From Sandaracinaceae bacterium (GTDB lineage Bacteria; Myxococcota_A; Polyangia; Polyangiales; Sandaracinaceae): DNA of 46,915 nt. Positions within the stretch are counted from its first letter, which is position 1. Every line of letters starts with the position of its first letter. The DNA is taken from positions 1-46,915 of the forward strand of contig JAVJQK010000036.1 in NCBI GenBank assembly GCA_040218145.1, given 5' to 3'. The translations under genes and the position numbers were made by a program. Below are positions 1-46,915 of the stretch, in pieces. The notes beneath the pieces were generated by a model, which was not told where the DNA came from, did not search any database, and worked only from the letters and a program-made list of their open reading frames with translations.

Positions 1-187
1 TCCGGCGGGCCGAGGGGACCATGGCGACGAGCGAAGCGAAGTCGCCCCCCGAGCCGGTCCCCGGCGGCAGCGGGCGGCCAGCTCTCGCGGAGCGAGAGCG
101 CGAGCCGCGTGGCTCACGCGCGGAGCGCGGGACCCGGGCGAGCGCGAAGCGCCTCGCCCGACTTGGGTTGGGGGGGGCCCCGCGGAG

Positions 188-245
188 CCGGGTGAGCGAT
201 GTCCGCGGAGGGCGCGCAGCGCCGGAGCGAACATCGCTCACCCGG
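188..245. repeat. Perfect 15-bp inverted repeat
   Basis: The arms CCGGGTGAGCGATGT (188-202) and ACATCGCTCACCCGG (231-245) are perfectly complementary around a 28-base loop. The loop holds a smaller GGCGC-GCA-GCGCC hairpin, so a branched RNA or cruciform could form. It is downstream of the minus-strand gene ending at 289. No U-tract follows on either strand in the usual place. Confidence 0.75.
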
Positions 246-255
246 CGCAGTGGGG

Positions 256-280
256 GGGAGGGGCTTGAAAAGCCCCGCCC
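256..280 (-). terminator. G/C hairpin beside an A/T run after the nucleosidase gene
   Basis: The stem GGGGCTT/AAGCCCC with a GAA loop (260-276) extends by three more pairs after one mismatch (256-258/278-280). In the minus-strand transcript the seven-U run (282-288) comes right after the stop codon and before the hairpin. That is the reverse of a classical intrinsic terminator. It may still contribute to termination or 3'-end stability. The call is tentative. Confidence 0.3.
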
Positions 281-288
281 CAAAAAAA

Positions 289-969
289 TCAGTGCGGCAG
301 CCCCTGGGCGCCTCGCTGGATCCAGCCCACGATCGTCTCCGCGGCCGCGTTCACCGCCGCGCGCTGGAACTGCATCCAGTCCTGCGCGCCGGTCGAGCCC
401 ACGATGTTGCTCACGCCCAGCACGGCGACGAAGGGGAGCTCCGCCGCCTTGCAGGCCTGACCGACCGCGAACGCCTCGAGGTTCTCGGCCTGACAGCCGG
501 TGGCGGGGTGCACCGCGGCCGCCACCGTATCGTCGACCGTGCGGGCGAGGGTGTTGGCGACCGGCGCCGCGAACACGCGACCCCCGACCGACGCGAGCCC
601 CGCGACGAGCATGGGGTTGGACTCGAGCTGGGTCTGCATGGGCGCGGGGAACTCGCTCCGCCCCGCCTGCACCGCGTGGCTGACCAGCGTCACCTTGCTC
701 GCCACGATCACGTCGTGCGGCTGGTACTGAGGCAGCCCCGGATAGACGCCGCAGGAGCCGACGAGGATGACGGCGCGCGGCTCGGTCGCGAGGATGCCGC
801 GCGCGGCCGCGGCGCCGGCCACGCCCAACCCGATGCCGATCGCCTTGGCGCGCACGCCGAGCCCGCGGATCTCGCCGATGAGCTGGTCGGACAGGTAGGG
901 GCGCAGGCCCGCCATCTCCGGCGCGTGGGCGGCGACGATGAGGACGTCGGTTCGTGGGGCAGGCTGCAT
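289..969 (-). CDS. Nucleoside phosphorylase family protein, futalosine hydrolase (MqnB)-like
   Basis: A 226-residue protein of the purine nucleoside phosphorylase/MTA-SAH nucleosidase superfamily. Members cleave the N-glycosidic bond of a nucleoside, usually with a conserved carboxylate near the ribose. Seen here: an N-terminal strand (DVLIVAAHAPEMAGL), a Gly-rich ILVGSCGVYPG segment near residues 90-100, and a C-terminal region QAENLEAFAV followed by VLGVSNIVG and a Trp (near residues 160-200). The ENLE-x-n-GVSNIVG-x-W pattern resembles futalosine hydrolase of the alternative menaquinone route more than MTA/SAH nucleosidase. No other mqn gene is nearby, so substrate is uncertain. No signal peptide is seen. 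The gene is divergent from the App1-like gene, with 62 bp between starts. Confidence 0.75.
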   Translation of the reverse strand: MQPAPRTDVLIVAAHAPEMAGLRPYLSDQLIGEIRGLGVRAKAIGIGLGVAGAAAARGILATEPRAVILVGSCGVYPGLPQYQPHDVIVASKVTLVSHAVQAGRSEFPAPMQTQLESNPMLVAGLASVGGRVFAAPVANTLARTVDDTVAAAVHPATGCQAENLEAFAVGQACKAAELPFVAVLGVSNIVGSTGAQDWMQFQRAAVNAAAETIVGWIQRGAQGLPH

Positions 970-1031
970 CGCGTCGGGAGGATACCAAAGAGATGCATGA
1001 GCAATCGGGGGTTCCGTACTAAGGTCGGCGC

Positions 1032-2093
1032 GTGGAAGGGGAGACCACGAGCGCAGTCGCGGAGACCGTGGACCGGGCCCAGCTGGTCTATCGGTGGGAC
1101 CTCGACAAGACGTACCTGCGCACCGAGTTCGACACGGTGCGGGATCTCGTGCGCACCGCCTTCGAGTCCGCGGCCCAGAAGCGAACGGTCCCGGGGGCCG
1201 CGGCGCTCCTCCGCGAGCTGCGCGCGACGCAGCCGCTCGGCATCTTCATCGTCTCGGGCAGCCCGGAGCAGCTCCGCAAGGTGCTCGAGGCGAAGCTCCG
1301 CCTCGACGGGATCCGCTGGGACGGGTTCGTGCTGAAGCCGCAGCTGCGGAACATCCTGCGCGGGCGCTTCCGGCTCCTGAAGGACCAGGTGGGCTACAAG
1401 CTCGGCGCCCTGCTCGACAGCCGCGCCGCCATGCCCGCGACGCTCGACGAGTACATGTTCGGCGACGACGCCGAGGCGGACGCCTTCATCTACTCGATCT
1501 ACAGCGATCTCTGCGCGGGCCGGGTCGGCAACGACACCCTGATGGCCGTGCTCCGGCGGGCGGGCGTGTACGAGGACGATCTCCCGAAGCTCGTGCGCCT
1601 CGCGAGCCGCCTCCCGCGCCACGACGGAGGCCGCCGGATCTTCATCCACCTCGACCGGATCAGCTCGCCCGCCGTCTTCGCCGAGTACGGCCCGCGGGTC
1701 TGCCCCTTCTACAACTACTTCCAGCCCGCGCTCGTGCTGCTCGAGAGCGGCGCGATCGACCCGGTGGGGGCGCTCCGCGTCGCGTCGGAGCTGGTGCTGA
1801 GCCACGGCTTCACCGCCGACGCGCTCGTCGCGAGCTACACGGACTTCAACGAGCGCGAGCACCTCGGCACCGTCGCCGCGGACCGTCTCCTCGGGGCCCT
1901 CGACGAGGTCGAGGTCACGCAGTTCGCGGCCACCCACCACGTGCTGCGCGCGTTCGGCGACCAGCTCGACTCGGTGCGCGCCACCTTGCGCCCGATGCCG
2001 ACGGGCGAGCCGCCGGTGATCGACTACGTCGGCCTCTTCTCGCGCGACAAGGCCCGCGCCCGGCGGGCGCGTGAGCGGCTCCTCGGGCGCTGA
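1032..2093 (+). CDS. App1-like HAD phosphatase (phosphatidate phosphatase catalytic domain family)
   Basis: A 353-residue protein starting at GTG. The N-terminal half reads as the App1/DUF2183 type of HAD phosphatase. Motif I is WDLDKTYL (DxDxT, about residues 22-29), motif II is IVSGSP (about 74-79), followed by LKDQVGYKL with the expected Lys and the acidic motif FGDDAEADAF (about 137-146). In yeast this family dephosphorylates phosphatidate; many bacterial members are uncharacterised, so a lipid phosphate substrate is inferred from family only. The C-terminal ~150 residues are helical and unassigned. No signal peptide or membrane segment is seen, so it is probably cytoplasmic. Confidence 0.75.
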   Translation: MEGETTSAVAETVDRAQLVYRWDLDKTYLRTEFDTVRDLVRTAFESAAQKRTVPGAAALLRELRATQPLGIFIVSGSPEQLRKVLEAKLRLDGIRWDGFVLKPQLRNILRGRFRLLKDQVGYKLGALLDSRAAMPATLDEYMFGDDAEADAFIYSIYSDLCAGRVGNDTLMAVLRRAGVYEDDLPKLVRLASRLPRHDGGRRIFIHLDRISSPAVFAEYGPRVCPFYNYFQPALVLLESGAIDPVGALRVASELVLSHGFTADALVASYTDFNEREHLGTVAADRLLGALDEVEVTQFAATHHVLRAFGDQLDSVRATLRPMPTGEPPVIDYVGLFSRDKARARRARERLLGR

Positions 2094-2208
2094 TCGGACA
2101 GGGGGCTCGCGCCTCGACGGACCAGGGTTCCGAAGCTACGTTGCCGAAGGGGCCAGGTCCTTGTTCATCACCCGACCCGCGACGGCACGAGTTCCGCTTC
2201 CTTTCACC

Positions 2209-3480
2209 GTGACGGCCAGCACGCTGGTCCGGCTGGGCCTGTGCGGCGCGCTCGTCGCGATGGGGCTCGTGGGATGCGGCGCGAAGACCGGGCTGGACGT
2301 GCCCGACGTGGGGCCGGACACCGGCATCGACGCGGGGCCCGACGCGGGGCCCGACGCCAACATCCCGTGCATCGAGATCCCACAGGACGGCGGGGTGATC
2401 GAGGTCCCCCTCGACATCGAGGCCGAGCTGGCGCGCGCCGACGTGTTCTTCCTCGTCGACACCACCGCCTCGATGCAAGAGGAGATCACCGCGATCCAGA
2501 CGTCGCTGCGGGATCAGATCGCGCCCGGCATCGCGGCCGCCATCCCCGACTCCGCGCTCGGCGTCGGCTCGTTCGCGGACTTCCCCGAGGGCCGCTGCGG
2601 CCAGGACGGAGACCTCCCCTTCGTGCTCGGGCTGCCGGTCTCACAGGACCTCAACCAGGTGCAGGCCGCCGTCGACGGGTTGACGCTCTCGAACGGCCTC
2701 GACCGGCCCGAGTCCCAGGTGGAGGCGCTCTATCAGGTGGCCACCGGCGAGGGGATCGGCCGCTACGTGCCGCCCTCCTTCGGGTGCCCGACGGGCGGCT
2801 CCGGCTACCCCTGCTTCCGCGACGGCGCGCTCCCGGTGGTGCTCCTCTTCACCGACGCGCCGTTCCACTCCGGCCCGGGCGGCACCAACCCCTACACCTG
2901 CTCGGTCGACCCGCCGCCCCACAACTACGTCGAGGCGCGCGACGCCCTCCAGCGTCTCAGCGTGCGCGTCATCGGCCTCTACTCGGGCGACGGGATGGGC
3001 CGCGGCGACCTCGTCCAGATCGTCGACGACACGGGCGCGGTCGACGAGTCCGGCGCGCCGCTCGTCTTCGACATCGGCGGACGGGCCGAGCGCCTCAGCA
3101 CCAGCGTGGTGAGCGCCATCCGGACCCTGGCCGACGTCATCGAGTTCGACGTCGACACGCAGCTCTTCGATCCCGATCCCACCGACGGAGTGGACCCGCG
3201 TGACTTCGTGGAGGCGCTCGTGCCCATCCGCGCCGAGCCCATGGACCGCATCCGCGGGATCGACATGGACACGGGCACGTTCCTCGGCGTGCGCGCGGGG
3301 ACCCGCATCTTCTATCAGCTCCGCATCCGTGGTGACGCCGTCGTGCCGGGGCCGGAGCCGCAGCGCTTCTTGCTGGAGATCGTCTTCCGCGGCGACCGCC
3401 GGACGCGCCTCGCGACGCGCTTCATCGAGATCGTGATCCCGGGCGCCGACGGAGCTGGCTGCGAGGCGCCCGAGGCCTGA
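2209..3480 (+). CDS. VWA-domain lipoprotein (first of tandem pair)
   Basis: A 423-residue predicted lipoprotein. From the chosen GTG start a short hydrophobic signal ends in lipobox LVGC with Cys23, followed by a GAKTGLD segment and an Asp/Ala/Gly/Pro linker. A von Willebrand factor A domain follows with FFLVDTTASM (MIDAS-like DxTxS at about 84-88) and a later LLFTDAP segment. Its partner domain or ligand is unknown. A TTG at 2161 with an upstream AAGGGG, or an ATG at 2071 overlapping the preceding gene, are alternative starts that would lengthen the signal. It is followed after 7 bp by a paralogue of the same layout. Both end in a near-identical I-V-I/V-PGADGAGC motif. Probably anchored facing the periplasm or on the cell surface. 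Confidence 0.8.
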   Translation: MTASTLVRLGLCGALVAMGLVGCGAKTGLDVPDVGPDTGIDAGPDAGPDANIPCIEIPQDGGVIEVPLDIEAELARADVFFLVDTTASMQEEITAIQTSLRDQIAPGIAAAIPDSALGVGSFADFPEGRCGQDGDLPFVLGLPVSQDLNQVQAAVDGLTLSNGLDRPESQVEALYQVATGEGIGRYVPPSFGCPTGGSGYPCFRDGALPVVLLFTDAPFHSGPGGTNPYTCSVDPPPHNYVEARDALQRLSVRVIGLYSGDGMGRGDLVQIVDDTGAVDESGAPLVFDIGGRAERLSTSVVSAIRTLADVIEFDVDTQLFDPDPTDGVDPRDFVEALVPIRAEPMDRIRGIDMDTGTFLGVRAGTRIFYQLRIRGDAVVPGPEPQRFLLEIVFRGDRRTRLATRFIEIVIPGADGAGCEAPEA

Positions 3481-3487
3481 GTCCCCG

Positions 3488-4756
3488 ATGCGTGCAGCCT
3501 TGCTTGCTATCGTGCTGCTCACTGCGTGCGGCGCGAAGACCGGCCTCGACGCCCCCGACGCGCAGATCGACGCGGGGCGAGACGCCGGCGTGGACGCGGG
3601 GATGGACGCGGGCCCGCCGCCCCGGCCGTGCATCGAGGCGCCCGTCGACGCGGGCACCGTGCGCGCCTCGTTCGACCTGCCGGCCTCCCTCGCGGTGGTC
3701 GACCTGATGTTCCTGATCGACTCCACGGGGAGCATGACCGACGAGATCGACGCGGTGCGCGCGGGTCTGCGGGGGCGCGTCGTCCCCGGCGTGCGCGCCG
3801 CGATCCCGGACGCGGCGTTCGGCGTGGCCCTCTTCGGTGAGTTCCCGGTCGTCCCGCACGGCCCGCGCGGCGTGTCCCCCTACGAGCTGCGCTCGCCGAT
3901 CACGCTCGACGTCCTGCGGGTCGAGGCGGCGCTCGACCGCACGCCCGTGTGGGGCAACTTCGACGACCCCGAGGCCGCCATCGAGGGGCTCTTCCAGGTC
4001 ATGACCGGGGCGGGCTACGGCGGGCCCGAGACGCCCGGCTTCATCCCGCCTTCGTCCGGGTGTCCGGGGGGCGGCACGGGCGGCGCGTGCTTCCGCAGCG
4101 ACGCGCTGCCGATCGTGCTGCTCATCACCGACGCGCCGATGCACAACGGCCCGCCCGACACGCCGCCGCTCGCGCCCTACATGCTCACCCCGCCCGCGCA
4201 CGGCTACGAGGAGACCGTCGATCTGGTGCGCCGCCTCGACGCCCTCGTGGTCGCGGTCGGGGCGAGCGATCCCGGTCGGCCGGCGCCGCACGATCACCTG
4301 CGGCAGCTGGCGCGTGACACCGGCTCGGTGGACGCGAGCGGGGAGCCGCTCTGGTTCGACATCGGCGGCCGGGGCGATCGGCTGGGCGACGAGATCGTGC
4401 GAGCGGTCCAGTTCGTCGCCTCCGAGGTGCCGCTCGACGTGGACGCCGCGGCCGAGGACCTGCCCGGCGACCTGGTCGACGCCAACGACGTGCTCCGCGG
4501 CGTGCGCGCCGTGGCGGCGGACCCACCCGAGAACATCGAGCGGATCGACGACGACACGTTCATCGGCGTGATCCCCGGCACCACGCTGACCTTCGAGGTG
4601 CTCGTCGACGCGAGCGAGCTGCCGGCCTCGTCCGAGCGCCGGGTCTTCCCCGCCCGCGTGGTCTTCCGCGCCTCGGGCCGCAGCCGGCTCGACGTCCGCG
4701 AGATCGACATCGTCGTCCCCGGCGCCGACGGGGCCGGCTGTCCGCCCGAGTCATGA
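3488..4756 (+). CDS. VWA-domain lipoprotein (second of tandem pair)
   Basis: A 422-residue paralogue of the preceding protein. The signal MRAALLAIVLLTAC places the lipidated Cys at 14. It is followed by the shared GAKTGLD motif and a DAG-rich linker (about residues 20-45). The VWA domain has FLIDSTGSM with MIDAS-type DxTxS at about 78-82, then VLLITDAPMHNGP, and the protein ends with IVVPGADGAGC like its neighbour. VWA domains commonly bind protein ligands through a metal ion held by the MIDAS site. It starts 7 bp after the upstream gene stop, so the two are probably co-transcribed. Tandem duplication with considerable divergence is the simplest reading. Confidence 0.82.
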   Translation: MRAALLAIVLLTACGAKTGLDAPDAQIDAGRDAGVDAGMDAGPPPRPCIEAPVDAGTVRASFDLPASLAVVDLMFLIDSTGSMTDEIDAVRAGLRGRVVPGVRAAIPDAAFGVALFGEFPVVPHGPRGVSPYELRSPITLDVLRVEAALDRTPVWGNFDDPEAAIEGLFQVMTGAGYGGPETPGFIPPSSGCPGGGTGGACFRSDALPIVLLITDAPMHNGPPDTPPLAPYMLTPPAHGYEETVDLVRRLDALVVAVGASDPGRPAPHDHLRQLARDTGSVDASGEPLWFDIGGRGDRLGDEIVRAVQFVASEVPLDVDAAAEDLPGDLVDANDVLRGVRAVAADPPENIERIDDDTFIGVIPGTTLTFEVLVDASELPASSERRVFPARVVFRASGRSRLDVREIDIVVPGADGAGCPPES

Positions 4757-4774
4757 GGTGATACACGCCTCTCG

Positions 4775-5440
4775 ATGACCCGCGACGCCGAGAGCACCCG
4801 GAGGCGGATCTACAGCGTGGCGCTGACGCTCTTTCGTGAGCGCGGCTACGCCAAGACGACGATGCGGCAGATCGCCAAGGAGGCGGGGCTGTCGCTGGGC
4901 GCGGCCTACCACCACTTCGACTCCAAGCAGGCCATCGTCGGCGCGTACTACGCGCAGCAGACCGAGGCGCACGAGGCGGCGGCGCGCGCGGCGATGAAGG
5001 AGGCGAAGGATCTCCGCGAGCGGCTCGGGTTCGTCATGCACACCGCGCTCGACGTGCGCGGGGCCGACCGCGAGCTGATGCGCGAGCTGGCTCCGCTGGT
5101 GGTGAGCGCGGAGGAGACGCTGGGCGCGTTCAGCGACGAGAGCGAGAGCCTGCGCGCCCGCTCGATCGGGGTCTTCCACGAGGCGGTCGACGACCCGGCG
5201 GTGCCCGAGGACGTGCGCGAGGTCTTCGCGCTGGCGCTCTGGGGCCTGCAGATGGGCCTCTTGCTCTACTTCTCCCGCGACGAGTCGCCCCGGCAGCGGA
5301 AGACGCGCGCGCTCGTGGACGGCTCGCTCGATCTCGCGGTCCAGGTGGTGCGCGCGCTCGCCCTCCCGATGCTCGCGCCGATGCGCGCGCAGTTGACCCG
5401 GACGCTCCAGGACGCGGACCTCTTGCCGGCCTCCCGCTGA
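4775..5440 (+). CDS. TetR-family transcriptional regulator
   Basis: A 221-residue protein with an N-terminal TetR helix-turn-helix. The pattern GYAKTTMRQIAKEAGLSLGA followed by AYHHFDSKQAI spans about residues 25-55. The C-terminal ligand/dimer domain is helical and does not point to a ligand. It starts 18 bp after the second VWA lipoprotein and may share its transcript, or control local genes. Its target is unknown. Confidence 0.9.
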   Translation: MTRDAESTRRRIYSVALTLFRERGYAKTTMRQIAKEAGLSLGAAYHHFDSKQAIVGAYYAQQTEAHEAAARAAMKEAKDLRERLGFVMHTALDVRGADRELMRELAPLVVSAEETLGAFSDESESLRARSIGVFHEAVDDPAVPEDVREVFALALWGLQMGLLLYFSRDESPRQRKTRALVDGSLDLAVQVVRALALPMLAPMRAQLTRTLQDADLLPASR

Positions 5441-5483
5441 CGTTTTTTTGACCGGTGGATCGGCTCCGCGGAATGTCGGGGCC

Positions 5484-6455
5484 GTGGGACACGTGGCAGA
5501 GAGGCGGTCGCTCCGAGGCTCGATCCTCGAGGGTCGCTATGAGCTCGGGGGGGCGCTGGGGATCGGGGGAACCAGCGTTGTGTTCGAAGCGCGCCGTCTG
5601 GAAGACGACGCGCCGGTCGTGGTGAAGGTCCTGCGGGACACCTTCGCCTTCAACGTCGAGCTGATCCAGCGGCTCCGGCGTGAGATCGAGGTCGCGCGCC
5701 GCGTCGCGCACCCCGGGATCGTGCCCGTGCTCGACGAGGGCATGCTCGACGACGGCTCGCCCTTCGTCGTGCTGCAGCGACTCGAAGGGGAGTGCGTGGC
5801 GCGGCTGCTGCGCCGGACCGGGCCCATCGCGCCGAAGCACGTCGCGGCCATCACCATCCGCGCCGCCGCCATCCTCCACGCGGCGCATTCGCAGGGCTAC
5901 GTGCATCGCGACATCAAGCCCGAGCACGTGGTGCTCGCGCGCACCGCCGACGGACGGCTCGACGTGCGCATCCTGGACTTCGGGGTCTGCGCGTCGGCGC
6001 ACGCGCCGGTGGAGGAGCGCGAGTCCGAGCGCGGCCGGGTCTACGGGACCCCCGCGTACGTCTCGCCGGAGCAGGCGTGCGGCAACCCCGACGTGGACGG
6101 GCGGGCCGACGTGTTCGCCCTCGGGACCTTCATGTTCGAGGCGCTGACGGGGCGCGCGCCCTTCATCGGGTCGAACGTCGCCAACCTGCTCCGCCGCATC
6201 ATCCGCGAGGACGCGCCGCGGGTCGGCCTGCTCTTGCCGGATCTCGATCTGCGCTACGACACCGTCGTGGCCCGCGCCATGGCGCGCCGCGTCGATGAGC
6301 GCTTCCCGTCTGCGCGCTCGCTCGCGCGCGCCCTCCTGCCGCTCGCGGGAGATCGCCGCGAGACCGAGGCGGAGATCGCCCACCTCGTGCGCCACCGCAG
6401 CGAGCGTCAGGACCTCGTGGCGACGGTGCCGGACTACGCGGTCGACGCGGCGTAG
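5484..6455 (+). CDS. Hanks-type Ser/Thr protein kinase with divergent catalytic loop
   Basis: About 323 residues from GTG 5484; TTG 5448 and GTG 5493 are in-frame alternatives. A kinase domain is clear: glycine loop LGIGGTSVVFEA, Lys48 in VVVKVL, HRDIKPEH catalytic loop (Asp143), DFG at about 165-167 and YVSPEQ in place of APE. The catalytic loop has His (codon 5925-5927) where nearly all kinases have the metal-binding Asn (HRDxKPEN). All other key residues are present. No transmembrane segment is seen, so it should be cytosolic. The C-terminal ~40 residues are charged and unassigned. Reduced or altered activity is an inference. It may still be active, since some kinases tolerate changes here. 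Confidence 0.85.
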   Translation: MGHVAERRSLRGSILEGRYELGGALGIGGTSVVFEARRLEDDAPVVVKVLRDTFAFNVELIQRLRREIEVARRVAHPGIVPVLDEGMLDDGSPFVVLQRLEGECVARLLRRTGPIAPKHVAAITIRAAAILHAAHSQGYVHRDIKPEHVVLARTADGRLDVRILDFGVCASAHAPVEERESERGRVYGTPAYVSPEQACGNPDVDGRADVFALGTFMFEALTGRAPFIGSNVANLLRRIIREDAPRVGLLLPDLDLRYDTVVARAMARRVDERFPSARSLARALLPLAGDRRETEAEIAHLVRHRSERQDLVATVPDYAVDAA

Positions 6456-6513
6456 CGCGCGCGGCCTCTCGTTCCGTTTGCGCGGACGCCCCAAAGCGAG
6501 CTAACCGGAGGGC

Positions 6514-7560
6514 GTGAAGCCGAAGAGCCCCGAGGAAGCGCGCCTCCGGACCATCCTCAACTCGATGGTGGAGGCCGTGTTCGTCACCGACGAGAAGGGC
6601 CGGGTCACGCTCACCAACGAGGCCCTCGACGATCTGATCGCCAAGGACGTCCGGGGCCGGCGCGCGAAGAACGTGATCAAGAGCAAGGAGCTCCGGGTCG
6701 CGATCCGACGCGCGCGCAAGAAGGACAAGGCGACCGACGTCGAGCTCGAGACGGAGATCGGTGACCGGCAACACACCTTCTTCGCGCAGGTCGCCCCGCT
6801 GCCTCAGGGCGTCGGCGTGGTCACCGTGCTGCACGACGTCACGCGCCTGAAGGACGCGGACCGCATCCGGCGGGACTTCGTGGCGAACGCGAGCCACGAG
6901 CTCCGCACGCCGCTGACCGCGATCCGCGGCTTCGCCGAGACCCTGCTTCACGGCGCGGCCGACGATCCCGCCGCCCGCGACCGCTTCCTCAACGCGATCC
7001 TGCGCCACACGATGCGGCTCCAGCGCCTCGCTGAGGACCTGACCTTGCTCGCCAAGAGCGAGTCGCCCCAGCACGACTTCGTCGACGCCCCGACCGACGT
7101 CCGCGCGGTCTGCCGCGAGAGCATCGCCAGCCTCGACACCTTCGCGAAGAAGAAGAAGATCGCCGTGCGCCTCGACGCCCCGGCCGAGCCGGTGCTCGTC
7201 GTCACCAGCGCGCGCGCCCTGGACGGCGCGCTCATCAACCTGATCGAGAACGCGATCAAGTACTCGCCGGAGGACAGCGAGGTGCGGGTGGCCGTCTCCC
7301 GGGACGAGGACACGGTCACCATCGCCATCTCGGACGACGGCCCGGGGATCCCGGCGAAGTACCACGAGCGGATCTTCGAGCGCTTCTACCGGGTGGACAA
7401 AGGTCGGTCGCGCGACGAGGGCGGCACCGGGCTCGGGCTCTCGATCACGCGGCACCTCGTCAACCGGATGGACGGCACGCTCGAGCTCGAGAGCGCGCCC
7501 GGGGAGGGCACGACCTTCCGCGTGGTCCTCCCGCTCGACGTCCCCGGCGAAGACGACTGA
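6514..7560 (+). CDS. PAS-domain sensor histidine kinase (PhoR-like core)
   Basis: A 348-residue protein from GTG with GGAGG two bases upstream, which is an unusually tight spacing. A PAS-like domain occupies about residues 10-110 (LNSMVEAVFVTDEKGRV). The H-box NASHELRTPLTAIRGF follows with phospho-acceptor His128. The ATPase domain shows N-box LIENAIKYSP, G1 DDGPGIP, F-box FERFYRVD and G2 GGTGLGLSI. The arrangement matches the cytoplasmic part of PhoR-type kinases. There is no transmembrane segment or HAMP domain, and no response regulator is adjacent, so it is an orphan soluble kinase. Its signal and partner are unknown. Confidence 0.92.
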   Translation: MKPKSPEEARLRTILNSMVEAVFVTDEKGRVTLTNEALDDLIAKDVRGRRAKNVIKSKELRVAIRRARKKDKATDVELETEIGDRQHTFFAQVAPLPQGVGVVTVLHDVTRLKDADRIRRDFVANASHELRTPLTAIRGFAETLLHGAADDPAARDRFLNAILRHTMRLQRLAEDLTLLAKSESPQHDFVDAPTDVRAVCRESIASLDTFAKKKKIAVRLDAPAEPVLVVTSARALDGALINLIENAIKYSPEDSEVRVAVSRDEDTVTIAISDDGPGIPAKYHERIFERFYRVDKGRSRDEGGTGLGLSITRHLVNRMDGTLELESAPGEGTTFRVVLPLDVPGEDD

Positions 7561-7621
7561 CGCGCTGCAGGCGCGCGCTCGTACTTCGACTCGGACATCG
7601 GGAGGCCCCGACGCCGTAGCG

Positions 7622-8248
7622 TCAGCGCGGCGCGTCGGCGACCTGGCTCGCCAGCCACCCGAGGTGCTCCTCGATGCGACGGCGCAGCTCCTCTTCCTCG
7701 AGGTCCGGCTCGCCGAGGATCGAGGCGAGCTCGGCCTTCGACGCCGCCGCGTAGCGCCCGGTCATCGAGCTGACGGTGTGGATCTGCGCGCGGACCTCCC
7801 ACATGGGTCGCTGCGTGCGCTCGGAGACGATGCGGCTCCAGCCGTCGAGGAACCGGTCCTGCACCGTCCCGCGCAGCGTCTTGGGGAGGCCGCCCCGCTC
7901 CGCGACGATGCGCATCACGACCCGCACGAGCACGCGGTTCTGGCACGCGATGCGATAGCCGCGCCGCGTGGCGTGCGCGAGCGCCTCGCCGAGCTCTCCC
8001 TCGGTGAGCCCCGCGCGCTCCTCCGCCTCCACCTCGAGCAGCGCCTCGTAGAGCTTTCGAACGCACGCCTCGAGCAGGCCGTCCTTGCTGGTGAAGTAGT
8101 GGTGGACGAGCCCCACGCTGACCTTCGCGCGCTCCGCGATGGCGCGGATGCCGACGTGCGCGGGGCCCTTGCGGTCCAGCACCTCCAGCGCCGCGGACAG
8201 AATGCGACCCTGGGTCGAGCTGGCGTCGTCGGCGGCGTCGGCGGGCAC
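7622..8248 (-). CDS. TetR-family transcriptional regulator
   Basis: About 208 residues from GTG 8248. Longer in-frame extensions upstream run into the divergent SixA-like gene and look noncoding. The TetR helix-turn-helix is plain: QGRILSAALEVLDRKG, then VGIRAIAERAKVSVGLVHHY and FTSKDGLLEA (about residues 10-55). The remaining helical domain resembles BetI-like regulators only in general form, so a ligand cannot be named. It is divergent from the phosphohistidine-phosphatase gene 58 bp away, which is a natural candidate target. Confidence 0.88.
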   Translation of the reverse strand: MPADAADDASSTQGRILSAALEVLDRKGPAHVGIRAIAERAKVSVGLVHHYFTSKDGLLEACVRKLYEALLEVEAEERAGLTEGELGEALAHATRRGYRIACQNRVLVRVVMRIVAERGGLPKTLRGTVQDRFLDGWSRIVSERTQRPMWEVRAQIHTVSSMTGRYAAASKAELASILGEPDLEEEELRRRIEEHLGWLASQVADAPR

Positions 8249-8306
8249 GGCCGGTGAGTATAGCGGACCCTTCCCGTCGCGGTGGGTTTGGGCTATCGAT
8301 GCGCCC

Positions 8307-8801
8307 GTGAAGGTCCTGTTGATGCGACACGGGGAGGCGGTCGACCCGTCGACCGCGCCCGATCCGCAGCGCTGGCTGACCGCCCGCGGGCGCGCCACGA
8401 GCGTGCAGGTGGCGGAGGCGCTGGGGGAGCGTGGGCTCGCGCCCACCCACCTGTTCACCAGCCCGCTCGTGCGCGCGGTGCAGACGGCGGAGCTGGTCGC
8501 GCAGACGAGCGGTCATCCGGGGCCCGTCCGGGTCGAGGCGCACCTCGTCCCCGGGGGCACGACCGCGCACGCCGTGGCGCCGCTCGACGCGCTCCCCGGT
8601 GACGCGGTGGTCTGGCTGGTCACCCACGAGCCGACGGTCCGCGTGCTCGCGGCGCACCTGAGCGGGCTCGCGTCCTTCCCTGGCTTTCGCACGAGCGGGG
8701 TCGCCGTCATCCGGCGCGACGCGCAGGGCAAGGGCGCGCTCGAGGGTCGCTTCGATCCGAGCGGCATGCTCTGGCGGGACGCCGCCGATCTGCACTTCTG
8801 A
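8307..8801 (+). CDS. SixA-like phosphohistidine phosphatase (histidine phosphatase superfamily)
   Basis: A 164-residue protein from GTG. It opens with KVLLMRHGEA, the RHG signature whose His becomes phosphorylated, and carries TSPLVRAVQTAE and VWLVTHEPTV with the second catalytic His. Length and layout match SixA, which removes phosphate from histidine phosphotransfer domains in E. coli. Here the substrate is inferred; a soluble histidine kinase is encoded just upstream (6514-7560). The gene is divergent from a TetR gene, and converges on the methyltransferase gene 5 bp downstream. Confidence 0.82.
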   Translation: MKVLLMRHGEAVDPSTAPDPQRWLTARGRATSVQVAEALGERGLAPTHLFTSPLVRAVQTAELVAQTSGHPGPVRVEAHLVPGGTTAHAVAPLDALPGDAVVWLVTHEPTVRVLAAHLSGLASFPGFRTSGVAVIRRDAQGKGALEGRFDPSGMLWRDAADLHF

Positions 8802-8806
8802 GCCGG

Positions 8807-10036
8807 CTACCGCTGGCGGAGCCAGATCAGGTGCTCTTCTCGCGCCCGGTGCCCCGTCCAGTCGGTGCGGCGCTGCGAGGCGACGGCGTGCACCGCGAGC
8901 CCGTGCTTCGCCCCGAGGTAGGCGACCTGCGGCGGCGGCGGCACGCGCTCGCGGCCGATCTGCGCGTCGCCCATGAGCAGCACGATCTGTCCCCCCGGGC
9001 GGAGCACCGCCTTCATCGCCTCGAGCATCGCGCTGACGTCGCGGTCCCACGCGTCCGCGGCGCCCTCGCGCCGGCTCTCTCGCCGTGCGCCCATCTCGAG
9101 TCGCCGGAGCTTGCTGTCATCCAGCCCCAGCCAGGCGATGCGGCGGGCGTGGTGCGCGGCGTAGTCGTAGGTGCCGCCGTACGGAGGCGACGTGAGGATC
9201 AGATCCATGCGCTTGCTGCCGAGGATGCGCGGCAGCGATCGCGCGTCGCCCTCGAAGAGCAGGGGCGGGGGCCCCTCCGCGACCTCGTTCAGCGCGGCCC
9301 AGCGCTCGGAGAGCTCCTGCGCCTTGCGGAGGAAGAGCTCGGTGGAGAGCCCCTTCCGGATGCGCTTCTTCGCGACGACCTCGGCCGTGTCCGAGCGCTG
9401 CTTGCTGACCTTCACCAGGATGGACGAGAAGCAGACGATGAGCGGCACGCGGTCCTCGAGGTCCGGCACCGCGCGGATCTCCTCGCGCAGCCCGCCGAGC
9501 TCCTTGAGCACGTGCACGTCGTACCAGCGCAGCTCGGCCTCGGGCAGGTCCACGCGGATGTTCACGCGCTCGCGCACCCGGGCCTCGCTCCTCTCGGCCA
9601 CCCCCTGCGCGGCGGCGAGGAAGCGTGAGCGGCCGATCGCGTCGCGGGCCTCGGCGCGCACCGCGGCGACGCGCTGCGACAGCGGGTTGAGGTCCACGCC
9701 CGCGCTCTTGGCGCCGAGCACCCGCGCCTCGACGAGCACCGTGCCGCCGCCGCAGAACGGGTCGAGGACGCGCGTGGGCTGGATGGCCTCGAGCACGGTC
9801 CGCGCGGTCGCCCAGTGCATGCCGGCCGGCCAGCTGTGAAAGCCGTGGGTCAGGTTGGTGAGCGGGTCCTCGCGCTCGGCGCTGCGGAAGGCGCGCGCGA
9901 GCACGGAGGCCGCGGCCGCGTCTCCCTCCCGACGAATGGGGCCGCCGCCCTGGGAGAGCGGCCGCTTCTGGCCGTCTCTCTCCGACTCGCCCTCCGAGGA
10001 GGGCTCGCCCCAATCATCGCCGTCCGACACGTGCAT
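8807..10036 (-). CDS. DNA/RNA amino-methyltransferase with SPPY motif
   Basis: A 409-residue SAM-dependent methyltransferase. The AdoMet-binding motif LDPFCGGGT lies at about residues 91-99, followed by VDLNPLS. The catalytic motif LTSPPYGG is near residue 285. The order DPFxGxGT then (S)PPY is seen in N4-cytosine/N6-adenine DNA methyltransferases and in TRM11-like RNA enzymes. About 180 residues, including a region with many charged residues, separate the motifs and may recognise the target. No restriction endonuclease is adjacent, so it could be an orphan DNA methylase or an RNA methylase. The first ~45 residues are low-complexity and the true start may be internal. Confidence 0.78.
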   Translation of the reverse strand: MHVSDGDDWGEPSSEGESERDGQKRPLSQGGGPIRREGDAAAASVLARAFRSAEREDPLTNLTHGFHSWPAGMHWATARTVLEAIQPTRVLDPFCGGGTVLVEARVLGAKSAGVDLNPLSQRVAAVRAEARDAIGRSRFLAAAQGVAERSEARVRERVNIRVDLPEAELRWYDVHVLKELGGLREEIRAVPDLEDRVPLIVCFSSILVKVSKQRSDTAEVVAKKRIRKGLSTELFLRKAQELSERWAALNEVAEGPPPLLFEGDARSLPRILGSKRMDLILTSPPYGGTYDYAAHHARRIAWLGLDDSKLRRLEMGARRESRREGAADAWDRDVSAMLEAMKAVLRPGGQIVLLMGDAQIGRERVPPPPQVAYLGAKHGLAVHAVASQRRTDWTGHRAREEHLIWLRQR

Positions 10037-10042
10037 GTTCTC

Positions 10043-10852
10043 TCACGGGCTGGGCGGCTCGTCGACGTTCACGGGCAGATCGAAGAAGCGGCGCAGATCG
10101 TGGCTCGCCTCCGTGCGCGCTCCGTCCGCGTCGCGCGCGACCAGCGGCGGCGCCTCGACCAGCGCGCCGGGCTCGTGCGCGAACGTCCACACCGTGAACA
10201 GCGGGCCCTTCTTGCCGGCCCGCGGCACCACGTCGCGGCGGTGGCGCGGGTGGAGCCCCGCGGCGCGCCCGCCCTCGATCGCGCGCTCGGGCGTCTTGGC
10301 GCCGCAGCACACGACGAAGCGACCGCCCTCCGCGAGCACGCCCGCCGCCGCCTGGAGGTAGGCCTCGACCCCGCCGCGCATCTCGAGCCGCGCGTAGGTG
10401 CGCTGATCGTCGGTGGACGGCGAGCCGCGGCCGGGCGGGAGGTAGGGCGGCGTGCCGGTCACGAGATCGAAGCGCGCGCCGCCCAGCGCGTCGAGCAGAT
10501 CCTCCCGCCGCATGTCGCCGCGCACGAGCTGCGCGTCGAAGCCGTTCCGGGCGAGGTTCTTCTCGGCGAGCGCGTGGCTGATGGCCTGCGCCTCGATGGC
10601 GGCCGCGGAGGAGGGGCGGAGCTTGTAGCCCACCATCAACAGGACCGAGCCGATGCCGCAGCCCAGGTCGGCGTAGCGCTGCGCGTCGGGCACGGCGCGC
10701 GCCGCCTCCCACGCCGTGGCGACGTCGTCGAGCGAGTAGCGGTGCCCGCGTCGACGCTGGGTGATGCGCCAGTCGCCCGCGATGGCGTCGTCGGTGAGCT
10801 CGCCGAAGTCCACGTCGGGACAGGGCTGCCATGACCCTCGCTCACCGTCCAC
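10043..10852 (-). CDS. TrmN6-like methyltransferase (tRNA1(Val) A37-N6 type)
   Basis: About 269 residues from GTG 10852, which has AGGGG about 7 bases upstream; GTG 10813 is an alternative. The ELTDDAIAGDWRITQ-x-RRGHRYSLDD opening is typical of the TrmN6/YfiC family. Motif I is ADLGCGIGSVLL. The catalytic motif reads GTPPYLPPG, with Thr where N6-adenine methyltransferases usually have Asn, Asp or Ser. It sits 6 bp from the other methyltransferase gene on the same strand, so the two may form an operon. tRNA as substrate is inferred from family. Confidence 0.78.
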   Translation of the reverse strand: MDGERGSWQPCPDVDFGELTDDAIAGDWRITQRRRGHRYSLDDVATAWEAARAVPDAQRYADLGCGIGSVLLMVGYKLRPSSAAAIEAQAISHALAEKNLARNGFDAQLVRGDMRREDLLDALGGARFDLVTGTPPYLPPGRGSPSTDDQRTYARLEMRGGVEAYLQAAAGVLAEGGRFVVCCGAKTPERAIEGGRAAGLHPRHRRDVVPRAGKKGPLFTVWTFAHEPGALVEAPPLVARDADGARTEASHDLRRFFDLPVNVDEPPSP

Positions 10853-10890
10853 TCTTGACCCCCTGGTGGGCTGGGGCCAGGTTCGCAGCC

Positions 10891-11373
10891 ATGACGACTC
10901 TGCACGACTTCCGCATGAAGACCCTGGACGGTGGCGAGACCAACTTCGCCGATCTCGACGGCAAGGTCGCGCTCGTGGTGAACGTGGCCAGCAAGTGCGG
11001 CCTCACCCCGCAGTACGAGGGCCTCCAGAAGCTCCACGAGAAGTACGACGGCCTCGCCGTGCTCGGCTTCCCGTGCAACCAGTTCGGTGGCCAGGAGCCC
11101 GGCTCGCCCGAAGACATCCAGTCTTTTTGCAGCACGAGCTACGGCGTCTCGTTCCCGATGATGGCCAAGATCGAGGTCAACGGCACCGGCGCGCACGAGC
11201 TCTACCAGTGGCTGAAGCGCGAGGAGACCGAGCCGCAGCCGGCCGGCGACATCACCTGGAACTTCGAGAAGTTCCTCGTCGGCAAGGACGGCCAGGTCCT
11301 CGCCCGCTTCTCGCCCAAGGTCGCCCCCGACGCCCCGGAGCTCGTCGGCGCCATCGAGAAGGCGCTCGGCTGA
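10891..11373 (+). CDS. Glutathione peroxidase family protein (Cys type)
   Basis: A 160-residue protein of the glutathione peroxidase family, which reduces hydroperoxides with thiols. The three family signatures are present: NVASKCGLTPQY with catalytic Cys at about 36, LGFPCNQFGGQEPGS with the conserved Gln, and WNFEKFLV with the conserved Trp and Asn. The active site is a Cys, not selenocysteine. No signal peptide is visible, so it is cytoplasmic. Bacterial homologues often use thioredoxin rather than glutathione. It is divergent from the TrmN6-like gene. Confidence 0.93.
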   Translation: MTTLHDFRMKTLDGGETNFADLDGKVALVVNVASKCGLTPQYEGLQKLHEKYDGLAVLGFPCNQFGGQEPGSPEDIQSFCSTSYGVSFPMMAKIEVNGTGAHELYQWLKREETEPQPAGDITWNFEKFLVGKDGQVLARFSPKVAPDAPELVGAIEKALG

Positions 11374-11399
11374 CGGGGCGCTCTGCTACGCTCCGCGGG

Positions 11400-11924
11400 G
11401 TGAAGGACAAGCACATCCGCATCCGCGTGGCGCAGTGCCTGGCGCTCGCGAACGCGTCGAACTGCCCGCGGCGGAAGTTCGGCGCGCTGCTGCTCGACCC
11501 GGAGCGCAACGTCATCCTGATGGACGGCTACAACGGCGGGCCGCGCGGGGGTGGAGAGCTCTGCGGCGGCGAGGTCTGCCTGCGCGACACGATGGGGGTC
11601 GAGAGCGGGACCCGCATGGAGATCGGCTGTCACCACGCGGAGATGAACGTGGTTTGCAATGCCGCGGCGAACGGCGTGCGCTGCCGCGGCGCGTGGCTCA
11701 TCGTCACCGGGGAGCCCTGCATGATGTGCGCGAAGATGCTGCACCACGCCGGGATCACCCGCGTGCTCATCGTGGAGGGCGGATACATGGGCGCCAACGG
11801 CGTGGACTACCTCCGCGACCACGGCGTCGAGGTGGTCGCGGTCGAGGGTCCGCGAGACCCGCGGCTGGCCACCGTCACTGGAGAAGCGGTGCCGGGCGAG
11901 CCGCAAGAAGGAGCCGCGTCGTGA
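11400..11924 (+). CDS. Deoxycytidylate (dCMP) deaminase family protein
   Basis: A 174-residue zinc deaminase from GTG. The zinc site is seen as CHHAEMN (His and the proton-shuttle Glu) and EPCMMCAKML (two Cys). An extra Cys/His-rich segment around ELCGGEVCLRD in the insert is typical of dCMP deaminases, which make dUMP for thymidylate synthesis. The conserved Asn in YNGGPRG also fits. ComEB is a known homologue, so the exact role is inferred. Its stop codon overlaps the next gene's GTG by 4 bases. Confidence 0.85.
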   Translation: MKDKHIRIRVAQCLALANASNCPRRKFGALLLDPERNVILMDGYNGGPRGGGELCGGEVCLRDTMGVESGTRMEIGCHHAEMNVVCNAAANGVRCRGAWLIVTGEPCMMCAKMLHHAGITRVLIVEGGYMGANGVDYLRDHGVEVVAVEGPRDPRLATVTGEAVPGEPQEGAAS

Positions 11925-12454
11925 GCCCGGCCCAGCGCGCCATGTCCACCTGGGTCGGAGCGCTCGCCCGCGGCGGCGTGGTGGACGACGAGGACGCCCG
12001 CGCCGGAGAGGCGGTCGCCGCCTACGTCGTCGGTGAGGCCGGGCTCGAGGCGCTGCGCGCGTGGTTCGCCGGGGCGTCCGCCGACGAGGTGATCCGCGAG
12101 CGGCGCGCGGCGGTGGAGGTGTGCATCTGGATGGCTCACGCCGACCGGGACATCCACCCCGAGGAGCGCCACCTGCTCCGCCAGCTCGTCGCCTTCAGCG
12201 GGCTGCCGGCCGACAGCCAGGATGCCCTGGTGGAGGCGGTGCACGAGCCACCGAGCCGCGAAGGTCTCGCCCAGCGGCTGACCCAGCCAGTGCTGCGAGA
12301 GCTCATGCTCGCGCTCAGCTGGGAGCTCGCCCTGGCGGACGGACGGGTCGACGACGCGGAGGCTTCGCTCTATCGCGCGCTGGCCGCGGAGCTGAGCGTG
12401 AGCGAGGCGCGGGCGGCCGAGATCCGCGACGCGGTGGGCGAGCGCATCGGCTGA
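11921..12454 (+). CDS. TerB/DUF533-like helical protein
   Basis: A 177-residue protein from GTG, overlapping the deaminase stop in the sequence GTGA and preceded by AGAAGGAG, which suggests translational coupling. It contains two acidic repeats typical of TerB-like domains, AHADRDIHPEERHLL and LADGRVDDAEASLY, within a mostly helical protein. TerB-like proteins have been linked to metal sensing and tellurite response, but most chromosomal copies have no known role. No signal peptide or membrane segment is seen. Confidence 0.7.
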   Translation: MSPAQRAMSTWVGALARGGVVDDEDARAGEAVAAYVVGEAGLEALRAWFAGASADEVIRERRAAVEVCIWMAHADRDIHPEERHLLRQLVAFSGLPADSQDALVEAVHEPPSREGLAQRLTQPVLRELMLALSWELALADGRVDDAEASLYRALAAELSVSEARAAEIRDAVGERIG

Positions 12455-12605
12455 CTCGAGGCCCGCGATCGGCGCAGCTGTAATTCGACACGGCCGCGCC
12501 TTCGGTCCCCCATTGATGGTCTTGCTACGGGGACGCCGTCCCCCTACCTTCATCGCTTGGTGGGGTCACGACCCCGCCGGTTCCATCTCTCCGGGGGGTC
12601 TCGAA

Positions 12606-12791
12606 ATGACCGAGAAGAAGCGGCCGCCGGCCGACGATGATGTGCTGTCTCCGTCTCCCGAAGACGAGATCCAGGCGGCGCCTTCCAGCGAGCCGGGCGA
12701 AGGCGGTTTCTTCGACCAGGCGGAGCACGACGGCTGGGGCCCGATCAAACGGCGCACCCCCGAACCGCCCGAGCCCAAGGGCGTCTTGTAG
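12606..12791 (+). CDS. Small acidic Pro-rich hypothetical protein
   Basis: A 61-residue ORF from ATG with a G-rich stretch about 7 bases upstream. The product is rich in Glu, Asp, Pro and Lys, with a short FFDQAEHDGWGPIKRR segment, and probably unstructured. I recognise no family. It converges with the next gene (6 bp between stops). A hairpin GGGGAC-GCC-GTCCCC lies upstream at 12529-12543. Confidence 0.5.
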   Translation: MTEKKRPPADDDVLSPSPEDEIQAAPSSEPGEGGFFDQAEHDGWGPIKRRTPEPPEPKGVL

Positions 12792-12797
12792 CAGCGC

Positions 12798-13301
12798 CTA
12801 CAGCTCGGTGTGCTGCGCGGTCCAGTGGCTGATCAGCTCGTCGTCCTCGACGATGCGCGAGTGGTAGTGGCCCCACACGTCGCTGATGGCGACGTACGCG
12901 CCCTGGTCGAGCTTGGGGCTCAGCCAGATCGCGTAGTAGCTCGCGTTGCTGTCGTCATCGCGGATCTCTTCGAGCTGCGGGAGCTTCTCGCCGGAGACCG
13001 GGCAGAGCAGCTCGAGCTTCGTGCCGACGGGGAAGTCGGTCATGCCCTCTTTGCGCTTGTCGCCGTGGATGGGGCTGAGGTGCACGAGGCCCTCGCGGTC
13101 TCCGTGGCGGACCTTGAGCGTCACCGCGGGGTGCTCGTCGAAGGTCACGTCCGAGAGGCCGACGAGGTTGTCGCCTTTGGGTCCGAAGGCCTGGGTGATC
13201 ACGACGATCACGTCGTCCTCGACGGCGACGCCGGGGGGCTGGGAGTGCCGGTGGCGGCCGGTGATGTTCAGGTGCTCTTCGTCGACGTGCTTGCGAGACA
13301 T
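12798..13301 (-). CDS. Hypothetical protein
   Basis: A 167-residue protein from ATG 13301, with GGAGAA about 9 bases upstream; an ATG at 13316 is an alternative. No signal peptide or membrane segment is present. It has a His-rich N-terminus (about residues 3-20), a beta-rich middle, and one CPVSGEKLP segment that has a single Cys and is not a full metal site. I do not recognise the family. It lies on the same strand as the downstream end of the receiver/AgmX group, 31 bp past the double-receiver stop. Confidence 0.7.
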   Translation of the reverse strand: MSRKHVDEEHLNITGRHRHSQPPGVAVEDDVIVVITQAFGPKGDNLVGLSDVTFDEHPAVTLKVRHGDREGLVHLSPIHGDKRKEGMTDFPVGTKLELLCPVSGEKLPQLEEIRDDDSNASYYAIWLSPKLDQGAYVAISDVWGHYHSRIVEDDELISHWTAQHTEL

Positions 13302-13332
13302 GAGCCGGTTCTCCAACGAACCGCGGCGCGAG

Positions 13333-14298
13333 TCAATCGCTGATCAGCCGGTCGATCTTCAGCTTCAGCTCCGCGTACCGCTTCAGGAAGTCCCGATGGT
13401 CCGCGCTGAAGGCCTGGATGAAGCGCCGCTCCTGGGTGCGCGTGCCGAGCTCTTCGACCACCGCGTCGATCTTCTCGATGAGCTGGGCCGCCCCCGTGAA
13501 GGGCCGGTCCACGTCCTCGACCTGTCCGTGCTCGATGCGCTCGATCTTGCCGTCGCCTTCGGTGGTGTAGAGCAGCCCGAGCACGTCGCCGTGCTGCGCC
13601 TGGATGGACCGGATCACCATGCTGCCGCGCAGGTCGGGCAGCTCGTCCCGCGTGGCGATGATGTCGAGCTTGGTGCTGCTCCCCCGGTCGAGGGCGCCGC
13701 CGCCGTTCATCTCGCCCGCGACGTCCCAGTCCTTGTCCTGCACCAGCTGGCTGAGCTCCTTCAGGAACTCCTGCTCCGGGTCGACGATCAGGACGCGCGG
13801 CTTCAGCGGCGTCGCGGCGAGCGAGAGGTGCGCGTAGACCTTCCGGCTCAGCCCCAGCATCACCTTGAAGGAGTCATCGAGCACCGCGCGGACCTCACGG
13901 TAGAGCTCGCCCCCCTGGGCGGCCTGGCGCTCCTGCGCGCGCTCCACCGTGCGGATGAGGTGCTCCGCCTGCCCGCGTGTCTTCTGGACGACGTCGATCA
14001 CGCCCGCGCGCAGGCCCTCGACCGCGCCGTCGAACGACGCGCGCGACGTGATGAGGATCACCGCCGTCGGCCGTGACTTGCTGCGCACGTAGCGCACGAG
14101 ATCGACGCCGTGCCCTTCGCCGCCCACGTCGAGATCGATCAGCGCGACGGGGAAGAATTTCTTCGTGGCGAGGGCCTTCGCCTCGTCGGCCGTGCCGACC
14201 GCGGTGCAGACGTACCCCTTGCCGTCGAAGAACTTCCTCAGCCCCTCGCGGTCGCGATCGGAGCCATCGACGATCAACAGCTCGGTTCCGGATGCCAT
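13333..14298 (-). CDS. Double receiver-like protein
   Basis: A 321-residue protein. Residues about 5-120 form a receiver domain: LLIVDGSDRD, then VALIDLDVG with the phospho-acceptor Asp near 55, VILITS, and VVQKT with the conserved Lys. A second receiver-like fold starts at about 168 with RVLIVDPEQEF, but at the expected acceptor strand it reads LDIIATRDELPD and lacks a clean acceptor. A helical segment joins the two. No output domain is present, so it probably acts through protein contacts. It follows the AgmX-type gene by 27 bp on the same strand. Confidence 0.78.
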   Translation of the reverse strand: MASGTELLIVDGSDRDREGLRKFFDGKGYVCTAVGTADEAKALATKKFFPVALIDLDVGGEGHGVDLVRYVRSKSRPTAVILITSRASFDGAVEGLRAGVIDVVQKTRGQAEHLIRTVERAQERQAAQGGELYREVRAVLDDSFKVMLGLSRKVYAHLSLAATPLKPRVLIVDPEQEFLKELSQLVQDKDWDVAGEMNGGGALDRGSSTKLDIIATRDELPDLRGSMVIRSIQAQHGDVLGLLYTTEGDGKIERIEHGQVEDVDRPFTGAAQLIEKIDAVVEELGTRTQERRFIQAFSADHRDFLKRYAELKLKIDRLISD

Positions 14299-14325
14299 CA
14301 GTGAAACGCGTTTCCTCGGGAGACT

Positions 14326-15501
14326 TCAGCGCGAGAACGGCATCTGCATCGCCAGGGGAGCGCGACCCTCCGGCGGCGGGGGGAGGCGCCAGCTTCCGAC
14401 CTGACGCGCGAGACAGCCGCCGAGGCTGTCGATGCCGGTGGTGTTGCGGTCGACGGACGCGTTCCGCGTGTTTCCGTCGGCCTGGATCTCGAACCCGATC
14501 AGGACGGTGCCGCGCACCGACTGCTCGTTGCGGCTCGCGTGCTCGAAGCAGCTCGAGGCGCGCCGGATGTAGTACTCCCGGATCACGCTCCGCACGCGCC
14601 CGGAGTACATCTGCATCTCGAAGTCGACGGGATCCGCGGGCTCCTCCATCGACTCCCAGTCCCGGTCGCCGCTGCCGCCCGAGCCGCCAGTCGAGCCGCC
14701 GCCCGAGCCGCCGCCCGAGCCACTGGTCGAGCCGCCGGTCGAGCCGCCGCCCGAGCCGCCAGTCGAGCCGCCGGTCGAGCCGCCAGTGGAGCCGCCCGTG
14801 GAGCCGCCGGTCGAGCCACCGGTCGAGCCGCCAGTCGAGCCGCCGCCCGAGCCACCCGTCGAGCCGCCGCCCGAGCCGCCGGTGGACCCGCCGCCCGAGC
14901 CGCGCGTCGATCCAGAGCGAGCGCTCGCGCCGCCCCGTCGGGACGTGCTCCTGCCCGAGCGGCTGACCGAGCGCGTCGAGGGCCGCGGCGTACCGGGCAC
15001 GTAGTCGACGTCCGGGAGCTCGTCGCCCTCCGGGACGGGCTCGCCGACCTCGATCTCCTCCGGCGTCACCTCGCCGGGCTCGGGCACCTCGGCCTCGGCC
15101 ACCGTCGAGGCGGGCTCCTCCTCGGCCCCCATGATCAGCCACATGCCGAGCGCGCCCGCGCCCACGAGCAGGGAGACGACCAGGAGCAACACGCCCCACG
15201 CCTTGCCGCGCGAGCGCACGCCGATGGCCGACAGGCTCATCGTGGTCGGATCGAAGCCGTCCGACGGAGGCTGTTCGGACATCTCCCAGACGTTGGGCTC
15301 GCCGCCGCCGCTCTTCTTCTGGCTGGGCTCGCGGCCCGGTGCGCTCGCCGGGGCGTCCGCGTGCCCCGCGACGGTCTGCGCCGCCGGCTCGGTCGGAAGC
15401 GGGCCGCCCTCTTCGCCGGGCGCCGCGATCGACTGTCCACACTGATTGCAGAAGCGCGCGTCATCCGCGTTGCCGGCTCCGCACTGCTGGCAATAGACCA
15501 T
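14326..15501 (-). CDS. Zinc-ribbon/TM/Gly-Ser-repeat protein with AgmX/PglI C-terminal domain
   Basis: A 391-residue protein. The N-terminus is a zinc ribbon (Cys 4, 7, 18, 21). A single transmembrane segment lies at about 101-125. A long GGST/GGSG repeat follows at about 200-280, and the C-terminal ~100 residues resemble the AgmX/PglI (TonB-like) domain. That domain shows GTVLIGFEIQADGN, a SLGGCLARQVGSW segment and LPPPP. AgmX/PglI is known from gliding motility work in Myxococcus, but the domain occurs in many myxobacterial proteins, so motility is only one option. The repeat probably spans the periplasm as a flexible linker. It starts near a receiver gene and precedes a double receiver. 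Confidence 0.8.
   Translation of the reverse strand: MVYCQQCGAGNADDARFCNQCGQSIAAPGEEGGPLPTEPAAQTVAGHADAPASAPGREPSQKKSGGGEPNVWEMSEQPPSDGFDPTTMSLSAIGVRSRGKAWGVLLLVVSLLVGAGALGMWLIMGAEEEPASTVAEAEVPEPGEVTPEEIEVGEPVPEGDELPDVDYVPGTPRPSTRSVSRSGRSTSRRGGASARSGSTRGSGGGSTGGSGGGSTGGSGGGSTGGSTGGSTGGSTGGSTGGSTGGSTGGSGGGSTGGSTSGSGGGSGGGSTGGSGGSGDRDWESMEEPADPVDFEMQMYSGRVRSVIREYYIRRASSCFEHASRNEQSVRGTVLIGFEIQADGNTRNASVDRNTTGIDSLGGCLARQVGSWRLPPPPEGRAPLAMQMPFSR
14671..14902. repeat. Coding Gly-Ser repeat (GGSTGGS units)
   Basis: On the minus strand this stretch encodes repeated GGSTGGS/GGSGGGS units. On the plus strand it appears as repeated GAGCCGCC-type blocks. It lies inside the AgmX-type gene, and its length could vary between strains. 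Confidence 0.85.
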
Positions 15502-15557
15502 CGCCGCGGAGGATAACAGGATCGCGCCGCGCGCTCTCTTTTCCACGGCAGCTCGCT

Positions 15558-15776
15558 TCACCCCAGGTAGATGCGGGACTTCGCGAAGAGCGCGGTCGTG
15601 CCCAGGATGCCCGGCTGCTGCGCGAGCTCCTCGAGCACCTCGAGGGCGTGGCGGCGCTCGAGGCCGCTCGGATCGTGTCCGAGCCGAAGCGTCACCTCCT
15701 CCAGGGCGCGCCGGGCCGCGACCTCGCCGACGGCGCGCGCGAGCAGACCCACCAGACGCTCTCCGAGCTCGCTCAC
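15558..15776 (-). CDS. Small helical protein coupled to the receiver gene
   Basis: A 72-residue ORF from GTG 15776 that overlaps the stop of the receiver gene in GTGA (15773-15776). The predicted protein is helical (ELGERLVGLLARAVGEVAAR and following) with no signal peptide. No family is recognised. The translational coupling suggests joint production with the receiver, and it may be a partner or a short regulator. Upstream in-frame sequence reads as a shadow of the receiver gene. Confidence 0.6.
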   Translation of the reverse strand: MSELGERLVGLLARAVGEVAARRALEEVTLRLGHDPSGLERRHALEVLEELAQQPGILGTTALFAKSRIYLG

Positions 15777-16237
15777 GACGCGCCCCGCTTCTTCTCGGCC
15801 CGGTCTGCGATCGTCGCCGGGCGACACACGACGCCCGAGCTGCGGAGGTCGTGCTCCCGATCGCCACCGAGACACGGCAGCGCCCGCACCGCGTCGATGA
15901 GGTCGCCGTTGGGGTGCGTCTTGCGCACGATGAAGTCCACGGCGCGACCGGCCGCGAGCTCCGCGCGGTCGCAGCCCGACCACACGCCGACGAGGAGCTC
16001 CGGCGCCACGACCGCGAGCCGGTCGAGCAGCTCGAAGCCGTCCATCTCGGGCATCTCGAGATCCGTGATGACCAGATGAAAGCGCTCGCCGCGCTCGATC
16101 CGGTCCAGCGCCTGCCGGCCGTTGCTCGAGGTGACGACCTCCGCGCCGAGAAAGCGACGAAGCAAGCGCTCGCCCGTGCGGAGGAGCAGAGGGTCGTCAT
16201 CGACCAAGAGCACTCGAACCGGTCCCATTCTCGTCAT
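15773..16237 (-). CDS. Single receiver-domain response regulator
   Basis: A 154-residue protein from ATG 16237 with GGAG just upstream. The receiver is complete: VLLVDDDPLLL, LVITDLEMPEMDGFELL with the phospho-acceptor Asp near 60, and VRKTHPNG with the conserved Lys. No DNA-binding or enzyme domain follows. The ~35 residues after the receiver are short and unassigned. Its partner kinase is unknown. It is the first gene of the minus-strand group that continues with a 72-aa protein and the AgmX-type protein. Confidence 0.9.
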   Translation of the reverse strand: MTRMGPVRVLLVDDDPLLLRTGERLLRRFLGAEVVTSSNGRQALDRIERGERFHLVITDLEMPEMDGFELLDRLAVVAPELLVGVWSGCDRAELAAGRAVDFIVRKTHPNGDLIDAVRALPCLGGDREHDLRSSGVVCRPATIADRAEKKRGAS

Positions 16238-16393
16238 CGTCGTCTCCGTTCGCCGAGGGCGGCGTCGGGAGACCTCTTTTCATCGTTCGTGCCAATGCTG
16301 GAGCCGCACATCTCGTGGAGGCGCGTCTCTCGGTGAGACACTCCAGCCCTCGCGGCCGCGTCTCATCGAGGAACACGGACCAGCCCGAGACGG

Positions 16394-17026
16394 TCACTCC
16401 GAGGCGCGCAGGCGATACCTTCGCGGCTCCCAGCCGGGGAGGCCGGTCGCCACCTGGCCTCGAAACACCAGCATTCCGCCCGCGATCCAGTCGCTCACGC
16501 CGGCGTTCGGCCCGAAGCGATCCGTCTCGGCCGCCGCGACGTGCCGTCCGAAGAGCCGCAGCGAGATCCCCGAGATGCCCGCGTCGAAGAACACGAGCGG
16601 CACGTCCACGCCGAAGCCGATCGCGAAGGCGACCCCGGCCCCCTCTTCGAGCGGGGTGACGGCGAGCCCGAGATCGATCCCGATGGAGTCGAGCAGCACG
16701 TCCCAGTAGCGGTCGCCGAAGGTGGCGCCGAGGATGAAGCGGCCGAAGAAGAGCGGGCGGAGATCGGCCATGAGGAGCACCCGGCTCGCGCCCTCGGGGC
16801 GGATCTCCACCCCGGCCATGAGCCCCGCCATGTCGAGGTAGCGCGCGCGCAGCTCCGCCGCGCCGGCTCCCGACACCGCGTCGAGCGCGTCGCCCGCGAA
16901 GGTGACCCCGCCGCCCACCGCGCCCTCCAGCGTGAGGTCGCCCTGCAAGCGCCCGTACGCGCCGTGCTCCTGCGCGGAGGCCACCGCGGGAGCCAGGAGC
17001 GTCAGCGTGAGGATCGCCCATCGCAC
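16394..17026 (-). CDS. Secreted outer-membrane beta-barrel-like protein
   Basis: About 210 residues from GTG 17026. The N-terminus is a signal peptide (RWAILTLTLLAPAVASAQ) with an ASA-Q cleavage site near residue 20. The mature part is rich in alternating hydrophobic and Gly/aromatic segments, such as LRPLFFGRFILGATFGD and VAFAIGFGVDVPLVF, consistent with a beta-barrel or porin-like protein. No family is named. GTG 17062 would extend the N-terminus. It faces away from the FG-GAP lipoprotein gene. Confidence 0.68.
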   Translation of the reverse strand: MRWAILTLTLLAPAVASAQEHGAYGRLQGDLTLEGAVGGGVTFAGDALDAVSGAGAAELRARYLDMAGLMAGVEIRPEGASRVLLMADLRPLFFGRFILGATFGDRYWDVLLDSIGIDLGLAVTPLEEGAGVAFAIGFGVDVPLVFFDAGISGISLRLFGRHVAAAETDRFGPNAGVSDWIAGGMLVFRGQVATGLPGWEPRRYRLRASE

Positions 17027-17124
17027 GGGGGCGAACCTAGCCCCGTACGCTCTCGGGCGCACCTCCTCTCGCCGGCCGAGAGGGCGCGGTGGACGCGAGC
17101 GGCGCGGTCGATCAGGCTGTCACC

Positions 17125-18804
17125 GTGCGGTCGGGGGATTGGCATCGAATCTTGCGGCTCGTCGCTCTCGCGGGGGTCTTGGCGAGCTGTCATCGCAGCC
17201 ACCCGCGCGGCGGCGCGGCGGCGATGGACGGGAGCGTCGACGCTCGCGTGGATGGGGACGACGACGCGGGCGACGGGGGCGACTCTGCGCCGCCGATGCC
17301 GGACACATCGCCCCCGGTCGGTCACGACGTCGGCCCCGGCTGCGAGCCCCTGGCGATGGTCGAGCAAGATCGCTGGCCCCGCGCGCCGCTGGCGGAGTTC
17401 CCGGACCGGGCGCACGTCACGTCGACCCCGCTCGTGCTCCCGCCGCGCCGGGCGGGCGACCGACCGCGCCTCGCCTTCGTCTCGCACGGGCGCATCGTCG
17501 ACGCCTCGTTCAGGCTCAACGTCGAGGCGCCCGAGTTCACGGGCCGGATGCCGGTGGAGCTCGGCGGCGTCCTCCGCGTCGTCGATCTCGAGACCGGCGA
17601 GACGCGCTCCTGGGGGGACCCGCCGCGGTTCACGACCCTCGCGCCCACCGCGAGCCTGGCCGCGGGCGACCTCGACGGCGACGGCGAGCTCGAGCTCGTC
17701 GCGCTAGGGGCCTGGGGGCACATGGTCGCGTTCGAGACCGATCTGACGCGGATCTGGATGTCGAACGCGCCGCCCCCCGCCCCACCCATCGGCTCGAGCG
17801 GGCGCCGGCCGCTGCTCAGCGTCTCGGGCGCGCCGCTCGTGGTCGATCTCGAGGGTGACGGCACCCGCGAGGTCGTCTTCGGGCACTGCGTCGTCGAGGG
17901 CGCGACCGGAGAGACGCGCTTCTGCCTCGACGGGGACGCCCTCCGCGGGTCCCAGGGCTACTGGGGCCCGCTGAGTCAGGTGGCGGATCTCGACGGGGAC
18001 GGCCGGCTGGATGTCGTCGCGGGGAGCCTCGCCTTCACGGCCCGCGGCGAGGTGCTCTGGCGGCACGAGGAGGAAGAGGTGCAGGGCTTCGCCGCCGTGC
18101 GCGACGTGCTCCGCGCGCACCCGGGGCCCGAGGTGGTGCTGGTGGCGAAGTCGCGGGTGCTCTTCCTCGATGCGCGCTCGGGGCGGACCCTGGCCCAGGT
18201 GCACCTGCCGGGCGCGCCGAGCGAGACCCTCTTCGGTTGCCCGGACATGGAGAACCCGCTCCCGATCCCGGTGTTCGCGGGCGGCCCGCCGCTGGTCGCC
18301 GACGTCGACGGGGACGGCGCGGCGGAGGTGTTCGTCGCGAACTGGGGCCAGCTCCTGCGGCTCGATCCCGAGTGCGAGGGCTGCGAGATCCGATGGTCCA
18401 CGCCGATCCTCGATCCGATGAGCGCGGTGACCGGGATCTCGGCCGCCGACCTCGACGGAGACGGAGTCGCGGAGATCGTGCACGCGGACGAGCAGCGCCT
18501 GCGGGTCATCGACGCGCGCGACGGGGCGGTCGTGCACCAGGCGCGCAACTTCTCGCGCACGCGCACCGAGTACCCGGTCATCGCCGATCTCGACGGGGAC
18601 GGCGCGACGGAGATCGTCGTCTCGTCGAGCAGCGAGTCCTGCTACCTGCGCCCGCACGGGACGCCGACCGCGCCGGGACTGGTCGTCTTCGGCGAGCGCC
18701 ACGATCGGTGGACCATGGCTGACCCCGAGTGGACGTCCCACGCCGGGCCGCTCGGCCTGGGGCGCTTCCGACCGACGCGCGGCGCGCCCCCGCGTTGCCT
18801 GTGA
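17125..18804 (+). CDS. FG-GAP/VCBS-repeat lipoprotein
   Basis: About 559 residues from GTG 17125; GTG 17089 is an alternative. The signal ends in lipobox LASC, followed by a Gly/Asp-rich linker. The body has at least six Ca2+-binding repeat signatures of DxDGDG type: DLDGDGELEL, DLEGDGTREV, DLDGDGRLDV, DVDGDGAAEV, DLDGDGVAEI and DLDGDGATEI. This pattern is known from integrin-like FG-GAP beta-propellers on cell surfaces. It is likely an outer-membrane or periplasmic protein. Ligand and role are unknown. Confidence 0.87.
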   Translation: MRSGDWHRILRLVALAGVLASCHRSHPRGGAAAMDGSVDARVDGDDDAGDGGDSAPPMPDTSPPVGHDVGPGCEPLAMVEQDRWPRAPLAEFPDRAHVTSTPLVLPPRRAGDRPRLAFVSHGRIVDASFRLNVEAPEFTGRMPVELGGVLRVVDLETGETRSWGDPPRFTTLAPTASLAAGDLDGDGELELVALGAWGHMVAFETDLTRIWMSNAPPPAPPIGSSGRRPLLSVSGAPLVVDLEGDGTREVVFGHCVVEGATGETRFCLDGDALRGSQGYWGPLSQVADLDGDGRLDVVAGSLAFTARGEVLWRHEEEEVQGFAAVRDVLRAHPGPEVVLVAKSRVLFLDARSGRTLAQVHLPGAPSETLFGCPDMENPLPIPVFAGGPPLVADVDGDGAAEVFVANWGQLLRLDPECEGCEIRWSTPILDPMSAVTGISAADLDGDGVAEIVHADEQRLRVIDARDGAVVHQARNFSRTRTEYPVIADLDGDGATEIVVSSSSESCYLRPHGTPTAPGLVVFGERHDRWTMADPEWTSHAGPLGLGRFRPTRGAPPRCL

Positions 18805-18862
18805 GCGAACCGGTTTCCTCCCCTCGCGGCGCTGCTATGGTCCGCGCCGTTTCACGGGATGG

Positions 18863-19918
18863 ATGGACATGGCACAGAGCATCTTCGATCTCCTCGAGCA
18901 GCACGACTACGGTGAGATTCACCTGAAGCGCGACGCGGCGAGCGGCCTCGAGGCCATCGTGGCGATTCACGACACGCGGCTCGGGCCCGCCCTCGGCGGC
19001 TGCCGCTTCATCCACTACGACACGCACGAGTCGGCCATCATCGACGCGCTCCGCCTCGCGCGCGGCATGACCTACAAGGCCGCCATCACCGGCATCCCGC
19101 ACGGCGGCGGCAAGTCGGTGATCGTCCGCCCGAGCGGCCAGTTCGACCGGAGCGCCGTCTTCCGCGCGTTCGGCAAGCTCATCGACGACCTCGGCGGGCA
19201 CTACATCACGGCCGAGGACAGCGGCACGGGCATCGAGGACATGGAGATCGTGCGCGGCGTGACCAAGCACGTGACCGGCGTCAAGCCCGAGCACGGCGGC
19301 TCGGGAGACCCCTCGCCCTTCACCGCGCTCGGCGTGCGTCGCGGCATCGAGGCGTGCGTGAAGAAGGTCATGGGCAAGGACGACCTCGCCGGCGTGAGCG
19401 TCGCGGTGCAGGGCGTCGGCCACGTCGGCTACCACCTCTGCGCGCAGCTTCACGAGCTCGGCGCGAAGCTCACCGTCGCCGACGTCGACCCCCTCAAGAG
19501 CGAGCGCGCCCAGCGTGAGCTCGGGGCGGAGATCGTCGCGCTCGACGCCATCTTCGAGACCGAGTGTGACGTCTTCGCGCCGTGCGCCCTCGGCAGCGCG
19601 CTGAACGACGACACCATCCCGCGGCTGAAGTGCAAGATCGTCGCGGGCGCCGCGAACAACCAGCTCGCCGAGCAGCGCCACGGTGACGACCTCATGCAGC
19701 GCGGCATCCTCTACGCGCCCGACTACGCGATCAACGCGGGCGGGCTCATCAACGTCGCCCAGGAGTACGCCGGCTACGACGCCGAGGTCTCCCGTGAGCG
19801 CACGATGAGGATCTACGACACCATCCTCGAGATCGCGGAGCGCGCCGAGGCCGCCATGGCCCCGACCTACCGCATCGCCGACACGATGGTCGAAGAGCGC
19901 CTCGCCCAGGCCGAGTGA
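18863..19918 (+). CDS. Leu/Val/Phe-type amino acid dehydrogenase (leucine dehydrogenase-like)
   Basis: A 351-residue NAD-dependent amino acid dehydrogenase. The catalytic region reads GPALGGCRFIHY, ALRLARGMTYKAA with the first Lys, and GIPHGGGKSVI with the second. The nucleotide-binding part is VAVQGVGHVGYH (Gly-x-Gly-x-x-Gly). Length matches leucine dehydrogenase, which interconverts branched-chain amino acids and 2-oxoacids. The exact substrate among Leu, Val and Phe cannot be fixed. ATG 18869 is an equally possible start. It is followed 10 bp later by a convergent lipoprotein gene. Confidence 0.9.
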   Translation: MDMAQSIFDLLEQHDYGEIHLKRDAASGLEAIVAIHDTRLGPALGGCRFIHYDTHESAIIDALRLARGMTYKAAITGIPHGGGKSVIVRPSGQFDRSAVFRAFGKLIDDLGGHYITAEDSGTGIEDMEIVRGVTKHVTGVKPEHGGSGDPSPFTALGVRRGIEACVKKVMGKDDLAGVSVAVQGVGHVGYHLCAQLHELGAKLTVADVDPLKSERAQRELGAEIVALDAIFETECDVFAPCALGSALNDDTIPRLKCKIVAGAANNQLAEQRHGDDLMQRGILYAPDYAINAGGLINVAQEYAGYDAEVSRERTMRIYDTILEIAERAEAAMAPTYRIADTMVEERLAQAE

Positions 19919-19928
19919 GAGGCCGACG

Positions 19929-21305
19929 TCAGCGCGTCTCGGGCAGCGGGTAGCGGAAGACCTCCGCGCGTCGCTCCCAGCCCGCGACCAGGTAGTAGAG
20001 CGCGCCGTCCGGCGCGTAGGCGAGGCGGCCCCGCTCACCGGGGGCCTGCCACTCTCCGCGCGAGGTCCCGTCCGCGTCGAGCTCCAGCACGCGTCCGCTC
20101 GCGACCGACGCGTAGACGCGGCCGGTGAAGGGGTCGCGCACCAGGCTCGTCACGTCCTCGCCCAGATCGGCCCAGGGCGCGGTGGCCTCCGAGGCCGTGC
20201 TCACCCGCAGCACCACGCCCTCGTCCAGCGCCACGAGGAGCGTGCGAGGGTCGAACACGGCGCTCGCGTGGATGCGCGCGGGCAGCCGATGCAGCTCCTC
20301 GGTGCTGCCGTCCTCGAGGTTCGCCCGCACCAGATCTCCCTGTCCAGTCACGTTGCCGACATACAGCGTGTTGTCGCGGCCCCACGTCAGACCGTACGGG
20401 CCGGTGTCGAGCACCCGACGGTCGAACGGGCCCATGCCGGTGCTCGGCGTCGCGATGATCACCATGGGGAGGCGGTCCGCTGCCGCGTCCCGGTCGAGCC
20501 GGGCGACGCCCTGCGGGTCGGACCCGGTGCACCCGCACGTCTCGCAGCAGGCGTAGGTGAGCCCGACCTGTCCACGGCCCTCGGTCGTGCCGAACTCGCC
20601 TCCCTCGAGCCGGCGCACGGCGACCTCTCCCATGTCGAGGTTGGTCACCCCGTCCCACACGGTCAGCGCGCCGTCGGGGCTGAGCTGCCGGAGGTAGTCC
20701 CCGCCGCTGATGACGGTGACCACGTAGGCGTTGCACGCGTCGTCGAACTCGAGGTCCACCGCGCCGCCGTCGCCGCCGCGCAAGAAGTCGTCCATGTTCA
20801 TGCGCTCGAGCGAGGGCGGCGCGCACGCGCCCGCGGGCCGTCGACCGAGGCACGAGCGGCCCCAGCAGGTCGCGCCGTCCTCGCTGCAGCGGAGCGCGAA
20901 GCAGGGCGGCGCGGGGACGCAGTCGCCCTCGAGCCCGCACTCGGTCCCCGGCAGGCAGGTCGACGCGCCGCACGGACGACCCGCCCCGGTGAGCAGGCCG
21001 GTGCTCCCCTCGTCCGCGCAGGCGCCCGTGGCGAAGTCACACACACGCCCGGCGCCGCAGGCCAGCGCCGTCGGGTCGCCGCAGTCGGCCGCGCACGCGC
21101 CGTCCGAGCACACCTCTCCCGGGCCGCACGCGCAGACCCCTCCGTCGGCGCCGGAGTCCGGGTCGGCCGCCGCGTCGAGGGGCGCGAGGCAGGCCCCGTC
21201 GACGCACCGCTCCCCCGCCGCGCACTCCGAGTCCGCCACGCAGCCGGGCGCGGGCGCCTCGCCGCACGCCGTGAGGAGGGCCGCGACGAAGAGCGCGCGC
21301 CTCAC
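19929..21305 (-). CDS. Cys-rich beta-propeller-like lipoprotein (second of tandem pair)
   Basis: A 458-residue lipoprotein starting at GTG 21305, which overlaps the stop of its paralogue in GTGA (21302-21305). Signal RRALFVAALLTAC leads to the lipobox. The mature part begins with Cys-rich CxxDxxCxxGxxC-type motifs (about residues 22-160), in the style of disulfide-rich modules, then a WD/NHL-like or SMP-30-like repeat region with GRDNTLYVGNV and DPFTGRVYASV. This second part looks like a six-bladed propeller. Role unknown. It shares the order of all segments with the upstream copy. Confidence 0.83.
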   Translation of the reverse strand: MRRALFVAALLTACGEAPAPGCVADSECAAGERCVDGACLAPLDAAADPDSGADGGVCACGPGEVCSDGACAADCGDPTALACGAGRVCDFATGACADEGSTGLLTGAGRPCGASTCLPGTECGLEGDCVPAPPCFALRCSEDGATCWGRSCLGRRPAGACAPPSLERMNMDDFLRGGDGGAVDLEFDDACNAYVVTVISGGDYLRQLSPDGALTVWDGVTNLDMGEVAVRRLEGGEFGTTEGRGQVGLTYACCETCGCTGSDPQGVARLDRDAAADRLPMVIIATPSTGMGPFDRRVLDTGPYGLTWGRDNTLYVGNVTGQGDLVRANLEDGSTEELHRLPARIHASAVFDPRTLLVALDEGVVLRVSTASEATAPWADLGEDVTSLVRDPFTGRVYASVASGRVLELDADGTSRGEWQAPGERGRLAYAPDGALYYLVAGWERRAEVFRYPLPETR

Positions 21306-22693
21306 AGCGTCTCCGGGAGCGCGTAGCGCAAGACCTCGGCCCGCGTCGGCCAGCCGCTGATCAGGTAGTAGAGGTAGCCGTCCGGCGAGTACGCCAGGCG
21401 GCCCCGCTCGCCCGGGCTCTCCCACTCGCCGAGCAAGGTTCCATCCGGTGTGTATTCCAGGATGCGCGCGCTGGTCACCGAGATGAAGATGCGCCCCGTG
21501 AACGGGTCGCGGACCAGGCTCGTCACGTCCTCGTCGACCTCGGCCCAGACCTCCGTCAGCGCGCTGTCGGTCGCAACGCGGTGCACCACGCCCTCGTCCA
21601 CCGCGACCAGGAGCGAGTGTCGGTCGAAGACCGCGCTCGCGTGGATGCGGGCCGGCAGCCGGTGGATCTCCTCGGTGCTGCCCGCGTCGAGGTCCGCCCG
21701 CACCAGGTCCCCCTGCGCCGTCACGTTGCCCACGTAGAGCGTGTTGTCGCGACCCCAGGTCAGCCCGTACGGCCCGGTGTCGAGCTCGCTCCGCTGGAAC
21801 GGCCCCTCGCCCGGGCTCGGCATCGCGGTGATCACCATGGGCAGGCTCGCGCTCGGGTCCGCGCGGTCCAGCCGGGCGACGCCCTGCGGGTCCGACGACA
21901 CACAACCGCACGCGGCGCAGCAGACATAGGTGAGCCCGACCTGCCCCTCGCCGTCTCCGGTGCCGAACTCGTCGCCTTCGATCCGGCGCACGGCCACCTC
22001 GCCCATGTTGAGGTTCGTGACGCCGTTCCAGATGGTCAGCGTGCCGTCGGGCGAGAGCTGGCGGAGGTAGTCGGTCCCGCTGATCATCGTGACCACGTAC
22101 GCGTTGCACGCGTCGTCGAGCTCGAGGTCGAACGCGCCGCCGTCTCCGCCGCGGAGGAAGTCGTCCATGTTCATGCGGTCGAGCGGCGCGGGCGTGCACG
22201 CGCCGGCCGGCCGACGGGTCAGGCACGAGCGGCCCCAGCACGCGGCGCCGTCTTCGGTGCAGCGCGTGGCGAAGCAGGGCGGCGCCGCGGCGCACGTCCC
22301 GTCGAGGGCGCACTCGGTGCCCGGGAGGCAGAGCGGCCCGTCGTCGCCGCAGCGTACGCCCTCCCCGGTGAGGATCCCGCTCGCGCCCTCGTCCGCGCAC
22401 TCCCCGGTGGCGTAGTCGCAGACCCGGCCCGCCCCGCAGGGCGTCGCGCCGGGATCCCCGCAGTCGGCGCCACACGCGCCGTCCCGGCAGACCTCGCCCG
22501 CGCCGCAGTCGCACACCCCGGCGTCGTCCGGGCCCGCGTCGTCCGTCATCCCGGCGTCGGGCGAAGGCACGCAGACCGCGTCGGCGCAGCGCTCACCGGG
22601 TGCGCAGTCGCCGTCGTCGGCGCAGCCGGGCTCGACGGGCGCCGGATCACAGGCCGAGAGGAGGAGGAGAGCGACCCAGGCGCGCGAAGACAT
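21302..22693 (-). CDS. Cys-rich beta-propeller-like lipoprotein (first of tandem pair)
   Basis: A 463-residue paralogue of the next gene. The signal RAWVALLLLSAC ends in a lipobox. Cys-rich modules follow (CADDGDCAPGERC, CDCGAGEVCRDGAC), then an Asp/Ala-rich linker in between, and the propeller part with LTWGRDNTLYVGNV, DPFTGRIFISV and LAYSPDGYLYYLI. MNMDDFLRGGDGGAFDLE is almost identical in both copies. Both are probably secreted and lipid-anchored. The 4-base overlap suggests coupled translation of the two copies. Confidence 0.85.
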   Translation of the reverse strand: MSSRAWVALLLLSACDPAPVEPGCADDGDCAPGERCADAVCVPSPDAGMTDDAGPDDAGVCDCGAGEVCRDGACGADCGDPGATPCGAGRVCDYATGECADEGASGILTGEGVRCGDDGPLCLPGTECALDGTCAAAPPCFATRCTEDGAACWGRSCLTRRPAGACTPAPLDRMNMDDFLRGGDGGAFDLELDDACNAYVVTMISGTDYLRQLSPDGTLTIWNGVTNLNMGEVAVRRIEGDEFGTGDGEGQVGLTYVCCAACGCVSSDPQGVARLDRADPSASLPMVITAMPSPGEGPFQRSELDTGPYGLTWGRDNTLYVGNVTAQGDLVRADLDAGSTEEIHRLPARIHASAVFDRHSLLVAVDEGVVHRVATDSALTEVWAEVDEDVTSLVRDPFTGRIFISVTSARILEYTPDGTLLGEWESPGERGRLAYSPDGYLYYLISGWPTRAEVLRYALPETL

Positions 22694-22720
22694 GCGCCCA
22701 TCTTCGCACAGGTGGTCGCC

Positions 22721-23491
22721 TCAGAGGGTCAGCCAGACGTAGCCCTGGTCGACGTCGACCTGACGCTCGCGGCCCTGGGCGTTCATCACCGTCAGCTGGC
22801 TCTGGCGCGTGACCGACATCGAGAGCGCGCTCGCGGCCTGGGCTTCGTTCAGGGTCGAGACGCGCTGGTCTCCGATCGCGACGATGCGGTCTCCGGGCTC
22901 GATGCCCGCGCGCCCCGCGGGGGAGTAGGGCTCGACGCGCACCACGACCAGCTCGTCCGGCCGCACCTCGTACTCCGCGATCCCGAGGCCGCGGTGAGCG
23001 CGAGGCGCGGAGATGCGGATCGTGAGCCACGAGCCGCCCTCGAGCATGATGCGCGCGTCGGCGTCCGGGACGGCGTTCTGCGGCAGGCCGTTGGTGCGGT
23101 GGATCCCGATCGGGTCGGCGCCCACCGTGTCCGCGTCCCACACCTCGAAGCGCAGCGGCGTGCCCATCGGGAGGCGCACGTTCTGGGCCGGGCTCGCGTC
23201 GAACTCCGGGGTGAGCGTGTCGTTGATCGTCTCCGTCTCGAAGACCAGCTCCTCGTTCCGGTAGATGCGCACGAAGACGTCGGGCAGCCCGCCGCCGTCG
23301 TCCCAGGTCAGGTCCCCGGGCCGACGCGGCCGCACCTGGGCGCTGACCACCGTCAGCTTCCAGACGTCGGCGGGCGCGGAGAGCGAGCCGGCGGAGCGGT
23401 CGCTCCGGATGGCGGTGAGCGAGGTGCCGCGCCGCGGATAGACGCAGCCGCCAGCGACGAGCAAGGCAAGGAGAACCAGGAGCGTCCGCAT
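22721..23491 (-). CDS. C2-PDZ lipoprotein
   Basis: A 256-residue lipoprotein from ATG 23491. Signal RTLLVLLALLVAGGC gives a lipobox near residue 16. The middle (about 45-150) reads as a C2 domain: LPDVFVRIYRNEELVFET, DTLTPEFD and LRFEVWDADTVGADPIG. The C-terminal part (about 175-250) is a PDZ domain with SPAGRAGIEPGDRIVAIG. PDZ domains bind peptide C-termini, and C2 domains often bind Ca2+ or membranes. The pair on one small lipoprotein suggests a periplasmic scaffold. Its start is 85 bp from that of pyruvate kinase, in divergent orientation. Confidence 0.78.
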   Translation of the reverse strand: MRTLLVLLALLVAGGCVYPRRGTSLTAIRSDRSAGSLSAPADVWKLTVVSAQVRPRRPGDLTWDDGGGLPDVFVRIYRNEELVFETETINDTLTPEFDASPAQNVRLPMGTPLRFEVWDADTVGADPIGIHRTNGLPQNAVPDADARIMLEGGSWLTIRISAPRAHRGLGIAEYEVRPDELVVVRVEPYSPAGRAGIEPGDRIVAIGDQRVSTLNEAQAASALSMSVTRQSQLTVMNAQGRERQVDVDQGYVWLTL

Positions 23492-23576
23492 GGGCCCACC
23501 GTAGACCGGAGCGCGCCGAGATGGCCACTTCCTTCCCCGTCTCGACGTGAGGTCCGCCCCCGGGTACAACCGCGGC

Positions 23577-24983
23577 ATGCGACGGGCCAAAATCGTGTGC
23601 ACGCTGGGTCCCGCCTCCAACACCCTCGAGGGCATCGAGGCGCTGATCGAGGCCGGGATGGACTGCGCGCGGCTGAACTTCTCCCACGGCACGCACGAAG
23701 ATCACGCCAAGGTGGCCTCGCTCGTCCGGGAGGCGGCGTCCCGGATGCGCAAGCCCGTCGCGATCCTCGGGGACCTCTGCGGCCCGAAGATGCGCGTGGG
23801 CAAGTTCCCGAACGGGCCCATCGAGCTCGAGGAGGGCGCCCGCTTCACCCTCACCAGCCGGAAGGTGCCCGGAGACCAGAACCAGGTCTCCCACAGCTAC
23901 CCGCCGCTCTCGAACGACGTGGTGCCCGGCGACGCCATCCTCCTCGACGACGGCCTCCTGCGGCTCCGGGTCATCGAGACCAGCGAGACCGAGGTCGTCA
24001 CCGAGGTGGAGGTCGGCGGCACCCTGAGCGACCGCAAGGGCATGAACGTGCCCGGCGCCAACCTCTCCACCCCGGCCCTGACCGAGAAGGACCGGATCGA
24101 CCTCGCGTTCGCGGTGGACGAGCTGAAGGTGGACTACCTCGCGCTCAGCTTCGTGCGCACCGAAGACGACGTCGCGCAGGCGCAGATGCTCGCCAAGGGC
24201 ACGCCGGTCATCGCGAAGCTCGAGAAGCCCGAGGCCATCGAGCACCTCGGCGCGATCCTCGACCGGGCGGAGGGCGCGATGGTCGCGCGCGGCGACCTCG
24301 GCGTGGAGGTCGGCTCCGAGAAGGTGCCGCTCATCCAGAAGCGCATCATCCGCGAGGTGAACGAGCGCGGGAAGATCGTCATCACCGCGACCCAGATGCT
24401 CGACTCGATGATCCGCAACCCGCGGCCCACCCGCGCGGAGGCGGCCGACGTCGCCAACGCGGTCATCGACGGCACCGACGCCGTGATGCTCAGCGCCGAG
24501 ACCGCGGCCGGGAAGTACCCCGTGCAGTCGGTGAAGATGATGGCCGCCATCATCAACGAGGTCGAAGCGGAGTGGCTGACCGACGCCGAGGGCGAGATCA
24601 GCGACCCGACGTTGGTGAAGAACAAGTGGGGCTTCACCGACGCCGCGGCCCGCGCGGCCGCGATGCTCAGCTACGCGCTGCCCCTCAAGGCCATCGTCGC
24701 CTTCACCCGCGACGGGCGCACCGCGCGGCTCATGAGCGAGTACCGCCCGCGCGCGCCCATCGTCGCGATCACCGCGAACCCCCAGGTCGCCAACCGCATG
24801 GCGCTCGAGTGGGGCGTCACGCCGCGCCTCGAGATCCCGCCGGACACGCTCGAGGAGGCGCTCCGGCTCGCCTCGGCCCTGCTCGTGCGGGAGAAGTTCT
24901 GCGTGCACGGCGACTCGGTCGCGATGACGATCGGCTGGCCGCCTTCGGTGGGCACCAACACCGTGAAGCTCCACACGCTTTGA
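23577..24983 (+). CDS. pyk: Pyruvate kinase
   Basis: A 468-residue pyruvate kinase, which converts phosphoenolpyruvate and ADP into pyruvate and ATP in glycolysis. It begins with KIVCTLGPASN, and shows the active-site signature IAKLEKPEAIEHL with its Lys, VARGDLGVE, and ITATQMLDSMI. The C-terminal regulatory domain is present, so the length is typical for bacteria. The ATG was chosen because upstream in-frame residues are not family-like. Its stop codon overlaps a 7-codon mini-ORF that leads to the kinase gene. Confidence 0.96.
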   Translation: MRRAKIVCTLGPASNTLEGIEALIEAGMDCARLNFSHGTHEDHAKVASLVREAASRMRKPVAILGDLCGPKMRVGKFPNGPIELEEGARFTLTSRKVPGDQNQVSHSYPPLSNDVVPGDAILLDDGLLRLRVIETSETEVVTEVEVGGTLSDRKGMNVPGANLSTPALTEKDRIDLAFAVDELKVDYLALSFVRTEDDVAQAQMLAKGTPVIAKLEKPEAIEHLGAILDRAEGAMVARGDLGVEVGSEKVPLIQKRIIREVNERGKIVITATQMLDSMIRNPRPTRAEAADVANAVIDGTDAVMLSAETAAGKYPVQSVKMMAAIINEVEAEWLTDAEGEISDPTLVKNKWGFTDAAARAAAMLSYALPLKAIVAFTRDGRTARLMSEYRPRAPIVAITANPQVANRMALEWGVTPRLEIPPDTLEEALRLASALLVREKFCVHGDSVAMTIGWPPSVGTNTVKLHTL

Positions 24984-25006
24984 TGTCCGAGAGCGGTACG
25001 CATTGA
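24983..25006 (+). other. 7-codon mini-ORF linking pyk and the kinase gene
   Basis: The pyk stop codon TGA (24981-24983) shares its A with an ATG at 24983. This ATG opens a reading frame of seven codons (MSESGTH) ending in TGA at 25004-25006. That stop overlaps the TTG start of the Ser/Thr kinase (25003-25005). The layout would let a ribosome finish pyk, read the mini-ORF and restart on the kinase. Whether it is translated cannot be seen. Confidence 0.4.
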
Positions 25007-26340
25007 ACGAGATCCCCGAAACGATCGGGCGCTATCAGGTCGAGCGTCTCCTCGGCCAGGGCGCGATGGGGTCCGTCTACCTGGGCCGCGACCTCGACCT
25101 CGATCGCGCGGTCGCGATCAAGACGGTGCGGCACCTCGACCTCGAGGAGAAGCGCCTGACGACCTTCCTCGAGCGCTTCAAGAACGAGGCCCGCGCCGCC
25201 GCGCGGCTGAGCCACCCCGCCATCGTCGCCGTCTATGACGTGGGCGAGGACGCGGGCGTCGGGCCGTACCTCGTCTTCGAGTACGTCGCGGGCAGCACGC
25301 TCAAGCAGATCCTTCGCGGCCGCGGCCCCCTCGCCCCCGACGCGGTCGTCCGGCTCGGCCGCCAGATCGCCGCCGCGCTCGACACCGCGCACGCGGCCGG
25401 CGTCATCCACCGCGACGTCAAGCCCGACAACATCCTGGTCAGCGCCACCGGCGACGCCAAGCTCGCCGACTTCGGCGTCGCGCGCGTGCCCGACGCCGCG
25501 CTCACCAAGGAGGGCCAGTTCCTCGGCACCCCCTGCTACGCCGCGCCCGAGACCCTCGACGAGGGCCGCTACGGGCCGCACAGCGACTTGTTCTCCTTCG
25601 CCGCCGTCATGTACGAGGCGATCACCGCCATCCGGGCGTTCCCGGGCGACGACGCGATCAGCGTGGCGAACCACGTCGTGCACGACGACCCGGATCCGCC
25701 GAGCGTGGTCCACCCCGACGTGCGCATCCCGAAGGAGGTCGACCGCGTCGTCATGCGCGGCCTGAACAAGGAGCACGACCAGCGCTACGACAGCGCGATG
25801 TCCTTCGTGGACGCGCTCGCCACCGCCTACGTCTCCACGGGCGTGCTCGACCGCGACCCGACCGGCGCGCAGATCCTCCCCGTCCCCGAGCCGCCTCCGC
25901 GCCGCTCCTCGGGCTGGATGTTCTACCTCGTGACCATCGCGCTGCTCGCGGTCGGCGTGGCCTTCGTCGCCGCGTTCCTCGACACCGAGCCGCCCGACCC
26001 GGCGATCGATCCCGACGTCTCGCCCGACGCCGGTCCCGTCGTCGACGCGGCGCCCAGCATCGTCGCCCGCGACGCGGGCCTCCGCGTCCCCGACGCGGGC
26101 CTCGCCGCCCCCCTCGACACGGGCGTCGCCGAGGCCCCGGACTCCGGCACGCTGGACGTCTCCACCATGAGCCCGTTCGAGCGCGACGAGGCCGCGAAGG
26201 ACGCCGTGGATCAGGCGCGCCAGGCCATCGAGGACGGCGACCTCGACGGCGCCGAGACCGCGCTCCGCCGCGCCCGCCTCCTCGACCCCGGCAACGACGA
26301 CATCTCCCCCCTCGAAGACGAGCTCCGCCGCCTCCGCTGA
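25003..26340 (+). CDS. Membrane Ser/Thr protein kinase with DAG-rich outer region
   Basis: A 445-residue Hanks-type kinase starting at TTG. The cytosolic kinase has GQGAMGSVYLG, Lys40 in VAIK, HRDVKPDNIL (Asp138, Asn143), DFG at about 156-158, and YAAPET. A transmembrane segment lies at about 304-326. The outer part has an Asp/Ala/Pro linker with repeated DAG motifs (about 328-385), then a helical domain reminiscent of a tetratricopeptide-type repeat (AIEDGDLDGAETALRRARLL). It resembles PknB-like receptor kinases without PASTA domains. It follows pyk closely and may be co-transcribed. Confidence 0.9.
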   Translation: MNEIPETIGRYQVERLLGQGAMGSVYLGRDLDLDRAVAIKTVRHLDLEEKRLTTFLERFKNEARAAARLSHPAIVAVYDVGEDAGVGPYLVFEYVAGSTLKQILRGRGPLAPDAVVRLGRQIAAALDTAHAAGVIHRDVKPDNILVSATGDAKLADFGVARVPDAALTKEGQFLGTPCYAAPETLDEGRYGPHSDLFSFAAVMYEAITAIRAFPGDDAISVANHVVHDDPDPPSVVHPDVRIPKEVDRVVMRGLNKEHDQRYDSAMSFVDALATAYVSTGVLDRDPTGAQILPVPEPPPRRSSGWMFYLVTIALLAVGVAFVAAFLDTEPPDPAIDPDVSPDAGPVVDAAPSIVARDAGLRVPDAGLAAPLDTGVAEAPDSGTLDVSTMSPFERDEAAKDAVDQARQAIEDGDLDGAETALRRARLLDPGNDDISPLEDELRRLR

Positions 26341-26372
26341 GCCGGCGAGAGCGCGTCGCGGAGCGCGCGTGT

Positions 26373-26837
26373 ATGCTGGCGCGCGTGAATCATCCGAGCG
26401 GTGGGGGCTTCGGGCCTCCGGGTGGGCCGCCTCAGCCTCCTTCGGGCGGCGGCGGCTTCGGGCAACCTCCTTCGGGAGGCGGCGGCGGCTTCGGGCAGCC
26501 TCCGGGCGGGTTCGGGCCACCTCCAGGCGGGCAGCCTCCGATGGGGCAGGGCGGGGGCGGCTTCGGGCCGCCGCCGGGGCCGCAGGGCGTGCCCATCCAG
26601 GAGGGCCCCGCGATCATCATGGCGATCGTCTCGATCCTGATCTGCGGGTGTCTGCCCGGCGGACTGGTGGGGCTGCTGCTCGCCAACCAGGCCAAGCAGG
26701 CGGCCGCGCGCGGCGACGAGAGCGGGGCGCGCTCGAAGCTGATGATGAGCTACGCCGCGAGCGGCATCTCGATGGCGCTGATGATGATCGTGATCTTCCT
26801 CTACTTCGTCCTGATGGTGCTCGGCGCCGTCGCGTAG
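26373..26837 (+). CDS. Gly/Pro-rich dispanin (CD225)-like membrane protein
   Basis: A 154-residue protein. Residues about 8-75 are Gly/Pro/Gln/Phe-rich repeats (GGGGFGQPPSGG-like). Two transmembrane segments follow (about 80-105 and 128-150), with a short loop carrying NQAKQAAARGDESGARSKL. This layout, Pro-rich cytosolic tail then CLPGGLVGLLLANQA, resembles the dispanin/CD225 family, which in animals includes the IFITM proteins. Function in bacteria is not established. GTG 26385 is an alternative start. Confidence 0.72.
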   Translation: MLARVNHPSGGGFGPPGGPPQPPSGGGGFGQPPSGGGGGFGQPPGGFGPPPGGQPPMGQGGGGFGPPPGPQGVPIQEGPAIIMAIVSILICGCLPGGLVGLLLANQAKQAAARGDESGARSKLMMSYAASGISMALMMIVIFLYFVLMVLGAVA

Positions 26838-26847
26838 CAGTAATGGC

Positions 26848-27732
26848 TCATCGGCCGCGCTCGGCGAACCAGCGGGCGAGCGCGTCGACGAGGGCCCGGA
26901 CCCGCGCCGGCTGCAGCGTGCGCCGGGTGAACACCGCGTGGACCGCGATGCGCGCGCCGAGGGTCTCGGGCAAGACCCGGACGAGCCGGCCGTCGGCGAG
27001 CGGCGCGGCGGCGGTGAGCTCGCTCAGCATCGCGATCCCCGCGCCCGCGATCGCCGCTTCGAGGAGCGCTGCCTGGTCGTCGCTGTGGAAGCGGCCGTCG
27101 ACCGGCACCCGCTCGCCGTCGCGTCGCGGCCACCAGCGCTGCGGGCCGCCCTCGGGCGCGGCGCCCATCAGGAGCGCGTGCTCCGAGAGCGCGTCGACGT
27201 CGGCGGGCGCGCCGCGCGGCTCGAGGTAGCCCGGCGAGGCGACGGCGCTCACGTCCCCGTACCCCAGGCGCCGGTGCACCAGCTCCGGGTCGTGCAGCCG
27301 GCCGGCGCGCACCGCGACGTCGATCCCCTCGGCCCGCAGGTCCACCCAGCGCACCGACGTCGTGAGGTGCACGTGCAGGGCCGGATGCAGTCGCTGGAGC
27401 CGCACCAGGACCGCGCCCAGCTCCGGCGCGAGCACGGGCGGCGCGGACACCGTGAGCCGGCCGGTCACCTCGTCCCGCTCCTCGAGCAGCTGCGCCTCCG
27501 CGCGGGCCACGTCTTCGATGAGCGGCTTGACCCGCTCGTAGAGGCGCCGACCGGCCGGCGTGAGGGTCAGCGACCGCGTGCTGCGGTGCAGGAGCGCCAG
27601 CCCGAGCCGGGCCTCGAGCGCGCTCAGGCGCCGGCTCAGCGTCGGGCGGGACACGCCGAGCGAGGCCGCCGCCGCGGTGATGCTCCCGTGGTCGACGGTG
27701 ACCACGAAGAGCTGATGCTCGCCCAGATCCAT
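26848..27732 (-). CDS. LysR-family transcriptional regulator
   Basis: A 294-residue LysR-type regulator. The helix-turn-helix lies in GSITAAAASLGVSRPTLSRR (about residues 16-35), followed by LEARLGLALLHRSTRSLTLT. The effector domain includes LTVSAPPVLA and a typical VDLRAEGIDVAVRAG stretch, close to CrgA-like members. Its start is 78 bp from the DUF1304 gene on the other strand, and an 18-bp palindrome sits just upstream of its own start. Confidence 0.93.
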   Translation of the reverse strand: MDLGEHQLFVVTVDHGSITAAAASLGVSRPTLSRRLSALEARLGLALLHRSTRSLTLTPAGRRLYERVKPLIEDVARAEAQLLEERDEVTGRLTVSAPPVLAPELGAVLVRLQRLHPALHVHLTTSVRWVDLRAEGIDVAVRAGRLHDPELVHRRLGYGDVSAVASPGYLEPRGAPADVDALSEHALLMGAAPEGGPQRWWPRRDGERVPVDGRFHSDDQAALLEAAIAGAGIAMLSELTAAAPLADGRLVRVLPETLGARIAVHAVFTRRTLQPARVRALVDALARWFAERGR

Positions 27733-27737
27733 CGTAT

Positions 27738-27755
27738 TCGTTCTCTGATGAACGA
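27738..27755. promoter_or_regulatory. Candidate operator of the LysR regulator
   Basis: The palindrome TCGTTC-N6-GAACGA (arms 27738-27743 and 27750-27755) lies between the divergent LysR and DUF1304 genes, starting 5 bp before the LysR start. The interrupted dyad is in keeping with LysR-type sites, which often have a T-N11-A core. It may control both genes. This is a sequence inference. Confidence 0.5.
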
Positions 27756-27810
27756 GTAGCGTCAGATATTACCTCTACCGCTCGACAGCGCTACGAATCA
27801 AGCTCTCCCC

Positions 27811-28149
27811 ATGCTCGCCAACATCACCGCCTGGGTCGTCGTCGCGCTCCACCTCGTCTTCGCGCTCGCCGAGAGCGTCGGCTGGAGCCAGATGGCGCGC
27901 CGCTTCGGCTACAGCCGCGAGGCCACCGAGACCACGCGCGCGCTCGCGCTCAACCAGGGCGCCTACAACGCCGGCCTCGCCGCCGTGCTCGGCTGGGCGC
28001 TCGTCACCGGCCACGACGCCACGGCCACCGCGATGCTCGCCTACGTCCTCGCGATGGCGGTCGTCGGCGGCGTGAGCGTGCGCTGGACCATCTTCGTCAT
28101 CCAGGGCGTGCCCGCCGCCCTCGCCCTCGGCGTGCGTCTCTTCGCGTAG
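27811..28149 (+). CDS. DUF1304-family membrane protein
   Basis: A 112-residue protein, mostly hydrophobic, with about four transmembrane segments. It matches the DUF1304 pattern: ALHLVFALAESVGW near the start and ALALNQGAYNAGLAAVLGW in the middle, the latter being the conserved NQGxYN signature. Function of the family is unknown. It is divergent from the LysR gene and probably its target. Confidence 0.85.
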   Translation: MLANITAWVVVALHLVFALAESVGWSQMARRFGYSREATETTRALALNQGAYNAGLAAVLGWALVTGHDATATAMLAYVLAMAVVGGVSVRWTIFVIQGVPAALALGVRLFA

Positions 28150-28152
28150 CCC

Positions 28153-29337
28153 TCAGCGGATGCGCTCGGGGGCGTCGAAGCTGACGTAGGCGTCGGTCAT
28201 CGAGCGGTGCTGGGCCGCGAGCCACGTGGCGGAGCGCGCGACGGACTCGATCCGCACCTCGTCCATCGGGCCCTCGAGGTAGTCGCCCGCGCAGCCGCCG
28301 TTGCGGCCGATCTCGATGGCGTTGGCGTCCGGGATGAGCTCGTGTGTGGCGTTCATGGGGTCGCCGGTGGCGGCGCCGTCGAGGTAGATGACCACCTCGT
28401 CGGTGCGCGTGTCGAAGGTCGCCGCGACCCACTGCCAGCGATCGGTCTCGAGAGCGCCCTCGTGGTAGGTGCGCCAGCTGCCGTCGTAGTGCTCGAACTG
28501 GACGTCGTCGTCGCCGCGGATGAAGAGCGCGTAGTTGCCCTCGCGCTCGCAGCCCTCGCGCTTGGCGAGCAGGGCGAGCTGGTGGTCGAGCGTGGTCGGG
28601 AACATCCAGCCCGAGATCGTCACCGCCTCCGTCAGATCGAGCGAGTCGGCGTCGGGCACGGTGGTGAAGGTGTCGCGCGCGAACAGCCTCGCGCCGCCGA
28701 TCACGCCCTCGGCGTCGGGCGCGTCGCTCGCCGAGCCGTGGTTGGCGTTCCCGGTCGCGTCGTCGAAGTCGCCGCTCATGTGCCAGACGCCGCGGTAGGG
28801 CGCGGCCCAGACGCCCGCCGGGTTCTGGCCATCGGGCGCGCCCGGGCGGTCGGCGTACATCCAGATGAAGTCGGCGTCGGACGAGGCGTCCACCTGCGGG
28901 ACACGCACCCAGACGTGTGAGGTGCCGCCGGGCTGCCAGCGCTCGATCTCGTGAGCGAGCACGGCGCCGTCCGCGTCGACGAAGCGCAGCGCCTCGCCGC
29001 CCGGGCCGGCCCGCTCGTAGTCCACCCGCGAGGGGTCGAGCGCGACGAGCACGGGGAAGTCCACCAGATCCTCGTCGTGCGGCGCGTTGTCGAAGGTCAG
29101 CCGCCGCCGCTCCTTCCAGGCCGCGTCGAACCAGTCCGCGGGGATCGGAGGCCCGGTGTCCTCGGGAGGCCGCGCGTCGCCGGGCGGGCGCGCGTCGGGG
29201 CCGATCGAGCCGTCGCGCGTGCCCGCGTCGAGCTCGACGCCTCCCTCCGAGCGGGGCGTGCGGAGGCCGCTTCGATCGAGCGAGCACGCAGTCGAGACCA
29301 GCAGGAGGAGGCAGGCGCAGCGCTTCATCGCTCGCAT
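28153..29337 (-). CDS. LamG/DUF2341-type lipoprotein
   Basis: About 394 residues from ATG 29337; ATG 29328 and 29340 are also possible. An AGAGGGGG stretch lies just upstream. Signal KRCACLLLLVSTAC gives a lipobox, followed by a Pro/Asp/Gly linker (about 25-75). Two recognisable parts follow: a DUF2341-like segment (FDAAWKERRRLTFDNAPH, then DFPVLVALD) and a LamG/concanavalin-like domain (about 210-370) with TISGWMFPTTLDHQ and DEVVIYLDGAATGDP. Such domains usually bind sugars or proteins outside the cell. Confidence 0.82.
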   Translation of the reverse strand: MRAMKRCACLLLLVSTACSLDRSGLRTPRSEGGVELDAGTRDGSIGPDARPPGDARPPEDTGPPIPADWFDAAWKERRRLTFDNAPHDEDLVDFPVLVALDPSRVDYERAGPGGEALRFVDADGAVLAHEIERWQPGGTSHVWVRVPQVDASSDADFIWMYADRPGAPDGQNPAGVWAAPYRGVWHMSGDFDDATGNANHGSASDAPDAEGVIGGARLFARDTFTTVPDADSLDLTEAVTISGWMFPTTLDHQLALLAKREGCEREGNYALFIRGDDDVQFEHYDGSWRTYHEGALETDRWQWVAATFDTRTDEVVIYLDGAATGDPMNATHELIPDANAIEIGRNGGCAGDYLEGPMDEVRIESVARSATWLAAQHRSMTDAYVSFDAPERIR

Positions 29338-29391
29338 CATACCCCCTCTCGCCGGGCCCACCGGGCGAGAGCCGCCCGGGCTCAGCGAAGA

Positions 29392-31155
<1,764 letters not shown>

Positions 31156-31232
31156 CGGCGCGTTTCCTCCTGCAGCCGAGGTGTTGCACAGTCGGGCGCC
31201 GGAAGCACCGCCTGGGCCTCGAAACGCCGGGC

Positions 31233-32162
31233 TCAGAGATCCCGCAGGACGAGCAGGAGAAGGACGGCGGCGGCGATCGAGGCGACCGCGATCCCGGCCC
31301 AGACGACCGCGCGCTGGCCGCGATCGATCGGAGCGTCGTCTCCCGCGACGCGCGGCGGCGAGCCCCAGACGTGGAGGACGCGGTCCGAGAGCTTCAGCTC
31401 GACCACCCAGCCCGCCGTCACCTCGACCCGGCGGCCCCGCGTGCGTCGGTCCGGCTCGTCTCCGCGGGCCAGGCCCCCTCTCACCATGGCGTCGACCGGG
31501 GTGGGCAGCGCGCCCGCGGGGATCGCGTCGAGGCGCTCCACCTCGAGCAGCCGGCGAGGCGCGAGCGGCGTCGCGCTCCCGGACCCGAGGATCTCCGCGA
31601 CGAGCTCGGATGACAGGCGCGCGCCGTGCTCCAGCTCGTGGTCCGTCTTGGTGCCGGTCTCCACGACGAGGCACCGCGTGACGGCGACCTTGGCCGAGCC
31701 GCGGCAGGTGTCGCATCGCAGCGTGCCCGCCGCGCCGCAGGTGCCGCAGGGCACGTAGTACACGCGGCGAAAGCCGGTCAGCGGCTCGTGCTCCTCGACG
31801 CGCTTCTGTCCGGTGCCCTCGCAGTCGTCGCACGGGAACGCGCGGGCGCCCTCGCAGACGAAGCACGCGGCGACCCCGCGCGTCTCGGGGAGCGGGATCC
31901 GCGTGGCGCTCTCCTGGCCGTCCGCCGGCACGTCGACCTCGATCGACCACGGATCCGGCCGACCGGGCTCGACCAGGTCGGCCCCCGCGTCGACGGGCTC
32001 GACGTCGTTGTCCAGCCAGCGCCGCTCGAACGCGGCGTGCGTCTCGATCAGGTGAACCGGGAGCGCGTCGGCGCCCACGGGCTTCGGGGCGGGCATCTGC
32101 CGCAGCGCGCGCCACTCTCGCGCAGCCTCTTTGGCTTCCTCGATGACTTCGTCGACCCCCAT
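31233..32162 (-). CDS. DnaJ-type zinc-finger protein with C-terminal membrane anchor
   Basis: A 309-residue protein from ATG 32162. It contains four Cys pairs of the DnaJ CxxC-type: CFVCEGARAFPCDDCEGTG and CGTCGAAGTLRCDTCRGSAK, near residues 125-185. No J-domain is present. A hydrophobic segment at the C-terminus (AGIAVASIAAAVLLLLVL) would act as a tail anchor. The zinc domain may bind unfolded or thiol proteins, as in DnaJ, but that is inference. It lies upstream of the acyl-CoA dehydrogenase gene and is divergent from the next gene (53 bp apart). Confidence 0.75.
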   Translation of the reverse strand: MGVDEVIEEAKEAAREWRALRQMPAPKPVGADALPVHLIETHAAFERRWLDNDVEPVDAGADLVEPGRPDPWSIEVDVPADGQESATRIPLPETRGVAACFVCEGARAFPCDDCEGTGQKRVEEHEPLTGFRRVYYVPCGTCGAAGTLRCDTCRGSAKVAVTRCLVVETGTKTDHELEHGARLSSELVAEILGSGSATPLAPRRLLEVERLDAIPAGALPTPVDAMVRGGLARGDEPDRRTRGRRVEVTAGWVVELKLSDRVLHVWGSPPRVAGDDAPIDRGQRAVVWAGIAVASIAAAVLLLLVLRDL

Positions 32163-32215
32163 CTCGCCGCCATAGCAGCTCCCCCACCAAACGCTCGCCC
32201 ATGCTATGCACGGCC

Positions 32216-32998
32216 ATGTCCGACGACCCGCGCTGGGCGCCGCCGCCCGTCCCCGAGGATGACGAAGACAACGACCTGACCACGCCTTGGGCCTCGCCGC
32301 TCGACGCGCAGGTGCCGGACCTGCCCGCCCCGAGCCGGGCGCCCGCGGGCGCGGGGCCAGCCCCCGGTTCGCCGGCCGGGATCTCAGCCCAGGCGGCTCC
32401 GTCGCAGGCCGCGCCGTCGCAGGCCGCGCCGTCCCAGGCGACTCCGTCACCGGCCGCGCCGTCCCAGGCGACTCCGTCGCCGGCCGCCCCTCCGGAGGGC
32501 AAGAGCAACGGTCGGAGGAACCTGCTGATCGGTGGCTGCGGCGGCTGCCTCTTCATCCTGCTGTCGATCTGCTGCTGCAGCGGGTACCTGCTCTACCTCG
32601 AGGAGGGCGTCTCCTACGGCGACCCGGGCGAGGAGCTGCAGCGCTTCCCCATCGTGGCCGGTCAGCCCATCGCCGCCTCGGTCGCGTGGGAGGGCACCGG
32701 GTACGCCTCGCTCCGCGCCTACATCGACCTCGGCGAGGACGCGGCGCCGGGCACGCGCCTCGAGGGCACCTTCGACTGCCGCGAGTACGCGACCGTCGAG
32801 CCGCGACCCGTCAGCGAGAGCTACTTCGAGGGAGGCGACGCCCCCGAGGGCTGGGTGCCGATGCCCTCCATCTTCCTCTACGTGCGCGACGGACAGACCG
32901 CGCGCTGCGCCGGGACGCTGCGCAGCGACCCGCCGACCGCGATGGAGCTGGTGATCACGGAGCGGCAGCGTCCGAGCGACTGGCTCTCGGGATTCTGA
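32216..32998 (+). CDS. Pro/Ala-rich single-pass membrane protein
   Basis: A 260-residue protein from ATG 32216. The N-terminal ~100 residues are Pro/Ala/Ser-rich and repetitive (APSQA/TPSPA units, DNA about 32395-32480). A single transmembrane segment near residues 107-130 holds an unusual Cys cluster (CGGCLFILLSICCCSGYLL). The outer ~130 residues have two Cys in the stretch FDCREYATVE and ARCAGTL, which may form a disulfide. No family is recognised. The stop codon lies in a short tandem repeat. Confidence 0.72.
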   Translation: MSDDPRWAPPPVPEDDEDNDLTTPWASPLDAQVPDLPAPSRAPAGAGPAPGSPAGISAQAAPSQAAPSQAAPSQATPSPAAPSQATPSPAAPPEGKSNGRRNLLIGGCGGCLFILLSICCCSGYLLYLEEGVSYGDPGEELQRFPIVAGQPIAASVAWEGTGYASLRAYIDLGEDAAPGTRLEGTFDCREYATVEPRPVSESYFEGGDAPEGWVPMPSIFLYVRDGQTARCAGTLRSDPPTAMELVITERQRPSDWLSGF

Positions 32999-33028
32999 GC
33001 GCGGGTTCTGAGGGCGGGTTCTGAGCGT
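32989..33028. repeat. Short tandem repeat across the stop codon
   Basis: Three units of 13-14 bp, GGGATTCTGAGCGC, GGGTTCTGAGGGC and GGGTTCTGAGCGT, follow each other. The first contains the TGA stop codon of the upstream gene, so each unit repeats a TCTGA word. Confidence 0.8.
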
Positions 33029-33033
33029 GGCGT

Positions 33034-33312
33034 TCAGAGGCGAGGGTGGCGGTGCAGCATGCGCCGCTCTCGCCAGCCCACGACCAGCAGCTCCACGATG
33101 CCGAACGACAGCGCGATGAAGCCGATGACGGCGGCGGCGGCGAGCGCGTACGTCACGTAGAGGCCCGTCGGCGATTGGATGGCGCGCACGCCGGAGCCCA
33201 GCTGGAAGGCCGCGCTCCAGAGCGCCGTGAGCGTGGCGAAGACGACCGCCGCGCCCGCTCCCCATCCGATGGCCAGGCGTCCGCGACGCTCGGTGCGTTC
33301 GTTGTCGATCAT
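33034..33312 (-). CDS. Small two-TM membrane protein
   Basis: A 92-residue ORF from ATG 33312. It has two hydrophobic segments (about 17-36 and 51-77) and a short basic C-terminus (GWRERRMLHRHPRL). No family is recognised. It is the nearest gene downstream of ynbE-like on the same strand, 107 bp away, which is where E. coli has ydbL, but it does not resemble YdbL, which is a secreted periplasmic protein. Confidence 0.65.
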   Translation of the reverse strand: MIDNERTERRGRLAIGWGAGAAVVFATLTALWSAAFQLGSGVRAIQSPTGLYVTYALAAAAVIGFIALSFGIVELLVVGWRERRMLHRHPRL

Positions 33313-33419
33313 GCGCCCGACGGATGCATCGCGCGGACCAGCGCCCGCGAGCGGCGCTCCGAGACCAGAGAGGCGCGCAGGTTGCGCGAGACGGCTGCGC
33401 GGCGGGGCTCCCTGCGCGG

Positions 33420-33662
33420 TCAGCGCGTCTGATCTCGGGACGCCTGGTCGGTAGACCCAGCGCTGGCGACCGCGCCTCCGGACGTGCCCTCGGACGCGTC
33501 CTCGGCTTCTTCGTCCTCGCCGTTCTGGATGCGGACGTTCACGTCCATGGTCACCCGGATCGGCTGGAGCTGGATGGGTTCCACCTGCACGGCGTGTTGA
33601 CTGATGCAGCCGCCGACCAGGCAGAGCGCGGCGATCGACGTCGCCCAAACGATTCGCTTCAT
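33420..33662 (-). CDS. YnbE-like lipoprotein
   Basis: An 80-residue lipoprotein from ATG 33662, overlapping the stop codon of the YdbH-like gene in ATGA. The signal ends in VGGC with Cys19. The mature part holds the pattern EPIQLQPIRVTMDVNVRIQ, which matches YnbE (PITINMNVKIEHE region). In E. coli YnbE is an outer-membrane lipoprotein that forms a bridge with YdbH to move phospholipids between membranes. The acidic tail (EDEEAEDASEG and beyond) is longer than in E. coli. Confidence 0.85.
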   Translation of the reverse strand: MKRIVWATSIAALCLVGGCISQHAVQVEPIQLQPIRVTMDVNVRIQNGEDEEAEDASEGTSGGAVASAGSTDQASRDQTR

Positions 33663-36445
33663 GTGTCCTCTTGGCGCGGAGGCGCGCCGATGCGCAGCGC
33701 CTCGTCGAAGAGGCGCTGCAGTCCGTGAAAGCGAAGCGTGAGATCCACGTCCTGGGGGACGGTGCGGCCGCGCCCGACGACGTGCGCGATCCAGGGGGAG
33801 GGCGCGCCGCCGCGCGGGTCGAGTCGCACGTCGAGGCGCCCGTAGTCGAAGTCGGTCAGGGCGCCCGTGACGCGCCGGAGCGCGAGCGAGCCGCTCAGGG
33901 GGCGGGCCCACTCGTAGATCGCCCCGAGCGCCTGGTCCCCGGCGAAGCGGAAGTGACCTGGCCCGCGGCTCTGGAGGCGGGCCTCGCGCACCTGGAGCGA
34001 GCGGAGCCCGTCGTGTCCCAGCGACATCCGGACGCGTCCGTCGAGGCGCCCGTGCCCCCGCGCGCGGCCGCCGGTCAGCTCCGGCAGGATGCGCGACAGG
34101 TCGAGCCCGCGGGCGCGCGCGTCCAGCTCCACGCTCGGTCGATCCGCGTCGTAGACGAAGGGCGCCACGCGCACCCGCCCGCCGCCCACCGCGACCGCGA
34201 GGTCGTCGACCGAGAGCGCGCCGCTCGAGGCGAGGCGCAGGCGCGCGTGTCCTTCGCCGCCGACGCGCAGCCCGCCCACCCGGAGCGCGCTCCAGCGGAG
34301 CTCCGAAGGCGCCGCGCTCTCCGCGGGTGAGAGCCGCGACAGCTCGAAGCGCGCGTGCGCCCCGTCCACCCGCAGACCGTCGACCTCGAGGCGCGCGCCG
34401 TGCAGCGCGAGGGTGGCGGCGCCGTCCGCGGCGGCGTCGAGCGGGCAGTCGAGCGCGCCGCTGACCGGGCCCTGGAGGCGCAGTCCGGTCACGTCCGCGA
34501 GGAGCTGCGTGAGCGGCGCGCCGCGTCGCAGGGTGACGGGCGGCACGTCCACCCGCAGCCTGTCGCCCGTCGGCCTGAGGGCCAGGGCGAGCTGGCCGGT
34601 CGCGCCGCCCCCGAGCCCACACTCCAGCGTCAGGTCCGTGCCCGCGGGGCCGAGCTCCAGGCGTCCCGTCGCGGGGCCGAGCGCGTGACCTCGGCTGCCG
34701 AGCGTCGCCGCCTCGAGTCGGCCCGCTCCGCGGAGGCCCCGCGCGTCGAAGCGGAGCGGCAGCGAGAGCCGCGCGCGCTGGAGCTGCAGCCACCCGTCGG
34801 CGTCGCCGAGCTGTCGCGCCCGGAGCGCGAGCCGCGCCGATCCTCTCGGCGCGCCGTCCGTGAGCGAGACCGCCACGGCGCCTCGCGCGCGGACCCGCCG
34901 CGCCTGAAGCGCTCCGTCGACGCGTCGCGCGCGCGCCCGGAGGTTGCCCTGGAGACGCGTCGCGCCGTCCGCCTCGACGAGCCACGCGTGAGCGCCACGC
35001 GGGGTCATGTAGGCTTGCAATGCGTGAGCTGTGATGCGCTCGCCGCCGCGTCCCGTCCACGCGCGCGCCGCTCGCAGGCGCGCTCGCTCGCCCTGCACCG
35101 ACAGCCCGTCCGCCGACACCCTCACGCGCACGTCGGAGAGGGCGTCGATCTCCACTTCCCGAGCCTCTGTCTCCGCGAGCCGGACGCGGGCCCCGCGCAC
35201 GACGGCGCCCTCGCGGATCTCCACCGTGAAGTCTCCCGCGTCGCCGTGAGCTCGCGCGCGGAGCGACGCGTGGATCTGCGTCGCCGCCAGCGCGTCCGTG
35301 CGCAGCCGGTCCATCTCGAGCACCGCGCTGCCTTCGGCCGTGACCGCGCCCGCGTCGAGCTCCAGGACGCCCTGGCTCTGGACTCGGGGATCGTCCCCAT
35401 CGACGCTCGGGAGCGCGTCCAGCGGCAGCGTGCCCGCGAAGTCCCACGCGATCGCGCCCGCGCCTTCCGTCCACGTGGCGAGCCGGGGCGAGAGCTTGCC
35501 GCGCAGGTCGAGGCGGTCCTCGCCCCGCCGCTCGAAGAGCCCGCCGGTGAGCGTCCACGCGATCTGGCCCGCGTCCGGTGCGGCGTGCACGTCGATCCGC
35601 GGGACCGCGAGCCCCTCCACCTCGGCGTCGAGGACCGTCGCGTCCGCGCGCAGCGCGTCGAGGCGCTCGCCTCTCGCGCTCGCCTCCACCGACGCGACGA
35701 CGTGGCCCAGCGCGAGTCGGCGATCACCCACGGGGGCCTCGAGCGCGTCGAGCCTCGCGTCGAGCCGCAGCGTCCACGCACGCCCCGGTCGGACCGGCAG
35801 CTCGACGTGCACAGCGATGACATCTCGGCGCGGCGCCCGGCCGCGTGCCCGCACCGACAGCGCGTGCTCTCCTTGCGTGATCTCGACCCCGTGGACCCCG
35901 AGCGGCGACGTGACCTCGAACCTCCCGCCGCCCGGCCGATACGCGCCGTCGAGACGCACGACCACGCCGCCCAATGTCGCGCGAGCGTCACGCAATCGGA
36001 ACACGGGTTGCGGCGTCGCGCTCGTGGATGGAGACGAGAGGGCGGTGAGGACCCGGGCCGGGCTGCTCCGTCGGAGGGCGTCCACGCTCGCGGCGCTCTC
36101 CCAGCGGAGACCGTCGAGCAGCACCTCGCGCACCGTCCCCTCCATGAGGTCACCGACCCCGTAGCGGAGCTCCACCGCGCGGATCGTCAGGTCGGGCCCG
36201 AGCCGCACGTCGCGCAGGCGCAGCCGCTCGGTGTCGACGCTCTCCACGTGGAGCTCCACCGCGTCGAGCCCGAGCGCGGCCAGCTCCGCGCGGGCCCGCT
36301 CGTCGGCGTAGGCGACCGCGACCGAGCGGAGGACCCCCAGCAGGCCGAGCGCCACGAGGACGAGCAGGCCGAGACGGAGAGCGCGCACCCGTGCGCGGGG
36401 ACGGAGCGCCTCTCCGTCCGCTTCGTTGCGATTGTGGAGCACCAT
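33659..36445 (-). CDS. YdbH-like AsmA-family intermembrane protein
   Basis: A 928-residue protein from ATG 36445. A transmembrane segment near residues 22-42 anchors it in the inner membrane. The long rest is beta-rich, with repeated short strands such as RLRLRDVRLGPDLTIRAVEL, in the style of AsmA/YdbH periplasmic bridges. The C-terminal end (VDLTLRFHGLQRLFDEAL) resembles the end of YdbH. It overlaps the YnbE-like gene by 4 bases. Together with TamB and YhdP, YdbH is thought to carry glycerophospholipids to the outer membrane in E. coli; function here is inferred. Confidence 0.82.
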   Translation of the reverse strand: MVLHNRNEADGEALRPRARVRALRLGLLVLVALGLLGVLRSVAVAYADERARAELAALGLDAVELHVESVDTERLRLRDVRLGPDLTIRAVELRYGVGDLMEGTVREVLLDGLRWESAASVDALRRSSPARVLTALSSPSTSATPQPVFRLRDARATLGGVVVRLDGAYRPGGGRFEVTSPLGVHGVEITQGEHALSVRARGRAPRRDVIAVHVELPVRPGRAWTLRLDARLDALEAPVGDRRLALGHVVASVEASARGERLDALRADATVLDAEVEGLAVPRIDVHAAPDAGQIAWTLTGGLFERRGEDRLDLRGKLSPRLATWTEGAGAIAWDFAGTLPLDALPSVDGDDPRVQSQGVLELDAGAVTAEGSAVLEMDRLRTDALAATQIHASLRARAHGDAGDFTVEIREGAVVRGARVRLAETEAREVEIDALSDVRVRVSADGLSVQGERARLRAARAWTGRGGERITAHALQAYMTPRGAHAWLVEADGATRLQGNLRARARRVDGALQARRVRARGAVAVSLTDGAPRGSARLALRARQLGDADGWLQLQRARLSLPLRFDARGLRGAGRLEAATLGSRGHALGPATGRLELGPAGTDLTLECGLGGGATGQLALALRPTGDRLRVDVPPVTLRRGAPLTQLLADVTGLRLQGPVSGALDCPLDAAADGAATLALHGARLEVDGLRVDGAHARFELSRLSPAESAAPSELRWSALRVGGLRVGGEGHARLRLASSGALSVDDLAVAVGGGRVRVAPFVYDADRPSVELDARARGLDLSRILPELTGGRARGHGRLDGRVRMSLGHDGLRSLQVREARLQSRGPGHFRFAGDQALGAIYEWARPLSGSLALRRVTGALTDFDYGRLDVRLDPRGGAPSPWIAHVVGRGRTVPQDVDLTLRFHGLQRLFDEALRIGAPPRQEDT

Positions 36446-36605
36446 CGAGGGAAGCTCGCTCGCCGGGGCCTCGAGGCTCCCGCTCCTCTCGGGATAACCA
36501 GACGAAGAGGGTCCAGCAACGTCCGGCCCGGCGCGCGCGCCCGTTTGTGACGGCGCGTGACGGCGGGCGTCGCCCGCGGCGCTCCGGGCTGCTACGTCTG
36601 CGCCC

Positions 36606-37658
36606 GTGGACACGCGCGCGCACCTCTTCGGGATGATGCCGGACCAGCTGGCCGCGCACCTGCGCGCGCGCGGCGTGGACGCGTCCGACGCGGAGGCGCG
36701 GCGATACCTGGGTCACGTCATCTCGCGCGGGGGTGAGGGCGTCATGTCGCGCCCGCCGTCGAAGCGGTTCCTGGCTGGCGTCGAGGCGCACGTGGATCGC
36801 GCGCCGCTCGAGATCGTCGAGCGCGTGACCGACCCGAGCGACGGCTTCGTGAAGTACCTCTTCCGCTCGCCCGACGGCGCCCTCAGCGAGGCGGTGCGCA
36901 TCCCGCTCGAGAAGCCGGGCTGCTTCACGGTCTGCCTCTCGTCGCAGGTCGGGTGCGCGATGCAGTGCGTCTTCTGCGCCACCGGGCGCCTCGGCCTGAC
37001 CCGTCACCTCGAGGCGTGGGAGATGGTCGCCGCGTTCTCCGCCGTGCGCGACGAGGCGGCCGAAGCGGGAGGGCGGGTGACCGGCGCGGTGTTCATGGGG
37101 CAAGGCGAGCCGCTCCACAACTACGACGCGGTCATCCAGGCGGCGAAGGTCCTCTCGCACCCGTGCGGCGGCCGCATCAAGCAGGAGTCCATCCGGATCT
37201 CCACCGTCGGGCTCGTGCCGCAGATCCGTCGCTTCGCGCGCGAGGGGCACCGCTTCCGGCTCGTCATCTCGCTCAGCTCGGCCGTGGCCGATCGCCGCCG
37301 CCGCCTGCTCCCGGTGGCCGGCCGCTTCCCGCTCGAGGAGGTCGCCGACGCCATCCGCGAGTACGCCGCCGTCGCGCAGGGCCGGGTCACCATCGCGTGG
37401 GTCCTGATGGGCGGTGAGAACCACGACGCCGAGGAGGCGCGCGCGCTCGCGGCCCTGCTCGAGGGCGTGCCGGTGCGCGTCAACCTCATCGACGTGAACG
37501 ACGCGCGCGAGGACGGCTTCCGCCCCCCGACCGACGCGGAGCGCGACGCGTTCGTCGACGCGCTCCAGGTCCTGCGCGCGCCGATCGTGCGCCGCTACTC
37601 CGGGGGCAAAGAGAAGCACGCCGCGTGCGGCATGCTCGCCGCCGCGCGCGGCGCTTGA
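36606..37658 (+). CDS. Radical SAM protein of the RlmN/Cfr family
   Basis: A 350-residue radical SAM methyltransferase from GTG. The 4Fe-4S motif is CAMQCVFC (CxxxCxxC, about residues 118-125). A Gly-rich segment FMGQGEPLHNYDAV follows, and the C-terminal HAACGML carries the second catalytic Cys. RlmN-type enzymes methylate C2 of an adenine in 23S rRNA (and some tRNAs). The ~70-residue N-terminus differs from canonical RlmN, so this may be a paralogue with another target. It is divergent from the YdbH-like gene. Confidence 0.85.
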   Translation: MDTRAHLFGMMPDQLAAHLRARGVDASDAEARRYLGHVISRGGEGVMSRPPSKRFLAGVEAHVDRAPLEIVERVTDPSDGFVKYLFRSPDGALSEAVRIPLEKPGCFTVCLSSQVGCAMQCVFCATGRLGLTRHLEAWEMVAAFSAVRDEAAEAGGRVTGAVFMGQGEPLHNYDAVIQAAKVLSHPCGGRIKQESIRISTVGLVPQIRRFAREGHRFRLVISLSSAVADRRRRLLPVAGRFPLEEVADAIREYAAVAQGRVTIAWVLMGGENHDAEEARALAALLEGVPVRVNLIDVNDAREDGFRPPTDAERDAFVDALQVLRAPIVRRYSGGKEKHAACGMLAAARGA

Positions 37659-37668
37659 GGCGCTCGGC

Positions 37669-39177
37669 TCAGTCGGCCGCGCAGTCGTCGGCGCCGACGT
37701 CGTTCGCCGCGCCGCGGGGCTCGCCGTCGATGTCGTCCGTGACGTTAGAGACGGGCTCGCCCGCGCCGACCACCGCGGCCACGTCGCAGCTCGCGAGGTG
37801 GAGGTCGCCCGCGCTCGCGTCGACGAACCAGCTCGCCTCCGCGTCGGTCACGTTGCCGCCGAGCGTCGCGCTGGCGCCGTTGCGAGCGCGGATCTGCTGG
37901 TTGACGAGGTTGTTCTGGATGCTCAGCCCGCTCGTCGTGTCGTAGCGGTACTCGATGGCGTTCGGGTACGGATCGCTCGAGGCGAAGAACACGGTGTTGT
38001 TCGTGATCTGCGTGTCCTGCCCGCGCTGGACCTCGATGCCCACGTCGTGCTCGCCGCCCGCGGAGCGGTCGCTCCAGATCATGTTGTTGCGGATCACCGT
38101 GCCGTAGACCTCTTCGCGGAAGCCGAGCCCGATGCCGCGCGCGCAGTTGACGATGTGGTTGCGCTCGATGAGGTGACCCGAGCCGGACTCGCTGTCCCAC
38201 ATGTGGATCGCGTGCTCCGAGAGGCCGCCCGTGTAGGTCATGCCGCCGCGCTGGCCGGGCAGCTTGCCGTGGGCCGGGCGCTCGACGCCGCCGCGGTTGC
38301 AGTAGATGCCCTCGAAGTAGCTGTCGTGCACGTGCCAGTCGCGCGCGTCGTGGGTGTCGATGCCGCCCGTGTAGCAAGCGGTGTTGCCGTCCCTCGGCCC
38401 GTAGCCCCAGGCGTTGTCGCGCCCGGCCTCGGTCATGCGGAACTGGCTGCAGCTCACCTCCACGCCGTCGACCCGCTGGTCGCCGCCGGGGCTCGCCTTG
38501 AGGAACTGCTGGCCGCCGTCGACCAGGTGCACGTCGTGGATCAGCACGTCGTCGCCGTTCGCCCACAGGTGGACCAGGTGGAAGATCGAGCGCCGCACGG
38601 TGAAGCCGGAGAGCACCACGCCGGGCGCGTCGATCGTGATCGAGGCGGTGCTCCCGTTGTGGTCGCGGTAGGCCGAGTCGATGATCACGGCCGTCGGGTC
38701 GCCCGAGGCGCTGCGGAGCGTGACGTTCGGGGTCCGGAAGTAGAGCCCGGTGTAGTTGCCGCCCGACGTCTCCGGCAGCGTGTAGGTCCCGTCCTGGAGC
38801 AGGATGGTGGTGCCCTCCGCCGCGTCGGAGACGACCTGCCGGAGCGTGCGGTTCCCGCCGCCCTCGACCGAGACCATGCCGTCGCCCGCGGGCGAGACGG
38901 TGATCGTCTCACCCGTCGCGGCCACGATCTCCGCCGTGCGCGCGTCGCAGGCCGCCGGGGTGGGCATCGGCGTGCCGCCGTCGGGATCGATCGGGCCGCC
39001 GCCGTCGGGGTCCCGGCCGCCGTCGTCGCCCGGCGGCGCTCCGTCGGGCCGGACGGTGCTGCCGTCGGCGGGCGGGGTGACGGAGCCATCGGGGTTGGCG
39101 GGGGCGTCGTCGCAGCCGGCGCCGAGGACGAGCGCGGAGGCCACGAAGATCACGCGGAGAGGGGTGCTTCCAAGCAT
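37669..39177 (-). CDS. Right-handed beta-helix lipoprotein
   Basis: A 502-residue lipoprotein. Signal RVIFVASALVLGAGC ends in the lipobox, followed by a Pro/Asp/Gly linker (about 25-75). The body has repeated beta-helix turns such as GVVLSGFTVRRS, NHIVNCARGIGLGF, VIRNNMIW and TQITNNTVFF. This fold is common in polysaccharide lyases and phage tailspikes, but no catalytic residues can be assigned. Probably secreted and lipid-anchored. Converges with the radical SAM gene. Confidence 0.85.
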   Translation of the reverse strand: MLGSTPLRVIFVASALVLGAGCDDAPANPDGSVTPPADGSTVRPDGAPPGDDGGRDPDGGGPIDPDGGTPMPTPAACDARTAEIVAATGETITVSPAGDGMVSVEGGGNRTLRQVVSDAAEGTTILLQDGTYTLPETSGGNYTGLYFRTPNVTLRSASGDPTAVIIDSAYRDHNGSTASITIDAPGVVLSGFTVRRSIFHLVHLWANGDDVLIHDVHLVDGGQQFLKASPGGDQRVDGVEVSCSQFRMTEAGRDNAWGYGPRDGNTACYTGGIDTHDARDWHVHDSYFEGIYCNRGGVERPAHGKLPGQRGGMTYTGGLSEHAIHMWDSESGSGHLIERNHIVNCARGIGLGFREEVYGTVIRNNMIWSDRSAGGEHDVGIEVQRGQDTQITNNTVFFASSDPYPNAIEYRYDTTSGLSIQNNLVNQQIRARNGASATLGGNVTDAEASWFVDASAGDLHLASCDVAAVVGAGEPVSNVTDDIDGEPRGAANDVGADDCAAD

Positions 39178-39259
39178 GCGCCGATCATACCGCGCGCGGG
39201 CCGGCTGTCTGCACCAGCCCGCGCCAGCTCTCCACCAAATCGCGCCAAGCGCCGCTGCG

Positions 39260-39315
39260 CCCCAGCCGTCACAGCTCAGCCGTCACAGCTCATCCGTCAC
39301 AGCTCATCCGTCACA
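39260..39315. repeat. Four 14-bp tandem repeats at a gene end
   Basis: Four adjoining 14-bp units end at 39315. On the plus strand they read CCCCAGCCGTCACA, GCTCAGCCGTCACA and twice GCTCATCCGTCACA. The last unit contains the stop codon of the minus-strand lipoprotein gene, so copies of its final codons and stop continue past its 3' end. Confidence 0.9.
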
Positions 39316-40071
39316 GGAGGCGCAGAGCGCGGCCGGGAACGGCGGCGGGGTGAGCGCGCTCGCGACGACGTGCTCGCGGCCGGAGTCCGCGTCACCGCCG
39401 AACGAGTGGTCGGTGTCGGGGACGGGCAGGCCGGTCACCGCCGAGACCACGCCCGAGACCGTGACGCGGATGGGAGCGGCCCAGTCCAGCGCGGGATCAC
39501 AGCGCAGATCGAACGAGTCGCCGCCGGGGCGCAGGAACAGGCAGGACGCTCCGTCCTGGGAGACGGTCAGCGCGTCCGCGCCCGTCGCCTCGGGCCCGAG
39601 CTCGACCGGGCCCGTGAACTCGACGCGCAGCAGGTTCTCCTCGGGCTCGAGGAACCTCTGGAGCTCGGGCGTCGCGCGGCCGAACACACGCCAGGCGCGC
39701 GCGCCGTCGTCCATCGTGGTCCCGCCCCGGATCAGGTCGCCCTCGGGGTGGTCGTCCGCGGCCCACAGCACCACGTACCAGCGCTCCTCGAGCTCGGCCA
39801 CGGTGCGGAGCTCGTAGACCCACGCGCCGTCGTCTCCCCCTGGCCGCGCGACCGCCTCGAAGTCCACGGCGTCGAGCTCCGGGAGGGTCCGCAGCTCGAT
39901 CTGTTCGGGCCCGAGCTCGACCGTGGCGTAGAGGGTGAGGGTCGTGTCGTGCACGCCCGCGGGCGGGCCCGCCTGCACCGTCCCCTCGAAAGTAGGAGGC
40001 ACCTGGGTGCAGCCGCACAGGCCGAGCTGCGCCAAGAGCAACCCGAGTGAGCAGGTCGAAGTCGTGTTCAT
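39304..40071 (-). CDS. Hypothetical lipoprotein
   Basis: A 255-residue protein with signal TCSLGLLLAQLGLCGC and a Cys lipobox near residue 21. The mature part is beta-rich and acidic, with few marked motifs. The C-terminus has a short Cys pair (ALCASCDG). No family is recognised. The start is clear and the length seems complete. The final codons lie within a 14-bp tandem repeat. Confidence 0.72.
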   Translation of the reverse strand: MNTTSTCSLGLLLAQLGLCGCTQVPPTFEGTVQAGPPAGVHDTTLTLYATVELGPEQIELRTLPELDAVDFEAVARPGGDDGAWVYELRTVAELEERWYVVLWAADDHPEGDLIRGGTTMDDGARAWRVFGRATPELQRFLEPEENLLRVEFTGPVELGPEATGADALTVSQDGASCLFLRPGGDSFDLRCDPALDWAAPIRVTVSGVVSAVTGLPVPDTDHSFGGDADSGREHVVASALTPPPFPAALCASCDG

Positions 40072-40113
40072 CGGAACTGACGTTACCTCGTCCGCCGCGC
40101 CGGATCCAGGCGC

Positions 40114-42264
40114 TCAGCGTCGGCCGACGCGGCGGACCTCGAGCACGTCGCGGTGGCGGCCGATGCGATCGATGACCTGCGCGACCTGGTCGGCGCTCCG
40201 GCAGTCGAGGCTCAGGCGAATCGAGGCGGCCTTGCCGCGGTCGCTCTCGGCGCGCGCGCTCTGGATGTTCACGCCGATGGCGGTCACCAGCTTGCTCAGC
40301 TCACCCATCAGCCCCGCGCGGTCGTTCGCCTGGACGAGGATCTCGACCGCGTGCCGCTGCCCGGCGTCTTCGCCCCAGTCGATCTCCACCAGCCGCTCGG
40401 GCTCGGGCGTGCCGAGGATGTTGGGGCAGCGGCGGTGGTGGATCACGACGCCGCGCCCGCGCGTGACGAAGCCGACCACGTCGTCGCCGGGCACGGGGCT
40501 GCAGCAGCGCGCGCGCCGCCCCATGACCTCGTCCGAGCCGTCGATGCGCAGCCCCGACGCGGTCTGCCGCGTGGGCGGCGGGGGCGGCGTGGAGGGGAGC
40601 CGCGGCGGCTCGGGCGGCGCCTTCTCCCGCTCCAGGGTCAGCGCGGCCGAGGAGACCGAGTGCGCGTTGCGGTCGCCGTATCCCACCGCGGCGTAGAGGT
40701 CGTCGGGCGTGGGGTAGTCGAGCGCGGTCGCGATCTCCTCGATCGTCGCGTGCGCGAGATCCAGCCGCGCCAGCTCTCGCTCCACCATCTCCTTGCCGAA
40801 GCGGATCGACTCGCCGCGCCCCTGCTTGCGGAAGAACGCGCGGACCTTGCTGCGCGCGCTCGCCGTCTTCAGGAAGCCGAGGGTCGGGTTCATCCAGTCG
40901 CGGCTCGGCTGCGGCTCCTTGTGGGTCAGGACCTCCACCCGGTCGCCCGTCTTCAGCCCCGTCTCGAGCGGCACGATGCGCCCGTTGATCTTCGCGCCGC
41001 GGCAGCGATGGCCGACCATCGTGTGCACCCGGTAGGCGAAGTCGAGCGGCGTCGCGCCGACCGGCAGGTCGATCACGTCGCCCGCGGGGGTGAAGACGTA
41101 GACCTGGTCCTCGAAGATGTCGGTCTTGAGCGACTCGATGAACTGATGCGGGTCCGAGACCTCGCGCTCCCAGTCCATGAGCTGCCGGAGCAGCATGAAC
41201 TTGTCTTGCGGGCCTTTGCCTCCGCCGCCCTCCTTGTAGGCCCAGTGCGCGGCCACACCGAACTCGGAGAGCTGGTGCATCTGCTCGGTGCGGATCTGCA
41301 CCTCGACCGGCCGGCCGCCGGGGCCGATGACCGCGGTGTGCAGCGACTGGTAGCCGTTGTCCTTGGGCTTGGCGACGTAGTCGTCGAACTCGCTCGGGAT
41401 GGGCACGAAGGTCGAGTGGACCAGGCCGAGGACCCCGTAGCAGTCCTGCAGCCGCTTGGTGATCACGCGGACGGCGCGGAGATCGTAGAGCTGGTCGAAC
41501 TCCAGGTCCTTGCGCTGCATCTTCTTGTAGATGCTGTAGATGTGCTTCGCGCGGCCCTTGATGGAGGCCTCGATGCCCTCCTCCGCGAGCTTCTCCTCGA
41601 GCACCGCGACGACCTGGTCGATGAACGCCTGCCGCTCGTCGCGGCGCTCGGCGAGCAGCCGCTTGATCTCCGCGTAGGTGTCCGGCTCGAGCTCGCGCAG
41701 CGCGAAGTCCTCGAGCTCCCACTTGAGCTGCCAGATCCCGAGCCGGTTCGCGAGCGGGGCGAAGACGTCGAGCGTCTCGCGCGCGTAGCGCTGCCGCTCC
41801 TCCTGGCTCCAGGTCTCCTCGCGGATGGCGCGGATCCGCTGCACCCGCATCGCGAGCACGATCATCACGACGCGCACGTCGCGCGCCATCGCGAGGAACA
41901 TCTCGCGCAGCGTCTCGGCCGCCTCCTCCTCGATGCGGTCCCAGCGGATGCTCGCCAGCCGCTGCACCCCCGCGAGGAGCCGCGCGACGTCCTCGCCGAG
42001 CGCCTCGGTGACCTGCTCGAGGGGCAGCGCGCCCTCGATGAACGCCCGCGCGGTGAGCGACGCGGCAACCGCCGAGGGATCCAGCCGCAGCCGGGCGAGC
42101 ACCTCCGCCGTGTCGAGCGCGTGCTTCACCGCCTCGGGCTCGCGGCCCTCGTAGCGCGCCTGCACCAGCTCGAACGCCCGGCTCACCACCGCCGCGTCGG
42201 CGTCGGGGTGATGTTTGGCCAGGCGGCTGAGGAGGGCCTCCGGCTGCGTCGCGGGTGCGGTCAT
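40114..42264 (-). CDS. relA: RelA-type (p)ppGpp synthetase with degenerate HD domain
   Basis: A 716-residue long RelA/SpoT homologue. At residues about 69-74 the hydrolase signature His-Asp is replaced (SLTARA, Ala72-Arg73), although an earlier His at 48 is kept. Hydrolysis is therefore probably lost, as in E. coli RelA. The synthetase part is intact: IYSIYKKMQRKDLEF, LYDLRAVRVI, KDNGYQSLHTAVIGP and VEVQIRTEQMH. A TGS domain (VYVFTPAGDVIDLPVG), a Cys/His segment with ARCCSPVPGDD, and a C-terminal ACT domain follow. It makes the stringent alarmone (p)ppGpp, usually with the ribosome. Confidence 0.92.
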   Translation of the reverse strand: MTAPATQPEALLSRLAKHHPDADAAVVSRAFELVQARYEGREPEAVKHALDTAEVLARLRLDPSAVAASLTARAFIEGALPLEQVTEALGEDVARLLAGVQRLASIRWDRIEEEAAETLREMFLAMARDVRVVMIVLAMRVQRIRAIREETWSQEERQRYARETLDVFAPLANRLGIWQLKWELEDFALRELEPDTYAEIKRLLAERRDERQAFIDQVVAVLEEKLAEEGIEASIKGRAKHIYSIYKKMQRKDLEFDQLYDLRAVRVITKRLQDCYGVLGLVHSTFVPIPSEFDDYVAKPKDNGYQSLHTAVIGPGGRPVEVQIRTEQMHQLSEFGVAAHWAYKEGGGGKGPQDKFMLLRQLMDWEREVSDPHQFIESLKTDIFEDQVYVFTPAGDVIDLPVGATPLDFAYRVHTMVGHRCRGAKINGRIVPLETGLKTGDRVEVLTHKEPQPSRDWMNPTLGFLKTASARSKVRAFFRKQGRGESIRFGKEMVERELARLDLAHATIEEIATALDYPTPDDLYAAVGYGDRNAHSVSSAALTLEREKAPPEPPRLPSTPPPPPTRQTASGLRIDGSDEVMGRRARCCSPVPGDDVVGFVTRGRGVVIHHRRCPNILGTPEPERLVEIDWGEDAGQRHAVEILVQANDRAGLMGELSKLVTAIGVNIQSARAESDRGKAASIRLSLDCRSADQVAQVIDRIGRHRDVLEVRRVGRR

Positions 42265-42360
42265 CGCGCTGGAGGGCTAATCGAGGCCGGCCCGGAGCGC
42301 CAGCGCGGCCTACCGCGCCGTGGGCGGGGGAGGAAAGGATCTGGCGTTCGTATCTACAGT

Positions 42361-42397
42361 CCCGACTCGAGGACAGCGGCTGGCCGGCAGAGTCGGG
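42361..42397. repeat. Inverted repeat upstream of the gene at 42418
   Basis: Arms CCCGACT (42361-42367) and AGTCGGG (42391-42397) are perfectly complementary around a 23-base spacer. They lie in the divergent region between relA and the gene starting at 42418, and could be an operator or part of a 5' leader. Confidence 0.45.
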
Positions 42398-42417
42398 CAA
42401 CCAACGGGAGGCGATCG

Positions 42418-43098
42418 GTGGGAAAGTACGACGGACTGGACGAAGCGGCGTTGATCGCGGCCTGGAACGCCGCCAAGGCGGGGGTGAACAAGCCGATCCT
42501 GAAGGCGCTCGCGGCGCACGGCACTCCCTCGGCGGCGGAGTTCGTGCACGGCTGCATCCAGAAGCAGGCCACGTCTCGCAGCGCTCACTCGGTGATCGAG
42601 GTGCTGATCTCGATGGGCGCCCCCGCGGCGCCCTGGCTCGTCCGGATGATCACCTACCCGGACTCCGTCCAGGACGCCCGCGTACGGGAATGGGTGGCGG
42701 CCCTGGGCGCGATGGGAGAGGCGGGGGTCGCGGCCGCGCGGGTGGGTCTCGCGGAGGCGCTGGAGAGATACCGGGAGCTCTGGGACCAGACGCAGGCTCA
42801 GCTGGAGTCGTTGCCCGTGGAGGTGAAGGAGATCGTCTGGGCGGCCGTCCGGGTACCGTGGAGCGTCACGCTCGGCGACGGTGACCGCCAGGCGCTCGAG
42901 GGTCGCGCGGAGCTGCTCGAGGACTGGCTGCCCCACCTCCTCCCCGAGATCCGCAGCGCGGACCTCGCGGTGCAGCATCGCTCCCGTCTCCTGAACGGCG
43001 CGGCGTCGGCCATCGAGAACCTGTCGCTGGTGGTCGGCGAGCCGCTGGAGCCACGCCGCCCCGAGCCCTCGGGCAGCCTGGGTCTCCACCGCGTGTGA
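42418..43098 (+). CDS. Helical hypothetical protein (HEAT-like)
   Basis: A 226-residue protein from GTG with GGGAGG about 6 bases upstream. It is composed of amphipathic helices (LKALAAHGTPSAAEFVHGC, VIEVLISMGAPAAPWLVRM, VAALGAMGEAGVAAARVGL), which recalls HEAT repeats. No signal peptide or membrane segment is present. Such proteins usually act as scaffolds, but no partner is visible. It is divergent from relA. Confidence 0.65.
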   Translation: MGKYDGLDEAALIAAWNAAKAGVNKPILKALAAHGTPSAAEFVHGCIQKQATSRSAHSVIEVLISMGAPAAPWLVRMITYPDSVQDARVREWVAALGAMGEAGVAAARVGLAEALERYRELWDQTQAQLESLPVEVKEIVWAAVRVPWSVTLGDGDRQALEGRAELLEDWLPHLLPEIRSADLAVQHRSRLLNGAASAIENLSLVVGEPLEPRRPEPSGSLGLHRV

Positions 43099-43204
43099 AC
43101 TAGCGTCCCCGACGCCTGCCCCCCAGCAGCGCACTTCGCGCCAACGTTGCGCTCGAACGCGCCGCGCGCTCGCGGTGAGCCGGAACCGAGCGCAAGCTCG
43201 CGGC

Positions 43205-43573
43205 ATGAGATGGATTCGTTCGGTCTCGGCGCTCCGCGCCTCGCTGGCTGGCTGCCTCCTGCTCGGAGCCGCGGGTTGCACGAGCGGGCACACCTGCCCT
43301 GCGCCGGAGTCGGTGCCGGCGGGGCGCGAGGCGCTCGCGGCGGACATCCCTGCGTCGGCGCGTCTCTGCAACGGCAGCACGCTCAGCTTCGAGGGATACG
43401 ACGGCAACCGGGAGGCCGCTCACGCGCTGGAGGAGCGACTGCACGAGCGAGGGTGGACGGGGCAGCTCGGCGCCGACCTCAGAGGCGACTTCGTCAAGGG
43501 CGACGAGCGGGTCCACATCTCCTTCGACGAGGTCTCGGAGGGCGTGACCGCGGGTGTGATGGTCTATCGCTGA
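43205..43573 (+). CDS. Small lipoprotein
   Basis: A 122-residue protein from ATG 43205. Signal ALRASLAGCLLLGAAGC ends in the lipobox. The mature ~97 residues have two further Cys that may form a disulfide, and a short C-terminal beta-rich part. No family is recognised. The 3' end overlaps the convergent gene by 10 bp. Confidence 0.7.
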   Translation: MRWIRSVSALRASLAGCLLLGAAGCTSGHTCPAPESVPAGREALAADIPASARLCNGSTLSFEGYDGNREAAHALEERLHERGWTGQLGADLRGDFVKGDERVHISFDEVSEGVTAGVMVYR

Positions 43574-44691
43574 TCGCGCGGCGCTCGCTCGAGGGCCGCG
43601 ACGACGCGCGCTTGCTGCACCAGGAGCCCCTGTGCCTCCGCGGAGCCGGGGGCGCGCGCGAGGGCGAGGTGCAGGGCCGCGCCGTCGAAGAGCACGTCGG
43701 TGACCATCGGGTCCAGGGCGGCGACCGCGGCGCCCACCTCGGGGTGGGAGAGCAGCGCGTGGGCTCCCTCGGAGGGCGTTCCCGTCACGATGAAGCGGCC
43801 GTCGTAGGCGGCGCCCGCGAAGAACATCGGCGCCTGCGGGCACACCTCCCACGCGCGCGCCACCGCGCGGCCGTAGAGGAGGCCGTGGTGGACCGCGACG
43901 CCGCCGCGCGCGGTCGAGTGGAGCGCGAAGCGGAGCGGGAGCGGGCGGCCGACGCTCATCCGGAGATACGCGCGCGCGTCGTCGGCCGCGTCGGCCAGGT
44001 CCAGGCTCACGGCCCGGCCCGCGTGGTGAGAGGGGATCGTCGCCAGCGGCGCGCTCGCGGGCGCGCGGGCGCGGTTCGGCGGCAGGGCGTCCGCGCGCGC
44101 CTCGAGCTTCTCGGCGAGCTGCGCCGTCCAGCCGAGCATGTGGTAGCAGGCCTCGTGCGAAGTGAAGAGCTGGTCGACCGTCACCTCCACCGCCGCGTCG
44201 GTGACGCAGCCCTTGCCGCCCGCCTGTCGCAGCGTGCGCGTCAGCCACGCGATGTCGTGCTCGGCCATCCAGCCGTCGAGCTCGGGGCACGAGCGCCCGA
44301 CCGTCAGGCCGAGGCCGAGCGGCCGGCGGAACTCGACGCGGAACAGGAGCGCGTGACCGCGTGAGTGGGCCAGGCTGGGCTCGCGCTGCCCGGCGTGCCC
44401 GACGCCGAGGCTCCACGCCCGGCCGTCCACGTCGCCCCCGAACCAGCCGAGCCCACGCCGGGTCAGCCCGTGCCGGGCGGCGACGGGGGCGAGGTGTCGC
44501 TCGACCGCCCCGCGATCGACCGCGTGCTCCATCAGGGCGGCCGACGCCCCCGGCGCGAAGGTGTTCATCACGCGCTTGTTGAGCTCGAACGTGCGGCTGT
44601 AGGCGAGCCAGGTGAACGCGCTGAGGCCCGCGAAGAAGGCGAACGACGCGAGCATGCCCAAGATGTCCCAGATGTCCATGGCCTGCCCCAT
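43564..44691 (-). CDS. Hypothetical protein with N-terminal membrane segment
   Basis: A 375-residue protein from ATG 44691; Met5 is another option. A hydrophobic stretch (WDILGMLASFAFFAGLSAFTW, about 8-28) forms a membrane anchor or signal. The rest has mixed alpha/beta composition and a few Cys; no motifs identify a family. A GC-rich hairpin 5' of it suggests it is transcribed on its own. Confidence 0.68.
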   Translation of the reverse strand: MGQAMDIWDILGMLASFAFFAGLSAFTWLAYSRTFELNKRVMNTFAPGASAALMEHAVDRGAVERHLAPVAARHGLTRRGLGWFGGDVDGRAWSLGVGHAGQREPSLAHSRGHALLFRVEFRRPLGLGLTVGRSCPELDGWMAEHDIAWLTRTLRQAGGKGCVTDAAVEVTVDQLFTSHEACYHMLGWTAQLAEKLEARADALPPNRARAPASAPLATIPSHHAGRAVSLDLADAADDARAYLRMSVGRPLPLRFALHSTARGGVAVHHGLLYGRAVARAWEVCPQAPMFFAGAAYDGRFIVTGTPSEGAHALLSHPEVGAAVAALDPMVTDVLFDGAALHLALARAPGSAEAQGLLVQQARVVAALERAPRDQR

Positions 44692-44759
44692 CGGCGCTCA
44701 CCGCCGTCGGTTGCGTAGCATGTGAAGCGCTCACTGTGCCGCCGAGTGGCGGACGAAGT

Positions 44760-44795
44760 GACGCCCCGGCGCGAGGGGGGGCGCGCCGGGGCGTC
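44760..44795. terminator. Perfect 14-bp GC-rich hairpin
   Basis: Arms GACGCCCCGGCGCG (44760-44773) and CGCGCCGGGGCGTC (44782-44795) are perfectly complementary around an 8-base loop. It lies downstream of the gene at 44824-45603 on the minus strand and upstream of the next minus gene. No U-tract follows, so it is a strong hairpin in a terminator position rather than a classical terminator. Confidence 0.5.
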
Positions 44796-44823
44796 GAGGG
44801 GGTCATCGGAGAGGGCGAGGCGC

Positions 44824-45603
44824 TCAGGCCTCGGCCGGGTCGACCGGCGCGACGGGGGGGATCGGCTGGTCGAGATCGACGTCGGGGCTCGGAGGCGGCG
44901 GGGCGGGGTCGCTCGCGGCGCGACGGTTCGCCTCGCGCTGAGCCTCGATGGGGGCGACGGCGCGGCGGAAGCGCGCCACGCTGGCCTCGTCGTCGGGCTC
45001 GACCTCGCCCACCAGGATCCGGCCGTAGTCGGAGATCGCGCTCGCGAGGGCGTCGATGGCGTCGCGCAGCGCGGTGCTCTCGGCCTGGCTCTCCACGTCG
45101 CGACCGAGGCCCAGCGCCTCGCCGTAGGCCTCGTGCGCGCGGCGCACGAAGGCGAGCTGCTCGGGGCCGATGAGCGCGTCGATCTGCGCCGCGAGGCCCT
45201 CCTCGTCGAGGCGCTCGAGCAGCACGTCGCTCTCGGCCCACTCCCGCCGGCCGGCGAGCTTGAGGAAGCGGGTGCCGTCCGGGAAGACGCGCGAGAGCAA
45301 GAGGCGCGCGCGGTCGCCGACCTCCGAGCCGACGATGCGCGCCTTGGCCTCGACCGCCTCCCGGACGCCGAGCCACGCGCTCCCGAAGGTGGCGTTGAAC
45401 ACGCCGAGGTCGGCGCTGCTCTCCGCCTGCCGCCGCTTGACGATGGCCCGCAAGCCCTCGCCCGTCTCGCGGACCGTGACCAGTCGTCGGTGCAGCCGCT
45501 CGCTCGGGTCGTCGGGCGCGTGCTCCAGGATGTCCTTCGCGAGGAACACCCCGGACTGGCCGTCGAAGCGGGGGGCGAGGAAGTGGTTCGAGAAGTCTGC
45601 CAT
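44824..45603 (-). CDS. Hypothetical helical protein with Pro-rich tail
   Basis: A 259-residue protein from ATG 45603 with AAGGAGA just upstream. It is dominated by charged helices; the C-terminal ~30 residues are Pro/Asp-rich. No signal peptide, membrane segment or known motif is visible. It opens with SNHFLAPRFDGQSGVF, and no family is assigned. The AT-rich palindrome at 45709-45778 is 106 bp upstream of its start. Confidence 0.68.
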   Translation of the reverse strand: MADFSNHFLAPRFDGQSGVFLAKDILEHAPDDPSERLHRRLVTVRETGEGLRAIVKRRQAESSADLGVFNATFGSAWLGVREAVEAKARIVGSEVGDRARLLLSRVFPDGTRFLKLAGRREWAESDVLLERLDEEGLAAQIDALIGPEQLAFVRRAHEAYGEALGLGRDVESQAESTALRDAIDALASAISDYGRILVGEVEPDDEASVARFRRAVAPIEAQREANRRAASDPAPPPPSPDVDLDQPIPPVAPVDPAEA

Positions 45604-45708
45604 GGGGTCTCCTTCGCGGCGCCGTCACCCGAGACACCACGCCCCGCGAGCTCACCGCGTCTGCAAACCCACCCATCGCGGCGGCGCGCCGACGGTTGCT
45701 TCGCGAAT

Positions 45709-45778
45709 GACAGAAAGTGAAAATTCAGACTTCTCCGCGAAAATCATGCGCGAGAGGTCCGAATTTTGACATTTTGTC
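45709..45778. repeat. AT-rich 27-bp imperfect inverted repeat
   Basis: Arms at 45709-45735 and 45752-45778 match at 22 of 27 positions around a 16-base spacer. The core AAAATTC/GAATTTT is perfect. Base composition is clearly richer in A/T than the surrounding DNA. It lies upstream of the gene at 44824-45603 and downstream of a DUF1428 remnant. It may be an operator, a small mobile relic or a rho-independent element. Confidence 0.6.
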
Positions 45779-45804
45779 GTGATTTGAGCCCCGAAAGCCT
45801 GATT

Positions 45805-45911
45805 TCTCACCTCAGGGGCCGAGCGGAGAGCGGCGGCCTCCTTCGCGTGCTTCTCGAAGGCGTCCTCGTGGCGGTCGGCACGGCGGTCACGAATCCATCG
45901 ACGTAGGTCAT
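45805..45911 (-). pseudogene. DUF1428 (YbaA-like) N-terminal remnant with frameshift
   Basis: A strong ribosome site (GAGGAGA, 8 bases upstream) precedes ATG 45911. The first residues MTYVDGFVTAVPTA match the start of DUF1428 proteins. After the 14th codon the frame slips by one base; in the next frame the text EDAFEKHAKEAAAL continues the family pattern. Nothing beyond about residue 30 is recognisable, while a full protein has ~115 residues. In the original frame a stop occurs at 45807. This looks like a truncated, frameshifted remnant. Confidence 0.65.
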
Positions 45912-45966
45912 GTTCGGCTCTCCTCGGTTGGGGGGACGAGGGTTGGACGACCGGGGGGCGCGGAAA

Positions 45967-46680
45967 TCATCGGCGCTCGTCCGGGATGTCGCCGAAGCGC
46001 TCCTCGGCGCAGTCGAGGTGGTGCCAGTGCGTGACGCTCCGGCCCGGTCGGGGCGAGCGCACGCGTCGGCCGTAGCGTAGCTCCCCGTGGGAGATGCGAC
46101 CGCCGCAGACGCGACAGCGCGAGCGGCCGCTCCGGGCGCGCTCCACGAACCCGGGCGCGCCGCCGTCGAGGTCGATGTGATCGGGGGCGGCCCAGTCGGC
46201 GGCGCCGAGGTAGGCCCAGGGGAACGAGCGCTTCTCGGCCGCGTGGTGAAGGAGGAAGGCGCAGGCGCGGCCGTCCTCCAGCCAGGGCGTCACGCGCAGG
46301 CGGCCTCCGTCCGCGGTGATCACCTCGCTGCCGAGCCAGCGGTCGCCGACCCTCGACCAGGTCACGCGCCGCAGGGCGCGCCACGGGACCACCACCCACC
46401 CGGAGCGCGTGCGGGCGTGGAGCGCGTCGCGGTGGAGGCGCACCTCCAGGACGAGGTCGCGGCGCAGCGCGTGCCCGAAGAGCGCCGCCGCCAGACCGCC
46501 GGTGATCACGCCCATGACGAGGGCGCCGAGGGCGCGCACCGGGTCGAAGGGCAAGAGCAGGGCGGCCGCCGCGAGCGGCAGGAGCAGGAAGGCGGCGCAG
46601 CCCACGTCCCGGGCGAGCCGACCCCCTCCGAGCGCGTAGCCCGCGATCGGCCCCTCCTCCCAGTCGCGCTCCTCGCTCAT
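45967..46680 (-). CDS. Membrane protein with C-terminal PARP-type zinc finger
   Basis: A 237-residue protein from ATG. Two transmembrane segments lie at about 26-44 and 49-68. A PH-like or DUF304-like region follows (about 75-160; VLEVRLHRDALHARTRSGW). The C-terminal part (about 178-228) has the PARP-type zinc-finger layout: SGRSRCRVCGGRISHGELR, then THWHHLDC, with Cys189, Cys192, His221 and Cys224. The spacing C-x2-C-x28-H-x2-C equals that of PARP1 finger 1. The membrane link is unusual, since PARP fingers bind DNA breaks in animals. Confidence 0.75.
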   Translation of the reverse strand: MSEERDWEEGPIAGYALGGGRLARDVGCAAFLLLPLAAAALLLPFDPVRALGALVMGVITGGLAAALFGHALRRDLVLEVRLHRDALHARTRSGWVVVPWRALRRVTWSRVGDRWLGSEVITADGGRLRVTPWLEDGRACAFLLHHAAEKRSFPWAYLGAADWAAPDHIDLDGGAPGFVERARSGRSRCRVCGGRISHGELRYGRRVRSPRPGRSVTHWHHLDCAEERFGDIPDERR

Positions 46681-46915
46681 GGTCGTTCAGAGTACGCGGC
46701 GCGCGAGCGGAGCTTCCAGCACCGCTTCTAGGCCCAAATCCAGCGCCTCGTTCCACGATGCGCCTGTACTTGGGGCTAGCAGTGTCCGGCAAAGATGACT
46801 GCGCGCGCCTCGCCGGCGGGACAGCGCGCCCAGCGCGCCAGTCGCTCCTCCGAAATGCTTCAGCATTTCGTCGTCGGCCCGGCGCGCTGGACACGCCGTC
46901 GCGCTCGGCGATGCA
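46681..46915. other. Noncoding region with nested inverted repeats
   Basis: No gene is seen here. The 5' part is the region upstream of the PARP-finger gene and should hold its promoter, but no clear boxes are visible. The 3' part holds nested inverted repeats at 46830-46890. Confidence 0.55.
46830..46890. repeat. Nested inverted repeats
   Basis: Outer arms CCAGCGCGCC (46830-46839) and GGCGCGCTGG (46881-46890) surround an inner stem CGAAATGCT/AGCATTTCG (46851-46870) with a 2-base loop (or 8 bp plus TTCA). No U-tract follows. It could be a repeat-family element or a strong folded RNA. Confidence 0.7.

Follow-up and report, generated by a model that had tools for sequence, protein, structure and literature searches.

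The locus and its neighborhood

The window, meaning the whole 46,915-nucleotide stretch of DNA analyzed, comes from a marine myxobacterium of the Sandaracinaceae and carries close to one end an open reading frame (ORF) for a protein that combines a predicted membrane hairpin with a C-terminal PARP-type zinc finger (Table 1). The ORF has a GC content of 0.945 (94.5%) at third codon positions. Apart from the finger, no Pfam or NCBIfam domain was found in the protein, including any ADP-ribosyltransferase or effector domain.

Genes downstream of the finger gene include one for a RelA/SpoT homologue (40114-42264), along with ORFs that have no annotation. A PADLOC search of the 237-aa protein and two neighbors gave no match to a defense system, and an origin in a mobile element or phage was rejected, as no relative was found in viral contigs, phages, or plasmids. 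On the upstream side, the contig ends 235 bases from the gene, inside a high-copy repeat. This dispersed element of ~140 bases (46775-46915) is partly self-complementary and occurs at no fewer than 40 genomic positions, many of them contig ends. A contig from a second assembly of the same species (locus L050) has a different sequence at the repeat position; the repeat insertion may therefore be polymorphic.

Table 1. Features of the finger gene and its product, with window coordinates
Feature	Coordinates	Strand	Basis
237-aa ORF: membrane hairpin, β domain, and C-terminal PARP-type zinc finger	45967..46680	(-)	ATG start
Predicted TM helix 1, residues 19-42	46555..46626	(-)	hydropathy; helix in model
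Predicted TM helix 2, residues 47-71	46468..46542	(-)	hydropathy; helix in model; charge count
Seven-stranded, possibly PH-like domain, residues 77-146	46243..46452	(-)	low-confidence model strands
PARP-type zinc finger, F1 type, residues 177-229	45994..46152	(-)	PF00645 match; PARP1 Zn1 fold match; F1-type HMM
Zinc ligands C189 and C192	46105..46116	(-)	invariant, 45 aligned sequences
Arginine-rich loop RRVRSPRPGR, residues 205-214, in place of aromatic-containing DNA-stacking loop	46039..46068	(-)	loop comparison
Zinc ligands H221 and C224	46009..46020	(-)	invariant, 45 aligned sequences

Family assignment of the zinc finger

An earlier note on this DNA had recognized a zf-PARP motif within residues 178-228, with flanking SGR and HWxH residues and an LR-x-VxSP-like stretch between them, and that description proved exact. 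The ligand pattern C189-x2-C192-x28-H221-x2-C224 is accompanied by SGR at 184-186, LR..(V).SP at 201-210, and HWHH at 218-221, and V179-A225 aligns without gaps to V11-F57 of PARP1. The profile search proposed in the same note matched zf-PARP (PF00645) with E=1.4e-9 and 39.0 bits by hmmscan, 0.3 under the cut-off of 39.3, and with 41 bits, above the cut-off, in a six-frame genome search; the match spans positions 1-52 of the 87 in the profile. Comparison with PARP1 by phmmer gave E=1.2e-9 when the construct held both fingers and 3e-5 to 5e-5 when it was limited to F1, and a custom HMM built from 48 bacterial first fingers scored the protein at 55.9 bits versus 5.5 bits or less for 2000 shuffles of it. 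Given these scores, the zf-PARP match is not due to chance. Across the aligned bacterial fingers, R186, C189, C192, I196, R202, H221, and C224 are invariant, and E180 is nearly so. The C-terminal domain is thus a true zf-PARP finger, and zinc binding is predicted.

Structure prediction gave a concordant picture. The whole-protein model, built from 45 sequences, had an overall pLDDT of 55, with the finger at 77-93, and superposed on PARP1 Zn1 with a Z of 8.4 and an rmsd of 2.1 over 62 residues. When the finger was modeled alone (pLDDT 85), the top Foldseek hits were exclusively DNA ligase III and PARP1 fingers 1 and 2 (E down to 2.7e-5, TMq 0.76-0.79). The finger-only model likewise matched PARP1 Zn1 at Z 8.4, with unrelated treble-clef folds reaching 5.9 at most. 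The predictor's input alignment consisted of zf-PARP relatives, so the fold match depends in part on the sequence match. Judged by this fold matching, the four ligands probably cluster, contrary to the refuting outcome named in the earlier note.

The finger is of the F1 type, scoring 55.0 bits with the F1-type HMM versus 27.5 with the F2-type HMM, and in each of the 48 double-finger proteins compared it is more similar to the first finger than to the second.

Membrane hairpin and β domain

Two membrane segments had also been claimed, and strong hydropathy at about residues 22-60, in the N-terminal half, agrees with the two helices of the model. The second helix is followed by RRD..R..R, with five K/R in all after it, and these charges fit the positive-inside rule, from which an N-in/C-in topology with a cytosolic finger is predicted. 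A PARP-type finger on a protein predicted to be membrane anchored is supported by concordant profile, sequence, and structure-prediction results and by the presence of the ORF in an independent assembly of the species.

The suggestion of a PH-like region, here placed between hairpin and finger, is weak. Seven strands are predicted, with faint matches to the PH folds of GRK2, Rtt106, and SSRP1/Pob3 (Foldseek probability 0.57-0.72; Z 3.0-3.6); Pfam and hhalign, however, lent it no support. The strands lack a C-terminal helix and have pLDDT values mostly below 50 (about 40-50), the N-terminal half having been modeled from essentially one sequence. No bPH_2 or YcxB match to the 237-aa protein was found in Pfam at E up to 10, and membership in bPH_2 (PF03703) or YcxB (PF14317) was rejected after hhalign comparison with relatives (probability ≤1.4%). 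We describe residues 77-146 as PH-like tentatively.

zf-PARP fingers in other bacteria

Within the phylum, fingers of this family occur in 30 of 377 genomes. Across species genomes, a scan recovered 57 zf-PARP loci from Myxococcota, Planctomycetota, Acidobacteria, Cyanobacteria/Melainabacteria, Beta- and Gammaproteobacteria, Gemmatimonadetes, and others. The bacterial relatives are mostly soluble proteins of ~180 aa with two fingers resembling the F1-F2 pair of PARP1, and some fingers reside on large proteins. No membrane helices were predicted by hydropathy in the ORFs extracted from the other relatives sampled, with one or two loci left aside. The combination with membrane helices, predicted in no other recovered relative, is unusual, as the earlier note held; a PARP finger as such is nothing out of the ordinary in bacteria. 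A literature search on bacterial PARP-type fingers, including the tandem F1-F2 proteins (L051-L106), found no description of them in the library searched.

Two of the two-finger relatives (L082 and L105) have a second finger lacking zinc ligands (CK.SGE, no H..C), which suggests a degenerate F2. Two other loci, L066 and L072, with matches that seemed to extend into the PH-like region, were rejected as relatives of that region; both are two-finger genes in which the upstream match precedes the likely start.

An arginine loop in place of the stacking aromatic

The finger keeps R186, R202, and V216, the counterparts of PARP1 R18, R34, and V48; R34 is a DNA contact. In PARP1, R18 enters the DNA minor groove (PMC4678113). 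F44 stacks on the exposed end of the DNA, and binding to DNA requires it (PMC6953017, PMC4678113). Either F44A or V48A alone renders PARP1 deficient in DNA binding (PMC6953017). Each of the 43 bacterial first fingers in the alignment has F or Y at the F44 position, where the window finger has no aromatic. The window finger's loop, RRVRSPRPGRSVTH, contains five Arg and no aromatic at all; an aromatic is present in all 47 other extracted bacterial F1 loops, which hold between zero and two K/R. Measured against a PARP1-like break reader, the 237-aa protein retains the V48 equivalent, lacks the F44 aromatic, and has a single finger. With the aromatic gone and an arginine loop in its place, PARP1-style break reading is unlikely, and the break-sensing role put forward in the earlier note is not supported. 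That the finger tethers nucleic acid is more likely than that it senses breaks.

We favor, at somewhat short of even confidence, a small inner-membrane protein with a cytosolic nucleic-acid-binding finger, acting as a DNA tether or adaptor without PARP1-style end-stacking. The membrane hairpin would hold the zinc-binding finger in the cytosol close to the inner membrane, where the finger would bind nucleic acid by way of backbone and minor-groove contacts; without end-stacking on breaks, the protein would tether DNA to the membrane or act as its adaptor there. Retention of R186, the five-Arg loop, and the basic character of residues 177-237 (15 K/R versus 8 D/E) speak for this reading, whereas the missing F44 equivalent, the occurrence in one species, and the low-confidence N-terminal half speak against it. 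Binding to DNA or RNA, the tethering function, and whatever part the β domain may play are inferred.

The main rival starts from the same loop. Since F44A or V48A alone impairs PARP1, loss of the aromatic may have abolished DNA binding altogether, and the finger might instead be a zinc-stabilized protein-protein interaction module of a membrane adaptor. The membrane location, which sets this finger apart from the usual soluble two-finger setting, would suit such a role, but the conserved R186, R202, and V216 and the strongly basic loop look more like retained nucleic-acid contact, and we regard an interaction module as rather unlikely.

Lineage restriction of the full-length protein

The full 237-aa protein was found solely in the same species, in the second assembly (Sandaracinaceae bacterium MED-G138, L050), at 99% identity. 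That ORF differs by E3K, P166S, and one silent change, leaving the finger identical; three codon differences between two orthologues are too small a sample for gauging selection. The N-terminal half had no convincing homologue outside the species in 183 genomes of the order, nor did the β domain alone in 289 genomes of the class. Candidates for either part at E >0.001 were rejected, being short and without a recurring architecture, several of them crossing stop codons; the one examined was no comparable protein. The protein presents a known finger family in a new architecture, apparently restricted to one species.

Such a distribution, next to a high-copy dispersed repeat, would also fit a recent lineage-restricted gene in which a stray finger became fused to a membrane anchor and has no settled function. 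An intact ORF with an identical whole finger in two independent assemblies and a coding-like codon composition argue against that origin, which we consider improbable.

A second finger in the same genome

The genome of the window encodes exactly two zf-PARP fingers, on separate proteins and different contigs. The other is the C-terminal finger of a DUF4132 protein (L002, 31-1746), which is of the F2 type (71.2 versus 30.4 bits). In a different genus of the family, two genomes have both fingers in one reading frame. A membrane-anchored break or end sensor, in which the F1-type finger would work in trans with the DUF4132 F2-type finger to rebuild a PARP1-like F1-F2 reader, draws on this one-of-each complement, on the tandem arrangement in relatives, and on the conserved V48 equivalent, but the missing aromatic, the separate contigs, the second assembly (84% complete) with an F1-type finger only, and the want of membrane helices in any other recovered bacterial zf-PARP protein make it a distant contender. 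That the pair, split over the two proteins, reassembles at the membrane on DNA that is broken or incoming is very unlikely.

Comparison with known systems

A finger known from eukaryotic DNA-break repair is here joined to a bacterial membrane anchor, a union unseen in the other recovered relatives. Having lost the end-stacking aromatic, the protein is a natural experiment on the function left to such a finger, and the bacterial tandem F1-F2 proteins, spread over several phyla, bear on the origin of the PARP1 damage reader.

A close counterpart is zinc finger 1 of human PARP1 (PDB 3od8, 4av1, 2n8a, 8g0h), with which the window finger shares its predicted fold (Z ~8), the ungapped alignment, the zinc ligands, and the equivalents of R18, R34, V48, and W51. 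Unlike PARP1, the window protein has no F44 aromatic, second finger, WGR domain, or ADP-ribosyltransferase domain. The DNA ligase III zinc finger (1uw0) has the finger family and predicted fold in common with it but is a weaker match (Z 5.0), and the window protein has no ligase domain. The predicted layout of two membrane helices followed by a β domain recalls the bPH_2 and YcxB membrane proteins, although neither a Pfam match nor profile-profile similarity to relatives of either family accompanies that layout. The DUF4132 protein belongs to the same finger family and the same genome but is large, has an F2-type finger, and has no membrane helices. The ~180-aa double-finger proteins (e.g., L051-L054, L060, and L069) share with the window protein an F1-type finger (~34-52% identity over the finger), including its zinc ligands, arginines, and an HWHH-like motif. 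These soluble relatives carry a pair of fingers, the first of which is N-terminal and in every case has an aromatic in its loop; the window protein, by contrast, has one C-terminal finger, a predicted membrane anchor, and an arginine loop.
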